Source of the DNA: Pseudomonas sp. KBW05
GTDB taxonomy: Bacteria > Pseudomonadota > Gammaproteobacteria > Pseudomonadales > Pseudomonadaceae
NCBI RefSeq assembly: GCF_003852405.1
Contig: NZ_QAJM01000009.1
Location: forward strand, 62,001-126,000
Reading direction: 5' to 3'
Length of the DNA: 64,000 nucleotides
Shown here: positions 1 through 64,000 of the stretch, piece by piece
Layout of the letters: the number at the start of each line of letters is the position of its first letter
Position numbering within the stretch: position 1 is the first letter of the stretch
Notes under the pieces: generated by a model
Database searches by the model: none
Told to the model about the DNA's origin: nothing
What the model saw: the letters and a program-made list of their open reading frames with translations, nothing else
Translations under genes and position numbers: made by a program

Positions 1-44
1 CTGCGCGCCTCGCTGTCTTCGATCATTCCGTCTAGCCAGCTCAT
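1..44 (-). CDS. Partial phage virion-operon gene (first codons only)
   Basis: An ATG at 44 overlaps the stop of the upstream 672-residue gene as ATGA, the coupling used throughout this operon. The 14 complete codons visible read MSWLDGMIEDSEAR, and the frame stays open to the window edge. By position it should be the next internal virion or ejection protein, but nothing in so short a stretch identifies it. Confidence 0.5.
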   Translation of the reverse strand, partial: MSWLDGMIEDSEAR

Positions 45-2059
45 TTGACGATCACCATGATTGGTTGCTTGGTGTCCGGGTCGATCTGCACCCGGCCGGC
101 GTTCAACAGGTAATAGGAGCCCTCTTTGCCTGGCACCGGTGACAGCGGCATATCCTCCAACTGGCTGACCGGGATTTTGCTGGTCTTGGCCATGCCCTCG
201 ATCTGCATATCGACGGACTTGTTGAAGGCGTCGTCGTCCATGCCGTAAGGCTTGATCACCCGGGCGCCCGCTCGCTCAGCAACACCGCCGGTTGCCATGT
301 CGAACGCGGACTGGGATGTCTTGCTGTCGAGGTCGTCGCCTTCGTCGTACTTCAAACCCTTCGACGCCGCGGTGCCTGCATACAGCGACTTGAACGCCAG
401 GTAGGCCTGTTCGCGCTGCGGCGTGCCCGGTACAAGCGATGCGCCTGCATGCTCGTCGAAGGCTTCGCGGAATAACTTGTCCTTCGGCAGTGGCACCGAC
501 TTGTCAGCAAGCACCTTGGCGCCCGACAGCAGCGTGCGGGGAACGTCCGTGCCGTCGGCGCCCTTGAGCCCACGGAACTGGGCCATTCCGGCAAGCGTGG
601 CGATAGGGTCGTCAGCCACCAACGGCTTGAGCGCGGCGGAGAAGTCAGCGCCTGACGGGGACGATGCAGCGATAGCGCCGAACAGTTGCAGCTTTGTCCC
701 GTCGTCGGCCTGCTTGATCAGCGATGACAGCATGGTCTGCTCTTCCGGCTTCCACGGGTTGCGGGCAACCTCGGGGCCGTACGCCTTGCGCACAGAGTTG
801 ACCACGTCGAATCGGTCGGCGATCTGCTCACCCAACTTTTGCTGGCCTTCCGGAGTGGCGATGCCGGACACATCAAGCGGCGCCACATCGGCGCCAGTGC
901 GCAATGCGTTGAAGGTCAGCGGGTTTTCCCGCATCAGTTTGATGTTGTTGTCCACGGCGGTCTGCAACCGGTTCAGGTTGGCTTGCTGGGCAACGCTGCC
1001 GCCATTCGCCTGCATCTGCTGGCGCTGCTGGTCAATGAACTGCTGGGCGACCGCTGGCGGCTGCCGTAGCAGGCCCTGCACCTGGGTCATTTCCCTCATG
1101 CGGGTATTGAACTCGCCAGCGGCTGACGTGCCGGACAGTGCCGACTTCCACCGCTGCTGGTCTGCCGGGGTTGGCGGAACGCCCGTGGAGGCCTGCCGGT
1201 CCATCTGGGTCAACACTCGTTCGGCCTTCATTTCCCGCATTTCGGCCTGGCGCTGCTGGTGTTCCTTCACCTGGAAGATTCGACCGCTCACGGTGTTGAG
1301 CAACTGGTTGCGTTTCTCCGGGTCCAGCTTGTGGGCGTAGAAACCGTCCTCGGCGGTCAGGTCATGTTCAACCTTTTGCAGGCTGCCCAGGCTTTCCCGC
1401 GATTCGATAACGCGCTGTGTCGCGTGTGTGGTCCAGTTGCCGTCCTTGAATTCCTGCTTCTTGCTGGCCCAGGACTCGCCGAACGCCAGGCGCCCAGCAA
1501 CGTCGATGTCCTCGGCGTCCATGCGGGCATTGATCTGCTCGACGTTCGCCCCCGGCATTGCCGCGTCTTTGCCCAGCATATCCATGCGGGACGTCAGATC
1601 GCTCTGTGCCGACTGAATGCGGCCCTTTGCGGCTGATGCACGGATGCTATCCAGGCCGCCCAACTGCATGCGCTTTAGAGAGTTACCAATTTCACCCTGC
1701 TGTGCTTGGTCAAGCCCAGGCGTTTCCAATGGGTCAAGCTTCGACACTGCGCTATTGAAGGCCTCTTCGGACTTCTCGTACGGCAGTTTGCCGGTGCGCA
1801 TTTGTTCATCAAGATCCGTAGCAATGGTCTTGATTTGAGACTCGCGATCGATCAAAGCGTTGCTGGCCTTAACTCGCGCAAGTGCTTGATTTTCCTTGTT
1901 TATATTATCAAGAACACCAAGCGCGGCGTTTTGCACGGTGCTTGCTGCCTGTTGCGCGGCCTGGGCCTCCCCACGAGTATCCACGGTGATGACGCGGTTC
2001 TGTGGCGCTTCGGGTACAGCACGGGCCTGCGCGAAGTTGCCCAGTGGAATCTGTGCCAT
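41..2059 (-). CDS. Phage internal virion (core/ejection) protein candidate
   Basis: This 672-residue soluble protein is rich in Gln, Ala and Lys, with long helical stretches and no signal peptide or membrane segment. It lies directly after the gp14-like gene and overlaps it by ATGA. That is the place of the T7 gp15-type core protein, a component ejected with the DNA. The assignment rests on position, size and composition; I see no diagnostic motif. It is translationally coupled to both neighbours, and its 3' end overlaps the start of the partial gene at the window edge. Confidence 0.6.
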   Translation of the reverse strand: MAQIPLGNFAQARAVPEAPQNRVITVDTRGEAQAAQQAASTVQNAALGVLDNINKENQALARVKASNALIDRESQIKTIATDLDEQMRTGKLPYEKSEEAFNSAVSKLDPLETPGLDQAQQGEIGNSLKRMQLGGLDSIRASAAKGRIQSAQSDLTSRMDMLGKDAAMPGANVEQINARMDAEDIDVAGRLAFGESWASKKQEFKDGNWTTHATQRVIESRESLGSLQKVEHDLTAEDGFYAHKLDPEKRNQLLNTVSGRIFQVKEHQQRQAEMREMKAERVLTQMDRQASTGVPPTPADQQRWKSALSGTSAAGEFNTRMREMTQVQGLLRQPPAVAQQFIDQQRQQMQANGGSVAQQANLNRLQTAVDNNIKLMRENPLTFNALRTGADVAPLDVSGIATPEGQQKLGEQIADRFDVVNSVRKAYGPEVARNPWKPEEQTMLSSLIKQADDGTKLQLFGAIAASSPSGADFSAALKPLVADDPIATLAGMAQFRGLKGADGTDVPRTLLSGAKVLADKSVPLPKDKLFREAFDEHAGASLVPGTPQREQAYLAFKSLYAGTAASKGLKYDEGDDLDSKTSQSAFDMATGGVAERAGARVIKPYGMDDDAFNKSVDMQIEGMAKTSKIPVSQLEDMPLSPVPGKEGSYYLLNAGRVQIDPDTKQPIMVIVK

Positions 2060-2577
2060 CAGGAAGCCCCCCCAACTTTCGGAACAGTTGCATTGGTGCC
2101 AGCAGCCGAAGCCTTCCAGGCCATGCCCGCCTGGGCGCCGGCCGACAACACAGTGCTGATGGACTGCGAGTTAGCCGCGCCGCGCGCCTGGGTGCCCGCC
2201 AGGCTGTAGTTGCTGGCATCGGTGTAGCCACGGGTTTTCTGGTTTTGCCCGTTGAAGATGGTCAGCGCCGCGTCTTCCTCGGCATTGCCGATGATTTCCT
2301 CGTTGATGTTGATGGCCGTACCCGCGCCAGTCTCAACGCCCGAGGCGGCGAGGGAGGCGTTGGCCTCGCTGGCCTGATTGCGCGCCAGGCGTCGAATGCG
2401 GTCAGCCTGCACCACGGCAGCGCTGGCGGCCGCGTCTGCATCGCTCTGGGCCTGATCCGACTGGGCGTTGGCGTTGAGCTGGGCCTGCTTGCCCGACTGC
2501 TGGGTGGTGTAAACCGAATACACGGTCGCCGCCGCGACTGCGGCATAAGCGGCGTATGCTGCTGCTCCTACTGCCAT
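2059..2577 (-). CDS. Virion core protein, T7 gp14-like
   Basis: A 172-residue protein with an Ala-rich hydrophobic N-terminus (about residues 1-24), then a helical region rich in Gln, Ala and Asp, and a low-complexity Ala/Gly/Ser C-terminus. This architecture and its place after the gp12-like gene match the T7 gp14 family of internal core proteins that help form the channel across the cell envelope during DNA ejection. It starts just after the GNAT gene and ends overlapping the start of the large core protein. The family call is by architecture and synteny. Confidence 0.7.
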   Translation of the reverse strand: MAVGAAAYAAYAAVAAATVYSVYTTQQSGKQAQLNANAQSDQAQSDADAAASAAVVQADRIRRLARNQASEANASLAASGVETGAGTAININEEIIGNAEEDAALTIFNGQNQKTRGYTDASNYSLAGTQARGAANSQSISTVLSAGAQAGMAWKASAAGTNATVPKVGGAS

Positions 2578-2578
2578 G

Positions 2579-3022
2579 TCAGATCTCCATCATCAAAAGC
2601 GGGCCGATGTTGCGCAGCCCCTGGGATTCATAAAGCCGGGTGGTTCCCTCAACGCTTACACCGGTGCCGATGCCCATGTAGATTTGCTTCGCGCCCTTGA
2701 GCTTTGCCCACTCCTTGAACGTCTGGATCAGGCGAACAGCGATCACCCCATTGCGCTTGGATGGCTCAACGAATAGCGAATAGTCGTAGGCGATCATGTC
2801 GTCACTGAACCACTGATCAATGACGCCACCGGCCATGCCACCCACCACCTCCCCGCGAACCTCGGCGACAAACACAACGCCCTGCCCATTGATCAGGTCA
2901 TGAAGAAAACGGGCCGACTTGTCCGGGCAAAAGTTCATGGTGGAATAGCTGGTGGTAGCGTGCAGCAGCGTGCCCAGCTCGATCAGCCGGGGTACGTCGG
3001 AGTGCTTGGCGGGCCGGATCAT
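2579..3022 (-). CDS. GNAT-family N-acetyltransferase in the virion operon
   Basis: A 147-residue protein of GNAT length. It begins MIRPAKHSDVPRLIELG, the usual beta1-alpha1 start, has central strands (VVFVAEVRGEVVGGMAGG) and a YDYSLFVEPSKRNGVIAVRL stretch in the place of the acetyl-CoA-binding loop, although the classical Q/RxxGxG/A motif is not perfect. GNATs transfer an acetyl group from acetyl-CoA to an amine; the substrate is unknown. It sits between the gp12-like and gp14-like genes with short spacing and an SD (GAGGTG) before its ATG, so it should be made with the late proteins. Confidence 0.8.
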   Translation of the reverse strand: MIRPAKHSDVPRLIELGTLLHATTSYSTMNFCPDKSARFLHDLINGQGVVFVAEVRGEVVGGMAGGVIDQWFSDDMIAYDYSLFVEPSKRNGVIAVRLIQTFKEWAKLKGAKQIYMGIGTGVSVEGTTRLYESQGLRNIGPLLMMEI

Positions 3023-3031
3023 GGGTACACC

Positions 3032-5194
3032 TCAATCATTGATGGTTATTTTTTTGATGACGTTCAGCAGGTGGAACGGCAAAGGCTGGTCCTGCATGAT
3101 TTCCAGTGACGCCTCGCCACGCTCCCACCCAAGGTTCTCCAGGCGCTTGACGCCGATGAAGCTCTCGGGGGGCTGGTCAAGCACGTTCTCTCCGAGATTT
3201 CGAAAGCTGATGGTCTGGGTGATGCCCTTGCCTTTCACCTTGCATCCGATGGTGTCGAGGAAACGCAGGGTGATTTCGCCAATTCGCATGCTGTTGCCTT
3301 GCGCGCTGCCGGTGTTGCCTGCGGCCTCGGGCGTCAGCGTCTTGATCAGCGTCTTGAAGTTCAGGCCGATTGAGGTGGTGAACGCCTTTCGCTCAATCGT
3401 GACCTGGCCGCCTGTGACGAGCTGCTGCTGCATTACAACGCCGTCGGCGACGATATCCACCATCTTGCCTTCCAAGTGCGCCAGGCCGCCCCACACGGTG
3501 GCCCCGCCAACGCTTGTGGCGTTCACGCCGGAATCAACGCGAACACCAGAGGTGAACCGCTCGATGTAGCGAAGGTTTTGCCCGTTGATGTTGCGACGGA
3601 CCACCACCCACACCTGATCACCGGTCTCGGTGGGAATGGACGCGGCCGACTCGTAAGCACCGTCGGTGATCTGCCTGGCCCAGCCAATAACGTCTTGGTC
3701 ACGGTCCACGGTCATGGTGGCCAGCACGCCGTCGGCCCGGACCATGTACAGGATGGATTCCGGCTCTTGCTGATAGGCCATATCAACGATGCCAGACTTG
3801 GTTGCATGCTCCGACAGCACGGACATATCGGGAGAGCCGAACGTGTCGGAGTCGTACTTGTAGGCCATGGCGCGCAGCTTGCGGCCGGCGCGCTGGATGA
3901 AATACAGCTCATTGCCGATCCGAACCGGGCGGACCTTGTTGCAGCCGTACACGGATGGGTTCTTGGCGCGGATGTTGGTCGGGGTAATGGCCTTCTCAAC
4001 ACCGCCGCTCACGGTGAACTCGCCGCCGTAGGTCAGCGGGATCAGGGCGTTGATCTGGCCGATGTGCAGGATTGGATTGATCTGGTCCGACGACAGGTTG
4101 TAGGAGATTGCATCGTCGTCCTTGGTGCCCAACTCGAAGTTCAGGTACTCGCCTGTGCGCGATTCCCAAATGGTCTGCGGGAAGTTTGGCGAACCGCCCA
4201 GGGCAAGGCGTTGTTCGTACAGCGTGCCCGCGCCAGGGTAGCCGTCGATGTCATTCCATACCGAAGCCTCAAGCGACCAGGCGTTGGCCGGGGATGCGAC
4301 GGCCGATGTCGGCGCCGACCGGATGATGCCCGACACCACCGTGGAACTGGTGAACGTGATGATTTCCAACAGCCCGCCGTTGATCTTGACGAACTTGCCG
4401 ATGTCATTGGCGCGCCAGCCTGCAACACCGAGGGTCATGCTCACAGAGCCGCCAACGGGCGTTGCTGCGCTCAGGGTGTTGGTGGTTTGCGGCGAGCCCT
4501 TGAGCGACCAGGTTGGGCGCGTGGTGGCGCTGAATGCATTGGTAACTTCAACGGTGGCCACCGTGGCGCTGGTTACTGCTGTGACCTTTGCCACGCCGCC
4601 GCCCGCCCAGATTTCGCGGCCAACATCGGCAGCCAGGAAAGCAGATTCAGCAGCAGTAACGGTTCGACCGGTGCCCACGGTTGGATCGCTGATAGTGAAC
4701 AGGGTCAGGAAGTCGATACCCTTTTCATCGAACGGCTTGGTCACAAACGGCGCCGGGGCCAGGGTCCACTCGGTATTGGTGATACGGCGCAGGCGCCCCA
4801 CTGGCACCTTGTTGTGGAAGATGAACATGGTGTCGGCGCCCTGCACGTAATCCATTCGGTCAAGGATGTCGTGGGCGTATGGGCTGACCAGTTCAATCCC
4901 GCTGTATGCGCCGGTAGGAAGGTGGATCCTGACGTACAGGTCGCCAAACTCAATCATGAACGCCTGGGAGGCGTTGAACACGTAAGGGATAAGGCGGCAG
5001 TTCTTGTCCGGGAACTTGGCCGGCGAACACATCAGCGTGCCGTCACGGCGAACACATCCGCCATGGATCACCGGCCAGGCGTTCTGGATGATCTCGGCGC
5101 CGTTCTGGTAGCGGGCGATATCGACGCGACCGAGCATGCGCGGGGAGACCTCCCCCGCGGTGAAGTTGGTTTGGTTCAGCGTCAGGCGAGGCAT
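3032..5194 (-). CDS. Tail tubular/nozzle protein, gp12-like
   Basis: A 720-residue protein beginning MPRLTLNQTNFTAGEVSPRM, an opening typical of podovirus nozzle proteins (T7 gp12/tail tubular B and stabilisation proteins). The body is beta-rich with many Gly, Thr and Val. It would form the lower part of the short tail below the gp11-like ring. The start overlaps the stop of the gp11-like gene, so the two are translationally coupled. Length and position fit the family. Confidence 0.85.
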   Translation of the reverse strand: MPRLTLNQTNFTAGEVSPRMLGRVDIARYQNGAEIIQNAWPVIHGGCVRRDGTLMCSPAKFPDKNCRLIPYVFNASQAFMIEFGDLYVRIHLPTGAYSGIELVSPYAHDILDRMDYVQGADTMFIFHNKVPVGRLRRITNTEWTLAPAPFVTKPFDEKGIDFLTLFTISDPTVGTGRTVTAAESAFLAADVGREIWAGGGVAKVTAVTSATVATVEVTNAFSATTRPTWSLKGSPQTTNTLSAATPVGGSVSMTLGVAGWRANDIGKFVKINGGLLEIITFTSSTVVSGIIRSAPTSAVASPANAWSLEASVWNDIDGYPGAGTLYEQRLALGGSPNFPQTIWESRTGEYLNFELGTKDDDAISYNLSSDQINPILHIGQINALIPLTYGGEFTVSGGVEKAITPTNIRAKNPSVYGCNKVRPVRIGNELYFIQRAGRKLRAMAYKYDSDTFGSPDMSVLSEHATKSGIVDMAYQQEPESILYMVRADGVLATMTVDRDQDVIGWARQITDGAYESAASIPTETGDQVWVVVRRNINGQNLRYIERFTSGVRVDSGVNATSVGGATVWGGLAHLEGKMVDIVADGVVMQQQLVTGGQVTIERKAFTTSIGLNFKTLIKTLTPEAAGNTGSAQGNSMRIGEITLRFLDTIGCKVKGKGITQTISFRNLGENVLDQPPESFIGVKRLENLGWERGEASLEIMQDQPLPFHLLNVIKKITIND

Positions 5195-5775
5195 TACCAG
5201 TGACTCCCGAAACGCGCGGCATACAGGCGCTCATCACCCAGGGTCTGCGGCGGATCTTCCTGGCCATCCACGGCCTTGGCCCGGCGCAACATCGTTTCGA
5301 GCTTCTGCTCTTCGCCTGCCTGCTTGGCAGTTGATTGAGTGACTGGGTACGCCAGCGCCGCGCACATCGCCTGGGTGGCCAGCGCCACAAGGTGAGAGTC
5401 CCAGGTGCTTTCTACCTCGTTACGGAAAACGTAGCGCAGTTCCAGAACCGTGGTGTCAGCCTGGATGGACCGGCCCTCAACCAGGTAATCGATCTGCTGC
5501 CCGCTGCTTCCGACCTCCAGAACCCGCGAGCAATCGGCCGGCAGCTCAAACGCATGGGAGTAACCAAAGATCGGAGCGGCAGCATCAGGCGCGAGCACTG
5601 CCCGCTTGATGCAGCAGTTCCAAGGGTGGGCACGCAACAGGTCGTCACGGACAGTCGGGTATAGGTTGGCGCACAACTTCGCCCGGTCAAGGTTCTGCTG
5701 GTCGGCAAAGTCATTGATGGTCTGCGAGCCGAGTAGCAGCAGAGCGTTGGAACAGATCGAAACACCAGTGGCCAT
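5194..5775 (-). CDS. Tail tubular/adaptor protein, gp11-like
   Basis: A protein of about 193 residues beginning MATGVSICSNALLLLGS, with the conserved pattern ICNxALxxLG near the N-terminus and a YPxxRDxLLRxHPWN-like segment at about residues 40-55. Both are typical of T7 gp11-like adaptor proteins that join the portal to the nozzle. A TTG lies two codons upstream, but the ATG at 5775 has a GGAGG six bases before it and is preferred. It is followed without a gap by the gp12-like gene. Confidence 0.88.
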   Translation of the reverse strand: MATGVSICSNALLLLGSQTINDFADQQNLDRAKLCANLYPTVRDDLLRAHPWNCCIKRAVLAPDAAAPIFGYSHAFELPADCSRVLEVGSSGQQIDYLVEGRSIQADTTVLELRYVFRNEVESTWDSHLVALATQAMCAALAYPVTQSTAKQAGEEQKLETMLRRAKAVDGQEDPPQTLGDERLYAARFGSHW

Positions 5776-5849
5776 TGCCAACCTCCAGATAAAAAGACCG
5801 GGGCGCGCGGCCCCGGTAAATGATTTGCCATCCTTGGCGGCCCGTGAAA

Positions 5850-6311
5850 TCAGTTTTGACCGGCGTACTGACCTACCAAGGTGATGACCTGACCAGCCTG
5901 GAGAGCAGCACCAGCCACGGTGGAGAGCAGTTCACTTTGATCAGTGGCCAGACCCTGCTGGGCCACGGTCACTTCGAACAGCGCACCGTTGGCGAGGTGT
6001 GCCTCGGCGACCGCGTTACCGGCAGCAGCGACCGAGGTAGCAGCCAGGTAGCGGGCTTGCGACACGGTGTCGCCCAGGTTGAGGGTCGAGGATGCCGCGC
6101 CGGCGCCGAAGTACAGCTTGGTGCCAGGCATCAGTCGGGAGCCGAACGGCAGAAGGCCCCAGCTGATTTTGTCGCCGATGGCAGTACCACCAGCGGGAAC
6201 GGTGAAGGTGCTGACGAGGATCTGAATGTCAGCGCCTTGCAGGTTGGGTTTCACCAACTGCTGAGGGAGCGCCACGCGTGCGGCGGATACAGAAGCGTTT
6301 ACGGTTGCCAT
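5850..6311 (-). CDS. Capsid cement/decoration protein candidate (Bbp16-like)
   Basis: A 153-residue, Ala-, Val- and Gly-rich protein with few charged residues, predicted as mostly beta. It directly follows the major capsid gene, and an SD (GGAG) precedes its ATG. In Bordetella phage BPP-1 the small protein after the capsid gene (Bbp16) is a cementing protein on the capsid surface, and this gene has the same place, size and composition. The name is therefore by synteny and character, not by a recognised motif. Confidence 0.6.
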   Translation of the reverse strand: MATVNASVSAARVALPQQLVKPNLQGADIQILVSTFTVPAGGTAIGDKISWGLLPFGSRLMPGTKLYFGAGAASSTLNLGDTVSQARYLAATSVAAAGNAVAEAHLANGALFEVTVAQQGLATDQSELLSTVAGAALQAGQVITLVGQYAGQN

Positions 6312-6355
6312 GGTTTGAAACTCCTAAGTCGGGAAAGGGGCAAAGCCGAAGCCGC

Positions 6356-7222
6356 TTACGCGGCCTCAGTTACTGCGATCTCAACCACCTTTTCTTCCTC
6401 GACCCGCACGGAGCCGATGGACATTTTGGCGTAGACGCGGACGTTGAAGCCCTTGCCTGGATCTTCACCAACCTTGGTGGTGATGTCGGCGCCCTTGCCG
6501 AGGGTGACGCCCGACTTGGCCCAGGCGTACAGGCGGCGGGTGCTGCCGTCGTACGGGGTGCGCTCGGACGGAATCCAGGTGAAGCCCATCCACTTGCCTT
6601 CTACGTCGCCTTCCTGGAGGAACTTGCCGGCCATGTAGTCAGCGCTGGTCAGGGTGGCGTCCGCGAGGATGTCGGCGGCAGCGGCAGCGGTGTAGGTGAT
6701 GAACAGCTCTTCACCGTTGTGGTTGTCGGCCTCGTTGCGTCGGAACAGCTTCCGGGCCTGGATGATCTTGGCCTTGGTCAAGCCGGTGCCGCCCACAACG
6801 ATCTTTTGGGAGGCTGGCAAGATGATGTTGCCGGTGGTGGCGCGGGAGTTGCCGCCCATGGACGCGATGACCACGTCATCCTTGGCACGGTTCAGCGAGC
6901 TGACCATGGCCTTGACGTAGTCCGACGTCGGGTCAACCAACATGCGGATCTTGTCTTGGTCGTCGATCATGTCGCCGTCGTCCCAGTCGAACAGGTCAAC
7001 AAAGCGCGTGCTGTGCGGTTGATCGTTGATCGGGGTGTCCGCATGGCGCTGGGTGCGGCGCTGCGCGGTACGCTGGCCGAGACGGTTGATCGACTTCGAC
7101 ATGCCCACGATGTTGGGCTCGATGGTTACGTGCGGCTCGAAACGGGACTGCATTTGTTGGGCAACGTGGCGGAAGTTATCCGCGAACTGCTGAACAAACG
7201 CTTCGGTGATTTGCTGAGACAT
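6356..7222 (-). CDS. Major capsid protein
   Basis: A 288-residue protein reading MSQQITEAFVQQFADNFRHV from the chosen start. An ATG 48 bases upstream is in frame, but the one at 7222 has a GGAG about nine bases before it and gives a typical capsid N-terminus. Order (portal, scaffold, this gene, small capsid-associated protein) and size fit a podovirus HK97-fold capsid protein of the BPP-1 Bbp17 type. A 197-base gap with a repeated stem-loop separates it from the scaffold gene, which may allow separate expression of the most abundant virion protein. Confidence 0.85.
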   Translation of the reverse strand: MSQQITEAFVQQFADNFRHVAQQMQSRFEPHVTIEPNIVGMSKSINRLGQRTAQRRTQRHADTPINDQPHSTRFVDLFDWDDGDMIDDQDKIRMLVDPTSDYVKAMVSSLNRAKDDVVIASMGGNSRATTGNIILPASQKIVVGGTGLTKAKIIQARKLFRRNEADNHNGEELFITYTAAAAADILADATLTSADYMAGKFLQEGDVEGKWMGFTWIPSERTPYDGSTRRLYAWAKSGVTLGKGADITTKVGEDPGKGFNVRVYAKMSIGSVRVEEEKVVEIAVTEAA

Positions 7223-7391
7223 GCGGTGCACTCCAATGCAGATAAGGGATTGCCTGCCGGGTATCCGCATCGCGGGCCGGTATTACCTGGCGTGCATCGG
7301 CTTTGCTGCGCCTCGGGGCTTTCTCGGGTATCTGCGTGCCATCGCAGGCCGGCCCATTGCTGGGATGCCTGCGATGTTTGTGCATGGGGGG

Positions 7392-7411
7392 TGTCGGTTT
7401 CCCGACTATTT
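7392..7411 (-). repeat. Stem-loop repeat, copy 1 (after scaffold gene)
   Basis: On the minus strand this reads TAGTCGG-GAAA-CCGACA, a 5-bp GTCGG/CCGAC stem with a GAAA tetraloop. It lies 11 bases past the scaffold stop and upstream of the capsid gene. Two further copies sit at 10754 and 12479. No T-tract follows, so it is not a classical terminator. Confidence 0.75.
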
Positions 7412-7421
7412 GACGCGGGGA

Positions 7422-8270
7422 TCAGCCAAGGCGGGATTGCTGCTTGCTGTACTTGCTGTTGTATAGGGCGTCCAGCTGAGCCTGGATGCCTTGTCGCTTT
7501 GGATCGTGCGCCGGCAACGCCTGCAACTGGCTGCGCAGCTCGGATGTCTTCACGGCGAAGTCAGCTTCGTTGATCTGGGCACCGCCATTGATGGCGTTGT
7601 CTTCCTTGAGTTCGCGGCCAATGTTGGCGGTGAACGCGATGAAGTCCGGGTCTCTGCCGAACTTACGGTTCAATGCCTCGTAGCTGCCAAGCCCTTCCTC
7701 GTTTGCAAAGGTGGACGAGGCCAGGTAGGAGGCGCGCACGTTCTGTGTCATTGCCTTGTCGTCGCCCCATACGGCCTTCAGCGCATCTGTGCAACCCTGC
7801 AAGTCGAGCGTTTCAGCGCCACCAACCAGGGCAGGCGCCGCCTTCATGTACTCGCCAATCACGTATTCGACCTGGTCATTGGTCAGGCCCTTGGCATGGG
7901 CGCCCTTGAGGAAGGACTGGGTGTCGGGGTCAGCCTTGAACTCGTTCCAGTCGAAACCCTCGACGCCTTCCAGCTTGACCGTGTATTCATCGACGGTCTT
8001 GGGCGGCACGTCGCCGGAACCCATGCGGGTTTCGAGGTGCTTGTACGCTTCGGCCATCTTGCGGCTGGACTGCTCCAGGTCGAGCGAGCCGTCTTCCTTG
8101 TTGGTCCGGTACTTCTCGGGGATGTAGTCGGTGGTGTTGGCGCCGCTATCCAGCACGGAGCCTGTGGGAGCGGGGGCTGGCGTGGTCGCTGCTGGGGTGG
8201 ATGGGTCGCCGCCCTCACCAGCTTCGGCCATGTAGAAGTGGCCCAGGCGGCCATGGATAAACATGTTCAT
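7422..8270 (-). CDS. Capsid scaffolding protein
   Basis: A 282-residue acidic protein with a Pro/Thr/Ala-rich low-complexity segment (about residues 20-45), a central part with EKYR and Glu-rich helices, and a highly charged helical C-terminus (about 225-282). This is the usual form of podovirus scaffolds, whose C-terminal helix binds capsid protein. It lies between the Bbp19-like gene and the capsid gene, the scaffold position. The ATG at 8270 has AGGAA six bases upstream; an internal ATG at 8231 would give a shorter product. Confidence 0.8.
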   Translation of the reverse strand: MNMFIHGRLGHFYMAEAGEGGDPSTPAATTPAPAPTGSVLDSGANTTDYIPEKYRTNKEDGSLDLEQSSRKMAEAYKHLETRMGSGDVPPKTVDEYTVKLEGVEGFDWNEFKADPDTQSFLKGAHAKGLTNDQVEYVIGEYMKAAPALVGGAETLDLQGCTDALKAVWGDDKAMTQNVRASYLASSTFANEEGLGSYEALNRKFGRDPDFIAFTANIGRELKEDNAINGGAQINEADFAVKTSELRSQLQALPAHDPKRQGIQAQLDALYNSKYSKQQSRLG

Positions 8271-8272
8271 CG

Positions 8273-8512
8273 TTATTCCTCTTGCTCGTTGGGATCGGCT
8301 TGGACGCCGTTGGCGCGGTTGATGCGGTTTACAACGTGGTCGAGGACTTCACGGGCCCCGGCCTGCTTGTACGTGGTGAGGATGGCGTCGATACCACCGA
8401 CGGTGCAGGCGTTCTTGGCGAAGCGCTGAATCAGCAGCTCCAGCACGATGCGACCTTCGTGGTGATCCTCGAATACGCGCTTGAACATCGCGTCGATCTG
8501 TTCGGGGGTCAT
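8273..8512 (-). CDS. Small phage protein, Bbp19-like
   Basis: A 79-residue acidic helical protein beginning MTPEQIDAMFKRVFEDHHEG. The start and its place between portal and scaffold resemble the Bbp19-like family of BPP-1-type phages. Function is unknown. The ATG overlaps the portal stop and the scaffold starts 3 bases after its end, so the three are co-translated. Confidence 0.65.
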   Translation of the reverse strand: MTPEQIDAMFKRVFEDHHEGRIVLELLIQRFAKNACTVGGIDAILTTYKQAGAREVLDHVVNRINRANGVQADPNEQEE

Positions 8513-10104
8513 GCGGCTGCTCCCTGTTGTTTCAATGCAGCTTCACCGGCCTGCTGCATCATTGCTTGCTGCTGCTCCTGCTCCATGGCGGCCTGTTGAG
8601 CCTGGGCGCGGTCGGCGCGGATCTTGTCCCGGTCGGCTGAGCTGCGGATGACAGAGCCAGGCACGCCCAAAGCCTCACCCTTGAAGCGCTGGGCTGCATC
8701 CATGTCAATGTTGTCCATAACGGTTGGGTCGGTTGCAGCGACGACCAGAGCGCCTTGGATGAACGTGTCGATAGCCGTCACTTCCTCCAGCTTCTGCGAC
8801 CTGGCCAGCGGCGACAGGTAGCGCACGGTGAAGTTGCGGCCGGCCAGCGACTCAGGTGCAGCACCCAGCACGCCCGCGCGGTAAGCAATGCCAAAGCACC
8901 GTTCGATCATCGGTTGCAGGTACTCGGTTTGCAGCCGGCCATACACCGGGCCGAGCAACTGACGGATCAGGTTGACCCGCACATGCACCTCGGTGGCGGT
9001 CATCGCCGGGCCATCCTGGGCCTGGAGCTGGTCGGCCATCAGGATCTTGCGGATAGAGCCCTGCAAGCGGGCGATCTTGGTCTCGGCGTATTGGAAGTTG
9101 GACCCGCTCTGTAGCGGCTTCATGCTGTCCACGGAGTTGGCCACGATGATCTTGCGCGGGCCTACCTTGATGGTGCGCGGGTTCAGCACGCCGTCGTCTT
9201 CGGCAATCCACATGCCCGCGATAGCCAAGTCACCGGCTGCCAGGTCCATTCGGCACAGTTCGTTCAGGGTGCGCGCATCAGGCAAGGCATCGAACACCGG
9301 GCCAATCGCGTACACGCTGTCCGGGATCATCATCCAGCGCGGAACAACCACCGGCATTTCGTGATAGCCCGACTCGCTCACCAGATGCTTGGCATCTACC
9401 TCGACCTTGCACGATGCAATGGGCATGTTCTTCGCCAGCTTGGCGTTGACCATGTGGGTGGTGCGCGGGTAGATGGCGTGGACGAACCGAACCATCTCCT
9501 GCGGCTTGTCCTTGGACAGCTTACGGGTGGCATCGCTGACGTTCTGTTCGCCGAACTCGTTGACCGCCTGTTCAGCCGTCAGCTTGTATTCGCGATACAC
9601 GGTGTCGATCTTGCCCCCGGCCTTGGATGCGGATGCATACACGCTCGCGATGGGCCACAGATCGAAGGTGAAGCCGCCCCTCTCCATGTCCTGATCGATG
9701 TACAAGGCAAACCAGCCAGCGCACACAACGTCAATCAGCCCCTCAAAGGCGGCCGCGTCGAAGTTGGATGCGTGGATGTTCTGCCACAGGATGTCGGCCG
9801 AGTCGTCCAGCCAGCGGCGCTCTTCCTCGGTCTCCTGGCCAACGTCCATGCCGAACCACAGCGAGTTGGCCGGGGTCAGGCCCGACATGATCCCAGACGA
9901 CAGAATCCGTGCTGCGTCCGTGGTGGTGCCGTCGATCATCCGCGCCTTACGCATCTGCGCTTCGATGGCGGTGATCTGTTCAGTGCAAAAGCCACTACCC
10001 CGAATCGGGTAGCTGTGATCGAAGCAATCGCGCCAGACCGACTCATGCGGCGAGCGGAGAGACTTCAATGTGCTCAGCGTTTTGGCGATCTGGTCTGCAT
10101 TCAT
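8509..10104 (-). CDS. Portal (head-to-tail connecting) protein
   Basis: A 531-residue protein, the usual length of podovirus portals of the head-tail-connector family. Recognisable features are an N-terminal ExVWRDCFDHSYP segment, the motif DGTTTDAARILSSGIMSGLTPAN at about residues 58-80, and a Gln/Ala-rich C-terminal helix (about 495-531). Twelve copies would form the ring through which DNA is packaged. The start overlaps the stop of a 67-residue gene (ATGA). No terminase gene precedes it, which is unusual for lambdoid order but normal for T7-type order. Confidence 0.93.
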   Translation of the reverse strand: MNADQIAKTLSTLKSLRSPHESVWRDCFDHSYPIRGSGFCTEQITAIEAQMRKARMIDGTTTDAARILSSGIMSGLTPANSLWFGMDVGQETEEERRWLDDSADILWQNIHASNFDAAAFEGLIDVVCAGWFALYIDQDMERGGFTFDLWPIASVYASASKAGGKIDTVYREYKLTAEQAVNEFGEQNVSDATRKLSKDKPQEMVRFVHAIYPRTTHMVNAKLAKNMPIASCKVEVDAKHLVSESGYHEMPVVVPRWMMIPDSVYAIGPVFDALPDARTLNELCRMDLAAGDLAIAGMWIAEDDGVLNPRTIKVGPRKIIVANSVDSMKPLQSGSNFQYAETKIARLQGSIRKILMADQLQAQDGPAMTATEVHVRVNLIRQLLGPVYGRLQTEYLQPMIERCFGIAYRAGVLGAAPESLAGRNFTVRYLSPLARSQKLEEVTAIDTFIQGALVVAATDPTVMDNIDMDAAQRFKGEALGVPGSVIRSSADRDKIRADRAQAQQAAMEQEQQQAMMQQAGEAALKQQGAAA

Positions 10105-10304
10105 GCGCCGAGTGTCCTTTTGCCCTGGTCAAGGACGCTACCCGCCGCGCCGCCAGTAGAGAGCAAGCTGCTCTCCTGCTTGCGCTTCTTGCGGGTGGCC
10201 GTTTCTTCGTTGGCCTTCTGGGCTGCCAGGTCGGCGGCTTTCTGCGCCTCGATAGCAGGATCAGGCGTGGCAACGGTCTTTGGTGCCTTTGGCTTGCTTC
10301 CCAT
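10101..10304 (-). CDS. Small charged phage protein
   Basis: A 67-residue protein, Lys/Ala/Glu-rich in the first half, with the stretch TATRKKRKQESS near residues 36-47 and a Gly/Leu C-terminus. Small proteins of this sort commonly precede podovirus portals; function unknown. Its stop overlaps the portal start, and it begins 4 bases after the previous gene. Confidence 0.7.
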   Translation of the reverse strand: MGSKPKAPKTVATPDPAIEAQKAADLAAQKANEETATRKKRKQESSLLSTGGAAGSVLDQGKRTLGA

Positions 10305-10308
10305 GGTG

Positions 10309-10695
10309 TCAGTCCTTTGCTTTTGGCTCAGGGCACAACCAGCCTTCGGGCGTCATGACCGCCTGAGCGAGCGTGGTTGCGTCGATGCTGGTGGTGGTCG
10401 TGGTGGCGGGCTTCGGCTCGTTCAGCCGCTGCGGGTCCAGCACCAGTGGTTCGCCACCAGCGTTCAGGCGCTCGACCTCGGGAATGACCGTGGCCTTGTC
10501 GCCAACGAAGTCACCGACCTGCTCGGCCTTCTCGTCGTTGGTGACGGCAATCCACTTGCCCGCGCCCTTGTGCTTGGCGACGTAGAGCGGCGGCGCGGCG
10601 GTGTCGGTCGCCGTATCCGTGCTGCTGGTGGTGGTCGTGGTGGTGTTGGCGAGCGGATCGCCTGGGGTTTGAACGGTGAGTTCTGGAGCTGGCAT
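10309..10695 (-). CDS. Hypothetical phage protein with Thr-rich linker
   Basis: Starting at the ATG at 10695 (GAGG about ten bases upstream), the product is about 128 residues. A TTG 48 bases further upstream is in frame but less likely. A run of Thr/Ser/Asp (about residues 18-34) separates the N-terminus from a domain with YVAKHKGAGKWIAVTNDEK, followed by a second Thr run. The central part looks like a small beta fold. Function unknown; it lies between the spanin genes and the portal module. Confidence 0.65.
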   Translation of the reverse strand: MPAPELTVQTPGDPLANTTTTTTSSTDTATDTAAPPLYVAKHKGAGKWIAVTNDEKAEQVGDFVGDKATVIPEVERLNAGGEPLVLDPQRLNEPKPATTTTTSIDATTLAQAVMTPEGWLCPEPKAKD

Positions 10696-10753
10696 TGGAC
10701 TGGCCTCGGGCTGGTTGGTGATCAACGAGGAGGCCAGAATCAATGGGGTGGGC

Positions 10754-10773
10754 TGTCGGGTTCCCGACTATTT
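10754..10773 (-). repeat. Stem-loop repeat, copy 2 (contains Rz stop codon)
   Basis: The minus strand reads TAGTCGG-GAAC-CCGACA, with the same 5-bp stem as copy 1 and a changed loop. The TAG stop of the Rz-like gene is the first three bases of this element. It separates the lysis genes from the portal module. Confidence 0.75.
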
Positions 10774-11220
10774 GCGAGGGAGGCAGGCGGTGTTGACCCA
10801 ATCAATCAGGCTGTTCAGGGCAATGATTGCTTCGTCTCCGTCTGTGGCGACGGCGACAATTCGTTGACCAGCCGCTGGGTCAAGTTCGGCGCGCGCTTCT
10901 GCATCATCCACGCGGCCGGCACTTGGTCCGGTACGCACGACGGGGCACTTGGCTGGGACTGACAGCCGCTGAGCGCCAGTGCCAACACGAGCAAGCAGGT
11001 CTTTGTTCTGGGCTTGAGCATCAGTGAGTACCTTGGTGTTATCGGTGTCGAGCTGGGTCAGCAGCTTCTGGGTGGCCTTGCGTGATGCTGCGGCGCGCTC
11101 CAGGGTGCCGACCTGCTCCGTCGCGGTGTCGAGGCGTGTGCTGATGTGATCGAGACGCCAAAGCGCCAGGACAAGCGCCATGGCAAGGCCTGCAACGAGA
11201 TAGCGAGCCATGGCGCCCAT
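10768..11220 (-). CDS. Rz-like inner-membrane spanin
   Basis: About 150 residues from the ATG at 11220 (another ATG follows at 11211). An N-terminal membrane helix (about residues 4-22, YLVAGLAMALVLALW) is followed by a periplasmic coiled coil with LDTATEQVGTLERAAASRK. This is the usual form of an i-spanin, which joins an outer-membrane lipoprotein to break the outer membrane at lysis. The Rz1 partner lies wholly inside it in another frame. It follows the gp49-family gene by two bases. The upstream extension of the open frame is a shadow. Confidence 0.85.
   Translation of the reverse strand: MGAMARYLVAGLAMALVLALWRLDHISTRLDTATEQVGTLERAAASRKATQKLLTQLDTDNTKVLTDAQAQNKDLLARVGTGAQRLSVPAKCPVVRTGPSAGRVDDAEARAELDPAAGQRIVAVATDGDEAIIALNSLIDWVNTACLPRK
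10815..11021 (-). CDS. Rz1-like outer-membrane spanin (nested in Rz)
   Basis: A 68-residue lipoprotein precursor: KPRTK, then a hydrophobic segment and lipobox LSGC with the acylated Cys at residue 20. The mature part is Pro-, Ser- and Gln-rich, as in Rz1 proteins. It is entirely embedded in the Rz gene in another reading frame, the nested arrangement known from lambda. A coding shadow would not be expected to yield a correct signal peptide and lipobox at the right place, so this is very probably real. Confidence 0.88.
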   Translation of the reverse strand: MLKPRTKTCLLVLALALSGCQSQPSAPSCVPDQVPAAWMMQKRAPNLTQRLVNELSPSPQTETKQSLP

Positions 11221-11222
11221 GC

Positions 11223-11582
11223 TCAGGACTCGACGTGCAGGCGCTGAGTCAGCTCGTAACCCATCAACGGCCAAATCTTGGTGATTGCGTTCTGGCGAGC
11301 GACCTTCTTGCCAATCTCGGCGTCGAAGTTCGCCTTGGTCACGCACGCGCTCTCACCGGTGACAGTGAAGCCGTTAGCCAGCACCAGGACGCAGAAGGTC
11401 AGGCGATTCAGGCTGTCGGCATTACCGGCAGGCTTGGTGCCCATCTGGCTTTGGCCCAGCACCCCTTCGCCGGCGGTGAAGTAGAACTCGCTGCGGATGT
11501 TGCGCTCTACGTCGCCAGGGGTCACACGCGGCGCGGTCAGTCCTTTGTCTTGAATCTCTTGCTCAATCGCTTGGTCGTTCAT
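11223..11582 (-). CDS. Phage gp49/gp66-family protein
   Basis: A 119-residue protein with the recognisable pattern GLTAPRVTPGDVE near the N-terminus, then LTFCVLVLANGFTVTGES, and the C-terminal ending ITKIWPLMGYELTQRL. This is the N4 gp49/Sf6 gene 66 family, widespread in phages; function unknown. It lies between endolysin and Rz, so it belongs to the late operon. Confidence 0.9.
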   Translation of the reverse strand: MNDQAIEQEIQDKGLTAPRVTPGDVERNIRSEFYFTAGEGVLGQSQMGTKPAGNADSLNRLTFCVLVLANGFTVTGESACVTKANFDAEIGKKVARQNAITKIWPLMGYELTQRLHVES

Positions 11583-11612
11583 GGATATTGCCTCGGGGTT
11601 GGGGTTGGGGGA

Positions 11613-12128
11613 TTACTGCGCAGCCATGCACTTGGCATGGCGTTCAAGCTGTCGAGCCCAGACGCCCCAGCACCGTTTGTTGCGCGGCGTGGAGCAGTCG
11701 AAGCCAGCGGCATAGCGATACTTGAGCAGGTCATGGCATGCCTGGGCGTAGTTGCCGGCCAGCAGGTCGCGACGCGGGGATCCGGCGCGCCAGGTGCCAA
11801 TGCCGTACTGGCCCACGAAGTCCATGTAGATATCGAATTCGTCCTGATACAGCTTCACGCCCGGGAGGGACGCGGCGAATTGCTTCTCGGCTTGGCTGTT
11901 CAGGTTGCGGGCCAGGATCTCGGCGCGCTGCGGGGTGATGGTGTCGCCCATGCGGACTGGCGAGCCATCTTCGTAGCGGGTCGAGCCGTGGCCGATGGTG
12001 GGTACGTCGCCCTTGGTGGGGATGACGGCGGTGGTGGTCAGGCCTTCGCTGGTCTGCCATGCAGCGAACCCGGCAGCGCTCAGACTGAGCAGGCCCACGG
12101 CGATGCGCTGACGCAGTTGGGGGCTCAT
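11613..12128 (-). CDS. SAR endolysin (glycoside hydrolase 24-type lysozyme)
   Basis: About 171 residues from the ATG at 12128, which overlaps the holin stop (ATGA). Residues 8-24 form a weakly hydrophobic Gly/Ala/Ser-rich helix without a cleavage site, the mark of a signal-anchor-release endolysin. The catalytic region reads SEGLTTTAVIPTKGDVPTIG: Glu28 and Thr44 are in place, and the Asp is at 41, a spacing seen in a subgroup of phage lysozymes rather than the T4 spacing. It cuts peptidoglycan once released from the membrane. Confidence 0.9.
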   Translation of the reverse strand: MSPQLRQRIAVGLLSLSAAGFAAWQTSEGLTTTAVIPTKGDVPTIGHGSTRYEDGSPVRMGDTITPQRAEILARNLNSQAEKQFAASLPGVKLYQDEFDIYMDFVGQYGIGTWRAGSPRRDLLAGNYAQACHDLLKYRYAAGFDCSTPRNKRCWGVWARQLERHAKCMAAQ

Positions 12129-12403
12129 ACCTTGCACTGATCGCGCAGGGCCTGAAGCCTGGCTTGGCTTTCGGCGTGTTCGCGGCGGTCCTTGCGGATC
12201 TGGAAGTACGTGCTGATCACCAGGCCCAGCACTGCAACTGCCACACCGGTCATGCCTATCCAGTTCACCTGGGACAACCAACCAACGAAGCCAACGGCCC
12301 CGCCGGTGATCATGCCCTTGCTGGCAACTGATGCGCCGACTACCTCAACGATGCTTTCCGGCGCAGGGTTGGCCATGCTGTTACTCCTGACTGGATGCTT
12401 CAT
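12125..12403 (-). CDS. Holin with two plausible start codons
   Basis: A 92-residue membrane protein with two hydrophobic segments (about residues 30-45 and 50-66) and a charged C-terminus, the form of a class II holin. It forms the lesion, or depolarises the membrane, that frees the SAR endolysin. Two ATGs each have an SD: 12403 (GGAGG, four bases away) and 12376 (AGGAG, seven bases away). The longer form adds MKHPVRSNS, with extra positive charge, as in known holin/antiholin pairs. It begins just after a terminator. Confidence 0.85.
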   Translation of the reverse strand: MKHPVRSNSMANPAPESIVEVVGASVASKGMITGGAVGFVGWLSQVNWIGMTGVAVAVLGLVISTYFQIRKDRREHAESQARLQALRDQCKV

Positions 12404-12418
12404 GTCGCCTCCAGGGTC

Positions 12419-12448
12419 AAAAAAAGCCCAGCGCTAGTTGGCTGGGCT
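12419..12448 (-). terminator. Rho-independent terminator upstream of the lysis genes
   Basis: On the minus strand a perfect 8-bp stem AGCCCAGC/GCTGGGCT with an 8-base loop is followed by seven Ts. It ends the early/middle operon and stands about 15 bases before the first holin start, so late transcription must either read through it or be antiterminated. Confidence 0.9.
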
Positions 12449-12478
12449 GCGATGACCGTAAGAGTCGTCGGGGTCAGG

Positions 12479-12498
12479 TGTCGGAATCCCGACTATTT
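12479..12498 (-). repeat. Stem-loop repeat, copy 3 (contains stop codon)
   Basis: The minus strand reads TAGTCGG-GATT-CCGACA. The TAG stop of the 106-residue gene lies in it. It is about 30 bases upstream of the terminator that separates early and late genes. Confidence 0.75.
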
Positions 12499-12813
12499 CT
12501 CCGCTCCAAACTCGGCAGCGGCCAGCACGATGGCGCGGCGAACGTCTGCGTTTGGATCAGCAAGCACCAACTGTTCGACCGTACACAGCCTGCCCTGGGC
12601 GTCCACATAGTTCACGCGCACGCCTCTCGGGCCTTCGAACTCAATGTCCAGCTTGAGCGCAACCATCAGGCGGAACGCATCGCCGTCGTCAGTGAGCGGG
12701 TTCCAGTATTCATGCGATTCAGGCATCACGTAATGCGTTGAGCCTTTGTGGTCAATCGTTTCGCGCGCACCAGCAGCCTTTGCCGCCAGCTCCAGCAATT
12801 CCTGATCAGTCAC
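12493..12813 (-). CDS. Phage ABA-sandwich domain protein
   Basis: A 106-residue acidic protein beginning MTDQELLELAAKAAG, with WNPLTDDGDAFRLMVALKLD at about residues 37-56. This pattern is typical of the phage ABA-sandwich domain family found in many Pseudomonas and enterobacterial prophages; function unknown. It starts overlapping the stop of the 64-residue gene upstream, and its own stop lies in a repeated stem-loop. Confidence 0.8.
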   Translation of the reverse strand: MTDQELLELAAKAAGARETIDHKGSTHYVMPESHEYWNPLTDDGDAFRLMVALKLDIEFEGPRGVRVNYVDAQGRLCTVEQLVLADPNADVRRAIVLAAAEFGAEK

Positions 12814-13004
12814 TTCGAATCCTCCAGCGCTTTCATCAGCGTGTCATGCGTGAGCTGCGCCATGGCTTGGGCGTAGTTCGCGGTCTCTTGCATGAAACGC
12901 ATTAGGGTCACATCCTGCCGCGTCCCCTGCACGTAGTAGTGATCGTCAAACGATCTGCCGTTGTGCGTATCAGCAAACCACTCTTCAAAGCTCGGTAGCT
13001 TCAC
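12810..13004 (-). CDS. Small hypothetical phage protein
   Basis: A 64-residue product from the GTG at 13004, which has a strong GGAGGGG five bases upstream. The frame is also open to a GTG at 13019, but then the SD would lie inside the coding sequence. It starts VKLPSFEEWF and continues with a helical, polar region. No family recognised. It overlaps the next gene by four bases. Confidence 0.6.
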   Translation of the reverse strand: MKLPSFEEWFADTHNGRSFDDHYYVQGTRQDVTLMRFMQETANYAQAMAQLTHDTLMKALEDSK

Positions 13005-13019
13005 GGTAACCCCTCCCAC

Positions 13020-13187
13020 TCAAGTCGCCAGATGGTACGCCAGCAGTCCCATGGCGAACATGCATACACAGCTCAAGCCGATGACGTGCGCCAGCAACAG
13101 ACCGCGATGCAGGCGCATCACGTTGCTCCGGTACTTGGCCAACTGCTCCGGCGTCATGCGGCTGAACTTCTTCATACTGATGCCCAT
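13020..13187 (-). CDS. Small phage membrane protein
   Basis: A 55-residue product from the ATG at 13187, which overlaps the TAA of the gene before it. A charged N-terminus (MKKFSRMTPEQLAKYR) is followed by one membrane segment near the C-terminus (LLLAHVIGLSCVCMFAMGLL). Function unknown. A longer reading frame exists upstream, but the overlap start is preferred. Confidence 0.6.
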   Translation of the reverse strand: MGISMKKFSRMTPEQLAKYRSNVMRLHRGLLLAHVIGLSCVCMFAMGLLAYHLAT

Positions 13188-13450
13188 TACGCCACCGCCT
13201 GCCCGCCAGCAGTCACCCACAGGTCGTACAGCTCCTGCGTCATCTTGCTGACGTAGCCCCCCTCGTAACGCTCAAGGTTGTAGTGGCGGGGCACGCACCA
13301 CTCTTCAAAGGTTACGCCGGCGCCAAGCTTCAACAACTTCTCGGCCTCGGCGGTCAGCTTGTCTGCCAGTGCGTGCTGGCCGTTGTTTATTGCACGCCCA
13401 GCAGCATCGGACAGGTTGATGGCGCGGTTTTGGTTTTCAATGGTAAGCAT
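13187..13450 (-). CDS. Hypothetical phage protein
   Basis: About 87 residues from the ATG at 13450 (GAGGG eight bases upstream), beginning MLTIENQNRAINLSDAAG. It is mostly helical with a central FEEWCVPRHYNLERYEGGY. The open frame continues upstream, but that part overlaps the preceding gene and is a shadow. No family recognised. Confidence 0.6.
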   Translation of the reverse strand: MLTIENQNRAINLSDAAGRAINNGQHALADKLTAEAEKLLKLGAGVTFEEWCVPRHYNLERYEGGYVSKMTQELYDLWVTAGGQAVA

Positions 13451-13460
13451 CGGTATTCCC

Positions 13461-13844
13461 TCAAGCCTTGGAGTGATAAGCCCACCAGTCACCGACGGCG
13501 ACCATGGGCAGCTTTGAACGGTCCCGGCCAGTGACCTGGGACCAAAACGACACAAGGCGCTCACCCTCGGTGTATCGAGGTTCGGCGCCCTGCTTCCAGC
13601 CAATCAGCGTTGTGCGTGCAACACCGACAGCGGCTGACACAGTGTTCAGTGAGTAACCCGTCTTGGTCAGGCCGGTGATGACCTTGAACCAATCGACGCG
13701 CTTTTCCGTCTTGGGCTGCGACCTGGCTGTCTGTCGAACAGGAATGACCAGGCGAGCAACCACAACCCCTTCCCGCGCAGACACGACAGGCTCTGGTGGT
13801 GGAAGGTACAAATCCAATTGGTTGGGGTGGGCCTGGGTTCGCAT
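13461..13844 (-). CDS. Putative HTH protein at the place of late regulator Q
   Basis: A 127-residue product from the ATG at 13844 (GGAGG five bases upstream). After a Pro-rich N-terminus comes a domain with LNTVSAAVGVARTTLIGWK at about residues 69-87, a helix-turn-helix-like stretch, and a Trp-rich end. It lies downstream of NinB and NinG, where lambdoid phages carry their late regulator, and upstream of the terminator before the lysis genes. A role in late control is inference from place only; no Q-family signature is seen. Confidence 0.6.
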   Translation of the reverse strand: MRTQAHPNQLDLYLPPPEPVVSAREGVVVARLVIPVRQTARSQPKTEKRVDWFKVITGLTKTGYSLNTVSAAVGVARTTLIGWKQGAEPRYTEGERLVSFWSQVTGRDRSKLPMVAVGDWWAYHSKA

Positions 13845-13846
13845 GG

Positions 13847-14458
13847 TTAGCCTCCAAACGCGTGCGCGCGCGAGACAGAGTGAGTTGTCGCACCCTCCCC
13901 CAGCTCTTTCATCATCGCTTTGTACTTGGCCCTGATCGCCTTCAAGTCGTCGATGGTGTAGCGCTGCGGCTCGTGCGGACCTTCCAGCCAATCGACTTGG
14001 GCCTGACCAATGCGGTGCACCAGGTTGATTCGGTAGTTCACGATGTCGCCGGACTTGTGTTGATTGCACGGGACGCACTGCTTGTGGCAGTTGAGTGGCT
14101 CGAAGCGGAGAGCGGGATTGCTGCCCACGGTGCGGTAATGGCCAGCGTCGTACTTGCCCTCATGGTGGCGACCACAACTGATGCACGGACGGGCTGCGTC
14201 TCTGGTGCGTATCCAGGCGTTAAACGCGGCCTGAGCCTCACGCATGTACTGGCCCTTTGGCTTTAAGCGCTCCTTGGCCGCTCGTAGCTCCTTCCTGCCT
14301 ACCTCTGCCAGGGCCTTTCGGGACTTCTCTTGGCGTGCACGGGCGATCACCACGGCGCAATCGGGTTTGCACCAGCTCTGGAAGCTGATGGCGGGCACGA
14401 ACTTCTCGCCGCATGCGGGGTTCTTGCACTTCTTCGGGCGGGGCTTTTTGGTGATCAC
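13847..14458 (-). CDS. ninG: NinG (Rap) recombination protein
   Basis: About 203 residues from the GTG at 14458, which overlaps the NinB stop (GTGA). Zinc-type Cys pairs occur at CKNPACGEKF and CKPDCAVV near the N-terminus and at CISCGRHH. The core reads GHYRTVGSNPALRFEPLNCH with CVPCNQHKSGD, the signature of NinG/Rap, a branched-DNA nuclease that helps phage recombination. The upstream open frame is a shadow of NinB. Confidence 0.9.
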   Translation of the reverse strand: MITKKPRPKKCKNPACGEKFVPAISFQSWCKPDCAVVIARARQEKSRKALAEVGRKELRAAKERLKPKGQYMREAQAAFNAWIRTRDAARPCISCGRHHEGKYDAGHYRTVGSNPALRFEPLNCHKQCVPCNQHKSGDIVNYRINLVHRIGQAQVDWLEGPHEPQRYTIDDLKAIRAKYKAMMKELGEGATTHSVSRAHAFGG

Positions 14459-14925
14459 GCGGCCACCTCGCCCAGCAGGTCGGAGAAGAACACGCCCTTG
14501 GCGGTGAACTCGGCCACGATCTGATCCGTGTAGGCAATGCCCTGGGCACGGTTGAACAGGCGGGTCACCGGGAAGCCATCCGGGCCGAAGATCGAGCAAG
14601 GGCCCATCAGCTCCAGCTTGGTCTCGTACTCCAGGTGCAGGAACATCCGGTTCCAGCCGTTGCGGAAGTCGGCGTCGGCATTGCGCATGATCGGCACGCC
14701 GAAGTGCAGCTTGCAGTACTTGCGGGCGTCTTCCACGTCGCCGATCTGGGTCATCTGGGCGATACGCTGGTACAGGGCGAACCACAGGGCGTTCTGGTCA
14801 AGGGTGCGGTCCTTGCCCGGGCGCAGGGTGATGACCACGAACTTCTTCGCCTTGTACATGGCTGTCAGGGCGTTGATGGCCTCGGAGAGCTTGGTGGAGC
14901 TGTTGACGCTGATCTTGTCGGTCAT
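14455..14925 (-). CDS. ninB: NinB-like recombination protein
   Basis: A 156-residue protein with the segment PGKDRTLDQNALWFALYQRIA at about residues 36-56, in line with the R-x-x-x-QN-LW motif of NinB, which binds ssDNA and, with NinG, can replace RecFOR-type functions. It starts overlapping the 188-residue gene upstream and ends overlapping NinG. Confidence 0.8.
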   Translation of the reverse strand: MTDKISVNSSTKLSEAINALTAMYKAKKFVVITLRPGKDRTLDQNALWFALYQRIAQMTQIGDVEDARKYCKLHFGVPIMRNADADFRNGWNRMFLHLEYETKLELMGPCSIFGPDGFPVTRLFNRAQGIAYTDQIVAEFTAKGVFFSDLLGEVAA

Positions 14926-15488
14926 TGCCCGCCACCCTTCGACCCTTCTGGATCGGCGCTTTGAGACGTTTTTGAGGTCGATTGCCCGCCACGGTCTCCC
15001 TGGCCCAGGGCGGCGCCAACCTGTCCGGATCGAGTCTCTGGAAGATCAGCCTGAGCCGTGATGCGCATGTTCGGGCACGGAAGCCCACCCATGCCGTAGT
15101 GGATCTCGCCGCATAAAAGGCACTTGGATGGACCGGTAAGAGGAGCCCTAGGGGGCGCATAGCGGTTGCCTGTACCACGGCGAAGTGCTTCAACCTCAGC
15201 CTTCAGCTCAGCATTCACCCGCTCGTAGGCTTCGTAGCCGGTGCGTAGGCCTGCGATTTCTGCCTTGAGCTCAGCAATAACTGCTGATTTGGTATCGCGA
15301 GTGGCTTCTGCGTCGCGCTTACCACGCCACAGGTCTGCTCGTTCGCTCTCAAGCCGCTCGTTCTCGGCGATCAGGGCCAGGACTGCGGCAGGCTCGACCA
15401 GCATCACGCGCTTCGACTCAATCGGGTCGGCGATATCTTTTTGAGCGTGCGCCTCGGCCAGCCGCTTCAGTTCGGTGTTGTCGGTCAT
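14922..15488 (-). CDS. Coiled-coil phage protein with Cys motif
   Basis: A 188-residue protein. Residues about 38-105 form a charged coiled coil (LIAENERLESERADLWRG and following). A possible metal-binding Cys/His set follows (CLLCGEIHYGMGGLPC, about 123-138), and the C-terminus is Gly/Ser/Gln-rich. It overlaps the P gene and NinB. Proteins of this form are common accessory genes near replication genes of Pseudomonas phages; function unknown. Confidence 0.65.
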   Translation of the reverse strand: MTDNTELKRLAEAHAQKDIADPIESKRVMLVEPAAVLALIAENERLESERADLWRGKRDAEATRDTKSAVIAELKAEIAGLRTGYEAYERVNAELKAEVEALRRGTGNRYAPPRAPLTGPSKCLLCGEIHYGMGGLPCPNMRITAQADLPETRSGQVGAALGQGDRGGQSTSKTSQSADPEGSKGGGQ

Positions 15489-16198
15489 GTCCGTTGCTCC
15501 GTGGGTTTCTTGCCGAACTTCGCCAGCAGCAGTGCGCGGGCTGACTTGCCGTCGGCCGGGATGCCCTGCTGAAGGATTCGGTCTTGGGTTTGCTGGTCGG
15601 CCAGCTCGTTGGCGAGTTCGAATTCGGACTTCTGGCTGTCGTGACCGATGCCGGTGGCAATCTTCCCGTCGAGTGGCTGGCCCATCTGGGCGCGGCGCAG
15701 GATGATTTCGTAGCTGCGGTCAAAGCGGGCGCGCAGGCCCTTGTCTTCCTGCTTGGCGCTGCGCAGGTCGAAAATGCCCGTGGCTTCGGCGGCGAGCTTT
15801 ACCGCGTCGTGGCTGTACACGCCCATCAGCGCCTCGATCCAAGCGTCAGCCGGAGCAGGCATGCCGAAGTCTTCCGGGCCGGGGATGCACATGGCGATGA
15901 ACTCACCCACGCTCGGGGCGAAGGGCTTCTTGAGCTTGCGGCTCTTCTGGATGCCGAACTCGATCTGCTCCAGGGAGCGAATACCGGCGTCGGCGAATTC
16001 CTTGATCCACTCGGCCTTGGCGGCGTCGAGCGCTTCGGTGGATGGCCAGGCCTGGCGCCATGCTGGGAAGATCCCGCGCAGTCGGCGGAAAAGCTCGTTG
16101 ACCACTTCGGCGGTCTGCGGCGTGACCTGAATCGGTTCCGACTGGATGGCTGGCGGCAGGTTGCCGAGGGTCGCCATCAGCTCGCTGGCTCGTTTCAT
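15485..16198 (-). CDS. Replication protein P-like (helicase loader)
   Basis: A 237-residue protein similar in form to lambda P. It has VVNELFRRLRGIFPAWRQAW at about residues 32-51, then WIKEFADAGIRSLEQIEFG and KPFAPSVGEFIAMC. P proteins bring the host DnaB helicase to the origin bound by O. Directly downstream of the O-like gene, with a 4-base overlap, as expected for an O-P pair. Confidence 0.85.
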   Translation of the reverse strand: MKRASELMATLGNLPPAIQSEPIQVTPQTAEVVNELFRRLRGIFPAWRQAWPSTEALDAAKAEWIKEFADAGIRSLEQIEFGIQKSRKLKKPFAPSVGEFIAMCIPGPEDFGMPAPADAWIEALMGVYSHDAVKLAAEATGIFDLRSAKQEDKGLRARFDRSYEIILRRAQMGQPLDGKIATGIGHDSQKSEFELANELADQQTQDRILQQGIPADGKSARALLLAKFGKKPTEQRT

Positions 16199-16980
16199 GG
16201 GTTCACCAACAGGCCGTTGGCCCAGGCCGTGCTGTCGAAGTCCGGTTCGTTACCGTTTCGGCGCGGCGGGAGCTGGTGGACGTTGTTGACCTTGTCCGGA
16301 AATATCCCCGTCCAGCCGTTGGAAATCGAGGTGGCAAGGACTTGGTCCGGGTCTGCGTGCCCCTCCAGCGCCTTGGCCTGCTGTTCGCAGCTTTTGGCGG
16401 TCAGGGGCTTGTGGATTTCGCGGCGGTGCTGGCACCAGTCGGCCCAGGTCTTTTCGGTGACGTTGGCGGGCTTGACGGTGAGCGGGTCGAACTTTCGAGA
16501 CTTCTCCGGCGCGGGAGCGGGAGCGACAGGCTTTTGATCTTGTATGTTCTCTTCTCTTCTCTTCTCTTCTTTATTCGTTGAGTTTTCGTTCAACGGAATT
16601 TCAACGGGCGTTGAACGGGCGTTGCGGGAGGCTTTAGGACGGGACTTTGCGGCGTTCTTGCGAGCCTCTGCGGACGCCCTTCCAGCAGCAATACGTTGTG
16701 CCTGCGTTGCGTGCAATGCTTCAAGATCGCGCTCAATTCGCTCATGCACCCACTCGCCATCACGCTCGTTGAAGAACTCGTTCAACGAGCGTTCAACGTC
16801 CGTCCAGCGGTCGTTGGTTAGGCGTGCGATTCGGGCAAGGCGAGACACCGGGATAGGCTTCCCGGTTTGCCAGTAATTGAATATCAGCAACAGGTACGCG
16901 CCATGTTCCTCGGTGGTGAGGTGCATGGTGTCTGCCAGGTAATCGGCCACGTACAGCTGCATGTATGGGAGTGCGGCCAT
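16195..16980 (-). CDS. O-like replication initiation protein (DUF1376/YdaU type)
   Basis: A 261-residue protein. The N-terminal domain begins MAALPYMQLYVADYLADTMHL and has LTTEEHGAYLLLIFNYWQTG, the DUF1376 signature. A charged linker follows (about 115-145), and a C-terminal part with KTWADWCQHRREIHKPLTAKS. In lambda the origin lies inside gene O; here too the gene contains phased repeats and a polypurine tract. It precedes the P gene by overlap and follows the CII gene. Confidence 0.85.
   Translation of the reverse strand: MAALPYMQLYVADYLADTMHLTTEEHGAYLLLIFNYWQTGKPIPVSRLARIARLTNDRWTDVERSLNEFFNERDGEWVHERIERDLEALHATQAQRIAAGRASAEARKNAAKSRPKASRNARSTPVEIPLNENSTNKEEKRREENIQDQKPVAPAPAPEKSRKFDPLTVKPANVTEKTWADWCQHRREIHKPLTAKSCEQQAKALEGHADPDQVLATSISNGWTGIFPDKVNNVHQLPPRRNGNEPDFDSTAWANGLLVNP
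16547..16571 (-). repeat. Polypurine (GAGAA)n tract beside iterons
   Basis: The plus strand shows TTCTC four times in tandem followed by TTCTT, with one strand all purine. It encodes the charged linker of the O-like protein. It ends five bases before the first iteron. In lambda an AT-rich, strand-biased stretch lies next to the iterons and is where the duplex opens. Confidence 0.7.
16576..16630. other. Iteron cluster A, candidate phage replication origin
   Basis: Units related to CGTTSAACG begin at 16576, 16587, 16598, 16609 and 16620, exactly 11 bp apart. The best copies are CGTTCAACG at 16587 and CGTTGAACG at 16609; the outer units are partial. Eleven is not a multiple of three, so the phasing is not a codon effect. 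This would put one protein per helical turn on the same DNA face. Confidence 0.65.
16767..16822. other. Iteron cluster B, second group of phased repeats
   Basis: CGTTCAACG occurs at 16779 and 16790, with related units at 16767 (CGTTGAAGA), 16801 (CGTCCAGCG) and 16812 (CGTTGGTTA). Spacing is 12, 11, 11 and 11 bp. It lies about 140 bp from cluster A in the same gene and uses the same motif, so both probably bind the same protein. Confidence 0.55.
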
Positions 16981-16982
16981 GG

Positions 16983-17291
16983 TTATTCCTCCTGCAACTG
17001 ATCAACGCTCTGGATCAGCTCCATGTACCGCCTGGCCTGATGCAGAAGGGTTTCAATGTCCCGCTTGTCGAAGCACTGCATAGCCTTCGGCACAACCTTC
17101 AAATCCAGCACGGCCAGGATCTGGCAGAACTGTTCGAACTTCTCGGGCTTCATGCGGCTTATGGTCGCTTCATCGCAACCCACTGCAAACGCGACAGGTG
17201 CATTGCCGACAGACGCAAGCTGCTGCATGAGAACGCTGTAGTTCTTGCGGGCCCTTACGGTCTGCTCTTGGCTTAATGGGCTCGTGGACAT
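16983..17291 (-). CDS. cII: CII-family transcription regulator
   Basis: A 102-residue protein from the ATG at 17291; an in-frame TTG six bases upstream is less likely. It shows the CII pattern ARKNYSVLMQQLASVG, then a helix-turn-helix with AVGCDEATISRMKPEKFEQF, then LKVVPKAMQCFDK. CII activates the lysogeny promoters of lambdoid phages. It is second in the leftward operon, after Cro, and before the O-like gene. Confidence 0.9.
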   Translation of the reverse strand: MSTSPLSQEQTVRARKNYSVLMQQLASVGNAPVAFAVGCDEATISRMKPEKFEQFCQILAVLDLKVVPKAMQCFDKRDIETLLHQARRYMELIQSVDQLQEE

Positions 17292-17293
17292 GG

Positions 17294-17467
17294 TCAAGCC
17301 GCCTTCTGATCAGCCTTCAGCTTGTTCTTGCTGATGACCTGGATCTGAAATTGGCGGACAGGCGGGATGTCGATCCCCCACTGCGTAACAGCGCTGGGGC
17401 GAATCCCCAAGGCATCGGCAAGCTTCTTTTTGGAGCCGAAATGCTTGATGGCGTCATTGATGTTCAT
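17294..17467 (-). CDS. cro: Cro-like repressor
   Basis: A 57-residue protein reading MNINDAIKHFGSKKKLADAL from the ATG at 17467, with GAGGA seven bases upstream. The helix-turn-helix KKKLADALGIRPSAVTQWG (about residues 13-31) is typical of Cro/YdaS-type proteins that bind the same operators as CI. It is the first gene of the leftward operon, divergent from the repressor, and ends just before the CII start. Confidence 0.92.
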   Translation of the reverse strand: MNINDAIKHFGSKKKLADALGIRPSAVTQWGIDIPPVRQFQIQVISKNKLKADQKAA

Positions 17468-17494
17468 TGCGAATCCTCGCTTGGTAATGCGCAG

Positions 17495-17523
17495 ATTTAA
17501 GCACCCTTAAAACATGCGCGCAA
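17495..17523 (-). promoter_or_regulatory. Candidate pR promoter for cro
   Basis: On the minus strand TTGCGC is followed by 17 bp and then TGC-TTAAAT, an extended -10. It is about 28 bases upstream of the cro start. A CI-type operator covers its -10. The match to consensus is moderate. Confidence 0.55.
17497..17510. promoter_or_regulatory. CI/Cro operator, OR site next to cro
   Basis: TTAAG-CACC-CTTAA, a perfect inverted repeat with a 4-bp centre. The same motif recurs at 17553 and in the left operator region. It overlaps the -10 of the cro promoter. Confidence 0.75.
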
Positions 17524-17552
17524 CAAGGCAGCGAGATTTTCACCCACTTAAA

Positions 17553-17566
17553 TTAAGCTGACTTAA
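17553..17566. promoter_or_regulatory. CI/Cro operator, OR site next to the repressor gene
   Basis: TTAAG-CTGA-CTTAA, a perfect inverted repeat with a 4-bp centre, ending ten bases before the repressor ATG. A further CTTAA half site lies just upstream (17547-17551). A -10-like TTAACAT overlaps it, so the repressor mRNA may start at or near its ATG. Confidence 0.75.
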
Positions 17567-17575
17567 CATACGACG

Positions 17576-18247
17576 ATGAATAGAAACGAACGCATCGCCC
17601 GCGCCATACAGGTCAGCGGGAAATCAAAGAGCGAAATAGCCAAACTTTGCGACGTTGCACCTTCGGCGGTCACTCAGTGGATCAATGGGGATAGCAAGGC
17701 GCTGAAGGCTGAGAGCGTTTTTGCTTTGGCGAAAGCGACCGGATTCACAGCTGAGTGGCTTACCTTTGGTACCGGGCCCGAAAAAATCGATAGCGAGGAG
17801 CTGGGCACGCCAAGCGAGAAGGACTACGCATTGATACCTCAATACAGTGCTCACGGATCGTCGGGCGATGGATACCTTAACGATCATGTCGAGGTGACCG
17901 GTGGGCTGGCGTTCAAACGAGACTGGTTGAAGCGTATGTCCATGCGCGAAGAAAACCTGCGAGTGCTCTACAACGAAGGGGATAGCAACTGGCCAACACT
18001 TAGCGATGGCGAAGTGCTGCTTGTGGATGTTTCGCGCACCGACCCCACTAACGGCAATATGTACGCGATCCTTAACCAAGATCATGAGTTGATCATCAAG
18101 CGGCTGATTCGCGACCTTGCTGGCGGGTGGATCATTCGATCAGACAACCAGGACAAGGCGAGGTATCCAGACATGCCAATCAGCGACGAAGGAATGCGCG
18201 GGGTTGAGGTCGTGGGGCGCGTAGTCTGGCGAGGCGGCGGAATATAG
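17576..18247 (+). CDS. cI: CI-type repressor, XRE HTH plus S24 peptidase domain
   Basis: A 223-residue protein. The N-terminal HTH (about residues 15-42, KSEIAKLCDVAPSAVTQW) binds operators. The C-terminal LexA/CI peptidase domain has Ser137 in EGDSNWPTL and Lys175 in LIIKRL, the catalytic pair for RecA-stimulated self-cleavage. A classical Ala-Gly cleavage site is not obvious. No SD precedes the ATG, and a -10-like sequence ends about seven bases upstream, suggesting leaderless translation as for lambda cI. Divergent from cro, with operators between. Confidence 0.95.
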   Translation: MNRNERIARAIQVSGKSKSEIAKLCDVAPSAVTQWINGDSKALKAESVFALAKATGFTAEWLTFGTGPEKIDSEELGTPSEKDYALIPQYSAHGSSGDGYLNDHVEVTGGLAFKRDWLKRMSMREENLRVLYNEGDSNWPTLSDGEVLLVDVSRTDPTNGNMYAILNQDHELIIKRLIRDLAGGWIIRSDNQDKARYPDMPISDEGMRGVEVVGRVVWRGGGI

Positions 18248-18257
18248 GGAATACGGC

Positions 18258-18599
18258 ATGAGCTGGCTAGACGCGTTTTCAAGCGAAGCTGACATCCAAA
18301 ACCAGATGAACCAACTTAAGTTCACGACAGAACTGCCGCAGCCGAAACCGGCATTCAGTTACACCACGGGCTTGGTCTGCTGCTACAGCGTTGCGGTCAG
18401 CTTGATGGTCTTCATCCTATTTCGTCGGCTATGGAGAATAGCTCGCCATGGCGCTAACATCGGGTTCGGACGAAGTCGAACAGTAAGCTTTTTCCTTCGA
18501 CAGGTCCCTTTGACTATCGCAGTAGCCATCTGGTCTGGATTCCTTTTGGGGTCTGTCATGGCTGCCATCGTTTCAGGTCTGCTCTGGATTACTACCTAG
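18258..18599 (+). CDS. Small membrane protein co-transcribed with the repressor
   Basis: A 113-residue protein with two membrane segments (about residues 36-54, TTGLVCCYSVAVSLMVFIL, and 85-110) and a positively charged loop between them. It starts ten bases after the repressor stop and ends just before a terminator, so it should be expressed in the lysogen. This is the place of the rex genes in lambda. A role in superinfection exclusion is a reasonable guess but nothing in the sequence proves it. Confidence 0.75.
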   Translation: MSWLDAFSSEADIQNQMNQLKFTTELPQPKPAFSYTTGLVCCYSVAVSLMVFILFRRLWRIARHGANIGFGRSRTVSFFLRQVPLTIAVAIWSGFLLGSVMAAIVSGLLWITT

Positions 18600-18619
18600 C
18601 TTTCCCTGCCGCCTAAAAG

Positions 18620-18646
18620 GCCCGCCGCGCGCGGGCTTTTTTATTT
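18620..18646 (+). terminator. Terminator after the repressor operon
   Basis: GCCCGC and GCGGGC form a perfect 6-bp stem around CGCGC, followed by TTTTTTATTT. It isolates the repressor transcript from the early operon promoter downstream. Confidence 0.9.
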
Positions 18647-18662
18647 CCGCGCGCCTGCCAAA

Positions 18663-18722
18663 TTCAGCTCACTTAAATAATTTACTTAAGCGCACTTGAC
18701 CTCTGCTTTTCAGTGCGCTTAA
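18663..18722. promoter_or_regulatory. Left operator array, three sites
   Basis: Three 14-bp sites of the form TTMAG-N4-CTTRA start at 18663 (TTCAGCTCACTTAA), 18686 (TTAAGCGCACTTGA) and 18709 (TTCAGTGCGCTTAA), exactly 23 bp apart. Each differs by one base from the inverted repeat seen at the cro/cI region. This corresponds to OL1-3 of lambda and should bind CI and Cro. Confidence 0.8.
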
Positions 18723-18724
18723 AT
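18696..18724 (+). promoter_or_regulatory. Early promoter pL
   Basis: TTGACC and TTAAAT are separated by 17 bp, a good sigma-70 promoter. The -35 overlaps the second operator and the -10 overlaps the third, so bound CI would shut it. It drives the plus-strand recombination operon. Confidence 0.75.
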
Positions 18725-18750
18725 TCGCCCATGCAAATGCAACACAACAC

Positions 18751-18759
18751 CGCTCTTTA
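18751..18759 (+). promoter_or_regulatory. boxA-like antitermination element
   Basis: CGCTCTTTA, the boxA consensus that binds NusB/NusE, lies about 20 bases after the expected pL start. A clear boxB hairpin is not seen directly after it. Suggests processive antitermination of the pL transcript. Confidence 0.5.
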
Positions 18760-18804
18760 GTTCCACCGCAACACAACAGGCAGCAATGGTCAGGCCTAAA
18801 CAGA

Positions 18805-18915
18805 CCAGATGGGGGGCCTCCACCCAAGGCGCGAAGCGTAAAGCGCCAAAACTGGAGAGGTTGCGGCCTGCATGGGCGTGGCGACCTGTTGGGCCCTCAG
18901 GGCTCCCGAACAAGT
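18805..18915 (+). ncRNA. Structured leader RNA, possibly C4-type antisense RNA
   Basis: The pL leader is untranslated for about 290 bases. It contains a stem GGCGC/GCGCC (18828-18847), a longer hairpin built on GGTTGC/GCGACC, and a GGG/CCC-flanked hairpin with CCCTCAGGG in it. The sequence looks like a conserved stretch found in many Pseudomonas prophages, and the layout recalls C4-type antisense RNA of phages P1/P4. Identification is tentative; a covariance search would settle it. The minus-strand open frame here (18719-19018) is probably a reflection of this conserved RNA. Confidence 0.4.
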
Positions 18916-19020
18916 AATCGCCCAGTCCGCAGGTGGCGTGTAACAGCGGCCAGCAATACCGGAACCTTTCACTGATGCACCTGGCGACGGGTGCATTGGG
19001 AAAATCACCGGGAGTCACAA

Positions 19021-19464
19021 ATGAGCGAGTTTAACTACGACCTGGCCAAGGCATCGTTCCCCAGCTTTGGCGATTACGCACTGATCGAAATGAAGCGTCA
19101 TGGCGTGCCGAACGAGGTATTCACCCACAAGGTTATCGGCACTTACCAGTCGAACACCTGGGTGGACGTTCCAATCCAGTCGCCGCCCACCGAAACCATT
19201 CACAAGGGTGAAATGCAGGCTGTAGCCCGCGTGATTGTCTGCGGGATCAGCGAAGACAAGGTTTACACGGTCCGGGTGGCAGACATGAAACCCCGAGCCT
19301 TGCCAATGCCTGACGCCGAGGTTCAACAGCTGATGGCGTTCTATGAGGTAAAGGACATTCGCAGCCTGATCGACCAACAGGCCGACCACGTAAAGGTTCT
19401 CCAGCTTCGGCTGTCTCCGTTCCTCAACGAGCCAAACCCAATTAATCGAGTACGCGAAGGTTGA
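19021..19464 (+). CDS. Hypothetical phage early protein
   Basis: A 147-residue protein, first gene of the pL operon. The ATG at 19021 has GGAG seven bases upstream; the frame is open ten codons further, but without an SD. It begins MSEFNYDLAKASFPSFGDYA and seems to be a mixed alpha/beta soluble protein. No family recognised. It is flanked by a structured leader and a strong stem-loop right after its stop. Confidence 0.75.
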   Translation: MSEFNYDLAKASFPSFGDYALIEMKRHGVPNEVFTHKVIGTYQSNTWVDVPIQSPPTETIHKGEMQAVARVIVCGISEDKVYTVRVADMKPRALPMPDAEVQQLMAFYEVKDIRSLIDQQADHVKVLQLRLSPFLNEPNPINRVREG

Positions 19465-19509
19465 CCGCATCACCTCTGCCCATTCCACCGAGTGGGCAGA
19501 CGGATGCGG
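19465..19509 (+). other. Two-part stem-loop after first early gene
   Basis: CCGCATC (19465-19471) pairs with GATGCGG (19503-19509), and inside it CTGCCCA (19476-19482) pairs with TGGGCAG (19493-19499). Both 7-bp stems are perfect. It starts at the base after the stop codon. There is no T-tract, so an mRNA processing or stability site is more likely than a terminator. Confidence 0.7.
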
Positions 19510-19700
19510 ACGAAATCGCGGCCTACAACAACCCACCTGCATCAAGTCGGGAATCGCTGCGTCAGTTCGACGCTAAAGCACAGGCAGCGTGACAGCCGGG
19601 AAAGACCGGCACGCAGGTAGCCAGCGCCTAGCCGGTGAAATCCCAGACAGATCTGATCGTGGATCAGCGCCGGGCACCTGCACCTATTCAATATGCCCCT
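19510..19700 (+). other. Untranslated stretch rich in stem-loops, candidate RNA
   Basis: No supported gene lies here. Perfect stems include GCGTC/GACGC, GCCGG/CCGGC with loop GAAAGA, CTGATC/GATCAG, and an outer pair GCAGGT/ACCTGC enclosing about 60 bases. The density is more than expected for spacer DNA. It may be a regulatory leader of the next gene or an RNA of its own. Confidence 0.4.
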
Positions 19701-19710
19701 GGAGGCGACC

Positions 19711-20001
19711 ATGGAACACGAAATAGTTGTTGAGGGGTTTGTCCTCCAGGTGGAGGTGAACATTCTGGTGGATGACCCGCCCTGCCCCGGTAGCTGGAAC
19801 AGCGACTGGGACGCCCAGGGCGAACGGGAGCTGGAATTCAAGATTATCTCGGCCGTCTGCTACGACGATGACGGCGTGCGTATGACTTGCAGCCGTCAGT
19901 GGTCCACGGCATCACTGGCCCACCACTACTGCCCGCAGATCACCGCGGCGTTGTGGGTCGAGATCGACGCCCTCAAGCGTCGGCAACGGTGGGCAGCATG
20001 A
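19711..20001 (+). CDS. Hypothetical phage early protein
   Basis: A 96-residue protein from the ATG at 19711, which has GGAGG about five bases upstream. Acidic N-terminus MEHEIVVEGFVLQVEVNILV, then a Cys- and Trp-containing middle part and a charged helix at the end. No family recognised. Its stop overlaps the start of the next gene (ATGA). Confidence 0.7.
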   Translation: MEHEIVVEGFVLQVEVNILVDDPPCPGSWNSDWDAQGERELEFKIISAVCYDDDGVRMTCSRQWSTASLAHHYCPQITAALWVEIDALKRRQRWAA

Positions 20002-20231
20002 GCCGTAACCACCGGGTCGCCCTGGAAATCATCGACTCCCGCTTCACCAAATTGCAGGCCGGTGATTCATCGGCCCAGCTCCACGCCGAAACGAGCATGG
20101 CCGTTGAAATGGCCCACTCGCTCGGCGCCATCGACACGCAAGAACACAGCCACTACGTCCAGCGCCTGCATCGTCTCTACGAGATTCAGGCCGAAGGGTT
20201 CCTGGCTGACATTCGGAGGGCTGCACCGTGA
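19998..20231 (+). CDS. Small helical phage protein
   Basis: A 77-residue product from the ATG at 19998, overlapping the preceding stop. It is helical and His-rich (HSLGAIDTQEHSHYVQRLHRL). The frame is open upstream, but that part is a shadow of the previous gene. Function unknown. Its stop overlaps a GTG start downstream. Confidence 0.6.
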   Translation: MSRNHRVALEIIDSRFTKLQAGDSSAQLHAETSMAVEMAHSLGAIDTQEHSHYVQRLHRLYEIQAEGFLADIRRAAP

Positions 20232-20377
20232 ACACCATGACCCTGGCATTTACCCACACGTCCTGGCTCGGCGCTCTGTCGCTGGCCTATGACGCTGGTA
20301 TCGAAAACGTCCACGCCTGGAGCCGTCGGGCCTGCCTGTGCGGTGAGTGGACTGTCGCGTACGAGGTGAAAGCATGA
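20228..20377 (+). CDS. Small phage protein (49 aa)
   Basis: From a GTG at 20228 that overlaps the preceding stop as GTGA, the product reads MNTMTLAFTHTSWLGALSLA and continues to 49 residues, with a Cys pair CLC near residues 36-38. An alternative ATG is three codons in. The stop overlaps the start of the next gene as ATGA. The tight coupling on both sides supports it. Confidence 0.55.
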   Translation: MNTMTLAFTHTSWLGALSLAYDAGIENVHAWSRRACLCGEWTVAYEVKA

Positions 20378-20616
20378 AGTGCTGGATGGTTCACGACGGC
20401 GAGCCTGCATACGGCTGCCAAATGGTGTTCGCGGAGACCAGAAGCCGCTCCAAGCTGGTAGGCATCAATAACTACCCGGGCGACATGGGCGACTGGATCG
20501 GAGTTGTTGCGTGGAGAAAGCCTGATTTTGACGGTATTCGTGATCATGAGTGCGCGGTCATGGATAACGATGAATTGCCGCCGGACAAGCCGTTTTATAG
20601 CGAGGTTATTGGATGA
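20374..20616 (+). CDS. Hypothetical phage protein
   Basis: An 80-residue product from the ATG at 20374, beginning MKCWMVHDGEPAYGCQMVFA. It looks like a small alpha/beta domain with several Trp and Asp residues. No family recognised. It is coupled by overlap at both ends. Confidence 0.65.
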   Translation: MKCWMVHDGEPAYGCQMVFAETRSRSKLVGINNYPGDMGDWIGVVAWRKPDFDGIRDHECAVMDNDELPPDKPFYSEVIG

Positions 20617-20732
20617 CCACCCACCAGCGGCACCGGCTCCGCGCCATCCGCTGGACCTCGGCCATCGTTGGCCTGACCTTCCTCACCATCGTTCTACTGG
20701 GCCCAGCCATTGGCGGCCTGATCACCAACTAA
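20613..20732 (+). CDS. Small phage membrane protein (39 aa)
   Basis: An ATG at 20613 overlaps the preceding stop. The product starts with a basic MTTHQRHRLRAIRW and has a single hydrophobic segment TSAIVGLTFLTIVLLGPAIG. The positive N-terminus would stay in the cytoplasm. Function unknown; early-expressed small membrane proteins of phages often modify the host envelope. Confidence 0.6.
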   Translation: MTTHQRHRLRAIRWTSAIVGLTFLTIVLLGPAIGGLITN

Positions 20733-20776
20733 AAACATTACACAGCGCCCCGCAAGGATGGCGCGGGAGCATTGCC

Positions 20777-21880
20777 ATGTCCGCGAAACAGCAAGTAATC
20801 ACCATCGACGACATCAGCGCCGACAACGCGCCGGCCATTTACGTTGCCGGTGGCCTGGGCCAGTTCTTCGACGCGGTGAAGGCCGAGGTAACCGGCGAGG
20901 TGCCTGATCTGACTACCCGCAAGGGCCGCGAGCGCATCGCCTCCCTGGCCGCAACGGTCAGCAAGTCCAAAAAGGCAGTCGAAACACCTGGTCGCGACTA
21001 CCTGAAGCGCCTCAAGGAAATGCCCAAGGTGGTGGAAGCCGAGCTGCGCGACTTCGTGACCAAGATGGACAACCTGCGCGATACCACCCGCCAGCCGCTG
21101 ACGGACTGGGAAAAGGCCGAGCAGGCCCGCAAAGACAAGCACGTCGACGGTATCCAGGCCATCAAGGATCTGGCCGTTTTCGAAGCGACCCCGGCCGCCG
21201 CCCATGTCGCCCAGATCATTGCGGACCTTGAGTTGGTCGAAATCAGCGATGCATGGGAAGAGTTCCTGGCCGAAGCCGCCCAGGTAAAGGACCAGACCCT
21301 TGCGAAGCTGCGTGCCCTGCACGCCGAACGCGCTCAGTACGAAGCCGAACAGGCCGAATTGACCCGCCTGCGCCTTGAGAAGGAGGCCCGCGACAAGAAG
21401 GACAACGAGGATCGCATTGCCCGCGAAGCTGCCGAGCAGGCCACCCGCGAAGCGGAAGCGAAGGCCCTACGTGATCGTGAAGCCGAATCGCAGCGTGTGC
21501 GTGATGACCAGGCCGCCGCCGAGAAGCGCGAGAGCGACCTGAAATTGCAGGCCGCCGAAGCTGAGCGCCAAGCCGAACAAGCGAAGCGCGAGAAGATTGA
21601 GGCCGAACAGAAAGCCGAGCGCGACCGCCTGCAAGGCATCGAAGATCAGAAGCGGGCCGTTGAGCAGGCTCGCCTGGACGAGAAGGCCCGTGCCGATGCA
21701 GCAGCAGACGAAATCCTGCGCCAGCAGCGGGAACGCCAGGCCGACGTAGCACACAAGTCGAAAATCCTCGGCGAAGCCAAGCAGGCCTTGATCGGCATGA
21801 ACATCAGCGAAGAGCTGGCCAAGGCCATCGTCCTCAAGATCGCGCGCGGCGAAGTGCCGAACGTCACCATTCAATTCTGA
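20777..21880 (+). CDS. Coiled-coil phage protein upstream of ERF
   Basis: A 367-residue protein. The N-terminal part (1-110) begins MSAKQQVITIDDISADNAPA and includes RERIASLAATVSKSKKAVET. Residues about 185-325 form a long, highly charged coiled coil of Glu, Ala, Arg and Gln. Such proteins often precede annealing proteins in Pseudomonas phages, so a role with the recombinase is likely, but no enzyme motif is visible. A 44-base gap separates it from the small membrane gene. Confidence 0.7.
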   Translation: MSAKQQVITIDDISADNAPAIYVAGGLGQFFDAVKAEVTGEVPDLTTRKGRERIASLAATVSKSKKAVETPGRDYLKRLKEMPKVVEAELRDFVTKMDNLRDTTRQPLTDWEKAEQARKDKHVDGIQAIKDLAVFEATPAAAHVAQIIADLELVEISDAWEEFLAEAAQVKDQTLAKLRALHAERAQYEAEQAELTRLRLEKEARDKKDNEDRIAREAAEQATREAEAKALRDREAESQRVRDDQAAAEKRESDLKLQAAEAERQAEQAKREKIEAEQKAERDRLQGIEDQKRAVEQARLDEKARADAAADEILRQQRERQADVAHKSKILGEAKQALIGMNISEELAKAIVLKIARGEVPNVTIQF

Positions 21881-21890
21881 GGTATTCAGC

Positions 21891-22652
21891 ATGTCCACCG
21901 ACATCATCATGCCGGAAGAACGGCACCAATCAGTCGCACTCCACCAGCAAGGGCAAGAAATCAGCATGCTATCGACGATCAGTCGGCTTGCTCTCGACCC
22001 TCGCTGCGACATGGATAAGCTGGAGCGCCTGATCGCGCTTCAAGACCGCATGGAAGCCAAAAGCGCACTTGAGGCCTTCAACGCTTCGTTCGCCGAAATG
22101 CAATGCGAAATGCCTTCGGTAGAGAAGCGAACCGAAAACACGCACACCAAGAAGATGTACGCCGACTTGGACGACATCAACTTCGCGGTGCGCCCGGTCA
22201 TGGCCAAGTTTGGTTTTGGCGTGTCGTTCAAGATCATCAATCAGGCCGCCGGAGTCAGCATTACCGGAATCCTGATGCACAAGGCTGGTCACCGCGAAGA
22301 AACGACCATGATCCTCCCGCTTGATACCGGCGCCGGTCGTAGCGCTGTTCAATCGGTAGGCTCAACCACCACATACGGCAAGCGCTACGTCATGTGCGCC
22401 CTGCTGAACATCACCAGCGGCGACGACAACGACAACGATGGCTATGTAGAGGCCACTGATCAGCTGGTAACTCCCGCCCAGGCGCGGCAGGTGCAAGCCC
22501 TTCTGGATAAATGCAGCGAGGCTGTCCACGCCAACTTCGAAAAGAAGTACGGCGACCCGGGCCAGATTGCGAAGTCAGCGTTTGACGGCGTAGTGGCCGG
22601 CCTCAACAACTCAATCTCAAAGGCCGCCAAGGCGGCGCAGCAGGGGAATTGA
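21891..22652 (+). CDS. erf: ERF-family single-strand annealing protein
   Basis: A 253-residue protein of ERF type. Key segments are FNASFAEMQCEMPSVEKR, then KKMYADLDDINFAVRPVMAKFGF, and GSTTTYGKRYVMCALLNI at about residues 156-173. ERF proteins bind ssDNA and anneal complementary strands in phage recombination. Ten bases separate it from the coiled-coil gene, and a nuclease gene follows, making a two-component exonuclease/annealase system. Confidence 0.92.
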   Translation: MSTDIIMPEERHQSVALHQQGQEISMLSTISRLALDPRCDMDKLERLIALQDRMEAKSALEAFNASFAEMQCEMPSVEKRTENTHTKKMYADLDDINFAVRPVMAKFGFGVSFKIINQAAGVSITGILMHKAGHREETTMILPLDTGAGRSAVQSVGSTTTYGKRYVMCALLNITSGDDNDNDGYVEATDQLVTPAQARQVQALLDKCSEAVHANFEKKYGDPGQIAKSAFDGVVAGLNNSISKAAKAAQQGN

Positions 22653-22654
22653 AC

Positions 22655-23278
22655 ATGGCCATGCAAATCATCACAGAGGTCGAGCAGGGTTCGCCGGAAT
22701 GGCTGGCCCTGCGCCTAGGTATCGTCACTTGCTCCGAGCTGGAATGCCTGCTTACCAACGGTAAGGGCGAAGCCGGGTTTGGTGTCGGCGCATTCACCTA
22801 CATGCATACCCTGATCGGCGAGCGCATCACAGGCGAGGCTGCCGACCCCTTCACGGGCAACCGACACACCGAGCGCGGCCACGAGCTGGAAGGTGTCGCC
22901 CGCAAGCTGTACGAGCAGCGCGAGGAAGTCGAAACCAACCAGGTGGCAATCATCCTCAACCACGGAGCCGGCTATTCGCCTGACTCGCTGGTGGGGGCCA
23001 AGGGCCTGACGGAAATCAAAACCAAGCTGCCGAAGTTTCAGGTCGAAGTGATCCTTTCGGGCGAGATTCCAAAGGAACACGTCGCCCAGTGCCAGGGTGG
23101 CCTGTGGGTCTCGGAGCGCGAGTGGATCGACTTCGTTTGCTACTGGCCCGGCATGCCGATGTTCGTCAAGCGCGCTTACCGGGACGAAGCGATGATCCGC
23201 AAGATCGCCGAGCGGGTTAAGACCTTCTACGAAATTCTCGACGAGCGCATGAATCAAGTTCTGGGGATCGCAGCATGA
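22655..23278 (+). CDS. YqaJ/lambda-exonuclease-type nuclease
   Basis: About 207 residues from the ATG at 22655; a TTG two codons upstream is in frame. It begins MQIITEVEQGSPEWLALRLG. The motifs GSPEWLALR, YSPDSLVG and LTEIKTKLPK give the RecB-type Asp and E-x-K active site, and QCQGGLWV is typical of YqaJ proteins. It chews one strand from double-strand ends to feed the ERF annealing protein. The stop overlaps the next start. Confidence 0.9.
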   Translation: MAMQIITEVEQGSPEWLALRLGIVTCSELECLLTNGKGEAGFGVGAFTYMHTLIGERITGEAADPFTGNRHTERGHELEGVARKLYEQREEVETNQVAIILNHGAGYSPDSLVGAKGLTEIKTKLPKFQVEVILSGEIPKEHVAQCQGGLWVSEREWIDFVCYWPGMPMFVKRAYRDEAMIRKIAERVKTFYEILDERMNQVLGIAA

Positions 23279-23868
23279 TCAGCAATCACCTAAGCATGGT
23301 AGAGGCTTTACGGCCCGCATCGAACGAACTGGCCGCCGCTGTCGAGCAGTACCTGGCGGCCGGCGGCAAGATCGAAGTAGCCGAGCCCATCGGCTACAAG
23401 CCAAAGCCCATCACCTACAGCAACCAGATGCCTCCGGCGCCGAAGCCATTCGTGCGGCGCCGGGTTCAAGCCGCGTCCCTGCCGGTCGCGCCCCTCGACG
23501 TGCGAAACGAAAAGCGCGCAGAGAAGGCTGAAATGGTAAGGGCCCTTGCCCCAAATCACACACAGGCGGAAGTATCGGGCATCACCGGCATGACACCAAG
23601 AACGCTCAGAGACCTCGCCAAGGATTTTGGGTTTTCGTTCAAGCGGTCCGCCCACGGCGGCCACTACGGCGATAAGTGGAAAGCGGAAACGGTAGTTCGT
23701 GATGCCAAGTACGCCGAGCGCATCAGGGCGTTCAAGGAGCTGGGTATTTCCCGGCGCCGGATCTGCGGCATGTTGGCGATATCACACAGGACGCTTGATC
23801 GCATTCTGGAAGATCACGATATCGATTACCCGAAGGCACGCCAGGGCAAGACCTCATGCGCCGCATAG
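23275..23868 (+). CDS. Phage protein with two HTH-like segments
   Basis: A 197-residue protein. Residues about 97-120 (QAEVSGITGMTPRTLRDLAK) and 151-176 (ISRRRICGMLAISHRTLDRI) look like helix-turn-helix elements, and the N-terminal part is Pro-rich. Probably binds DNA. It is coupled to the exonuclease gene by ATGA overlap. No named family recognised. Confidence 0.7.
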   Translation: MISNHLSMVEALRPASNELAAAVEQYLAAGGKIEVAEPIGYKPKPITYSNQMPPAPKPFVRRRVQAASLPVAPLDVRNEKRAEKAEMVRALAPNHTQAEVSGITGMTPRTLRDLAKDFGFSFKRSAHGGHYGDKWKAETVVRDAKYAERIRAFKELGISRRRICGMLAISHRTLDRILEDHDIDYPKARQGKTSCAA

Positions 23869-23937
23869 TCCGCGTCCAGCAACGCAAACGCCAAACCTGG
23901 CTGGCACTGCCGGCCAGCGGAATACAAGAGGCAGTCC

Positions 23938-24249
23938 ATGGCAGCCCAACCCAAAGAGCGATCGGCAAAGACTGCGGCGAGGCGAAAGACTCGCGGCGAG
24001 GAAGAGTTGCGACTTCACACCATGGCCGGCACCCGCCAGGCCTTAGCTGACCTGATGGCCTGGCACAGCATCGAGGAGCAGGGCGAGGCGATGACCCTGA
24101 TGATTCACCACCTGCACGGCCTCGGCCCAGCAGGGTCAGCGCAGTTCCTCGCACCGCCGCGACACGAATACGTGATACCCGAAAACGTGTCGGCAAAACT
24201 GCAGCTCGCCTTCAACCGCGAATCGCTGCGCGTCTGTCACGACGAATAA
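23938..24249 (+). CDS. Hypothetical phage protein
   Basis: A 103-residue protein starting with a basic MAAQPKERSAKTAARRKTRG, then helical with LMAWHSIEEQGEAMTLMIHH. The ATG at 23938 has AGAGG about six bases upstream. A shorter frame overlapping its start (23856-24050) is less convincing. Function unknown. Confidence 0.7.
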   Translation: MAAQPKERSAKTAARRKTRGEEELRLHTMAGTRQALADLMAWHSIEEQGEAMTLMIHHLHGLGPAGSAQFLAPPRHEYVIPENVSAKLQLAFNRESLRVCHDE

Positions 24250-24300
24250 CCCCTCCCCCTTCAAAGTCAGCCGCTATAGCGGCAAGGATGCGTTCGCCCC

Positions 24301-24762
24301 ATGAAAGTTACCGACGCAGAAATCCTGCAGGCCATCTGGCGCGCGCAGGTCAAAAAAACAGCCCGCGGTGTGATCGACAACTACATCGGCGGCACCAAGG
24401 GCCTGAAACGGGATAGCGAGCAGGACCGACACTTTGCCCAGTACCAATACATGATCGGGCGCGGGGACCTGGGCATTGCGCTTGGCAAGGGTCAGCTCGC
24501 TCGGCGCTTAAAGGTGTTGATCGGCGGGGACAACCTTCAATGGCAGGGGTCGCCGGGGCATGTCTACGAGTTCCGTACTGAAGCAGCCATGGACGTGTTC
24601 CGGTTTGCGCGTAACTGGTGGGCAGACCATGGAGTGCCTAGCGGTTGGGACGCGGATAACCAGTGCATGCGCACCATGCGCCTCGACAATTACGACGATC
24701 TGGCCGCCCAGCTCGAGAAAGTGCTGCTGGAACGCTTCGGAAATCAGGCGGTGACGCAATGA
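24301..24762 (+). CDS. Hypothetical phage protein
   Basis: A 153-residue soluble protein beginning MKVTDAEILQAIWRAQVKKT, a helical start that could be a winged-helix. The central part has GRGDLGIALGKGQLARRLKV and later FARNWWADHGVPSGWDADNQ. No family recognised. Its stop overlaps an 18-codon open frame that leads into the NinX-like gene. Confidence 0.7.
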   Translation: MKVTDAEILQAIWRAQVKKTARGVIDNYIGGTKGLKRDSEQDRHFAQYQYMIGRGDLGIALGKGQLARRLKVLIGGDNLQWQGSPGHVYEFRTEAAMDVFRFARNWWADHGVPSGWDADNQCMRTMRLDNYDDLAAQLEKVLLERFGNQAVTQ

Positions 24763-24815
24763 TCGCCACCATCTGGTTCGCCTACGTGTTCATCTACAAG
24801 GGGCCTAGGCCATGA
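24759..24815 (+). CDS. Micro-ORF linking two early genes (18 aa)
   Basis: An ATG at 24759 overlaps the preceding stop, the product is MIATIWFAYVFIYKGPRP, and its stop overlaps the next ATG. It is short and hydrophobic. It may only serve to pass ribosomes to the NinX-like gene, or be a tiny membrane peptide. Overlap on both sides is the sole support. Confidence 0.4.
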   Translation: MIATIWFAYVFIYKGPRP

Positions 24816-25141
24816 GCCAGATGATCAACGTTCGAACCGAAGACCTGGCCGGCCCCGCGCTTGGCTGGGCCATCGAGTCAATCGAAGGCGCCGCGCCGCC
24901 GGCGGAGGGCCAACTACAACTGGCCTTCTGTGCGCCACCGGTGGACGACGCCCAATGCGACCACCTGATCGCCAAGTACGCTGTTTGGGTTGAGCCCGGC
25001 CACCGCGAGAGCTGGGTGGCTGACGCGAAGTGCGATCCATTCCAGCGTGTGGCCGGTGATACCAGAGCGATTGCGGTATGCCGCGCCGTCCTACTGAAAC
25101 TTTCAGGCAGCACCGTAAGCGTCCCCGCCGAATTCATCTAA
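24812..25141 (+). CDS. NinX/DUF2591-like phage protein
   Basis: A 109-residue protein with VRTEDLAGPALGWAIESIEG near the N-terminus, which matches the start of the P22 NinX family, and a C-terminal SWVADAKCDPFQRVAGDTRA. Function is unknown. It starts by overlap from the micro-ORF and is followed 49 bases later by the excisionase-like gene. Confidence 0.7.
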   Translation: MSQMINVRTEDLAGPALGWAIESIEGAAPPAEGQLQLAFCAPPVDDAQCDHLIAKYAVWVEPGHRESWVADAKCDPFQRVAGDTRAIAVCRAVLLKLSGSTVSVPAEFI

Positions 25142-25189
25142 CCCAATCCCCCTACATGCCTGCCGGTGAACGGCGGGCGAGGTATTTCT

Positions 25190-25420
25190 ATGCAACAGCA
25201 AAACACCGCCCTGGTGGGCAACGCAGAAGTAATCAAGATGCTCGGCATGCAGAGCGTTTCCGGGCTGAACAAACTGCGGGTACGTGACAAGACGTTCCCC
25301 ACGCCGATCAAAACCAGTGAGGCGCGCGGCGCCCGGGTTCGCTTCGATCCCGTCGAGGTCGAACAGTGGATCGCCGACAAGAAAGCAGCACGCAACCAAG
25401 CCAGCAGCGACGAACAATAA
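25190..25420 (+). CDS. Excisionase/AlpA-like DNA-binding protein
   Basis: A 76-residue product from the ATG at 25190 (GAGG eight bases upstream). It has a MerR/AlpA-type winged helix: NAEVIKMLGMQSVSGLNKLR, then FPTPIKTSEARGARVRF and VEQWIADKKAARNQ. Such proteins act as excisionases or regulators of integrase. It is the last gene before the prophage end, but no integrase follows. Confidence 0.75.
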   Translation: MQQQNTALVGNAEVIKMLGMQSVSGLNKLRVRDKTFPTPIKTSEARGARVRFDPVEVEQWIADKKAARNQASSDEQ

Positions 25421-25562
25421 CTGCCGGCGATTGATCACCAAGGGGCCGAGCAATCCGCGACAGCCCCAAGTGAACTGTATGGCGGCGTGTATGGTGAAAC
25501 GCACAAGTGCCTTGCAGGCCCCGTAAAACGTGAACAGTCACAAGTCCTCTACCCGCTCCACC
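25421..25562 (+). other. Prophage end with putative attachment site
   Basis: No gene. CACAAGT occurs at 25502 and 25539, and GTGAAC-type repeats lie near, which may be integrase arm sites. Bases 25547-25562 read CTCTACCCGCTCCACC, like the 3' end of a tRNA acceptor arm, which many phages use as att core. The intact tRNA would be at the other prophage end. Evidence is suggestive only. Confidence 0.35.
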
Positions 25563-25607
25563 TAATTGTTGGTCCCGCGTCTGGATGGTTTTGACGGGGG
25601 ATTCATG

Positions 25608-25637
25608 AAAAAACCGGCCCTGGTGGCCGGTTTTTTT
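25608..25637 (+). terminator. Terminator at the prophage-chromosome junction
   Basis: AAAACCGGCC and GGCCGGTTTT form a long stem with a short loop CTGGT, followed by seven Ts. It can work in both directions. Its place after the tRNA-like sequence fits a host terminator of a tRNA gene. Confidence 0.9.
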
Positions 25638-25853
25638 ATGTCTGGGATTCGGTGGTTCGACACATGTGGCAACTTCGCACAGGCACAACCCAGGCGATTC
25701 AGATGGCCGCGTAGGCGGTTTCGCTTAATTCAACACTGCGCCTACGAGCCCATTCTCCTGGCAAATTCTGGCAACAGAAATCGTCTTTGAAACCGAAGTG
25801 TTCCCGCCCCATCCTCCGCAACCTTTGCGATCAGTCATTCCTGTTGCCAGATA
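25638..25853. other. Intergenic stretch with inverted repeat
   Basis: No supported gene. CGTAGGCG (25710-25717) and CGCCTACG (25739-25746) form a perfect 8-bp inverted repeat with a 21-base loop. Nothing else stands out before the toxin-antitoxin operator. Confidence 0.5.
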
Positions 25854-25869
25854 GTATCCACATGGATAC
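25854..25869. promoter_or_regulatory. Palindromic operator of toxin-antitoxin remnant
   Basis: GTATCCA-CA-TGGATAC, a perfect 16-bp inverted repeat 21 bases before the toxin start. A -10-like TAGTAT overlaps its left end. Autoregulatory palindromes of this type are usual for such antitoxins. Confidence 0.6.
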
Positions 25870-25890
25870 AGTTGGCGCCTGCGAGGTCCT

Positions 25891-26085
25891 GTGTATTATT
25901 CAATCCAGCAAACCCAAGTCTTCGCAGACTGGCATTCAGGTGTTCGCGACCTGAGAGCAAAGATTGCGATTGGCCGGCGTATTGAGAGAGCAAGCATGGG
26001 TAACCTGGGTGATATCAAGGCGCTAGGAAACGGCATCTCAGAAATGCGAGTCGATGTAGGTGTCGGTTCATGCCGCAAACACTGA
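25891..26085 (+). pseudogene. Truncated RelE/HigB-type toxin
   Basis: Sixty-four residues from a GTG, beginning MYYSIQQTQVFADWHSGVRD with IAIGRRIERASMGNLGDIKA and GISEMRVDVG. This is the N-terminal two thirds of the addiction-module killer family (usual length about 95-105). The sequence then runs into VGSCRKH and stops, lacking the usual RVYY/LLxGGDKS C-terminal half with active-site residues. The antitoxin start overlaps its last codons, so an internal deletion joined the two genes. Probably inactive. Confidence 0.75.
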
Positions 26086-26378
26086 CGACATTCGATATGG
26101 CCGAGCTGCTCGACAGTGACGAGGCCATCAGCGAGTACCTCTCTCAGGTGCTGGCCGACGGCGATAACGAAGAGTTTCTGCGTGCCATCGGCTACGTGGC
26201 CAAAGCCCGAGGAATGACAAAGATCGCCACTGAGACGGGTATGGGTCGCGAGAGTCTTTACAAGGCGTTCTCCCCCGGCGCAAAACCGCGCTTTGAAACA
26301 GTCCTCAAAGTACTCCACTCGCTAGGCATTGATCTGTTTGCACGGCCTGGACATGTCACCAATCACCCAATTATTTGA
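26070..26378 (+). CDS. HigA-type addiction-module antidote
   Basis: A 102-residue protein of full family length, starting MPQTLTTFDMAELLDSDEAI. The HTH is GMTKIATETGMGRESLYKAF (about residues 52-71), typical of the probable addiction module antidote family. It binds the promoter palindrome and neutralises the toxin. Here its partner is truncated, so it may persist as a regulator or as protection against related toxins. Confidence 0.85.
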   Translation: MPQTLTTFDMAELLDSDEAISEYLSQVLADGDNEEFLRAIGYVAKARGMTKIATETGMGRESLYKAFSPGAKPRFETVLKVLHSLGIDLFARPGHVTNHPII

Positions 26379-26412
26379 GCACGCGGCCCGGCCGGCACTG
26401 CGACGACGCCCG

Positions 26413-27585
26413 TCAAGGCACTGAAACCAGCGCGGGTTTAACAGGCTTCCAACCGACCAAGGCGATGAGCAACGTCATCAACTGAAAGACGACAATCAAC
26501 CCCACACACCCCGCCCAGCCCCACCGTTCCCAGATCAATGCCGGGACGATCGCCCCGCAGCTACCACCCAGGTAATAGCAGGTGAGGTAAATACCGATAG
26601 CGCCCGCCTTGTTGTCGCCGGCATTGGCCGTGGTGAACGCATTGGCGGCGGCCTGGGCGAGGAATACGCCGGTGGAGCTGAGGGCCAACCCCAACACGAT
26701 GCACCACAGCGTTGGCACCAGGGTCAGCAGCGTGCCCGTGATGCCCAGCATGACGGCAACGGTCAGCAGTTCGCCATGGGGCCGGGCTTTGCTGAGGCGC
26801 CCCGCGATGGGGATCACGATCAACGCCAGCAGGAACACCATGTAAAGCGTGCCCAAAGCCGCAGGCCCCAGATTGAATGGCGGCAGGCCAAGGTAAAAAC
26901 CCACGTAGGTAAACGCCGCGACCTGGGAAAACAACACGCAAAAACCTACGGCATAAGCCGCCAGCAATGGCTGACGAAAAGTCCCCGATGAACCCGATGA
27001 AACGGTTGCAAGCGGCACCGTACGCGCCCGGCTAACCGGCAACAGAAACTGAATGAACCCGCCCACCATCAGGCTCAGCGCCGCGAGCAACTCGAAGGCT
27101 TCGCGCCAGCCCACATACTCCGTCATCACACCAGTGACGAACCGCCCGGCAAACCCTCCCAGCACGGTGCCCGCCACGTACAGGCTGGTGACTTCGGTGA
27201 CCGTGCCACCACTCCAACGGTCGCCGATATAGGCCACACTGGTGGCGAACACCACCGGAATCACCATGCCTTCGACAAACCGCCACACCAGCACTTCGGT
27301 AAAACTGTCGGCATACGCCGTCATCAACGCTGGCACGGCCAACAGCAGCGCCGCCACGCAGATCACCGTGCGTTGCTCGAAACGGCCTGTCAGTCGGCCG
27401 ACAAACGGCGCCGTGATCGCGACAGCCAACGTCGTCACGGTAATACTCCACCCCGCCGCCTTGGCGCTGATCTGAAATTGCGCGGCAAAGGTCTGGAGGA
27501 TGCTCTGGGTCGCATAAAGGTTGAGAAACGCCGCGCAGCCACACAGGAACAGGGCAAGACGGGCACAATGCAGGCGCGGTTTCAT
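26413..27585 (-). CDS. MFS transporter, YnfM-like
   Basis: A 390-residue inner-membrane protein with about 12 hydrophobic helices. The family pattern includes YATQSILQTFAAQFQISAKA in the first loop and FVGRLTGRFEQR after the second helix. Proteins like this export small organic compounds. It is divergent from the LysR gene 27681, the usual layout for a LysR-controlled exporter. The substrate is not evident. Confidence 0.85.
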   Translation of the reverse strand: MKPRLHCARLALFLCGCAAFLNLYATQSILQTFAAQFQISAKAAGWSITVTTLAVAITAPFVGRLTGRFEQRTVICVAALLLAVPALMTAYADSFTEVLVWRFVEGMVIPVVFATSVAYIGDRWSGGTVTEVTSLYVAGTVLGGFAGRFVTGVMTEYVGWREAFELLAALSLMVGGFIQFLLPVSRARTVPLATVSSGSSGTFRQPLLAAYAVGFCVLFSQVAAFTYVGFYLGLPPFNLGPAALGTLYMVFLLALIVIPIAGRLSKARPHGELLTVAVMLGITGTLLTLVPTLWCIVLGLALSSTGVFLAQAAANAFTTANAGDNKAGAIGIYLTCYYLGGSCGAIVPALIWERWGWAGCVGLIVVFQLMTLLIALVGWKPVKPALVSVP

Positions 27586-27680
27586 GAAACCTCTCGTTTT
27601 ATGTTGAGCGGTCTTTATAGAATGCCCGGCAGGTCTTGAACCAATACCGAATCAGGACCGATCAATACCCGAGGGCCAGG

Positions 27681-28574
27681 ATGCTCGACCTACGCAAGCT
27701 GCGATACTTTCTGATGGTCGCCGAAGAATTGCACTTCGGCCGCGCCGCCCTTCGCCTGCACCTGGCCCAGCCGCCGCTGACCCGACAGATCTCGGCGCTG
27801 GAAGCTGAGCTGGGTTTCAAGCTGTTCGATCGCACCAGCCGCACGGTGACACTTACGGCACAAGGGCGGTCGTTTCTACCTTATGCGCGTGGCGTGCTGG
27901 AGCAGGTGGAGCTGGCTCAAGTCATCGCCGGCAAACTCGCAGCAGGCACCGCCGGGCAACTGACGCTGGGGTATGTCAGTTCGATTGCTTTGTCAGACCT
28001 GTTCAGCCAGGCAATCCAGGCGTTTGCCCAACGCTTTCCCGATGTGCAACTGACCCTGGTGGAATGTGCCTCCGGCAGCCTGGGTGCGCAGGTGGCAGAC
28101 GGGCGCCTGGACGTCGGGCTGAGTCGTTTGTTGCCACAGGGCAAGGCGGTGCAAGCGCTGTCGCTGGGCGAGGAACGGCTGGTGGCGGCCTTATCCACTG
28201 ACAACCCATTGGCGAGCCACGCGCAAGTCAGCTTGGCGCAGCTCAGTGCTTATCCGCTGATCCTTTTCCCGGCAGATTACGGATCGGGACTGAACCAATC
28301 CATCGAGCAGCTTTACCGCCACCACGGCCAGCCTCTGCGACCAGGGCCGACCGGGCGGCAGATCACCTCGATCATCGCTCTGGTCGCCGCCGGGCAAGGC
28401 GTGGCGCTGGTGCCACAATGCACGCAAAGCTTGATGAACAAAGGCGTGACCTACCGGCCGTTGGTGGAAGTGGATGCGTGTGCCCAGTTGTTGGTGCTGA
28501 AGCCAACTGAATCAAAAAGTGTACTGGTTGATGCGTTTCTCAGCGTGATGACGCAGGCCCTACACACCCGGTAA
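27681..28574 (+). CDS. LysR-family regulator of the divergent MFS gene
   Basis: A 297-residue protein from the ATG at 27681 (an upstream frame extension has no SD). The N-terminal winged HTH reads LRKLRYFLMVAEELHFGRAA and LHLAQPPLTRQISALEAELG, followed by the LysR effector-binding domain (about 90-290). It shows the BenM/CatM-like subgroup style. Probably controls the neighbouring transporter. Confidence 0.92.
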   Translation: MLDLRKLRYFLMVAEELHFGRAALRLHLAQPPLTRQISALEAELGFKLFDRTSRTVTLTAQGRSFLPYARGVLEQVELAQVIAGKLAAGTAGQLTLGYVSSIALSDLFSQAIQAFAQRFPDVQLTLVECASGSLGAQVADGRLDVGLSRLLPQGKAVQALSLGEERLVAALSTDNPLASHAQVSLAQLSAYPLILFPADYGSGLNQSIEQLYRHHGQPLRPGPTGRQITSIIALVAAGQGVALVPQCTQSLMNKGVTYRPLVEVDACAQLLVLKPTESKSVLVDAFLSVMTQALHTR

Positions 28575-28684
28575 TACCTGCGCAAAACCTCGCAATACCT
28601 CTCTCTGGCGCCGTTGCGGCGTGCTCATACACTTCAGTCACTGCCTGGCGAAATACCGGTCATCGACCGTCGGTGGGTAGAGTG

Positions 28685-28733
28685 TTGATAACTTTTTATT
28701 TGTGGTTATAGTCACCACCAACACACACCACAA
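28685..28733 (+). promoter_or_regulatory. Promoter and operator of hicAB
   Basis: TTGATA, 16 bp, then TATAGT form a good sigma-70 promoter (28685-28712). TTGTGGT (28700-28706) and ACCACAA (28727-28733) form an inverted repeat across the -10 and start region, a likely HicB or HicAB operator. Confidence 0.6.
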
Positions 28734-28742
28734 GGAGGTGTT

Positions 28743-28925
28743 GTGGATAGCCGATATTTGATAGGTCACATCGTCGCAGACGGTTGGTATCTGGTGCGTA
28801 CCCGAGGCAGCCATCACCACTTCAAGCACCCGACCAAACCGGGGCTGGTGACCATCCCTCATCCACAAAAGGACCTGTTGGACAAGACCGCCAAGAGCAT
28901 ATTGAAACAAGCTCTGCTGAGTTGA
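28743..28925 (+). CDS. hicA: HicA mRNA interferase toxin
   Basis: A 60-residue protein from a GTG with a strong SD (AAGGAGG). It has the double-stranded-RNA-binding fold of HicA: GWYLVRTRGSHHHFKHP with catalytic His24 in GSH, then GLVTIPHPQKDLLDKTAKSI. HicA cleaves mRNAs until bound by HicB. It is followed by hicB 22 bases later, in the usual toxin-first order. Confidence 0.95.
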   Translation: MDSRYLIGHIVADGWYLVRTRGSHHHFKHPTKPGLVTIPHPQKDLLDKTAKSILKQALLS

Positions 28926-28947
28926 CCGTCCCTGGAGGACAACAGAC

Positions 28948-29358
28948 ATGCTTTATCCCATCGCAATTTCAACCGGTGACGAAAACCACGCCTGGGGTGT
29001 GGAAGTACCGGACATTCCCGGCTGCTACTCCGCCGGCGACGACCTGGACGACGCCATGGCCATGGCCCGTGAAGCCATCGAAGGGCACTTCGAGATCCTC
29101 GCGGAAGACGGTGCGCCGATCCCCAGCGCGCAGAAAGTCACCCTGCATGCCGCCAACCCGCAATACGCAGGTTGCACGTGGGCAGTGGTCGACATCGATA
29201 TCACCAAGTACTTGGGCAAGGCGCAGAAACTCAACATCACCCTGCCGGGCTACCTGTTGAAGCGCATCGATGAATATGTGCTGCACCATCCTGAAGAAAA
29301 AAGCCGCTCGGGTTTCCTCGCATCAGCGGCGCTCAAGGTGTTGCAACAAGGCCACTGA
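28948..29358 (+). CDS. hicB: HicB antitoxin
   Basis: A 136-residue protein. The N-terminal partial RNase-H fold has WGVEVPDIPGCYSAGDDLDD and AREAIEGHFEILAEDG, the HicB signature. The C-terminal part (LNITLPGYLLKRIDEYVLHH) is a ribbon-helix-helix DNA-binding domain. It neutralises HicA and represses the operon. Confidence 0.95.
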   Translation: MLYPIAISTGDENHAWGVEVPDIPGCYSAGDDLDDAMAMAREAIEGHFEILAEDGAPIPSAQKVTLHAANPQYAGCTWAVVDIDITKYLGKAQKLNITLPGYLLKRIDEYVLHHPEEKSRSGFLASAALKVLQQGH

Positions 29359-29436
29359 CCCACCTCAGCAAAGTCTGACTGCGGCGACACGCTAGTCTCT
29401 TGATGATGTCAGCTCTTTCAGCCCGAGATCGAGGCA

Positions 29437-29769
29437 ATGCCAAAGTCCAAACAACGCACCTCCAAACCCATGCTGCACCAAGTGGTGGGCTGGGTGCTGG
29501 TTTTGCCACTGCTGCTTTCGTTCGTGAAGCTGCCGTTTCTCCTCGGGTCGGTCATCGCGGCTGGCTCGATCGTGGGTTCGGTTTATGGCGTGCTGTTGGC
29601 GAGACGCCACGCCAGCCGACGCGTGGTCGTGTTCGCCGCTATCGTTACCCTGCTCAACATCATTTCGTTCGTAGTGTTCAGCACGGGCTCACTGCTCATG
29701 GCGCTCTACTTCACGTTCAGGCTTTTTGGTTATCCGTATCTTTACGAGTGGGTCTACTGGAATTTCTAA
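29437..29769 (+). CDS. Small membrane protein
   Basis: A 110-residue protein with a basic N-terminus (MPKSKQRTSK) and three hydrophobic segments (about residues 17-35, 36-52 and 64-90). It ends in aromatic residues. No family recognised. Stands alone between hicB and ogt. Confidence 0.65.
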   Translation: MPKSKQRTSKPMLHQVVGWVLVLPLLLSFVKLPFLLGSVIAAGSIVGSVYGVLLARRHASRRVVVFAAIVTLLNIISFVVFSTGSLLMALYFTFRLFGYPYLYEWVYWNF

Positions 29770-29867
29770 ACGCAGGAAAAATTCAACCGCAAGAAACGTA
29801 GTTTGTGGGCGGGCGTATGAAACTACCCTTGCATGGTAACGTTTGCACACTCTCAAGGAGGCCGCCC

Positions 29868-30368
29868 ATGCCCTACGAATACAAACTCATGCCCTCCCCC
29901 GTCGGCCAACTTACTCTGGTGGCGCGTAACGGCAAACTCTGCGCGATCCTGTGGGAAACAGAACGAGCCAACCGTGTGCGCCTGGGTGAACTGCGCGAAG
30001 CCAACGACAGCCTGGTGCTGCTGGAGGCAGAGCGTCAGTTGCAGGAGTACTTCGCCGGCACCCGCAATCTATTCGCGCTGGAGCTGGACTTCGCCGGCAC
30101 CGACTTCCAGAAGCAAGTCTGGCAGGCACTGCTGACCATTCCCTTCGGCGAAACCCGCAGCTACAGCCAGATCGCGCAGCAAATCGGCAACCCCAAAGCC
30201 GTACGCGCCGTGGGCGCAGCCAACGGGCGCAATCCAATCTCGATCATCGCGCCCTGCCATCGGGTGATTGGCGCCTCGGGTGAGCTGACCGGGTTTGCCG
30301 GTGGCCTGCAAGCCAAGCAGTATTTGCTTGCGCTGGAAGGTACCGGCCAGGCGGAATTGGCCTTCTAA
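29868..30368 (+). CDS. ogt: Methylated-DNA--protein-cysteine methyltransferase
   Basis: A 166-residue protein from the ATG at 29868 (AAGGAGG upstream). The active-site motif IIAPCHRVIG carries the acceptor Cys130, and the HTH includes GETRSYSQIAQQIGNPKAVR. It repairs O6-alkylguanine and O4-alkylthymine by moving the alkyl group onto its own Cys. Single gene ending at a bidirectional terminator. Confidence 0.95.
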   Translation: MPYEYKLMPSPVGQLTLVARNGKLCAILWETERANRVRLGELREANDSLVLLEAERQLQEYFAGTRNLFALELDFAGTDFQKQVWQALLTIPFGETRSYSQIAQQIGNPKAVRAVGAANGRNPISIIAPCHRVIGASGELTGFAGGLQAKQYLLALEGTGQAELAF

Positions 30369-30380
30369 ACAAGCAACAAA

Positions 30381-30413
30381 AAACGGCGGTTGGATTTACT
30401 CCAACCGCCGTTT
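30381..30413. terminator. Bidirectional terminator between ogt and DUF4142 gene
   Basis: AAACGGCGGTTGG and CCAACCGCCGTTT are perfect inverse complements around ATTTACT, with A-rich and T-rich flanks. It serves both convergent genes. Confidence 0.85.
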
Positions 30414-30432
30414 CGCGTTTCAGATGCTCGAT

Positions 30433-30960
30433 TCAACCGTCACCCTGATGGTCTTTACCGTAGGTCGATGCCAGGGCGCGGGCCTTCTGCAAGCGCTCTT
30501 GCAACTTGGGCAGCGTCTCATCCACCAGCGCTTTTATTTCCGGCACATCCGACGCGGCGCCTTCCTGTTTGAACAGGGCAATGGCCTCTTCGTTTTCCTT
30601 GACCTGTTGCGCGGTGTAGGCAGCGTCAAAGGAGTCGCCGTCCTTGAGTTCGGGCATCAGGGTTTCGGCTTTGTCGACGATCTTTTCCCGCGGAGCCACC
30701 GGCAGCTCCAGCTTCTTGGCGATGGCCGCCAGATGTTGGTTGGCCAGGGTGCGCTCGTTGATCACCTCAATGGTGTAATCCTTGATTTCCTGGGACGAGG
30801 TCTTGGCGTGGGCCATGCGACTGGTTTCGATATCGGCCATGCCTTTGGCCGACGCCTGTTCGATGAATTCAGCAGGCGACTGGGCGAAAGCATTGCTGGC
30901 GCCGAGGCCCAGCAGCATCGCGAAACTGGCGGTGCGTAACCGGATAGCCATGCGGCTCAT
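30433..30960 (-). CDS. DUF4142-family periplasmic protein
   Basis: A 175-residue protein from the ATG at 30960, which has GGAGG about seven bases upstream. A Sec signal peptide (about 1-26, ending in NAFA-QSP) leads to an all-helical domain with FIEQASAKGMADIETSRMAH, the DUF4142 pattern of a ferritin-like four-helix bundle. Function is not established in the family. Single gene. Confidence 0.88.
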   Translation of the reverse strand: MSRMAIRLRTASFAMLLGLGASNAFAQSPAEFIEQASAKGMADIETSRMAHAKTSSQEIKDYTIEVINERTLANQHLAAIAKKLELPVAPREKIVDKAETLMPELKDGDSFDAAYTAQQVKENEEAIALFKQEGAASDVPEIKALVDETLPKLQERLQKARALASTYGKDHQGDG

Positions 30961-31052
30961 GATGGGTTCCTCCAGGGCAAAAATAAGCGCGGGGGAACAC
31001 TCCCCGCCCTGAATTCGAATTTTCAAGGCGGCAAAGGTTTAGAAAATACTTG

Positions 31053-31970
31053 TCAGTGCGACGAACGGTCGTGTGGCAGCTTCAGCCCCTCCACCCGCCC
31101 CATCAACCACTGCAACCCCGAATCCCCACCCCGCCGCACATTCCACGCCAACTCCACCGCAAACGAGGGGATATGAAACGGTGGCGGCACCGCCAACAGG
31201 TGTGGGTGATCAATATTGAGCAATCCCCGCGACGACACCGTCAAGATCAAATCCGTGCCCTGGATCAACTGCGGTGCCACGCCCCAATGCGGCAGGCTGA
31301 CCGCCACATGTCGGCGCTCACGAATCGCGGTCAACGCCCGCTCGATTTCCGGCGTTCCACTGCCGCGCATTTCCAGCAACACATGCGGACGCGACAGGTA
31401 AGTGGGCAGGTCCAGCACGCCGTCAGCCGGCAAGCTGTCGCGATCGACCAGACAGGTGTAGTGCTCTTCAAACAGCGGCGTAGTACGCAGTTCCGCAGGC
31501 ATGTCAGGAAAGACTCCAGCAGCCAGGTCGAGATCGCCATTGAGCACGCCCTCCACCATGCCCTCGCGGCTGGCCTGGATGATTTGCAGGTCGATACCGG
31601 GCGCTTCACGGCGCAGCATGCGGACCAAGTCCGGTAGGAAAATAGCCGCACTGTAGTCCGACATCGCCACCCGAAAGCGGCGCTTGGCCGAGGCCGGATC
31701 AAACCGGTTGGGCGCCAACAGCGCCTGCACCTGGGCCAGCGCCTCGGCGAGCGGTGCCGCCAATTCCAACGCGCGTGCGGTGGGCACCAACGTGCCGCCC
31801 TGGCGCACCAGCAACGGGTCGCCGAGCAAGTCCCGCAACCGTGCCAGCGCATGGCTGACCGCCGGCTGGCTCAGGTGCACGCGTTCAGCGGCGCGGGTGA
31901 CGTGTTGTTCGGCGAGCAAGGCGTCGAGGATCACCAGCAGGTTGAGGTCAATGCGGCGCAGATCATTCAT
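31053..31970 (-). CDS. LysR-family regulator
   Basis: About 305 residues from the ATG at 31970, reading MNDLRRIDLNLLVILDALLA, a NodD/NahR-like subgroup start. The HTH is VTRAAERVHLSQPAVSHALA. The C-terminal sensor domain follows. It is divergent from the YdcZ-type transporter gene, 86 bases away, and probably regulates it. Confidence 0.92.
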   Translation of the reverse strand: MNDLRRIDLNLLVILDALLAEQHVTRAAERVHLSQPAVSHALARLRDLLGDPLLVRQGGTLVPTARALELAAPLAEALAQVQALLAPNRFDPASAKRRFRVAMSDYSAAIFLPDLVRMLRREAPGIDLQIIQASREGMVEGVLNGDLDLAAGVFPDMPAELRTTPLFEEHYTCLVDRDSLPADGVLDLPTYLSRPHVLLEMRGSGTPEIERALTAIRERRHVAVSLPHWGVAPQLIQGTDLILTVSSRGLLNIDHPHLLAVPPPFHIPSFAVELAWNVRRGGDSGLQWLMGRVEGLKLPHDRSSH

Positions 31971-32056
31971 TAACTGCATGCTCGGCATAAGAATTTGGAA
32001 TTTAAATTTGCGCGACGAATACCTTAGAGTCCAGCAAAACCTCTGGGAGATTCACG

Positions 32057-32542
32057 ATGACAACGTTGCATTGGCTGGGTTTATTGGCGCTGGCAGTGAT
32101 CGCCGGGGCGGTGGTGCCGTTTCAAAGTGCGATCAACGCCAACCTCGGGCGCGGGCTCGGGCACCCGTTATGGGCCACCTTGGCGTCGCTGCTGGTAAGC
32201 ATTGTCGTGTTGCTGCCGGTTATTCTGGCGCTGCGTTTGCCCCTGCCGAGCCTGGGTTTTATCAGCAAGGCGCCGTTGTGGATGTGGGCCGGTGGTGCAT
32301 TTGGCGTGTGCTTTATTTCCCTGGCGTTGATGCTGCTGCCCAAGCTCGGTGCGTCAGGCTTCATTGCGCTGGCCATGGCCGGGCAGATTCTCGCCTCGCT
32401 GCTGCTTGATCACTTTGGCCTGTTCGGCCTGGCTGAGCGCCAACTGACAACGCCCCGAGTGCTGGGGGCGTTGTTGTTGATTGGCGGGGTGGCGTTGATT
32501 CAGTTCAGCGCCACGCCAGCCAAGGCCTTGGCCGCAGCGTGA
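32057..32542 (+). CDS. YdcZ-family small DMT-type transporter
   Basis: A 161-residue membrane protein with five hydrophobic helices. The start MTTLHWLGLLALAVIAGAVV and AINANLGRGLGHPLWATLAS match the DUF606/YdcZ family of short drug/metabolite transporters. These often work as half-size transporters. Substrate unknown; divergent from a LysR gene. Confidence 0.88.
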   Translation: MTTLHWLGLLALAVIAGAVVPFQSAINANLGRGLGHPLWATLASLLVSIVVLLPVILALRLPLPSLGFISKAPLWMWAGGAFGVCFISLALMLLPKLGASGFIALAMAGQILASLLLDHFGLFGLAERQLTTPRVLGALLLIGGVALIQFSATPAKALAAA

Positions 32543-32549
32543 TAATTCG

Positions 32550-33878
32550 TCAACGCTTGTCGGATGTACGCAGTTTTTGCGGCAGCCCCCACAGCAACAG
32601 CGCAGCGGCGATCAATGCACATACACCAATCACGTAGAGCGCCGGGGTGGTGCTGCCGCTGATGTCCTTGATCCGCCCAACCATTACCGGGCTGACGATA
32701 CCGCCCAGTTGTCCCAGGGTGTTGATCAAGGCAATCCCGCCCGCCGCACCGGCGCCCGCGCCGGCCAGCAATTTGGGCGGCAAGGTCCAGAAGGTCGGGA
32801 TGGCGGCGATGATCCCCGCCCCCAACAGGCCCAGCGCAACGATCAGGAACGTGGTGTGGTCGTCAAAGATACCGGCACAGAAAAAACCTACCGCGCCCAA
32901 TGCCACCAGCCCACTGACAAACTTGCGGCGTTCACCGGTAGCATCCGACCAGCGTCCTACCAGCACCATGGTGATCGCACCACAGATGTAGGGGATGGCA
33001 GTCAACAAGCCGATCACCACCGAGCTTTCGATACCGGTGCTGCGGATCAATTGCGGAGCCCAGAAGTTAAGGCCGTAGGACGCCACCTGGATCAGGAAGT
33101 AGATCAACCCCAACATCAGGAAACCGGGAATTCGCAGGGCCTGGAGCAGCGAGCCCTTCTTGTGCACCTCATGCACGGCGATGCGGCTGGACAGCAAGGT
33201 TTTCTCTTCGGCGCTCAGCCACGGCGCATCTTCGATGCGGTCCTTGAACTGCGTCAGCACCATCCACGCCAAGACCACGCACGGCATGCCGCCGAGCAGG
33301 AACAGCCAGTGCCAGCCACGCATTTGCAGCACCCCGTCCATGTGCTCCAGCACCAGCCCGGAAAACGGCGCCCCCACTAGCCCGGCAAACGCCGAAGCGA
33401 GGAACAGCATCGAGGTAATACGCCCACGGAAGTCCTGGGGAAACCACAGCGTCAGGTAATACAGCACGCCCGGCGCAAAGCCTGCCTCCATGGCGCCAAT
33501 CAAAAAGCGCAGCGCATAGAACTGCCACTCGGCCGTGACAAACACCATGGCCGCCGTCGCCAGCCCCCAGGACACCATGATCCGCGCGATCCACCGACGC
33601 GCCCCAACCTTGTAGAGCATCATGTTGCTCGGCACTTCGAAAATCACATAGCCCACCACAAACAGCCCAGCCCCCAGGCCATACGCGGTGTTGCTCAGGC
33701 CAAGGTCGGCCTGCAGTTGGAACTTGGCGAAACTGATGTTGATACGGTCAAAAAAGGCGAACAGGTAGCAGACCATGATCAATGGCATCAGGCGCCAGGC
33801 GACCTTGTTGACCACGGCTTTGATCGGATCGACTTCAACTGCCGGGCGCGCGCCGGCCTCTAACGGATTAGTGCTCAT
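32550..33878 (-). CDS. MFS transporter, anion:cation symporter family
   Basis: A 442-residue protein with 12 helices. The region YLFAFFDRINISFAKFQLQA near residues 38-57 and the R-D-type loop after it are typical of the ACS family, which takes up organic acids with protons. Last gene of an operon with a family III CoA-transferase and an HMG-CoA-lyase-like enzyme, so it should import their substrate, probably a branched dicarboxylic or hydroxy acid. Confidence 0.9.
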   Translation of the reverse strand: MSTNPLEAGARPAVEVDPIKAVVNKVAWRLMPLIMVCYLFAFFDRINISFAKFQLQADLGLSNTAYGLGAGLFVVGYVIFEVPSNMMLYKVGARRWIARIMVSWGLATAAMVFVTAEWQFYALRFLIGAMEAGFAPGVLYYLTLWFPQDFRGRITSMLFLASAFAGLVGAPFSGLVLEHMDGVLQMRGWHWLFLLGGMPCVVLAWMVLTQFKDRIEDAPWLSAEEKTLLSSRIAVHEVHKKGSLLQALRIPGFLMLGLIYFLIQVASYGLNFWAPQLIRSTGIESSVVIGLLTAIPYICGAITMVLVGRWSDATGERRKFVSGLVALGAVGFFCAGIFDDHTTFLIVALGLLGAGIIAAIPTFWTLPPKLLAGAGAGAAGGIALINTLGQLGGIVSPVMVGRIKDISGSTTPALYVIGVCALIAAALLLWGLPQKLRTSDKR

Positions 33879-33937
33879 GCTTTCTCTCCAGCGGGCTGCT
33901 CACAGGCGCCCGATTGTTTTTGTTGTCTGGTGCGGGG

Positions 33938-34879
33938 TTACAGCGTGGCGATGTACGCCGGTGGTGGATGCAGGTCGCAATTGCGCCCGGCCTTGGCCAC
34001 CTGACCGGACAACTCATGCCCCAGCAGGGCCGGCAATTGGCGGGACAGGTGCAGCAGGTGCGGCAAGTCGATCCCGGTGTGAATCCCCACTTCTTCACAC
34101 AGGTTGACCAGGTCTTCGGTGCAGATATTGCCCGACGCCCCCGGCGCAAACGGGCAACCACCGAGGCCGCCGAGGGCCGCGTCAAACCGCCGGGCCCCAG
34201 CCTCGTAGGCCGCCAGCACATTGCACAAACCCAGGCCACGGGTGTTGTGGAAATGCAAGGTCAGGTCACTGGCGGGCACACGCTCCAGCACACGTTTGAC
34301 CATACGCGCCACCTGACGCGGATTGGCCATCCCGGTGGTGTCGGCAAGGCTGATGCCCTGGATGCCCAGTTCGCGATAAGCGTCGACTATTTGCAGGACG
34401 CGGTCTTCATCAATCTTGCCCTCGAACGGGCAACCAAACGTGGTGGCGATGCTGCCGTTGAGGCGCACCGGGTGGTCGGCGGCAAAGCTGACAATGTCAC
34501 CGAACGCCGCCAACGAAGCCTCGCAACGCATGCGCATATTGGCCAGGTTGTGGGTCTGGCTGGCGGACATCACCAGGTTCAATTCATCGGCGCGGGACTC
34601 GATGGCACGTTGGGCGCCCTTGAGGTTGGGGATCAACGCCACGTAAATCACACCGGCTTGGCGCCTGATGCCCTGGAACACCTGCTCGCCATCACGCAGT
34701 GCAGGAATGGCCTTCGGTGACACGAACGAACCGGCTTCGATCCGCGAAAATCCGGCCAGTGAAAGCTGGTCGATCAGGCCGATCTTGTCGTCGGTCTCGA
34801 CCCAGGTCGGTTCGATCTGCAGGCCATCACGCGGGGAGACTTCCTGCACGATCAGCGGGTCTGAATAGTCGTGAATCAT
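33938..34879 (-). CDS. Hydroxymethylglutaryl-CoA lyase-type enzyme
   Basis: A 313-residue TIM-barrel protein of the HMGL-like family. VQEVSPRDGLQIEP near the N-terminus gives the metal/substrate Arg-Asp, HFHNTRGLGL gives metal-binding His residues, and GLGGCPFAPGASGNICTEDL holds the active-site Cys. The known reaction is HMG-CoA to acetyl-CoA and acetoacetate; a related 3-hydroxyacyl-CoA is possible. The start overlaps the CoA-transferase stop. Confidence 0.92.
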   Translation of the reverse strand: MIHDYSDPLIVQEVSPRDGLQIEPTWVETDDKIGLIDQLSLAGFSRIEAGSFVSPKAIPALRDGEQVFQGIRRQAGVIYVALIPNLKGAQRAIESRADELNLVMSASQTHNLANMRMRCEASLAAFGDIVSFAADHPVRLNGSIATTFGCPFEGKIDEDRVLQIVDAYRELGIQGISLADTTGMANPRQVARMVKRVLERVPASDLTLHFHNTRGLGLCNVLAAYEAGARRFDAALGGLGGCPFAPGASGNICTEDLVNLCEEVGIHTGIDLPHLLHLSRQLPALLGHELSGQVAKAGRNCDLHPPPAYIATL

Positions 34880-36069
34880 TGCACCACTCCCGAAGTTTTC
34901 AGGCGTTGTATGTCGGCGCCGGTAAGACCCAGGCTGCCAAGGATGTCATCCGTATGTTGGCCGAGGGCCGGACCCGACCAGTTCACCCCGCCAGGCGTTT
35001 GCGAGAGCTTGGGCACGATGCCGGGCATTTTCACCGACACGCCGCCGGGCAGCTCGGCGCTGAGCAACATGTCCCGCGCCTGATAGTGCGGATCGCTGAC
35101 GATGTCCGCCACGGAATAGATGCGCCCGGCCGGCACTTCGGCGGCCTCCAGCGCGTTGAGTACCTGGTCGATGGGCAGGCTGCTGGTCCAGTGGGTGATC
35201 GCCGCATCGAGCAGCCCGCTCTTGGCGGCACGGCCATCGTTATGGGCGAACTCGGGCGCATCGCCCAGGTCGGCGCGGCCGATGGCGGTCATCAGGCGCT
35301 TGTAGATCGGGTCGCTGTTGCCGGCAATCACCACGTAGGCGCCATCGGCGGTCAGGTAGGTGTTGGACGGCGCGATACCGGGCAAGGCGCCGCCACTGCG
35401 TTCACGCACATGACCGAGCATGTCGTATTCCGGCACCAGGCTTTCCATCAGGTTGAACACGCTTTCGGCCAACGACACATCGACAATCTGCCCATCGCCC
35501 TGCCCGGTCTTGACCCGCAGCAACGACATCAGTGCGCCGATCACGCCGTGCAATGACGCGAGGGAATCCCCCAGGCTCACGCCCACCCGCGCCGGTGGCG
35601 AGTCCGGGTTGCCGGTGGTGTAGCGGATGCCGCCCATGGCCTCGCCAATGGCACCGAAGCCTGGGCGGTCACGGTACGGCCCAGTCTGGCCATAACCGGA
35701 GATGCGCACCAGGGTCAGCTTGGGGTTGAGGGCGTGCAACACTTCCCAGCCCAGGCCGAGTTTTTCCAGGCCGCCGGGGCGCAGGTTTTCAATGAGGACG
35801 TCGGCATCGCCGAGTAGCTGTTTGATCAGGTCCAGGCCTTCAGGGGACTTGAGATCCAACGCCAAGGACTTCTTGTTACGCGATTGCAGGTACCACCACA
35901 GCGACGTACCTTCATGCAGCTTTCGCCATTTGCGAAGCGGATCGCCCTGGCCCATGGCCTCGATCTTGATCACCTCGGCGCCAAACTCGGCCATCAACCG
36001 GGCGGCGAACGGCGCGGCAATCAGGGTGCCGATCTCAATCACCTTGATACCGCTCAGGGGACCCGTCAT
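34876..36069 (-). CDS. Family III (CaiB/BaiF) CoA-transferase
   Basis: A 397-residue protein with GIKVIEIGTLIAAPFAARLM at the start, RNKKSLALDLKSPEGLDLIK, and the catalytic-Asp region GVSLGDSLASLHGV. It moves CoA from a donor to a free acid. With the overlapping lyase and the downstream MFS gene it forms an uptake-activation-cleavage route, plausibly for 3-hydroxy-3-methylglutarate. Substrate assignment is inference from context. Confidence 0.9.
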   Translation of the reverse strand: MTGPLSGIKVIEIGTLIAAPFAARLMAEFGAEVIKIEAMGQGDPLRKWRKLHEGTSLWWYLQSRNKKSLALDLKSPEGLDLIKQLLGDADVLIENLRPGGLEKLGLGWEVLHALNPKLTLVRISGYGQTGPYRDRPGFGAIGEAMGGIRYTTGNPDSPPARVGVSLGDSLASLHGVIGALMSLLRVKTGQGDGQIVDVSLAESVFNLMESLVPEYDMLGHVRERSGGALPGIAPSNTYLTADGAYVVIAGNSDPIYKRLMTAIGRADLGDAPEFAHNDGRAAKSGLLDAAITHWTSSLPIDQVLNALEAAEVPAGRIYSVADIVSDPHYQARDMLLSAELPGGVSVKMPGIVPKLSQTPGGVNWSGPALGQHTDDILGSLGLTGADIQRLKTSGVVQ

Positions 36070-36180
36070 GGGATGTACCTCTCGTTCTTGGAATGTGGTG
36101 CCAAGACTAGAGGGCCGACGCGGGAGAAATCCAACCGTCAGTTGGCAAGGAGCGTTCGCGAAACGCGAACGACCAGAGAA

Positions 36181-37101
36181 TTATCTGTAGGAATCCGTGG
36201 TCTTGCTCAGGTAATCAAAGAGCAAACAGCTTACGGGCGACAACTGTGCCTCATCACGTACCACCAGGATCAGGCTGCGATCCGACCAAGCGTCCGTTAG
36301 CGGTACGGCATGCAAACCCAAGGCACGACCGAACAATTCATACGCCTTGTGAGGCAGGATTCCGATGCCCATGTTCGCCTGGACCATCCGGCACATCGCA
36401 TCAAACCCCGGCACATGAATGCGCAGGCGCAACATCTTCCCCGCCTCGCGAGCGGCGGCGTGGGTGCGCATATTGATGGAGCTGGCGGCATGCAGGCCGA
36501 CGTAATCGCTGTCCAGGGTCTCGGCAAACGCCAGGCTCGTGCGCGTCGCCAAAGGATGATCCGCTGGCATCAACACCACCAGTTTATCCAGGCGATAAAT
36601 CACGCTGGGCAGCCCTTTGGTATCTGTATCGCTGGAGCAGATCCCCAGGTCCGCCACGCCATCCAGCACGCCCTGGACCACGCCGTTGCTGGGACGTTCT
36701 TCCAAGTCGGTTTTGACCTGAGGGTGCAGCTCGGAAAAATCCCTCAGGTCTTCGGGAAGGAACTGAATGATCGCCGATAGATTAGCCAGCATCCGCACAT
36801 AACCGCGCACACCATGGCTGTGCTCGCCCAGTTCCAGGCCCATTTTTTCGACGTTGAACAGCATCTGCCGCGCATGGTGCAGCAAGGTTTCACCGGCGGC
36901 TGTCAGGTTCATGCCCTTGGCGCGCCGCACAAACAGACTGAGGCCCAGCACCTGCTCCAACTCCATCAAACGCTTGCTGGCAGCCGACACCGCAATCGCT
37001 TCGCGCGCAGCGGCGCGGGTCAGCGTGCCTTCTTCGAACACCGCGACAAACAGCTGCAGAGTGATCAGATCCAGGCGGCGCACCAGGCCCTTGTGCAACA
37101 T
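36181..37101 (-). CDS. LysR-family regulator of the CoA-transferase operon
   Basis: A 306-residue protein. HTH: GTLTRAAAREAIAVSAASKR near residues 25-44, followed by a sensor domain. It lies 111 bases upstream of the CoA-transferase gene on the same strand, so it probably controls that operon. Its start overlaps the stop of the NAD(P)-binding gene by one base, so it may also be expressed from that promoter. Confidence 0.88.
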   Translation of the reverse strand: MLHKGLVRRLDLITLQLFVAVFEEGTLTRAAAREAIAVSAASKRLMELEQVLGLSLFVRRAKGMNLTAAGETLLHHARQMLFNVEKMGLELGEHSHGVRGYVRMLANLSAIIQFLPEDLRDFSELHPQVKTDLEERPSNGVVQGVLDGVADLGICSSDTDTKGLPSVIYRLDKLVVLMPADHPLATRTSLAFAETLDSDYVGLHAASSINMRTHAAAREAGKMLRLRIHVPGFDAMCRMVQANMGIGILPHKAYELFGRALGLHAVPLTDAWSDRSLILVVRDEAQLSPVSCLLFDYLSKTTDSYR

Positions 37102-37775
37102 CAGCGGCGCTCGCCGGCCAGTCGATTGATCTCAGCCTGCTCCACCACCGGCTGCGGCGCACCATGACTCGCCGCCTGCAACATCGCCCGGCCAACCGTT
37201 TCGGTGCTCACCACCCAACCCGGTTTGACCCGGCGCAGCAACGTCAGCAGCGGCCCCAGCACGGAATAAAACGCCTGGTACAACGGCGTCTTCGAGCGCA
37301 CGCCGTGCAACGGTTGGATCACTCCCGGCCGGAACAGGTACACCGCCTTGAACGGCAAGCGCAGCAAGGCATTCTCGGTCTTGCCCTTGACCCGTGCCCA
37401 CATCGACTTGCCCGCCTCGGAACTGTCGGTACCGGCGCCAGACACGTAGATAAAGGTCATCTGCGGATTAAGCCGCGCCAAGGTGCTGGCCGCGACCAGG
37501 GTCAGATCGTAGGTGAGGTGAGTGTACTGGGTTTCGTTCATGCCCGCCGAAGACACGCCGAGGCAGAAGAAGCAGGCATCAAAGCCTTGCAGCAGGTTTT
37601 CCAGGGGTTGGAAATCGAGCATGTCGCTGTGCAGCACCTGATGCAGCTTGCCGTGTTCCTGGGTCAGTGGCGTGCGGCCGACGGCGACGACTTCCTGCAC
37701 GTCGGCGGCCAGCAGGCATTCACGCAGAACACCCTGGCCGACCATGCCGGTGGCGCCGAATAACAGAACTCTCAT
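37101..37775 (-). CDS. NAD(P)-binding atypical SDR protein
   Basis: A 224-residue protein. The nucleotide-binding loop is LLFGATGMVGQGVLRECLLA at the N-terminus, with FFCLGVSSAG and YVSGAGTD further on. No Tyr-x-x-x-Lys pair is obvious, as usual in this atypical group related to TIP30 and HTATIP2. Function unknown; reductase or structural role. It leads into the LysR gene. Confidence 0.85.
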   Translation of the reverse strand: MRVLLFGATGMVGQGVLRECLLAADVQEVVAVGRTPLTQEHGKLHQVLHSDMLDFQPLENLLQGFDACFFCLGVSSAGMNETQYTHLTYDLTLVAASTLARLNPQMTFIYVSGAGTDSSEAGKSMWARVKGKTENALLRLPFKAVYLFRPGVIQPLHGVRSKTPLYQAFYSVLGPLLTLLRRVKPGWVVSTETVGRAMLQAASHGAPQPVVEQAEINRLAGERR

Positions 37776-37787
37776 AGGGGGACCTCA

Positions 37788-37860
37788 GCGGCAAGCCGCA
37801 AGCTTCAAGCGACAAGTTGAATGCAGTTCAGCTTGTAGCTTAACGCTTGCAGCGTGTCAG
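37788..37860. repeat. Imperfect palindromic intergenic repeat
   Basis: CAAGCTTCAAGCGACAAG is nearly complementary to CTTGTAGCTTAACGCTTG downstream, and GCAAGC recurs. This type of GCAAGCTGCAAGC-rich element is common between Pseudomonas genes. It separates the NAD(P)-binding gene from the alcohol dehydrogenase. Confidence 0.5.
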
Positions 37861-37867
37861 TGCCCCG

Positions 37868-39016
37868 TTAGAAAGCGCTGCGAAAGATCTCTTCTATTTG
37901 TCTTTGATCGGCGCGCCGTGGGTTGGTCAGCCCACACGCATCCTTCAACGCATTGCTGGCGAGTAATGGAATGTCCTGCAACTTGGCGCCAAGCTCACGC
38001 AGGCCGGCCGGGATATCTACGTCCTGAGACAGGCTGCGAATCGCCGCGATCGCCGCCTGGGCCCCCTCTTCCACGGTGACGCCTTTGACATCGGCACCCA
38101 ACGCGCGGCCCACGTCGCTCAAGCGTTTGGCGCTGACGCTGGCGTTGAAGCTCTGCACATGGGGCAACAACACGGCGTTGCACACGCCGTGGGGCAAGTC
38201 GTACAGGCCGCCCAACTGGTGCGCCATGGCATGGACAAAGCCCAGGGACGCGTTGTTGAACGCCATGCCGGCGAGGAATTGCGCGTAGGCCATGTTTTCC
38301 CGCGCGGCCTTGTCGCTGCCGTCGCGCACTGCCAGGCGCAGGTTGGCGCTGATCAGTTCGATGGCCTTGATCGCGCAGGCGTCGGTGATTGGCGTGGCAG
38401 CGGTGGACACGTAGGCTTCGATGGCGTGAGTCAGTGCGTCCATGCCGGTGGCCGCGGTGAGGCCCTTGGGCATGCCGACCATCAGCGCCGGGTCATTGAC
38501 CGACAGCAGCGGCGTGACGTTGCGATCGACGATGGCCATTTTCACGTGGCGGCTTTCGTCGGTGATGATGCAGAACCGGGTCATCTCGCTGGCGGTGCCG
38601 GCGGTGGTGTTGATGGCCACCAGCGGCAGTTGCGGTTTACTCGACTGGTCAACGCCTTCGTAGTCGCCAATATGCCCGCCGTTGGTGGCACACAGCGCGA
38701 TGCCCTTGGCACAGTCATGGGGCGAACCGCCGCCCAGGGACACCACGAAATCACAGGCGCTTTCCTGCAACAGCGCCAGGCCTTTCTCGACGTTTTCCAC
38801 ATTGGGGTTGGGCTTGGCGCCGTCGTAGATCACCGAGTCGATGTCCTGCATCGCCAGTTTCTCGGCGATCATGCTGGCCACGCCGGCTTTGGCCAGGCCC
38901 ACGTCGGTGACAATCAATGCCTTGCGAAAGCCATAGTTGCGGATGGCGGTCATCGCTTCGTCGAGGCAGTCGGTGCCCATGATGTTGACGGCGGGAATAA
39001 AGAAAGTGCTGCTCAT
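37868..39016 (-). CDS. Iron-containing alcohol dehydrogenase
   Basis: A 382-residue protein of the group III Fe-ADH family. The NAD-binding [14 protein letters not shown], then [10 protein letters not shown], and metal ligands in [14 protein letters not shown] and [18 protein letters not shown] are all present. It oxidises primary alcohols or reduces aldehydes; close relatives in Pseudomonas include ErcA and YiaY. Single gene, no regulator adjacent. Confidence 0.93.
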
Positions 39017-39139
39017 GGCTAATCCTCGTAGGCTTTATGCCTACAGAATCAACCGCTGACGGTCATAGCATCTTGATCAGGATCAACGCCCGCTCGTGAT
39101 AAAGTCACCGCCCAGCCGAATTCGAGTAGACCCGCCGCA

Positions 39140-40156
39140 ATGAAGGATTTCCAGGATATTGACGCCCACCTTGAAGACTGGAGCGCCCTGCGCAGCGCCA
39201 TCGACTTCAGCGGGATTCTGATCGGCAACGGCGCCAGCCGTACGATTTGGGAAGACTTTGCCTACGACTCGCTGTTCGAAAACGCGCGCACCGTCGAAGA
39301 AAAACCCCTGAGCCCATCCGAACTCAGCGTGTTCGACGCCCTGCAAACCCGCAGTTTCGAGCAGGCCCTGGGCGCCCTGAAAACCACCAGCCGGGTCAAC
39401 AAGGCGCTGGCGGTCAGCTCGGCGGCGCCGCGCAATCGCTACTACGCGATCAAGGAAGCGCTGATCAACACCATCCACGCCCTGCATATCCCGTGGCGCC
39501 TGGTGCAGCCGTCGACACTGGAGACGATCAACCGCGAACTGGCGAGCTACACCACGGTATTCACGAGCAACTACGACTTGCTCAACTACTGGGCGATCCT
39601 GCACACACCGGGCATCGACGACCTGTTCCGCAGCGCCGACGCCAGCTTCGACCTGCGCAATACCCACACCGACGCCACGCGCATCCTCTACCTGCACGGC
39701 GGCCTGCACCTGGTACGCAACCTCGACGGCACCGCGCGTAAATTGCCGACCACCGACAGCACCTTGCTCAGCAGTTTTGCGATCAACAACACGATCAAGA
39801 CCCTGGATGATGTGCCGCTGTTTGTCAGCGAAGGCAAGGTGGAAGAGAAACTGAAGACCATCCGCAGCTCGGATTATCTGTCGTTCTGCTATGAGCAGTT
39901 GCTTGGCCATCAGGGCGCGCTGTGCATCTTTGGCCACGATTTGGGCACGCAGGATAAACACTTGGTGGATGCGATTCGCCAGGCCAGGTTGAGCACCCTG
40001 GCGATTTCGGTGTCGGGGCGCAGTGATGGGTTTATTCGCCAGCAGAAGCGGCGGTATTCGGAGATGTTCGAGGGGACGGGCGTGGAGCTGAAATTCTTCG
40101 CTGCGCGCACTCACCCACTGGGCAATCCCGCACTGTCCGTCCCCGTCGAACACTGA
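39140..40156 (+). CDS. DUF4917-family (SIR2-like) protein
   Basis: A 338-residue protein. The start region FSGILIGNGASRTIWEDFAY, VFTSNYDLLNYWAILHTPG and RILYLHGGLHLVRN are reminiscent of SIR2-fold proteins (GxGxS near the N-terminus, then an N-Y/D and L-H-G). DUF4917 has no proven function. Relatives with SIR2 folds serve in phage defence by NAD depletion, but this gene stands alone. Confidence 0.75.
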   Translation: MKDFQDIDAHLEDWSALRSAIDFSGILIGNGASRTIWEDFAYDSLFENARTVEEKPLSPSELSVFDALQTRSFEQALGALKTTSRVNKALAVSSAAPRNRYYAIKEALINTIHALHIPWRLVQPSTLETINRELASYTTVFTSNYDLLNYWAILHTPGIDDLFRSADASFDLRNTHTDATRILYLHGGLHLVRNLDGTARKLPTTDSTLLSSFAINNTIKTLDDVPLFVSEGKVEEKLKTIRSSDYLSFCYEQLLGHQGALCIFGHDLGTQDKHLVDAIRQARLSTLAISVSGRSDGFIRQQKRRYSEMFEGTGVELKFFAARTHPLGNPALSVPVEH

Positions 40157-40179
40157 TCTCCAGAACAAAGGAGATCCCC

Positions 40180-40266
40180 TGTGGGAGCTGGCTTGCCTGC
40201 GATGCAGACACCTCGGTGTATCAGGCAGACCAGGGTGATGCTATCGCAGGCAAGCCAGCTCCCACA
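40180..40266. repeat. REP-type palindrome (GAGCTGGCTTGCCTGC variant)
   Basis: TGTGGGAGCTGGCTTGCCTG and its reverse complement lie at the two ends of an 87-bp unit, a REPIN-like arrangement. This copy has the AGCTGGCTTGCC variant arms. It lies between two convergent genes. Confidence 0.9.
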
Positions 40267-40295
40267 GTAGATTGCATTTCAAACAGGCATCGCGG

Positions 40296-40823
40296 TCAGT
40301 CTTCCGGGCTGTGCACCACCACCAACAACTGCGCCTGCACCGCCCCCACCGACCTCAGCCGATGCGGCTTCTGCGCATTGAAATGCAGCGCATCACCGCG
40401 CTCCAGAATCACCCGTTCATTCATGAAATCCACTTCCACCTGGCCTTCATGCACGAACAGAAACTCCTCCCCCAGGTGCTCCTTGAAGGTCTTGTCGGTG
40501 AACTCCGCCGGCGGATAGATGATGAACGGCAGCAGGCTGCGCTCACTGACCTGATGGGCCAACACCGCATAACCCGGCGCGGTGTCGGGCCGTTCATGGC
40601 TGCGCACCAGGCTGTAGCTGTCGAGGCTGACGTTGTCTTCGCTGAACAGCTCTTCGACCTTCACGTTCAACGCCTTGGCCAGTTTCAGCGCGGCCGCAAT
40701 CGACGGTGTATTGAGCCCGCGTTCAACCTTGGACAGGTAACTCTTGGTCATTCCGGACTTTTCGGCCAGCACGTCCAACGTCACGCCAAGTTTTTTTCTC
40801 AATAATTTCAAACGGATAGACAT
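40296..40823 (-). CDS. XRE-cupin regulator
   Basis: A 175-residue protein: HTH of XRE type (VTLDVLAEKSGMTKSYLSKV, about residues 14-33) and a C-terminal cupin domain (about 105-172, EEFLFVHEGQVEVDF, GDALHFNAQKPHR). Such regulators sense a small metabolite. It is divergent from an aldolase/DapA-like operon, with a palindrome between, and is probably their repressor. Confidence 0.92.
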   Translation of the reverse strand: MSIRLKLLRKKLGVTLDVLAEKSGMTKSYLSKVERGLNTPSIAAALKLAKALNVKVEELFSEDNVSLDSYSLVRSHERPDTAPGYAVLAHQVSERSLLPFIIYPPAEFTDKTFKEHLGEEFLFVHEGQVEVDFMNERVILERGDALHFNAQKPHRLRSVGAVQAQLLVVVHSPED

Positions 40824-40869
40824 GTGCTGCGGTTAGTCCATGCAGAAAACGATAAGCTGCGCTTGCCAA

Positions 40870-40903
40870 TGACACTTTGTGTCATATAGCATCTTTAGTG
40901 TCA
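40870..40903. promoter_or_regulatory. Operator region of the XRE-cupin regulator
   Basis: TGACAC-TTT-GTGTCA (40870-40884) is a perfect palindrome. A further half site AGTGTCA follows at 40897. It lies in the divergent intergenic region. Confidence 0.6.
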
Positions 40904-40983
40904 TTTGCGTTCACCCAACGACCTTGCGAGCAGCGGGAGACCAGCAAACCAGACGTCCATTGAACCACCCAAAGGACACCGAT

Positions 40984-41766
40984 ATGGCCAAGACATTAGC
41001 ACTCCCCAAAGACCAACTGGTCAAGCAAGCGCTGATCCAGATGCAAAACACCCTGGCGGATAATACGTGGACCGACCGGCAAAAGCTGGCGCTCACGTGC
41101 CGCATCCTGTTCGAGAACGGCCACGACTCCGGCCTGGCCGGGCAGATCACCGCCCGTGGGCCAACACCTGGCACCTATTACACTCAGCAACTGGGCTTGG
41201 GCTTTGACGAAATCACCGCCAGCAACCTGCTGCTGGTCAACGAGGACCTTGAAGTGCTGGAAGGCCATGGCATCCCCAACCCGGCCAACCGTTTCCACAG
41301 TTGGGTGTACCGTGGGCGGCCGGATGTGAATTGCATCATCCATACGCACCCCACGCACATCGCTGCGTTGTCGATGCTGGAAGTGCCGTTGCAGGTGTCC
41401 CACATGGACCTCTGCCCGCTGTACGAAGACTGTGCATTCCTGGAAGCCTGGCCGGGGGTGCCGGTGGGCAATGAAGAAGGTGAAATTATCACGGCAGCCC
41501 TGGGCGACAAGCGCGCGATCCTGCTGTCGCACCACGGCCAACTGTCCACTGGGGCGAGCATCGAGGAAGCCTGTGTGATCGCGCAGTTGATCGAACGTGC
41601 GGCCAAGTTGCAGTTGCTGGCGATGGCGGCGGGCACCATCAAACCGATCCTGCCGGAACTGGGTCGTGAAGCCCACGACTGGATCTCCCGGCCCAAGCGC
41701 CACGGCGCCGCGTTCAACTACTACGCCCGGCAGAACCTGCGCCAACACGCCGATTGCCTGAACTGA
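40984..41766 (+). CDS. Class II aldolase/adducin-family protein
   Basis: A 260-residue protein from the ATG at 40984 (upstream frame has no SD). Zinc-binding and core motifs: SGLAGQITAR, CIIHTHPTHIAALSML and ILLSHHGQLSTGASIEEA. Class II aldolases cleave or epimerise sugar-phosphate-like substrates. Co-transcribed with a DapA-family gene 27 bases downstream and controlled by the divergent XRE-cupin gene. Confidence 0.9.
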   Translation: MAKTLALPKDQLVKQALIQMQNTLADNTWTDRQKLALTCRILFENGHDSGLAGQITARGPTPGTYYTQQLGLGFDEITASNLLLVNEDLEVLEGHGIPNPANRFHSWVYRGRPDVNCIIHTHPTHIAALSMLEVPLQVSHMDLCPLYEDCAFLEAWPGVPVGNEEGEIITAALGDKRAILLSHHGQLSTGASIEEACVIAQLIERAAKLQLLAMAAGTIKPILPELGREAHDWISRPKRHGAAFNYYARQNLRQHADCLN

Positions 41767-41793
41767 TTGCCCTTTTTCGACCGGAGACCTCTC

Positions 41794-42666
41794 ATGTCCA
41801 GCCCAACTATTCACGGCATCATCGGCTACACCATCACCCCTTTCAGCGCCGACGGTTCGCGCATTGACCTCGACGCCCTGGGCCGCTCCATCGACCGTTT
41901 GATCGCCAGCGGCGTGCATGCCATCGCACCCTTGGGCAGCACCGGCGAAGGCGCCTACTTGAGCGACGCCGAATGGGATGAAGTGAGCGCCTACAGCCTG
42001 GCAAAAATCGCCCGGCGCGTGCCCACCGTCGTCAGCGTGTCCGACCTGACCACCGCCAAGGCCGTGCGCCGTGCCCGTTACGCCGAAGCCAATGGCGCCG
42101 ACGTGGTGATGGTGCTGCCCGCCTCGTACTGGAAGCTCAGCGAAGCGGAAATCCTCGCCCACTACGCCGCGATTGGCGACAGCATCGGCGTGCCGATCAT
42201 GCTTTACAACAACCCGGCCACCAGCGGCACCGACATGTCGGTGGAGCTGATCGTGCGCATCATCAAGCAGGTCGCCAACGTGACGATGGTCAAGGAGAGC
42301 ACCGGGGATATCCAACGCATGCACCAGTTGCATCGCCAGAGTGACGTGCCGTTCTACAACGGTTGCAACCCGCTGGCACTGGAAGCGTTCGCGGCCGGTG
42401 CCAAGGGTTGGTGCACGGCGGCACCGAACCTTATTCCACAGCTCAACCTGGATTTGTATGACGCCGTGTTGGCCAATGACCTGACAAAGGCGCGGGCACT
42501 GTTTTATCGCCAGTTGCCGCTGCTGGAGTTCATTCTCAAGGGTGGCTTGCCGGCGACGATCAAGGCCGGGTTGCGCTTGACCGGGCTGGAGGCGGGCGAT
42601 CCGCGGTTGCCGGTATTCCCGCTGGGTGAAGCGGCAATCGAACAGCTGAAAACATTACTGAAATAA
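41794..42666 (+). CDS. DapA-family aldolase/lyase
   Basis: A 290-residue TIM-barrel protein from the ATG at 41794. Motifs: APLGSTGEGAYLSDAEW, then PIMLYNNPATSG with the conserved Tyr, and VTMVKESTGD with the Schiff-base Lys. It is one of many paralogues for pyruvate-dependent retro-aldol reactions, not necessarily dihydrodipicolinate synthase. The pairing with an aldolase suggests catabolism of an unusual acid. Confidence 0.9.
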   Translation: MSSPTIHGIIGYTITPFSADGSRIDLDALGRSIDRLIASGVHAIAPLGSTGEGAYLSDAEWDEVSAYSLAKIARRVPTVVSVSDLTTAKAVRRARYAEANGADVVMVLPASYWKLSEAEILAHYAAIGDSIGVPIMLYNNPATSGTDMSVELIVRIIKQVANVTMVKESTGDIQRMHQLHRQSDVPFYNGCNPLALEAFAAGAKGWCTAAPNLIPQLNLDLYDAVLANDLTKARALFYRQLPLLEFILKGGLPATIKAGLRLTGLEAGDPRLPVFPLGEAAIEQLKTLLK

Positions 42667-42680
42667 AGCCACAGTCCCCC

Positions 42681-42769
42681 TGTGGGAGCGGGCTTGCTCG
42701 CGAATGCGGTACATCAGTGACAGATACATTGACTGACACAGCGCCTTCGCGAGCAAGCCCGCTCCCACA
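42681..42769. repeat. REP-type palindrome
   Basis: Arms of TGTGGGAGCGGGCTTGCTCG and reverse complement, 89 bp, with AT-rich middle. Between the DapA-like gene and the FecI gene. Confidence 0.93.
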
Positions 42770-42810
42770 TTTTTGATCACGAGCGTTCGTAATTTATAGA
42801 GACAAATAGC

Positions 42811-42829
42811 AATGGTTCTCGATACCATT
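42811..42829. promoter_or_regulatory. Inverted repeat upstream of fecI-like gene
   Basis: AATGGT-TCTCGAT-ACCATT, a perfect inverted repeat about 40 bases before the sigma-factor ATG. Fur boxes in Pseudomonas contain similar ATNGTTCTC sequences, and genes of this type are iron-regulated. Candidate Fur site. Confidence 0.45.
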
Positions 42830-42869
42830 CGCGACTTTCCTACGTCGTGCTTCGTCAAGAAGGATATCC

Positions 42870-43409
42870 ATGTCTCGTCCCAAGCCCGACCCGTTGGCGG
42901 CCGATGCCTTTCGCGGTTTTTATACAGATATCCTGTATTTCCTGCGCAAACGCACGGACAACGCCAGCGACGCGGCGGACATGACCCAGGATGTCTTCAC
43001 TCAATGGCTGGACTACCGCGACCGCGCCAACGTCGAGCAGCCACGGGCGTTTCTGTTCCAGATGGCGCGCAACCTGCTGCGCGATCACTGGCGTAAACAG
43101 AAGGTACGGCAGACCGTCCACCAGGATCAGGCCGAAAGGGACGTGGAGCCTGCCACCGACGAGCAAAACGAACCCATGGCCGCCGCGCAACGCTTGCAAC
43201 GCCTGGAACAGTTGAAAGAAGTCCTCGCCGAACTCTCGCCCCGCCGACGAGAAGCCCTTATGCTGCACCGCTTCGAAGGCCTGAGCCAGGCGCAGATCGC
43301 CGAACGCATGGGCATTTCCACCAGCATGGTGGAAAAGCACATCGCCTTGGCCCTGCTGCATTGCAAGCGACGCCTTCAACCTGAACCCGGCACGGAGCAG
43401 CCAGAATGA
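42870..43409 (+). CDS. FecI-type ECF sigma factor
   Basis: A 179-residue sigma-70 protein with region 2 (FYTDILYFLRKRTDNASDAADM, then QPRAFLFQMARNLLRDHW) and region 4 (LSPRRREALMLHRFEGLSQA). It should direct transcription of the TonB receptor gene when signalled through FecR. The anti-sigma gene overlaps its stop. Confidence 0.93.
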   Translation: MSRPKPDPLAADAFRGFYTDILYFLRKRTDNASDAADMTQDVFTQWLDYRDRANVEQPRAFLFQMARNLLRDHWRKQKVRQTVHQDQAERDVEPATDEQNEPMAAAQRLQRLEQLKEVLAELSPRRREALMLHRFEGLSQAQIAERMGISTSMVEKHIALALLHCKRRLQPEPGTEQPE

Positions 43410-44365
43410 ACCGCCTGAGCGACATCGACATCGAGGACAGCGACTCCATCGACGCCCAAGCCGCCAGCTGGTTTGCACGCAACCACAGCGACACCGACCG
43501 CGCCGACCGCAAGGCCTTTGCCGCCTGGCAGGCCGAGCCGGCCCATGCCCGCGCCTATGCCGAATTCGAGCAGCTGTGGGCGGACCTCGCCCAGTTGCAG
43601 CAACTGAACAAACCCGTGGCGCTGCCGCCGCGCAAACCGTCCGTGTGGCGCCCGGCCCTGGCCGTGGCGGCCGCCTTGCTGTGCGCAATCATGGCCACGC
43701 ATATCGGCGCGCCCCGCGAGCTGTATCACACCCAGGTCGCAGCCCACGCCAAAGGCATGCACACCCTCAATCTGCCCGATGGCAGCACCTTGTATGTGAA
43801 TGCCAATACCCGCGTGCGGGTGGAGTTCACCGCGTACCAGCGCATCGTGCACCTGGACAAAGGCCAGTTGTACCTCGAAGTGGCCGCCGACAAGGAACGC
43901 CCGCTGTTCGTGCAAGCGGGCGAGGCCAATGTGCGCGTGGTCGGCACCGGCTTCGATGTGCGGCGCAGCCAGCAGCAACTGGTGGTCAGCGTCGCCCATG
44001 GCCAGGTCGCGTTCGAGCCGGATGCCAAAAGCCCCGTCACCCTATTGGGTGCACAGCAGCGCGCGATCTTCAGCTACGCCAAGGGCACGTTGCAGCAACA
44101 GACCCTCACCGCCGAAGAGGTGGCCGACTGGCGCAGCGGTCACCTGTCGTTTCGCAACCGCGAGCTGGTCAGCCTGATCGATGAATTGAGTCTGTACCGC
44201 CCACAGGCACCGTTGCAGGTCAGTAACGCCGTGGCGCACTTGAAGGTCTCGGGCAACCTGGATGTGAATGATCCCGACGCCCTGCTCAACGCCCTGCCCG
44301 CCCTGTTACCGGTGAAAACCGTGGCGTCGGCCGATGGCATCGTACGCATCGAACCGAGCAAATAA
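43406..44365 (+). CDS. FecR-type anti-sigma regulator
   Basis: A 319-residue protein. The N-terminal cytoplasmic part (about 1-75, DUF4880-like, ending in WADLAQLQQ) binds the sigma factor. A membrane segment (about 80-97, PALAVAAALLCAIMATHI) and a periplasmic FecR domain follow, with LPDGSTLYVNANTRVRVEF. It relays the receptor signal. Confidence 0.93.
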   Translation: MNRLSDIDIEDSDSIDAQAASWFARNHSDTDRADRKAFAAWQAEPAHARAYAEFEQLWADLAQLQQLNKPVALPPRKPSVWRPALAVAAALLCAIMATHIGAPRELYHTQVAAHAKGMHTLNLPDGSTLYVNANTRVRVEFTAYQRIVHLDKGQLYLEVAADKERPLFVQAGEANVRVVGTGFDVRRSQQQLVVSVAHGQVAFEPDAKSPVTLLGAQQRAIFSYAKGTLQQQTLTAEEVADWRSGHLSFRNRELVSLIDELSLYRPQAPLQVSNAVAHLKVSGNLDVNDPDALLNALPALLPVKTVASADGIVRIEPSK

Positions 44366-44374
44366 CCCTGCAAG

Positions 44375-44390
44375 ATTCTTATTTGAGAAT
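44375..44390 (+). promoter_or_regulatory. Inverted repeat upstream of receptor gene
   Basis: ATTCT-TATTTG-AGAAT lies in the 128-base gap between fecR and the receptor gene. It could be an iron-responsive site or part of the ECF sigma promoter region. Confidence 0.35.
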
Positions 44391-44493
44391 ATTTTGCATT
44401 CGCAGGTGTGGTTTTTTCGAGCAGCCGCGTCTTCCCCCGGTCTGCGTTTGATACGCACACCTTTTCGGCCACTTGGCCACACCGGGGGATTTC

Positions 44494-47064
44494 ATGTTTC
44501 GCGCGCCTTGCCACGCTTCGCACCTGTTTCTTCGACCGACGCTCATCGCCAGTTGCCTGGTATTCAGCCTCAGTGCACAGGCCGATTCGCTCACGCTGCA
44601 ACTGCCAGCGCAGTCACTGGCGACGTCCCTCAGCCAGGTGGCGCAACAGGCACAGATCCAGTTGCTGTTCGATGAAGAGCTGCTCAAGAACGTGCAAGCC
44701 CCCGCGCTCAACGGCGACTTCACGCCGGAAGTAGCGATTCGCACCCTGTTGAAAAACGGCGAGTTCACCCTGATCAAGGTCGGCAGCACCTACGTCGTGC
44801 GCCCCGATGAGGGCAAGACCACCAACAGCGGCGTTGTTCAACTGGATGCACTGAGCGTGATCGGCACCGGTAGCCAGGTCGACTCCAGCACAGTGGGCCG
44901 CTCCACGCTGAGCCAGGCGGATATCAACCGCTACCAGCCCGATAACATTCCTTCGCTGTTGCAGACCCTGCCCGGGGTATCCATGGGTGGTTCACCCAAG
45001 CCGGGCGGCCAGACCATGAACATCCGCGGCATGGGCGATGCCGAGGATGTGCCAATGACCGTGGACGGGGCGGCCAAAAGCGGTTTCGAGCGTTATCAAC
45101 AAGGCACTATCTTCATTGAACCCGAGCTGATCAAAAGCATTGAGGTGGAGAAAGGCCCTTACTCGCCATTTACCGGTAATGGCGGTTTTGGCGGCACGGT
45201 CAACATGATCACCAAGGACGCACCCGACCTGCTCAAGGACGGGCAAAATGCCGGGGCGATGGTCAAATACGGCTACGCCAGCAACACCCACGAGCAGGTC
45301 TACACCGGCGCCGTGTATGGCCGCACCGACGACGGCCGCATGGACGGCCTGGCCTACCTGACCAAGCGCGACGGCGACGACCTCAAGCTTGCCGGCACGC
45401 CGCCCGACCCGCGCAATGAATACCCGATCAACCCCAAACGCTTGCCCAACAGCGCGCAGGATGTCGAAGGCCAGCTGTTCAAGTTCAACGCGTATTTCAC
45501 CGATGAACACAGCATGGGCGTGTCTTACTCTCGCGCCCAAAGCCAACGTATGACGCCGTTCTCGGCTAAGTCCTACCCATCACCCCCGAAACAACCTGCC
45601 ATCGACCGTTATGGCTACGCAACGGCGGTGTCTCGCTTCCTGGCCGACCGCGACACAGTGGACACCACCTGGTCGAGCAAGTACGAGTACCACCCACTGA
45701 ACAACCCGCTGATCGACCTGAAGCTGAGCTACTCGGAGTCCAATACCGACCAGACCGATGAGCGCGCCGAGAATGCCGTCATTAGCCTGGCTACCGGTGG
45801 ACGCAAGATGGATACGTCCTACAAAGACCGCATCCTCGAACTGCGCAATACCAGCTTGCTGACCACTGGTCCGCTGGAGCACGCGGTGACCACGGGCGTG
45901 CAGATCCGCAAGCACAAGCGCGAAACCGAAAGCTGGATGCCAGGTGCGGCCTACAACACCGCCAGATACAACTATGGGCATTTCCAGCCGTATTTCATGC
46001 CCCACGGCAAGGTCGATAGCAACGCGTTCTACATCCAGGACGCGATTACCCTGGGCGACGTGACCCTCACGCCGTCCCTGCGTTACGACCACGTGCGTAA
46101 TCGCGGCGAAGCCAACGATGCGCCGTACTACAGCAACCCGGACCCGAAAGTGGGCCACGACTATAGCGACCGCACCTACACCGGTTGGTCACCACGCCTG
46201 GCGGCGTTCTGGAACGTGACCCCGGATGTGGCCTTCTTCGCCAGTTGGAACCGCACCTGGCGTGCGCCGGTGATCGATGAACAGTACGAAGTCCAGGGCG
46301 GCCTCAGCACCCGCAGCGCCACCAGCCTGAACCTCGACCCGGAGCGCATTACGGCGATTACCGCAGGCAACGTCACCAACTTCTCGGGGCTATTCACCCG
46401 CGAGGACAACCTGCAACTGCGCACCACGCTGTTCCACAACCGTATTGAAGACGAAATCATGAAAGCCACCGGCGTCGGCTGCGAACGGCAACTGACAGTA
46501 TCGGGCAGTATCGATGCGGTATGCAGTGACGCGGCGTCCAGGACCAACTATCGCAATGTGGGTGGCATGACCATCAAGGGCGTCGAGCTGGAAAGCTACT
46601 ACGACTCGACCTACCTGTTCGGCTCCCTGACTTACTCCTGGGCCACAGGCAAGCGCGACAACCCCTACACCAACCCCTGGGCGACAGACCTGCACGTATG
46701 GGCGCGGGATATCCCACCGGCCAAATGGGTGGTGGTGCTGGGTACCAAGATCCCGAGCTGGGATGCGCAGGTGGGCTGGCAGGGCCAGTTCGTACGCAAG
46801 ACCGATCGCGTGCCTACCGATGTTTACGCGGGCGGTTTGAACTCCAGCATCGGCGACTTCATCTACGACCAGACGGAGAACGCCAGCTACGACACACAAG
46901 GCCTGTTCGCCAATTGGAAACCGCAGCAGGCAGGTCTCAAGGGCACCGAGATCAACTTCACTGTCGACAACCTGTTCAACCGCTTCTACCAACCGGCACT
47001 CAGCGGTGAAGGTGTCTACAGCCAAGGCCGCAACGCCAAGATCAGCATCACGCGCTTCTTCTGA
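44494..47064 (+). CDS. TonB-dependent receptor with signalling domain
   Basis: An 856-residue outer-membrane protein from the ATG at 44494 (a TTG seven codons earlier lacks support). Signal peptide (ends SAQA), STN signalling domain (about 35-90, LATSLSQVAQQAQIQLLFDE), plug (PGVSMGGSPKPGGQTMNIRG) and 22-strand barrel. NPLIDLKLSYSES resembles the NPDL region of haem receptors. It takes up iron compounds, probably haem, and activates its own synthesis through FecR-FecI. Confidence 0.9.
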   Translation: MFRAPCHASHLFLRPTLIASCLVFSLSAQADSLTLQLPAQSLATSLSQVAQQAQIQLLFDEELLKNVQAPALNGDFTPEVAIRTLLKNGEFTLIKVGSTYVVRPDEGKTTNSGVVQLDALSVIGTGSQVDSSTVGRSTLSQADINRYQPDNIPSLLQTLPGVSMGGSPKPGGQTMNIRGMGDAEDVPMTVDGAAKSGFERYQQGTIFIEPELIKSIEVEKGPYSPFTGNGGFGGTVNMITKDAPDLLKDGQNAGAMVKYGYASNTHEQVYTGAVYGRTDDGRMDGLAYLTKRDGDDLKLAGTPPDPRNEYPINPKRLPNSAQDVEGQLFKFNAYFTDEHSMGVSYSRAQSQRMTPFSAKSYPSPPKQPAIDRYGYATAVSRFLADRDTVDTTWSSKYEYHPLNNPLIDLKLSYSESNTDQTDERAENAVISLATGGRKMDTSYKDRILELRNTSLLTTGPLEHAVTTGVQIRKHKRETESWMPGAAYNTARYNYGHFQPYFMPHGKVDSNAFYIQDAITLGDVTLTPSLRYDHVRNRGEANDAPYYSNPDPKVGHDYSDRTYTGWSPRLAAFWNVTPDVAFFASWNRTWRAPVIDEQYEVQGGLSTRSATSLNLDPERITAITAGNVTNFSGLFTREDNLQLRTTLFHNRIEDEIMKATGVGCERQLTVSGSIDAVCSDAASRTNYRNVGGMTIKGVELESYYDSTYLFGSLTYSWATGKRDNPYTNPWATDLHVWARDIPPAKWVVVLGTKIPSWDAQVGWQGQFVRKTDRVPTDVYAGGLNSSIGDFIYDQTENASYDTQGLFANWKPQQAGLKGTEINFTVDNLFNRFYQPALSGEGVYSQGRNAKISITRFF

Positions 47065-47168
47065 AAAAACTGTACGGATAAATCCGCACCCAGCTGTAGG
47101 CCCTTGATTGGCGGGGGGTGTGGCTAGATGGGCTTCCCTTGAAGCCCTCTAGATTCTGGTTGCCTTCC

Positions 47169-48062
47169 ATGAGCTCGCGCGAAAACACCGGCATGGCCCT
47201 CGGCCTGCTGGGCGTCATCATCTTCAGCCTGACCCTGCCCTTCACCCGCATCGTGGTGCAGGAAATCCACCCGCTGCTCAACGGCCTCGGCCGTGCGCTG
47301 TTCGCGGCGGTCCCGGCGGCGGCGTTGTTGCTGTGGCGCCGTGAGCAATGGCCGACCTGGCGCCAGGTACGTGGGTTGTGCCTGGTGATTGCCGGGGTGA
47401 TCCTCGGCTTCCCGGTGCTGTCGGCGTGGGCCATGCAAACCCTGCCGGCGTCCCATGGCGCGCTGGTCAACGGCCTGCAACCGCTGTGCGTGGCGTTGTA
47501 TGCGGCGTGGCTGTCCCACGAGCGGCCGTCCAAAGCCTTCTGGGCCTGCGCGGCGCTGGGCAGTGGCTTGGTGTTGAGTTATGCGTTGATCACCGGCGCC
47601 GGCAGCATTCAGGCGGGCGATTTGTTGATGCTCGGCGCCATCGCCGTGGGCGGCCTGGGTTATGCCGAAGGTGGCCGACTGGCCAAGGAGATGGGTGGCT
47701 GGCAGGTGATCTGCTGGGCGCTGGTGCTCTCGACGCCGGTATTGATCGGCCCGGTGTGGTACCTGGCGGCGCAGCATCAAGGGGCGATTTCCATGGGCAC
47801 CTGGTGGGCGTTTGGCTATGTGTCGCTGTTCTCCCAGTTCCTCGGGTTCTTTGCCTGGTATGCCGGGTTGGCCATGGGCGGGATCGCGCGGGTGAGCCAG
47901 ATCCAGTTGTTGCAGATCTTCTTTACCATCGCGTTTTCGGCGTTGTTCTTTGGTGAACAGATCGAGCCGATTACCTGGGTGTTTGCCTGTGGGGTGATTG
48001 TGACGGTGATGCTGGGGCGCAAGACCTCGGTGCAGCCTGCGCCCAAGCCTAGCGCGGTCTGA
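47169..48062 (+). CDS. EamA-family transporter
   Basis: About 297 residues from the ATG at 47169, with ten helices in two EamA repeats (about 1-135 and 150-290). It begins MSSRENTGMALGLLGVIIFS. DMT transporters of this type export amino acids or metabolites. Substrate not evident. Single gene. Confidence 0.88.
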   Translation: MSSRENTGMALGLLGVIIFSLTLPFTRIVVQEIHPLLNGLGRALFAAVPAAALLLWRREQWPTWRQVRGLCLVIAGVILGFPVLSAWAMQTLPASHGALVNGLQPLCVALYAAWLSHERPSKAFWACAALGSGLVLSYALITGAGSIQAGDLLMLGAIAVGGLGYAEGGRLAKEMGGWQVICWALVLSTPVLIGPVWYLAAQHQGAISMGTWWAFGYVSLFSQFLGFFAWYAGLAMGGIARVSQIQLLQIFFTIAFSALFFGEQIEPITWVFACGVIVTVMLGRKTSVQPAPKPSAV

Positions 48063-48079
48063 CAGTGGAAGGAGGTTAG

Positions 48080-48184
48080 TGTGGGAGCGGGCTTGTGTGG
48101 GAGCGGGCTTGCTCGCGAAGGCGGTGGATCAGTTGAAATTCCTGTGACTGACACACCGCATTCGCGAGCAAGCCCGCTCCCACA
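48080..48184. repeat. REP-type palindrome with duplicated left arm
   Basis: The left arm shows TGTGGGAGCGGGCTTG twice in tandem, then the normal centre and right arm. The same tandem duplication is seen at 56099 and 63783. Confidence 0.9.
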
Positions 48185-48212
48185 CAAGCCCGATCACACA
48201 GGGGGTCTGTGT

Positions 48213-49421
48213 TCAGCTTAAGTAGCCATCCGCCCGCAGCAGGGTTTCCAGGCAATGTTCAGTGATGTGGTAGAACGCCTTCAGTTCCTGGATCTTCTCC
48301 AGCAACTGCGCATTGTCCATCGGTTCCGCACGCTTCACCGCCAGGATCATCTTGTTCTTGTTGGTGTGATCCAACGAGATGAACTCGAACACCTTGGTCT
48401 CATAACCACAGGCTTCCAGAAACAGCGCACGCAAACTGTCGGTGACCATCTCGGCCTGCTGGCCCAGGTGCAAACCGTATTGCAACATCGGTTTCAACAG
48501 CGCCGGGCTCTGGATCTGCAGGCGGATCTGTTTGTGGCAGCACGGCGAGCACATGATGATCGACGCGCCGGAGCGGATGCCGGTGTGGATCGCATAGTCG
48601 GTGGCAACGTCACAGGCATGCAGGGCGATCATCACGTCCAGCTCGCTCGGCGCCACGCTGCGCACGTCGCCGCACTTGAACACCAGCCCAGGATGCTCCA
48701 GGCGCGCGGCGGCGGTGTTGCACAGGGTCACCATGTCTTCACGCAGCTCGACGCCCGTCACTTCGCCCTCGGCCTTGAGGGTGTTGCGCAGGTAATCGTG
48801 AATGGCAAACGTCAGGTAGCCCTTGCCCGAACCGAAATCAGCGACACGCACCGGCTGGTCCAACTTGAGCGGTGAAGTGGTCAACGCATGGCTGAACACT
48901 TCGATGAACTTGTTGATCTGCTTCCACTTGCGCGACATCGACGGGATCAGCGCCTGCTTGGCGTCGGTCACACCGAGGTCGGCGAGGAATGGCCGGCTCA
49001 GGTCGAGGAAGCGATTCTTCTCGCGGTTGTGCTCGGCGCTCGGCGCCTCACGCAATTGCTGCGGCTTGCTTTTGAACAGCGAGCTTTTGTTCTTCTTGCT
49101 GTATTCCAGCTGGGCTTCGTCGGTCAGCGACAGCAGGTGCGCGTTCTTGAACTGCGCCGGCAGCAACGCGGCAATCGTCGCCACGCCCTCGGCCACGGGG
49201 AAGTTCTTGGTGATGTCACGGGTTTTATAGCGATAGACGAAGGACAGGCACGCCTGCTCCTTGACCGTCACCGCCTTGATGATCAGGCGTTGCAACTCGG
49301 CTTCGTCACCGACGTACTTGGCCAGCACCAGCTTGATAAAGGCGTTCTGCGCGAGGCTGGTGCCCAGCAGTTCGATGAACTGGGCGTGGTGGTCGCTGAC
49401 GGGTTGAGCGGTGACAGACAT
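48213..49421 (-). CDS. SAM-dependent methyltransferase (METTL25-like)
   Basis: About 402 residues from the ATG at 49421. The central part has RVADFGSGKGYLTFAIHDYL, the SAM-binding motif I, GVELREDMV (motif II), and MCSPCCHKQIRLQI, typical of the Methyltransf_32/RRNAD1 group. The N-terminal 150 residues are a helical extra domain. Substrate unknown, possibly RNA. Confidence 0.85.
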   Translation of the reverse strand: MSVTAQPVSDHHAQFIELLGTSLAQNAFIKLVLAKYVGDEAELQRLIIKAVTVKEQACLSFVYRYKTRDITKNFPVAEGVATIAALLPAQFKNAHLLSLTDEAQLEYSKKNKSSLFKSKPQQLREAPSAEHNREKNRFLDLSRPFLADLGVTDAKQALIPSMSRKWKQINKFIEVFSHALTTSPLKLDQPVRVADFGSGKGYLTFAIHDYLRNTLKAEGEVTGVELREDMVTLCNTAAARLEHPGLVFKCGDVRSVAPSELDVMIALHACDVATDYAIHTGIRSGASIIMCSPCCHKQIRLQIQSPALLKPMLQYGLHLGQQAEMVTDSLRALFLEACGYETKVFEFISLDHTNKNKMILAVKRAEPMDNAQLLEKIQELKAFYHITEHCLETLLRADGYLS

Positions 49422-49530
49422 GAACAAAAACGCCTCGGGCAGGGAATGCCGGGCATTTTAGGGGGGATGGCTCGCCAGGGCACGGAGTTATTTGATCAAC
49501 GGTCAGTGTATTGACTCACACAAAACCAAA

Positions 49531-49620
49531 TGTGGGAGCGGGCTTGCTCGCGAATGCGGTGTGTCAGTCAAAGATATTTCAACTGATCCACCGCATTCGC
49601 GAGCAAGCCCGCTCCCACAT
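49531..49620. repeat. REP-type palindrome
   Basis: Ninety bp with TGTGGGAGCGGGCTTGCTCG arms in inverse orientation, in the gap between the methyltransferase and the TPM gene. Confidence 0.93.
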
Positions 49621-49640
49621 TTAGAACTGCATTGTCTGGA

Positions 49641-50258
49641 TTACTTGAGTACGACCAAGCGATTGGGTAGTTCGTTACGGGTCTGCGTCACCGGCACATG
49701 CACCTTCAACAACTCGCCACACGCCTCGATGCAGTCGATAAACCCCGCCAGCGTCTGCCCCTGCTTCACTTGCTGGGTAAACGCCTGCACGATGGCATCC
49801 CAACTGCCGTCATCCAAGCGCTTGGAAATCCCGTCATCCACCAGGATCTCCACATACCGCTCCGCCTCGCTGACAAAGATCAGCACGCCGGTGCTGCCCA
49901 AGGTGTGGTGCAGGTTCTGCTCCAGGAACTGCCGCCGAGCCAGGTTGGACGCGCGCCAGTGGCGTACCGACCGCGGGATCAGCCGTGTGGTGACCTTGGG
50001 TAGACGAAACACCAGGCACAACACGATAAACGTCGCCCATTGCGCCAGCAGCAAGGTGTACATGGTCAGGTAGCCCGACAGGTAATGCACCACACCCGGC
50101 ACCACCAAGGCGATGAGGCTGGCCCACAGCAACGGAATATAGGCGTAGTCGTCGGCGCGGGCGGCGAGCACGGTCACCAGTTCCGCGTCGGTGGTTTTCT
50201 CCACGCGAGCAATCGCTTCGGCCACTTGGCGCTGCTCGTGTTCAGTCAGTAATGCCAT
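49641..50258 (-). CDS. TPM-domain membrane protein
   Basis: A 205-residue protein. TPM-type segment: HEQRQVAEAIARVEKTTDAE and GVLIFVSEAERYVEILVDDG. Two membrane helices near 40-85 (YIPLLWASLIALVVPGVVHY and following). Third gene of the lemA cassette. Function unknown. Confidence 0.88.
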   Translation of the reverse strand: MALLTEHEQRQVAEAIARVEKTTDAELVTVLAARADDYAYIPLLWASLIALVVPGVVHYLSGYLTMYTLLLAQWATFIVLCLVFRLPKVTTRLIPRSVRHWRASNLARRQFLEQNLHHTLGSTGVLIFVSEAERYVEILVDDGISKRLDDGSWDAIVQAFTQQVKQGQTLAGFIDCIEACGELLKVHVPVTQTRNELPNRLVVLK

Positions 50259-50289
50259 GGTTGTAGATGCTCTTTTCTAGTTATTGTCA

Positions 50290-51015
50290 TTACCAGCCAC
50301 CCGATGCCCCGCCGCCGCCGAAGCCGCCACCGCCGCCCCGGAACCCCCCGCCGCCGCCACCTCCGCCACCGCGACCACTGCTGCTGAGGATCGCCAGCAG
50401 GATCGCGCCCACCGGCAGGCCCAGGCGATTGCACAGCCACAACACACCGATCAGCAGGATAAACAGGCCAATGGAAAACCCCGGATTATCCTTGGCAAAG
50501 TTGGCATCCGCCACATGCGCAGGCACGGCCAGCGGTTCACCGCCCACCACTTGCACCATTGCCGCGACACCATCGCTGATGCCCTGGCTGTAGTTGCCGG
50601 CCTTGAACTTGGGCGCGATCACCTGGTTGATGATCACCCACGACTGCGCATCGGTGAGCACGCCTTCCAGGCCATAGCCGACTTCGATGCGCAACTTGCG
50701 CTCATCGCGGGCGACGATCAACAGCGCGCCATTGTCCTTGCCCTTCTGACCGATGCCCCAGTGGCGGCCCAATTGATAACCGAAGTCTTCAATCGGCACG
50801 CCCTGCAGGTCGGGCACGGTGACCACCACGATCTGGTCGCCCGAGGTCTGCTCCAGCGCCTGCAATTGCTGGGTCAGTTGCTCGCGCGTGGCCGGGTCGA
50901 TCATCTGGGCGGTGTCCACCACCCGCCCGCTCAGCGCCGGGAACGTCAGCGCAGCCTGGGCCACGCCCACGCAGGCCAACAGGCACAGCGCCAAGCCTAT
51001 CCTTAATAAACGCAT
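50290..51015 (-). CDS. YgcG/TPM-domain protein with Gly-rich tail
   Basis: A 241-residue protein from the ATG at 51015 (GAGG upstream; GTG two codons earlier possible). Signal peptide (to about 21), TPM domain (LSGRVVDTAQMIDPATREQL, GVLTDAQSWVIINQVIAPKF), a membrane helix (about 175-205), and a Gly-rich tail of about 25 residues. TPM domains act in photosystem or membrane-protein maintenance. Second gene of the cassette. Confidence 0.92.
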   Translation of the reverse strand: MRLLRIGLALCLLACVGVAQAALTFPALSGRVVDTAQMIDPATREQLTQQLQALEQTSGDQIVVVTVPDLQGVPIEDFGYQLGRHWGIGQKGKDNGALLIVARDERKLRIEVGYGLEGVLTDAQSWVIINQVIAPKFKAGNYSQGISDGVAAMVQVVGGEPLAVPAHVADANFAKDNPGFSIGLFILLIGVLWLCNRLGLPVGAILLAILSSSGRGGGGGGGGGFRGGGGGFGGGGASGGW

Positions 51016-51033
51016 CGACACCTCAATGCAGTG

Positions 51034-51645
51034 TTATTTGAACTTCACTTGCGGTGCTTTATCGGCATCGGCGCTGGTGGCTTCAAACGTCGCGCGGATC
51101 GGCAAGTCGCTGTACATCACGCTGTGCCACAGACGGCCAGGGAAAGTGCGGATCTCGGTGTTGTAGGCCTGCACCGCCTGGATAAAGTCGCGGCGCGCCA
51201 CGGCGATGCGGTTTTCGGTGCCTTCAAGTTGCGATTGCAGGGCCAGGAAGTTCTGGTTGGCCTTGAGGTCCGGGTAACGCTCGGACACCACCATCAAACG
51301 GCTGAGGGCACCGCTCAAGCCGTCCTGGGCTTGCTGGAACTGCTTGAGTTTTTCCGGGTTGTCGAGGGTGCTGGCATCCACCTGGATCGAGGTGGCCTTG
51401 GCCCGCGCTTCGATCACCGCGGTGAGGGTGTCCTGTTCATGGGCGGCGTAGCCCTTGACCACTTCCACCAGGTTGGGGATCAGGTCGGCGCGGCGCTGGT
51501 ACTGGTTCTGCACCTGGCCCCAGGCGGCCTTGGCCTGTTCGTCCAGTGTCGGGATGTTGTTGATGCCGCAACCGCTCAGCACGCTGCTGATCAGTAGCAA
51601 CGCCGCGGCTTTCAAGCCCCAACGGTAACCTTGTGCTGCTTGCAT
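51034..51645 (-). CDS. lemA: LemA-family lipoprotein
   Basis: A 203-residue protein from the ATG at 51645. Lipobox LSGC puts the lipid-bearing Cys at 26. Then NNIPTLDEQAKAAWGQVQNQ and ADLIPNLVEVVKGYAAHEQD, the LemA signature, a helical bundle. It lies upstream of two TPM genes, a common and conserved arrangement; role unknown. Confidence 0.93.
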   Translation of the reverse strand: MQAAQGYRWGLKAAALLLISSVLSGCGINNIPTLDEQAKAAWGQVQNQYQRRADLIPNLVEVVKGYAAHEQDTLTAVIEARAKATSIQVDASTLDNPEKLKQFQQAQDGLSGALSRLMVVSERYPDLKANQNFLALQSQLEGTENRIAVARRDFIQAVQAYNTEIRTFPGRLWHSVMYSDLPIRATFEATSADADKAPQVKFK

Positions 51646-51870
51646 GGTGTTTCTCCTGGCGAACCTTGATGGAATTGGGCAGCCGTGAGGCATAATCCGC
51701 GACCACGACTGGATTGCATCGAATCAATCAGCTAAAAAGATGCCCACCGCTAATAAGAGTTCCGAAGTGTGCGGCATTTGTCGGTATAACACTCGAACAA
51801 CAACATACGTCCCCCACATTTTGGCAGAGCAGCGCATTTTTGCTGTGCAGTGAGCCGAAAAAGGATATTC

Positions 51871-54162
51871 ATGAAAAAGCTGTGTTTGCTCGGCCTTGTT
51901 GCCACTCTGGCCAGTCACCCCGTATGGGCAGAAACAAAGCCTGCTGCGCTTAAAGACAAGGACGCGTTTGTCAGCGACCTGCTCAAGCAGATGACCCTCG
52001 ATGAAAAGATCGGCCAATTGCGCCTGATCAGCATCGGCCCCGAAATGCCCCGCGAGCTGATCCGCAAGGAAATCGCCGCCGGCCGCATCGGTGGCACGTT
52101 CAACTCCATCACCCGCCCGGAAAACCGTCCGATGCAGGACGCGGCCATGCGCAGCCGCTTGAAGATCCCGATGTTCTTCGCCTACGACGTGATCCACGGC
52201 CACCGCACGATCTTCCCGATCAGCCTGGCCCTGGCCTCCAGCTGGGACATGGACGCGATCCACCGCTCCGGGCGCATTGCCGCCCAGGAAGCTGCCGCCG
52301 ACAGCCTCGACATCACCTTTGCGCCGATGGTCGATATCTCCCGTGATGCACGCTGGGGCCGCACGTCCGAAGGTTTCGGCGAAGACACCTACCTGGTCTC
52401 GCGCATTGCCGAAGTGATGGTCAAGGCGTTCCAGGGCACCAGCCCGGCGAATGCCGACAGCCTCATGGCCAGCGTCAAGCACTTCGCCCTGTATGGCGCC
52501 GTAGAAGGCGGCCGCGACTACAACGTGGTCGACATGAGCCCGGTGAAGATGTACCAGGACTACCTGCCGCCGTACCACGCGGCGATCAAGGCCGGTTCCG
52601 GCGGCGTGATGGTGGCGCTGAACTCGATCAACGGCGTGCCCGCCACCGCCAACACCTGGCTGATGAACGACCTGCTGCGCCGCGACTGGGGCTTCAAGGG
52701 CCTGACCGTCAGCGACCACGGCGCGATTTTCGAACTGATCAAGCACGGCGTGGCCAAGGACGGGCGTGAAGCCGCGAAACTGGCGATCAAGGCCGGTATC
52801 GACATGAGCATGAACGACTCGCTGTATGGCAAGGAATTGCCGGGGCTGCTCAAGTCTGGCGAGATCGAACAGAGCGACATCGACAACGCCGTGCGCGAAG
52901 TGCTCGGCGCCAAGTACGACATGGGCCTGTTCAAAGACCCGTACCTGCGTATCGGCAAGGCCGAGGATGACCCGGCCGACACCTATGCCGACAGCCGCCT
53001 GCACCGCGCCGAAGCCCGCGACGTCGCACGCCGCAGCCTGGTGTTGCTGAAAAACCAGAACGACACGTTGCCGCTGAAAAAGTCCGCAACCATCGCCCTG
53101 GTCGGCCCGTTGGCCAAGGCCCCGATCGACATGATGGGCAGTTGGGCCGCCGCTGGGCGCCCTGCGCAATCGGTCACCCTGCTGGACGGCCTGAACGCCG
53201 TGATCGGTGAAAAAGGCAAAGTGATCTATGCCCGTGGTGCCAACATCACCAACGACAAGGCCGTGGTCGATTACCTCAACTTCCTCAACTTCGATGCCCC
53301 GGAAGTGGTGGATGACAAACGCGCACCGCAGGTGTTGATCGACGAAGCGGTGAAAGCCGCCAAGAGTGCCGACGTGATCGTCGCGGCGGTGGGCGAGTCC
53401 CGTGGCATGTCCCACGAATCCTCCAGCCGCACCGACCTGAACATCCCGCAGAGCCAGCGCGACCTGATCAAGGCCCTGAAAGCCACCGGCAAGCCGTTGG
53501 TGCTGGTGCTGATGAACGGTCGCCCGCTGTCGATCCTCGAAGAGAACCAACAGGCCGACGCGATCCTGGAAACCTGGTTCGCCGGCACCGAAGGCGGCAA
53601 CGCCATCGCCGACGTGCTGTTTGGCGACTACAACCCGTCGGGCAAGCTGCCGATCACCTTCCCACGTTCGGTGGGGCAGATTCCGACCTACTACAACCAC
53701 CTGACCATTGGCCGGCCGTTCACACCGGGCAAGCCGGGCAACTACACCTCGCAGTACTTCGATGACACCACCGGACCGCTGTTCCCGTTTGGTTATGGCC
53801 TGAGCTACACCACGTTCAGTCTGTCGGACATGGCGTTGTCGTCCACCACCTTGAACAAGACCGGCAAGCTCGACGCCAGCGTCACCCTGAAAAACACCGG
53901 TAAGGTCGATGGCGAAACCGTGGTGCAGCTGTATATCCAGGACGTGGCCGGCTCGATGATCCGCCCGATCAAGGAGCTGAAGAACTTCCAGAAGATCATG
54001 CTCAAGGCCGGCGAGGAGCGCACAGTGCACTTCACCATCACCGAGGACGACTTGAAGTTCTACAACACCCAGCTCAAGTTCGCGGCGGAGCCGGGTGAGT
54101 TCAATGTGCAGATCGGGCTGGATTCCCAGGATGTGCAGCAGCAGACGTTCGAACTGCTCTAA
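51871..54162 (+). CDS. bglX: Periplasmic beta-glucosidase, GH3
   Basis: A 763-residue protein with a signal peptide (MKKLCLLGLVATLASHPVWA). The GH3 N-terminal barrel includes MTLDEKIGQLRLISIGPEMP and RGGRDYNVVDMS-like residues; the nucleophile Asp282 is in GLTVSDHGAI. The C-terminal sandwich and fibronectin-like domain (about 655-763) follow. It cleaves beta-glucosides in the periplasm. Single gene. Confidence 0.95.
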   Translation: MKKLCLLGLVATLASHPVWAETKPAALKDKDAFVSDLLKQMTLDEKIGQLRLISIGPEMPRELIRKEIAAGRIGGTFNSITRPENRPMQDAAMRSRLKIPMFFAYDVIHGHRTIFPISLALASSWDMDAIHRSGRIAAQEAAADSLDITFAPMVDISRDARWGRTSEGFGEDTYLVSRIAEVMVKAFQGTSPANADSLMASVKHFALYGAVEGGRDYNVVDMSPVKMYQDYLPPYHAAIKAGSGGVMVALNSINGVPATANTWLMNDLLRRDWGFKGLTVSDHGAIFELIKHGVAKDGREAAKLAIKAGIDMSMNDSLYGKELPGLLKSGEIEQSDIDNAVREVLGAKYDMGLFKDPYLRIGKAEDDPADTYADSRLHRAEARDVARRSLVLLKNQNDTLPLKKSATIALVGPLAKAPIDMMGSWAAAGRPAQSVTLLDGLNAVIGEKGKVIYARGANITNDKAVVDYLNFLNFDAPEVVDDKRAPQVLIDEAVKAAKSADVIVAAVGESRGMSHESSSRTDLNIPQSQRDLIKALKATGKPLVLVLMNGRPLSILEENQQADAILETWFAGTEGGNAIADVLFGDYNPSGKLPITFPRSVGQIPTYYNHLTIGRPFTPGKPGNYTSQYFDDTTGPLFPFGYGLSYTTFSLSDMALSSTTLNKTGKLDASVTLKNTGKVDGETVVQLYIQDVAGSMIRPIKELKNFQKIMLKAGEERTVHFTITEDDLKFYNTQLKFAAEPGEFNVQIGLDSQDVQQQTFELL

Positions 54163-54182
54163 AACCGTACGCGGTCAAAAAA

Positions 54183-54272
54183 TGTGGGAGCGGGCTTGCT
54201 CGCGAATGCAGTGGATCAGTCAACATCTTCGGTGACTGACACTCCGCCTTCGCGAGCAAGCCCGCTCCCACA
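54183..54272. repeat. REP-type palindrome
   Basis: Ninety bp with GTGGGAGCGGGCTTGCTCGC arms in inverse orientation, between convergent bglX and the phospholipase-D-type gene. Confidence 0.93.
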
Positions 54273-54292
54273 TTTTGATCTCAGTAGTCTGG

Positions 54293-55450
54293 TTAGCCGC
54301 GTCGGTCGAGCAAGTTCACCACCAACCGATCAATCCACCCCCACACCCGCTGCTTCACCCGCCGCCACAGCGGCCGCGACTGCCACGCCTCCAGGCTCAC
54401 GGCCAGGCTCTGGGAAAAATCCCGCGCGAAACTGCCCGCCACTGCCTGCGTCAATTCAGGGTCCAACGCCTCCAGGTTGGCGTCCAGGTTGAAGCGCAAA
54501 TTCCAGTGATCGAAATTGCATGACCCCACACTGACCCAATCGTCCACCAGCACCATTTTCAGGTGCAAAAAGCACGGCTGGTATTCAAAAATCTGCACCC
54601 CCGAACGCAGCAGGCGCGGGTAATACCGGTGCCCGGCATACCGCACGGACGGGTGATCGGTGCGCGGCCCGGTGAGCAGCAAACGCACATCCACCCCACG
54701 CCCGGCGGCACGGCGCAAGGCGCGGCGCACGCCCCAGGTCGGCAGGAAATACGGGGTGGCCAGCCAGATACGCTGCTTGCCACCATTCAACGCGCGGATC
54801 AACGATTGCAAAATGTCGCGGTGCTGGCGGGCGTCGGCATAGGCGACACGGCCCAGGCCCGGCCCTGTGGCGGGCATCTTCGGCAAGCGCGGCAAACCGA
54901 AACGGGTGGCGGGCTTCCACTCCCGACGCGCAGCGTTGGCGTGCCATTGGCGGTCGAACAGCGCTTGCCAGTCCTGCACCAACGGGCCGTCCATCTGCAC
55001 CATCACTTCATGCCAGTCGGCCGTATCATTGCCCGGGGTCCAGAACTCATCGGTAACGCCCGTACCGCCGACAAAAGCGCTGCCTTGGTCAATCAGCAAC
55101 AGCTTGCGGTGATCGCGGTACAGGTTGCGCATCCAGCGCCGCCAGTTCAGGCGATTGTAGAAACGCAGCTCCACCCCGGCGTCGGTCAGGCGCTTGCGCA
55201 GCCCGAGGGTAAACGCCAGGCTGCCGTAGTCATCAAACAGGCAGCGCACCTGCACGCCACGCTCGGCGGCCAGCACCAGCGCTTGCACCAAGGCTTCGGC
55301 ACAGGCGCCGGCTTCCACCAGGTACAACTCCAGATCGACCTGGCGCTCGGCGCGGGCAATGCCCACCAGCATCTGCGGGAAAAAAGCCGGCCCGTCGATC
55401 AACAACTCGAAGCGATTGGCGCTGCGCCACGGGAACACTGCGCCGCTCAC
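54293..55450 (-). CDS. clsB: Cardiolipin synthase B (phospholipase D family)
   Basis: A 385-residue protein with two HKD motifs: HRKLLLID with VGGTGV after it (about 115-130), and HLKMVLVD with VGSCNFD (about 295-310). N-terminal membrane segments of ClsA are absent, as in ClsB. It makes cardiolipin from phosphatidylglycerol. The YceI gene stop lies 3 bases upstream. Confidence 0.92.
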   Translation of the reverse strand: MSGAVFPWRSANRFELLIDGPAFFPQMLVGIARAERQVDLELYLVEAGACAEALVQALVLAAERGVQVRCLFDDYGSLAFTLGLRKRLTDAGVELRFYNRLNWRRWMRNLYRDHRKLLLIDQGSAFVGGTGVTDEFWTPGNDTADWHEVMVQMDGPLVQDWQALFDRQWHANAARREWKPATRFGLPRLPKMPATGPGLGRVAYADARQHRDILQSLIRALNGGKQRIWLATPYFLPTWGVRRALRRAAGRGVDVRLLLTGPRTDHPSVRYAGHRYYPRLLRSGVQIFEYQPCFLHLKMVLVDDWVSVGSCNFDHWNLRFNLDANLEALDPELTQAVAGSFARDFSQSLAVSLEAWQSRPLWRRVKQRVWGWIDRLVVNLLDRRG

Positions 55451-55452
55451 GG

Positions 55453-56031
55453 TCAGCGCGCCGTGAAGATCAGCACCGCACCCACCGGCACCGACAAACT
55501 GATGGACGCCAAACCGGCCGCCTTGCGCAAGGCCGCGACACCGGGCATCAAATCAAAATCCTCGGCATGCAATACCACCGGCTCCAGGGTCACCACCTGG
55601 AAGCGCCGGTCATCCAGGCGCGTGGCCAGCAGCTCGGCGCTGTAGGTCTGGGTCTTGCCGTGCAGGGTCACGCTCAAGGGCAGGCGCAGTTCCAACTGCG
55701 CGCCGGCGGCCAGGTCGTTGATCGGTTGCAGGTTGATCTGCGCGCGGATCAGCGCGTCGGGGAAAGTCTTGATCTCGAACAGGTCATTGCGCATACGCTC
55801 GTCGCGCAGCGGGATACCACTGTTGACCGACTCCAGCTCCACTTCCACTTGCGCGGCGCCGTTACCGTCAACCTTGCCGTGCAACACCAAAAAGCGCTGC
55901 ACCTCGGCGATGTCGGTGTTTTTGGTGGTGACGAAGGACAGGCGTGAGGACTCGTTATCCAGGTACCAGTCGGCATGGGCAGGCACGGCAGCGGCGGCCA
56001 GCAGGGCGAAGGCCAGGGGTTTGATCAGCAT
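55453..56031 (-). CDS. YceI-family periplasmic protein
   Basis: A 192-residue protein: signal peptide (about 1-20, ending AHA), then DWYLDNESSRLSFVTTKNTD, typical of the YceI lipocalin-like fold that binds isoprenoids. VNSGIPLRDERMRNDLFEI is a well-conserved part. Physiological role unclear. Just upstream of clsB, likely one transcript. Confidence 0.93.
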   Translation of the reverse strand: MLIKPLAFALLAAAAVPAHADWYLDNESSRLSFVTTKNTDIAEVQRFLVLHGKVDGNGAAQVEVELESVNSGIPLRDERMRNDLFEIKTFPDALIRAQINLQPINDLAAGAQLELRLPLSVTLHGKTQTYSAELLATRLDDRRFQVVTLEPVVLHAEDFDLMPGVAALRKAAGLASISLSVPVGAVLIFTAR

Positions 56032-56098
56032 TAAGAACTCGCGGGGGAAAAACCTGCACGAACCTTAAGCGCAATATCATAAACGACGCAAATCCAAT

Positions 56099-56201
56099 GT
56101 GGAGCGGGCTTGTGTGGGAGCGGGCTTGCTCGCGAAGGCGTAGTGTCAGACATTGAATAGTTGACTGACCCACCGCTTTCGCGAGCAAGCCCGCTCCCAC
56201 A
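56099..56201. repeat. REP-type palindrome with duplicated left arm
   Basis: Same tandem GGAGCGGGCTTG-TGTG duplication as at 48080 and 63783; the first copy lacks one G here. Upstream of yceI and downstream of the small DUF gene. Confidence 0.9.
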
Positions 56202-56217
56202 GGGGGTATGAGGTGTG

Positions 56218-56532
56218 TCAGGGGTTCAGGCGACAGCCCTGGCGGTCGCCGAGCCAGCGCGCCGTGTGGCTACGCCCCATGCCACTGGCCGTCACTTCGC
56301 TGCGCTCGGGGTTATCGCTGAATGCGCTGGTGGGCACGTACTGCTTCACGTAACCCCGGCAATACTCCGCCGGATTATTCGCCACATACCGGCACGAGCA
56401 ATATTCCTTCGCCGTGTACGCCGCAATGATGTCGGGAAAGGCTTGCAGGTTGACCCGCTCGTGCCACACCCAGCCCAACAGGGCGAGCAGCAGCACAATC
56501 AACAGGCTGATGAACGGCCGACGTCGGATCAT
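56218..56532 (-). CDS. Small membrane-anchored protein with Cys residues
   Basis: A 104-residue protein with an N-terminal membrane helix (about 7-24, FISLLIVLLLALLGWVW) and a periplasmic part with three conserved-looking Cys (YCSCRYVANNPAEYC). It overlaps the serine hydrolase stop by four bases. Such a pair recurs in Pseudomonas; function unknown. Confidence 0.75.
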   Translation of the reverse strand: MIRRRPFISLLIVLLLALLGWVWHERVNLQAFPDIIAAYTAKEYCSCRYVANNPAEYCRGYVKQYVPTSAFSDNPERSEVTASGMGRSHTARWLGDRQGCRLNP

Positions 56533-57602
56533 GGCTGCACCGCCGCAAGCACGCGCTTGAGCAATTCGTTGTGGCGGTAGCTGCCGTCGCGGTCATCGCC
56601 GTAGCGCACGATCACCAGGTGTTCGGCGGGCAGCACGTACAGCGCCTGGCCCCAATGGCCGAGGGCGGCGAAGGTGTCGGCGGGTGCATCGGGCCAGGGT
56701 CTCGATGGGCCTTTATTGAGCCACCAATGACCACCGGGCACGGCTTCGTCCTGTCCGGCTTTGTATTTATCGAAGGGCTGGCGGTTGAAGGCGACCCAGT
56801 CTTTGGGCAGCAACTGTTGCTCGCCCCAACGGCCGTCTCGCGCCATTAACAAACCGACACGCGCCAGGTCGCGGGCCGTGAGGTAGGCGTAGGAAGAAGC
56901 GACGAAGGTTTCATCCGCGTCGGTTTCCCAGGTCGCGTTTCGAATGCCCAGAGGCTTGAACAATGCATCCCACGGATAACTCATATAAGCCTTGTGCCCG
57001 AGCATCCCTTTGAGCGCAGCGGACAGGATATTGCTGTCGCCACTGGAGTAACGGAACACCTGGCCGGGGGCGCTGACGGCCTCGGTGTCGGCGGCGAACT
57101 CGGCCATGTCGCTGCGCCCCCGGGTGTAGAGCATCGCCACCACCGAGGATTTCAGCGGGGCGTATTCGTAGTCTTCCTGCCAGTCCAGACCCGAGGCCCA
57201 ATGCAGCAGATCAGCCATGGTGACCGTGGGATGCTGCTTCATCGGCGGATAGAAACGGGCGGCGGGGTCGGTCAGCTTGAAGCGGTTTTCGCCGTAGGCC
57301 ACGCCTAACACCGTCGCCATCAGGCTTTTGCTGATGGACCAGGTGAGGTGCGGGGTACTGGCCGTGGTTGGCGCGGCATAGCGCTCATAGATGATTTCGC
57401 CATCGCGGATCACCAACAGCGCATCGGTGCGAACGCCTTGGCGGGTGCTGTCGTCACGCGCGGGAAACGCGTAGGTATTCAAGGCATCGACAGCGGGGCC
57501 TGCGATCTGCGTGCCCTTGGCCCAGTCCTTGTCAGGCCAGGTTTCGGCGTGGGCGGCAACGGTGGCTAACAGCAGGACAACACACAACAGGCCTCTGACC
57601 AT
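56529..57602 (-). CDS. Serine hydrolase, beta-lactamase class C-like
   Basis: A 357-residue protein from the ATG at 57602. Signal peptide about 1-19 (ATVAAHA). The SxxK motif is SISK with Ser89 and Lys92. YSSGDSN at about 182-188 is the place of the Y-x-N motif, and HWGQALY may replace K-T-G. The family hydrolyses esters or peptides; not necessarily beta-lactams. Confidence 0.9.
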   Translation of the reverse strand: MVRGLLCVVLLLATVAAHAETWPDKDWAKGTQIAGPAVDALNTYAFPARDDSTRQGVRTDALLVIRDGEIIYERYAAPTTASTPHLTWSISKSLMATVLGVAYGENRFKLTDPAARFYPPMKQHPTVTMADLLHWASGLDWQEDYEYAPLKSSVVAMLYTRGRSDMAEFAADTEAVSAPGQVFRYSSGDSNILSAALKGMLGHKAYMSYPWDALFKPLGIRNATWETDADETFVASSYAYLTARDLARVGLLMARDGRWGEQQLLPKDWVAFNRQPFDKYKAGQDEAVPGGHWWLNKGPSRPWPDAPADTFAALGHWGQALYVLPAEHLVIVRYGDDRDGSYRHNELLKRVLAAVQP

Positions 57603-57711
57603 GGACGCAGACTCAAGGGGGGGCATTCAAGGCGGCGAGCCTAATCCAGAAACATGACAGGCTTGCGACAGACACGATGCAACGCAAGCCCATCCCCCAT
57701 AGCTCCAATAT

Positions 57712-58548
57712 CTAGCGCTTGAACGCGAACGCTTGATGAATCGAATGGGTAGGCGCCGCGTCACCTCTCTTTCCCCACCGCTCCTCATGCCCACCAACGG
57801 CGATTGCAATATGGCTGCCAGACTGGAATATGCCTGTCCTGCCATTCACCAGTTCATCGATGGATACTGGCTCAACCAGTTCCATTATCCCTAATCGCCG
57901 GAACGTGGACTCAGCACCACTGCCACCACCGTTTATAATTTTCAAAGCCTCCTCGAAGCTCCCCGCTCCTGTCTCTTGATAGCGCTTGGCGTTGACCGCT
58001 CCGATGAAGTTCGCATAGGTGATCGTAGTCGAGTCCTCACCTTTCAAGTCCGCCGCCATAGACGCCTGCTTGAACTCCGCCTTGGAAAGATACGTCGACT
58101 CGCCGTTTCTCAATACGATCTCATAGCCTTGAGGGGTTTCTTTAACCGACTTGAATATGTCGAGAGGACTTTTTCCAAGTTCCTGCATCGCCAACTTGAT
58201 CACCGATACGCTCAAGCAGTTGTTGGCTCCCCACTGACTGAAGTCACCGAAAATATTCTCGGGTTTGCCTCTTGGGTGGTAATCGAGCTGTGTGTAGTGG
58301 CTGAAATCCGCACCAGCCAAGACCGGCCGATCGCTCATTTTTTCGCCATAGGTACGCCCATCCTTGGGATTTATGCCTGACTTTCCCTGGAGAGGGGAGT
58401 CATCCATGGATACCGGCAGGGAGGCTTGCTCCTGGGACTGGGCGCCCGGTGCAGGCGTTGGAGCCTGCCATTGAGGTTGACTCCCGAATGCGGGGAGCGA
58501 GTGTAGCCACTGAGATTGAGACCGACCCCCGTTGATAAAGTCCGGCAT
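57712..58548 (-). CDS. Possible type III effector with papain-like Cys/His
   Basis: A 278-residue protein without signal peptide. The first 50 residues are rich in Ser, Gln and Pro, as in many type III secretion signals. WGANNCLSVSVIKLAM puts a candidate nucleophile at Cys111, and SGSHIAIAVGG gives His246, the order of a papain-like protease. A HrpL-box-like sequence lies about 80 bases upstream. No family recognised; the effector call is inference. It stands alone and has lower GC than its neighbours. Confidence 0.55.
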   Translation of the reverse strand: MPDFINGGRSQSQWLHSLPAFGSQPQWQAPTPAPGAQSQEQASLPVSMDDSPLQGKSGINPKDGRTYGEKMSDRPVLAGADFSHYTQLDYHPRGKPENIFGDFSQWGANNCLSVSVIKLAMQELGKSPLDIFKSVKETPQGYEIVLRNGESTYLSKAEFKQASMAADLKGEDSTTITYANFIGAVNAKRYQETGAGSFEEALKIINGGGSGAESTFRRLGIMELVEPVSIDELVNGRTGIFQSGSHIAIAVGGHEERWGKRGDAAPTHSIHQAFAFKR

Positions 58549-58627
58549 TTAATTTTCCCTTCATGAAACGTTTCTTTCGCCCTGCATCTTTCGACTTCAA
58601 TATCAGTTCGCCATAAAGCTGCCCCCC

Positions 58628-58656
58628 TTATTGGCAAAGGGAAGGGTTCGGGTTCC
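58628..58656 (-). promoter_or_regulatory. HrpL-box-like promoter
   Basis: On the minus strand GGAACC, 16 bases, then CCAATAA. The HrpL consensus is GGAACC-N15/16-CCAC-N2-A; here the last C of CCAC is A. Distance to the ATG is about 80 bases. Confidence 0.5.
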
Positions 58657-58798
58657 ATATATTTATCAATGGCTGCTCCCGAAGCCTGTCATCCAAGCGT
58701 CACCATAAGTTCATGGAGATGACACCGGGCCTCCATAGCCTGACTTTGGACAACAAAGTCGACCGGCCGAAATCGTGGCCGGCACTCGGAGACTCGCC

Positions 58799-59554
58799 AT
58801 GACTCAGATCGCCCGCATCAGCGACACCGGCAATGAACGCCGTCTGCAAGCCGAACGCCTGGTTGGCGCACAGGCGTTGCAGGAAGCCCAGGCCTTGCGG
58901 TTCAACGTATTCAGCGGCGAGTTCAACGCCAAGCTGAAAGGCGCGGAACTGGGTCTGGACATGGATGACTATGATGTTCACTGCAGCCACATCGGCGTGC
59001 GGGACTTGAACAGCGGTCGCTTGGTGGCCACCACCCGTTTGCTCGACCACGCGGCCGCCAGCACCCTGGGCCGGTTCTACAGTGAAGAAGAGTTCAGCCT
59101 GCATGGCTTGCTGCACCTGCAAGGCCCGATCCTGGAAATCGGCCGCACCTGCGTCGACCCGGCCTACCGCAACGGCGGCACCATCGCCGTGTTGTGGGGC
59201 GAATTGGCCGAGGCCCTGAACCAGGGCGGCTACAGCTACCTGATGGGTTGCGCGAGCATCCCGATGCACGACGGCGGCATCCAGGCCCATGCGATCATGC
59301 AGCGCCTGCGCGAACGCTACCTGTGCAACGAGCACCTGCGCGCCGAACCGAAGAACCCCCTGCCAGCGTTGGACCTGCCATCCAACGTCATCGCGGAAAT
59401 GCCGCCGCTGCTCAAGGCCTACATGCGCCTGGGTGCGAAGATCTGCGGCGAGCCGTGCTGGGACGAAGATTTCCAGGTGGCCGACGTGTTCATCCTGCTC
59501 AAGCGCGATGAGCTTTGCCCGCGTTACGCCCGCCACTTCAAGGCGGCCATGTAA
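58799..59554 (+). CDS. olsB: Ornithine-acyl-ACP N-acyltransferase, OlsB
   Basis: A 251-residue protein of the GNAT-like OlsB family. Key segments: [15 protein letters not shown], then [20 protein letters not shown] and [13 protein letters not shown]. It makes lyso-ornithine lipid, the first step to a phosphorus-free membrane lipid used in low phosphate. The olsA ATG overlaps its stop codon. Confidence 0.93.
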
Positions 59555-60345
59555 TGAGCCGCCTGCGGGTGTACGGGCGCATTGCCCGCGTGCTGGTGGT
59601 GGTAGGGCTGGGCTTGAGCATGGCCAGCGTGTTTGGCCTGTTCGAGCGCTTGGGCATTGCCAACTCGATGGTGCGGCGCCAGCGTTGGTCGCGGTTTTTC
59701 ATGGCTCGACTGACCAATGCCCTGCCCTTTCGCGTGACCGTGCACGGTGAATTGCCACAACAGCCGATGCTGTGGGTGAGCAATCATGTGTCGTGGACGG
59801 ATATCCCGTTGCTGGGAGCCGTGGCGCCGATGTCGTTTCTGTCCAAGGCCGAAGTGCGCACCTGGCCGGTGGCCGGCTGGCTGGCGGCGAAGGCCGGGAG
59901 CTTGTTCATTCGTCGCGGCTCGGGCGACAGCCAGTTGATCCGCAAACAGATGACCCGCCATCTGGAGCAACAGCACCCACTGCTGATGTTCCCCGAAGGC
60001 ACCACCACCGACGGGCGCAGCCTGCGTACCTTCCACGGGCGCTTGCTGGCCAGCGCGATTGACGCGGATGTGGCGCTGCAACCCGTAGCGATCCGCTATC
60101 TACGCGAGGGCCAGGTCGACCCGCTCGCACCGTTTATTGGCGATGATGATTTGCTCTCGCACCTGATGCGCCTGTTTGCCAATGACCAGGGCGATGTGGA
60201 GATTCATCTGCTCAAGCCGATTGCCTGTGCCGGGCAGGAACGTGCGGCGTTGGCGTATCAGGCGCAGCAAGCGGTGCAGAAGGTGTTGTTTGGGCCGGTG
60301 CCGGAGGCTGAGCAGGTAGAGGCTCGTCCTGCATTTGCAGCATGA
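59554..60345 (+). CDS. olsA: Lyso-ornithine lipid acyltransferase, OlsA
   Basis: A 263-residue protein with an N-terminal membrane helix (about 12-30). The acyltransferase motif NHVSWTD gives His78 and Asp83 (H-x4-D), and FPEGTTTDG follows. It adds the second acyl chain to lyso-ornithine lipid. Starts in the TAATG overlap with olsB. Confidence 0.93.
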   Translation: MSRLRVYGRIARVLVVVGLGLSMASVFGLFERLGIANSMVRRQRWSRFFMARLTNALPFRVTVHGELPQQPMLWVSNHVSWTDIPLLGAVAPMSFLSKAEVRTWPVAGWLAAKAGSLFIRRGSGDSQLIRKQMTRHLEQQHPLLMFPEGTTTDGRSLRTFHGRLLASAIDADVALQPVAIRYLREGQVDPLAPFIGDDDLLSHLMRLFANDQGDVEIHLLKPIACAGQERAALAYQAQQAVQKVLFGPVPEAEQVEARPAFAA

Positions 60346-60358
60346 ACACAGTTCAAAA

Positions 60359-60386
60359 TGTGGGAGCTGGCTTGCCTGCTCCCACA
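60359..60386. repeat. REP remnant (arms only)
   Basis: TGTGGGAGCTGGCTTGCC joined directly to TGCTCCCACA, as if the middle of the usual unit had been lost. Between convergent olsA and acpH. Confidence 0.85.
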
Positions 60387-60387
60387 T

Positions 60388-60972
60388 TTAGATCTCAGTC
60401 GTCAGTTGGGTTTGTGCAAACACCTGCAACTCGGGGTAAAACACTCGGAAGTCTTCACTCAACGGCTCATACAGCTCGCGCAATTCCTGCATCGCAAACC
60501 CCAACTCCTCAGGCTGCGACAACCGCCGCGAAATCCCGCGCAACACCTGTTCCATCACCGCAAACTCGCGATAAGACCCCAACCAATCATCTGCCGCCAT
60601 CCAGGGCGCAATCTGCGCCAGCCGCCCCGGTAACTGTGGCTCGGCCGCCAGCACGCGGTACACCTGCGAGGTGAAGCGCTCCAGCGGCTGGTCGGCGTAC
60701 AGCGCCCAGTCCCGCGCCAGGCAGTGATCGAAAAACACATCGAGGACGATCCCGGCGTAACGCCTGCGGGTGAGGCTGAAGCGCGACAACGCCTCCCCCA
60801 CCAACGGGTGGCTGTCGGTAAACCGGTCGATGGAACGGTGCAGCTGGATCGCCGCTTCGATTTGCGGGCTGTATTGGCCTTGCAGGCGGCCTTTGACGAA
60901 ATCGCCATAGAGGCTGCCCAGCAGTTGTGCAGGAAGTTGGCCGCCCAGGTGCAGATGTGCGAGATAATTCAT
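60388..60972 (-). CDS. acpH: ACP phosphodiesterase
   Basis: A 194-residue protein beginning MNYLAHLHLGGQLPAQLLGS, then GDFVKGRLQGQYSPQIEAAI and FFDHCLARDW, matching AcpH, an HD-like metal enzyme that removes phosphopantetheine from acyl carrier protein. Divergent from the arsR gene, with operator-like repeats between. Confidence 0.9.
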   Translation of the reverse strand: MNYLAHLHLGGQLPAQLLGSLYGDFVKGRLQGQYSPQIEAAIQLHRSIDRFTDSHPLVGEALSRFSLTRRRYAGIVLDVFFDHCLARDWALYADQPLERFTSQVYRVLAAEPQLPGRLAQIAPWMAADDWLGSYREFAVMEQVLRGISRRLSQPEELGFAMQELRELYEPLSEDFRVFYPELQVFAQTQLTTEI

Positions 60973-61003
60973 GGCGCGCAGTTTAGCACTGCCGTCAACG
61001 TAT

Positions 61004-61103
61004 CGTTATAACCCGATATACCGATTTGATCTCGTTTAAGACCCAATTCATATTGGCATATCGGGATATAACGATTTAAGGTTCGCCTCATCGCGATATA
61101 ACG
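61004..61103. promoter_or_regulatory. Three operator-like repeats upstream of arsR
   Basis: ATATCGGGTTATAACG (61004-61019, reverse strand), ATATCGGGATATAACG (61058-61073) and ATCGCGATATAACG (61090-61103) are close copies of one motif. The gap is otherwise AT-rich. They are candidate ArsR sites for control of its own operon and perhaps acpH. Confidence 0.65.
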
Positions 61104-61126
61104 TTTCAAGACACCGAGCACCTGCC

Positions 61127-61441
61127 ATGTCCATCGACCTCGACGAAATAATAAAAGCCCTGGCGCACCCAGTACGGCGAGACATCCTCAACTGGCTGAA
61201 AGACCCGAAAGTGCAATTCCCCGAGCAACTGCACAACCACGAATACGGCATCTGTGCCGGGCAGATCGACCAACGCTGCGGCTTGTCCCAGTCCACCGTG
61301 TCGGCCCACCTGGCGACGTTGCAACGCGCGGGGTTGATCAGCAGCCAGAAGGCCGGGCAGTGGCACTTTTTCAAACGCAACGAGGAAACGATCCAAGCGT
61401 TCCTCGATGCGCTCATCACCGAACTCAGCGCACCGCTGTAA
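61127..61441 (+). CDS. ArsR-family regulator
   Basis: A 104-residue winged-helix protein: IIKALAHPVRRDILNWLKDP, then QRCGLSQSTVSAHLATLQRA and QWHFFKRNEE. No Cys-x-Cys metal motif (only single Cys at ICAGQ and RCGLS). It begins an operon with an MFS exporter and an Old Yellow Enzyme, so it probably responds to an electrophile or small organic compound. Confidence 0.92.
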   Translation: MSIDLDEIIKALAHPVRRDILNWLKDPKVQFPEQLHNHEYGICAGQIDQRCGLSQSTVSAHLATLQRAGLISSQKAGQWHFFKRNEETIQAFLDALITELSAPL

Positions 61442-61454
61442 CAAGGAAACGATA

Positions 61455-62621
61455 ATGCCCCTCTCGCTACTCATACTGGCCCTGAGCGCCTTCGCCATCG
61501 GCACCACCGAGTTCGTCATCATGGGCTTGCTGCCCGATGTGGCGGCGGACCTCGGCGTGTCGATCCCCGGCGCCGGCTGGCTGGTCACCGGCTACGCCCT
61601 CGGCGTGGCCATCGGTGCGCCATTCATGGCACTGGCGACCGCCAAGCTGCCGCGCAAGGCTGCACTGGTAGCGTTGATGGGCATCTTTATCATCGGCAAC
61701 CTGCTCTGCGCCCTGGCCAGTGACTACAACGTGCTGATGTTCGCCCGTGTGGTCACCGCGCTGTGCCACGGTGCGTTCTTCGGGATCGGTTCGGTGGTAG
61801 CCGCCAACCTGGTGCCGGCCAACAAGCGCGCATCGGCCGTGGCCTTGATGTTCACCGGCTTGACCCTGGCCAACGTCCTCGGCGTGCCGCTGGGTACGGC
61901 GTTGGGCCAGGCCGCAGGCTGGCGCTCGACGTTCTGGGCGGTCACCGTGATTGGTGTGGTGGCGCTGATCGGCTTGATCCGCTTCCTGCCGGCCAAGCGT
62001 GACGAAGAAAAACTCGACATGCGCGCCGAACTGGCGGCTCTTAAAGGCGCCGGTATCTGGTTGTCGCTGACCATGACCGCGCTGTTCTCCGCGTCGATGT
62101 TCACCCTCTTCACCTACGTCGCGCCGCTGCTGGGCGACGTCACCGGCATCTCGCCCAAAGGCGTGACCTGGACCCTGTTGCTGATCGGCCTGGGCCTGAC
62201 CCTGGGCAACATCATCGGCGGCAAGCTGGCGGACAAGCGCCTGGCAGCCACCCTGATCGGCGTGTTTATCAGCATGGCGGTGATCTCCACCGCGCTGACC
62301 TGGACCAGCATCGCCGTGATCCCGACGGAAATCACCCTGTTCCTGTGGGCCACCGCCGCGTTCGCCGCCGTGCCGGCGTTGCAAATCAACGTGGTGACCT
62401 TTGGCAAGGCGGCGCCGAACCTGGTGTCCACCCTGAACATCGGCGCCTTCAACATCGGCAACGCCCTCGGTGCCTGGGTCGGCGGCAGTGTGATTGCCCA
62501 CGGTTTCGGCCTGACCAGCGTGCCATTGGCCGCCGGTGCCCTGGCGATCCTCGCGCTGCTGGTGACCTTGATTACTTTCCGTCAGAACGGCGACGCCGAC
62601 CTGGCCCCTGCGACCCACTGA
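61455..62621 (+). CDS. MFS exporter, AraJ/YdhP-like
   Basis: A 388-residue protein from the ATG at 61455 with 12 helices. The start LSAFAIGTTEFVIMGLLPDV is typical of the DHA1-type group with GTTEFV. It should export a drug or metabolite. Coupled closely to arsR (13 bases) and followed by the reductase gene. Confidence 0.92.
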   Translation: MPLSLLILALSAFAIGTTEFVIMGLLPDVAADLGVSIPGAGWLVTGYALGVAIGAPFMALATAKLPRKAALVALMGIFIIGNLLCALASDYNVLMFARVVTALCHGAFFGIGSVVAANLVPANKRASAVALMFTGLTLANVLGVPLGTALGQAAGWRSTFWAVTVIGVVALIGLIRFLPAKRDEEKLDMRAELAALKGAGIWLSLTMTALFSASMFTLFTYVAPLLGDVTGISPKGVTWTLLLIGLGLTLGNIIGGKLADKRLAATLIGVFISMAVISTALTWTSIAVIPTEITLFLWATAAFAAVPALQINVVTFGKAAPNLVSTLNIGAFNIGNALGAWVGGSVIAHGFGLTSVPLAAGALAILALLVTLITFRQNGDADLAPATH

Positions 62622-62648
62622 TCAACTTCAAAGAGAAGGTGTTATCCC

Positions 62649-63704
62649 ATGACGACTATTTTCGACCCGATCAAACTGGGCGACCTGGAACTGTCCAACC
62701 GTATCATCATGGCGCCGCTGACCCGCTGCCGTGCCGACGCCGGTCGTGTGCCCAACGCGTTGATGGCCGAGTATTACGTGCAACGAGCTTCCGCCGGGCT
62801 GATCCTCAGCGAAGCCACCTCGGTGACGCCACTGGGCGTGGGTTACCCGGACACGCCGGGCATCTGGTCCAACGACCAGGTGCGTGGCTGGGCCAACGTG
62901 ACCAAGGCGATCCACGGCGCGGGCGGCAAGATTTTCCTGCAACTGTGGCATGTGGGCCGTATCTCCCATGAGTCGTACCTGAACGGCGAAACCCCGGTAG
63001 CGCCAAGCGCGATCCAGCCCAAAGGCCACGTCAGTCTGGTGCGCCCATTGGCCGACTACCCGACGCCGCGCGCCCTGGAAACCGCGGAAATCGCCGACAT
63101 CGTCGACGCCTACCGCACCGGTGCAGAGAACGCCAAGGCCGCCGGCTTCGACGGCGTGGAAATCCACGGCGCCAACGGCTACCTGCTGGACCAGTTCCTG
63201 CAAAGCAGCACCAACCAGCGCACCGACCAGTACGGCGGCTCCCTGGAAAACCGTGCGCGCCTGCTGCTGGAAGTGACCGATGCTGCCATCGAAGTCTGGG
63301 GCGCCGGCCGCGTGGGTGTGCACCTGGCACCGCGTGCCGACTCCCACGACATGGGTGATGACAACCTGGCGGAAACCTTTACCTACGTGGCCAGCGAACT
63401 GGGCAAGCGTGGCATCGCGTTCATCTGCTCCCGCGAGAAAGAAGCCGGCGACAGCCTCGGCCCGCAATTGAAGAAGGCATTTGGCGGCGTGTACATCGCC
63501 AACGAACGCTTCACCAAGGACAGCGCCAACGCGTGGCTGGCCGAAGGTAAAGCGGATGCCGTGGCCTGGGGCGTACCGTTCATTGCCAACCCGGATTTGC
63601 CGGCACGCTTGAAAGCCGATGCGCCGCTCAACGATGCACGCCCGGATACGTTCTATAGCAAGGGCCCGGTCGGTTACATCGACTACCCAACGCTGGCGAT
63701 CTGA
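62649..63704 (+). CDS. Old Yellow Enzyme family alkene reductase
   Basis: A 351-residue FMN-binding TIM-barrel enzyme. Motifs: MAPLTRCRAD, QLWHVGRISHESY, and GVEIHGANGYLLDQFLQSS with the His-Asn pair that binds the substrate carbonyl. It reduces activated C=C bonds and some nitro-compounds with NADPH (NemA/XenB-type). Expressed with the ArsR regulator and exporter, a detoxification set. Confidence 0.95.
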   Translation: MTTIFDPIKLGDLELSNRIIMAPLTRCRADAGRVPNALMAEYYVQRASAGLILSEATSVTPLGVGYPDTPGIWSNDQVRGWANVTKAIHGAGGKIFLQLWHVGRISHESYLNGETPVAPSAIQPKGHVSLVRPLADYPTPRALETAEIADIVDAYRTGAENAKAAGFDGVEIHGANGYLLDQFLQSSTNQRTDQYGGSLENRARLLLEVTDAAIEVWGAGRVGVHLAPRADSHDMGDDNLAETFTYVASELGKRGIAFICSREKEAGDSLGPQLKKAFGGVYIANERFTKDSANAWLAEGKADAVAWGVPFIANPDLPARLKADAPLNDARPDTFYSKGPVGYIDYPTLAI

Positions 63705-63717
63705 TCGCCTGAAACGC

Positions 63718-63752
63718 AAAAAGCCCCGGTTCGCAAGAACCGGGGCTTTTTT
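63718..63752 (+). terminator. Terminator of the arsR-MFS-OYE operon
   Basis: GCCCCGGTTC and GAACCGGGGC make a perfect 10-bp stem with GCAA loop, A-rich before and six Ts after. Confidence 0.95.
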
Positions 63753-63782
63753 ATGCTGACCAGAGCCACACCCACCATCCCC

Positions 63783-63886
63783 TGTGGGAGCGGGCTTGTG
63801 TGGGAGCGGGCTTGCTCGCGAAGGCGGTGTGTCAGGCAACTCATCTGTTACTGACCCTCCGCATTCGCGAGCAAGCCCGCTCCCAC
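63783..63886. repeat. REP-type palindrome with duplicated left arm
   Basis: Contains TGTGGGAGCGGGCTTG twice in tandem at its left side, like 48080, and one normal right arm. The remaining bases to the window end (63887-64000) hold no gene I can support. Confidence 0.92.
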
Positions 63887-64000
63887 AAAAAACCGCACAT
63901 GTTTCTGAACCTGAGTGATGTGAGGGAAACACTCCTTCACACCCCTGCAACAAAATCCCTACAAAATACTTAGCCGGCTACCTATCAACCCCAGGCCAGC

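Follow-up and report, generated by a model that had tools for sequence, protein, structure and literature searches.

The window analyzed here, a 64,000-nucleotide stretch of the Pseudomonas sp. KBW05 genome, contains an O-like initiator gene whose own coding sequence holds two clusters of short repeats on an 11-bp grid (Table 1). This raises a puzzle: Why should a replication gene carry such repeats, and why should it carry them twice? We conclude that they very probably mark a lambda-type prophage replication origin inside the initiator gene, in which the DUF1376 domain would bind the repeat units, the array on cluster 2 would open the adjoining tract, the helicase loader would be recruited, and cluster 1 would provide a second array. 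In the best reading of these data, DUF1376 stands in for the binding domain of lambda O, with units of half the size and a second cluster placed in the codons of the binding domain itself.

Table 1. Positions of the initiator gene, its neighbours and the repeat elements in the window.
Feature	Position	Strand	Description
O-like initiator gene	16195..16980	-	261 aa; N-terminal DUF1376, C-terminal part resembling phage O-type initiators
DUF1376 domain codons	16723..16968	-	Residues 5-86 (Pfam)
Lambda P-like helicase loader gene	15485..16198	-	Pfam PF06992, E 9.1e-29; PHROG 109, P-like helicase loader
CII-like regulator gene	16983..17297	-	Pfam PF05269; PHROG 725
CI-like repressor gene, divergent	17576..18247	+	Peptidase_S24 and HTH_3 (Pfam); PHROG 4
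Cluster 1	16767..16820		Five units, starts 16767, 16779, 16790, 16801, 16812; within DUF1376 domain codons
Cluster 2	16576..16628		Five units, starts 16576, 16587, 16598, 16609, 16620; linker codons
A/T-rich purine tract, putative unwinding element	16531..16575		Adjoins cluster 2; (GAGAA)n in sense

The consensus CGTTSAACG is matched exactly by the units at 16587, 16609, 16779 and 16790, with two mismatches at 16598 and 16801 and three at 16576 and 16620; the unit at 16812 has four mismatches, with its CGTTG core intact. A preliminary description of this DNA had correctly placed units on an 11-bp grid in two clusters, and our recount adds the one at 16767 (two mismatches, 12 bp ahead of 16779), giving five units per cluster. 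The 138-bp gap between the clusters (16629-16766) contains a pair of CGTTG cores with 11-bp spacing (16694 and 16705), which we do not count as units because their stretch shows no synonymous constraint. Read in the sense direction, the gene presents cluster 1, cluster 2 and then the purine tract. The latter, whose (GAGAA)n repeat the same description had placed against the array, does adjoin it: the repeat reads (TTCTC)4.8 on the + strand at 16547-16570, next to unit 16576. At 31% GC, 16531-16575 is the minimum among 45-bp stretches of 15-18 kb, and it is likely the unwinding element. The short tandem units at the place of the repeat (16547-16570 in the window) vary between relatives, which show GAGAA, ATACAG, AACCAAT or CCAGAA.

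Exact copies of CGTTSAACG number 143 in the 6.52-Mb genome, close to the 130 found for a reversed-pattern control. This genome-wide rate predicts about 0.017 copies in the initiator gene, so the four found there are far above chance. To quantify the periodicity, we scored the self-match of the gene at each lag in L010, whose initiator gene is identical in DNA to that of the window. The lag-11 self-match (z 4.7) was reached by none of 300 synonymous-codon shuffles that kept the protein; scores are also high at lag 10 (z 5.1) and lag 15 (z 3.0), which we attribute to the 5-bp purine repeat. As a control of the method, the test recovers the iterons known from lambda, at lag 23 (z 5.3). Elsewhere in the window, 16-bp tandem repeats occur in pairs at 48079-48111, 48169-48200 and 63783-63814, with GTGTGGGAGCGGGCTT-type units common to 48079 and 63783.

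The initiator matches Pfam PF07120 at residues 5-86 (E 9e-26) with a score of 90.5 bits, against a curated cut-off of 30.1, which places it in the DUF1376 / YdaU family, the type assigned to it earlier. Its PHROGs matches are to a primosomal protein and to O-like replication initiation, and a search for solved-structure homologues gave four matches, none below E 0.066 and none credible. The CII-like gene lies upstream and the P-like gene downstream, and the CI-like repressor gene diverges beyond the CII-like gene. A P-like, DnaC-like or DnaB gene follows in 6 of the 10 relatives scanned; the genes downstream of L097 and L102 have no PHROG match, and those downstream of L096 and L101 have weak or other matches at most. 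In L101, a Rhizobium phage, the gene after the DUF1376 gene (3264-3839) has a DnaA C-terminal DNA-binding domain. Five terminator-like sites were found in 15400-17700, versus a shuffle mean of 3.3. Further along the window, at 21891-23278, a phage recombination pair is encoded by a gene for an Erf-like annealing protein and, after it, one for a YqaJ-type exonuclease.

It is instructive to compare this locus with known origins. The available portion of one report places the repeats of lambda and Stx phage origins in the middle of the initiator gene, as 19-bp inverted repeats with an A/T-rich tract on the P side (PMC7466680). The window shares with the lambda origin in gene O the order cII-O-P and the order of repeats, A/T-rich tract and P, and thus has the plan of a lambdoid O/P module: an initiator between cII-like and P-like genes, and an in-gene array with its tract on the P side. 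The preliminary description had seen the lambda design here, and this holds for gene order and in-gene repeats but not for the repeats themselves. The annotated lambda iterons are 18 bp long at spacings of 20, 24 and 23 bp, about two helical turns, whereas the window has 9-bp near-palindromes at 11 bp, about one turn, and is without the iterons of 18-19 bp at 20-24 bp that define the lambdoid O/P type. In addition, the annotated lambda sites include no second cluster in the binding-domain codons. The lambda O domain is PF04492, while the window initiator has PF07120 only and no Phage_rep_O match; hhalign detected no relation between DUF1376 and lambda O (probability 0.1, E 0.49, with a single sequence on the lambda side), and a scan for lambda O homologues returned copies at 99-100% identity and was therefore set aside.

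The ydaU gene of the E. coli Rac prophage is alike in its DUF1376 domain, its downstream DnaC-like loader (L008) and its GTTCAA/GTTGAA-type repeats ahead of an A/T-rich tract, but in Rac, and so in K-12 ydaU, the family member known best, the spacing departs from 11 bp, with self-match at lag 23 (z 3.7) and lag 12 (z 2.2). An active origin, oriJ, is reported for Rac in the accessible text of PMC3945230, and the RefSeq record annotates no origin feature in the ydaU stretch. The Pseudomonas lambdoid phage MD8 has repeats within the gene for an O-like protein, according to the part of its description available, which mentions neither DUF1376 nor iterons (PMC8508860). The window initiator has no Pfam match to a plasmid Rep initiator domain. 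In iteron plasmids, the cognate initiator binds phased direct repeats that lie next to an A/T-rich element. The window resembles such plasmids in having repeats of this kind next to such an element, and differs in having 9-bp units at 11 bp inside a gene; plasmid iterons are given as about 20 bp in the section available of PMC2647930.

If the repeats act as DNA sites, they should be conserved at synonymous positions in related prophages, as the preliminary description had proposed, and they are. We aligned by codon the window gene and 24 relatives, and computed the expected synonymous change per pair and codon class; these 25 genes were picked by us from 31 near genes after the arrays had been inspected, leaving out L032, L034 and Rac (Rac type), L094, AH02 and PfAn1. 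In this set, synonymous change falls to 0.42 of expected in cluster 1 (codons 56-72, 16765-16815; permutation p 4.5e-4), 0.27 in cluster 2 (codons 118-136, 16573-16629; p 5e-5) and 0.15 in the tract (codons 137-150; p 5e-5). It stands at 1.17 in codons 1-55 and 1.25 in codons 73-117, and 8-codon windows from codon 149 onward range from 0.77 to 1.48. Thus, among the 25 selected close relatives, the depletion is confined to the two clusters and the tract.

In 22 aligned genes the cores of cluster 2 stay on the 11-bp grid, mostly as CAACG/GAACG or CGTTG/CGTTC. One unit has the opposite half-site in L025 and L093, with different amino acids, and the cores are fewer in L060 (3), L024 (4) and L033 (5). 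Lag-11 self-match was reached by at most 3 of 300 shuffles in 22 of the 31 near genes; L094, L032, L034, AH02 and others miss this level. Of 52 distinct variants, 41 have the same distance, 156 nt, between the EFF and NxRST residues despite a variable linker; the exceptions are 123 nt (five variants), 144 nt (three), and 69, 183 and 228 nt (one each). A fixed helical phase between the clusters was considered and dropped, because the exceptional distances are not whole helical turns apart. In L030 (731-1411) the inter-cluster stretch is 87 nt shorter (69 versus 156 nt between these anchors) and both clusters are retained, on a 5.4-kb metagenome contig where an assembly fault could account for the short distance.

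To evaluate the 11-bp signal more widely, we reduced 417 sequences to 321 distinct DUF1376 genes and these to 73 representatives at 70% domain identity, of which 68 were analyzed (five were dropped for Ns or too little domain), with synonymous shuffles and 39 downstream, non-overlapping genes as controls. Against the shuffles, lag 11 reached p≤0.05 in 38 of the 68 genes and p≤0.01 in 19, compared with 3 and 1 of the 39 downstream genes; among the 22 most divergent genes, which are also distinct at 50%, 12 reached p≤0.05. Lag 22 was raised in 20 of 68, and neither lag 11 nor lag 22 was significant in 30. Lag 14 was raised in 15 of 68 and, in an earlier run, lag 7 in 30 of 73, which we attribute to 7-bp AACCAAT-type repeats in many tracts. 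The motifs vary by lineage (GTTSAAC, ATGCGAACGCA/GCAATGC, AACCC, ATGCAAATGC, GCTCCAAGCA and others), and arrays occur in DUF1376 genes of distant phages with other neighbours, such as those of Leptolyngbya (L098) and Rhizobium (L101).

Plotted by position in the 68 genes, the lag-11 excess forms two peaks, one at domain columns 41-70 (z 4.7, 4.1 and 2.9) and one 7-46 codons past the domain. The first of these is weaker when the 22 most divergent genes are taken alone (z 2.0, 2.3 and 1.5, then 4.1 at columns 71-80). The 8-mers common to columns 31-70 and the gene's own cluster 2 cover 672 bases in sum, versus 391 in same-domain shuffles and 258 for the cluster 2 of other genes; sharing is also raised at columns 21-30 (100 versus 57). 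The two-cluster layout had been called unusual; rather, with a gap of 138 bp in the window, it recurs across the family in aggregate, in two lag-11 peaks and a common motif, and cluster 1 is significant mostly at that aggregate level. A candidate third cluster at columns 16-25 was rejected: its peak arose in a thresholded count, where the null was close to zero, and the plain count lacks it.

Do any relatives keep the protein and lose the repeats? We collected 78 distinct genes whose DUF1376 domain is at least 55% identical to that of the window and asked which of them have one or more exact CAACG/CGTTG cores in the cluster 1 stretch and three or more within the 60 codons that follow the domain. 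Both are present in 51 genes. Of the other 27, 12 are of Rac type and 4 more have a related linker; a further 10 show one or two cores downstream of the domain, and the last is L094. The exact motif is gone from the Rac-type genes, which keep a relaxed, differently spaced one in its place (GTTCAA/GTTGAA). L094, whose DUF1376 domain is 70% identical to that of the window gene over residues 1-100, has lost both clusters; such loss beside a conserved protein had been named as the finding that would count against an origin, and it is seen here in part, but L094 carries an inserted domain at the place of cluster 2. In L094 (2501-3598) and L510 (1501-2598), the place where cluster 2 is expected is taken by a T5orf172/MUG113 domain, with DUF1376 on one side and a weak DnaT match on the other; L510, with the same Pfam profile, shows no lag-11 excess.

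The N-terminal domain itself is exchanged. In a genus-level search, 42 of 399 genomes (the window's own included) matched the initiator, and 33 of the 44 listed places start no earlier than query residue 102 and so match the C-terminal part alone. We examined 29 loci (30 minus the window's own): 4 have a DUF1376 N-terminus, 3 of them with lag-11 excess (z 3.3-5.3), and 25 have other N-terminal sequences. Calling arrays in these 25 at z above 2.5 over 19 lags, we found lag-22 arrays at codons 106-126 in 10, lag 15 in five, lag 16 in two, lags 17 and 21 in three, and none of these kinds in five. Eight of the 10 lag-22 genes pass at lag 11 too; one-turn phasing thus also occurs behind non-DUF1376 domains, and phasing alone does not point to DUF1376. 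L506 joins a different N-terminus to a nearly identical purine tract. L513, L514, L516, L522, L525, L528, L529, L531, L533 and L534 combine a similar C-terminal part and another N-terminal domain with 22-bp linker arrays, many of them of ACGGGGTGCA units.

A similar picture is seen in E. coli, where Rac-SA53 ydaU DNA is matched in 1809 of 5426 genomes. Among the 30 matches listed, the start lies at 435-487 for 16 partial matches and the end at 456 for nine, so that the break points fall at or just past the A/T-rich tract. Three sampled E. coli genes share the DnaT domain and lack DUF1376; by eye, two of the three have repeated GTCACGA ahead of a similar tract, with lag-10 excess at this array in BEN2908 (z 3.3) and not in the second gene. 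The same C-terminal half is thus found behind unrelated N-terminal domains with other arrays, and the junction lies near the A/T-rich tract.

These observations bear on other explanations of the repeats. They could be sites of another phage regulator (CII-like, Cro-like or CI-like) that tunes transcription of the operon: genes of the CII-like and CI-like kinds adjoin, and DNA-level selection by itself leaves the binder unnamed. We give this little probability, because arrays recur in the DUF1376 genes of L098 and L101, where the neighbours differ, because the window array borders an A/T-rich tract and not a promoter (none promoter-like was found in 15400-17700), and because initiators of other types that share the C-terminal half have their own arrays at the same place. 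A constraint on RNA, with the repeats forming mRNA hairpins, would fit the window's clusters, which fold better than shuffles (z -4.08 for cluster 1, -2.90 for cluster 2). The whole region, however, folds like shuffles (z -1.02), relatives' cluster 2 folds variously, and there is no Rfam match; across 23 cluster 1 sequences, paired cells amount to 85.7% versus 85.2% in shuffles and two-sided changes to 5 versus 6.3 cells. Lacking covariation despite good local folds, and leaving the 11-bp grid without a reason, the hairpin was rejected as extremely improbable.

The remaining question concerns cluster 1. Cluster 2 alone might be the origin array, and cluster 1 a by-product of the conserved protein in which it lies: its units are less regular (one 12-bp step, a last unit with four mismatches), its third aligned unit keeps only 6 of 9 matches in L013, L015, L016, L017, L025 and L030, and in tests of single genes p≤0.05 is reached by only 11 of 68 (7-mers shared with the gene's own cluster 2). 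Against this stand the depletion of synonymous change to 0.42 (p 4.5e-4), which protein constraint does not explain, the family-wide lag-11 peak at columns 41-70, if weaker in the 22 most divergent genes, and the 8-mers shared between the cluster 1 region and the gene's own cluster 2. We therefore think it unlikely that cluster 1 is a by-product: the DNA-level selection on it is supported by the data, and its proposed function is that of a second array.

In the origin model that we favor, the course of initiation in the window is most likely that of lambda, from which we infer it by analogy: according to the available parts of two reports, the repeats become coated with initiator, which is followed by opening of the A/T-rich tract and delivery of DnaB by the loader (PMC7466680, PMC8508860). 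Binding of the CGTTSAACG units by the DUF1376 domain would most likely involve a dimer or two half-site contacts, either of which suits a 9-bp near-palindrome. With units 11 bp, or about one turn, apart, the proteins bound to them would be aligned on nearly one face of the DNA, forming a compact array on cluster 2. This array would open the adjoining purine tract, and the C-terminal part of the initiator would recruit the P-like loader together with DnaB of the host. Cluster 1 would serve as a second array for the same protein and may assist or restrain initiation, for example by looping to cluster 2.

DUF1376 is present in 66 phage records (tblastn) and in 29 of 398 genomes sampled from the phylum. 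In the titles, abstract openings and text portions available from the literature matches listed, including PMC11014345, PMC5795418, PMC8044961 and PMC8951638, nothing links DUF1376 or YdaU either to iterons or to an origin, subscription journals lying mostly outside the scope of that search. We tentatively suggest, as a possibility that goes beyond the window, that DUF1376 is a widespread origin-recognition domain whose arrays lie twice in its own gene, beside the unwinding tract and in the binding-domain codons, co-evolving and, in the window's clade, at a fixed spacing; that bridging of the two may be required for initiation or may limit it; and that domain and sites may move between phages as a cassette, as the natural swaps of N-terminal domain and repeats on the same C-terminal half suggest for origin recognition. 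Bridging, if true, would be an arrangement absent from the annotated sites of lambda, and at cluster 1 a single stretch of DNA would be selected as both protein code and binding site. The origin model gives a testable role to a domain of unknown function in phages and prophages of varied hosts, and it predicts where the origin would lie in many DUF1376-bearing elements.
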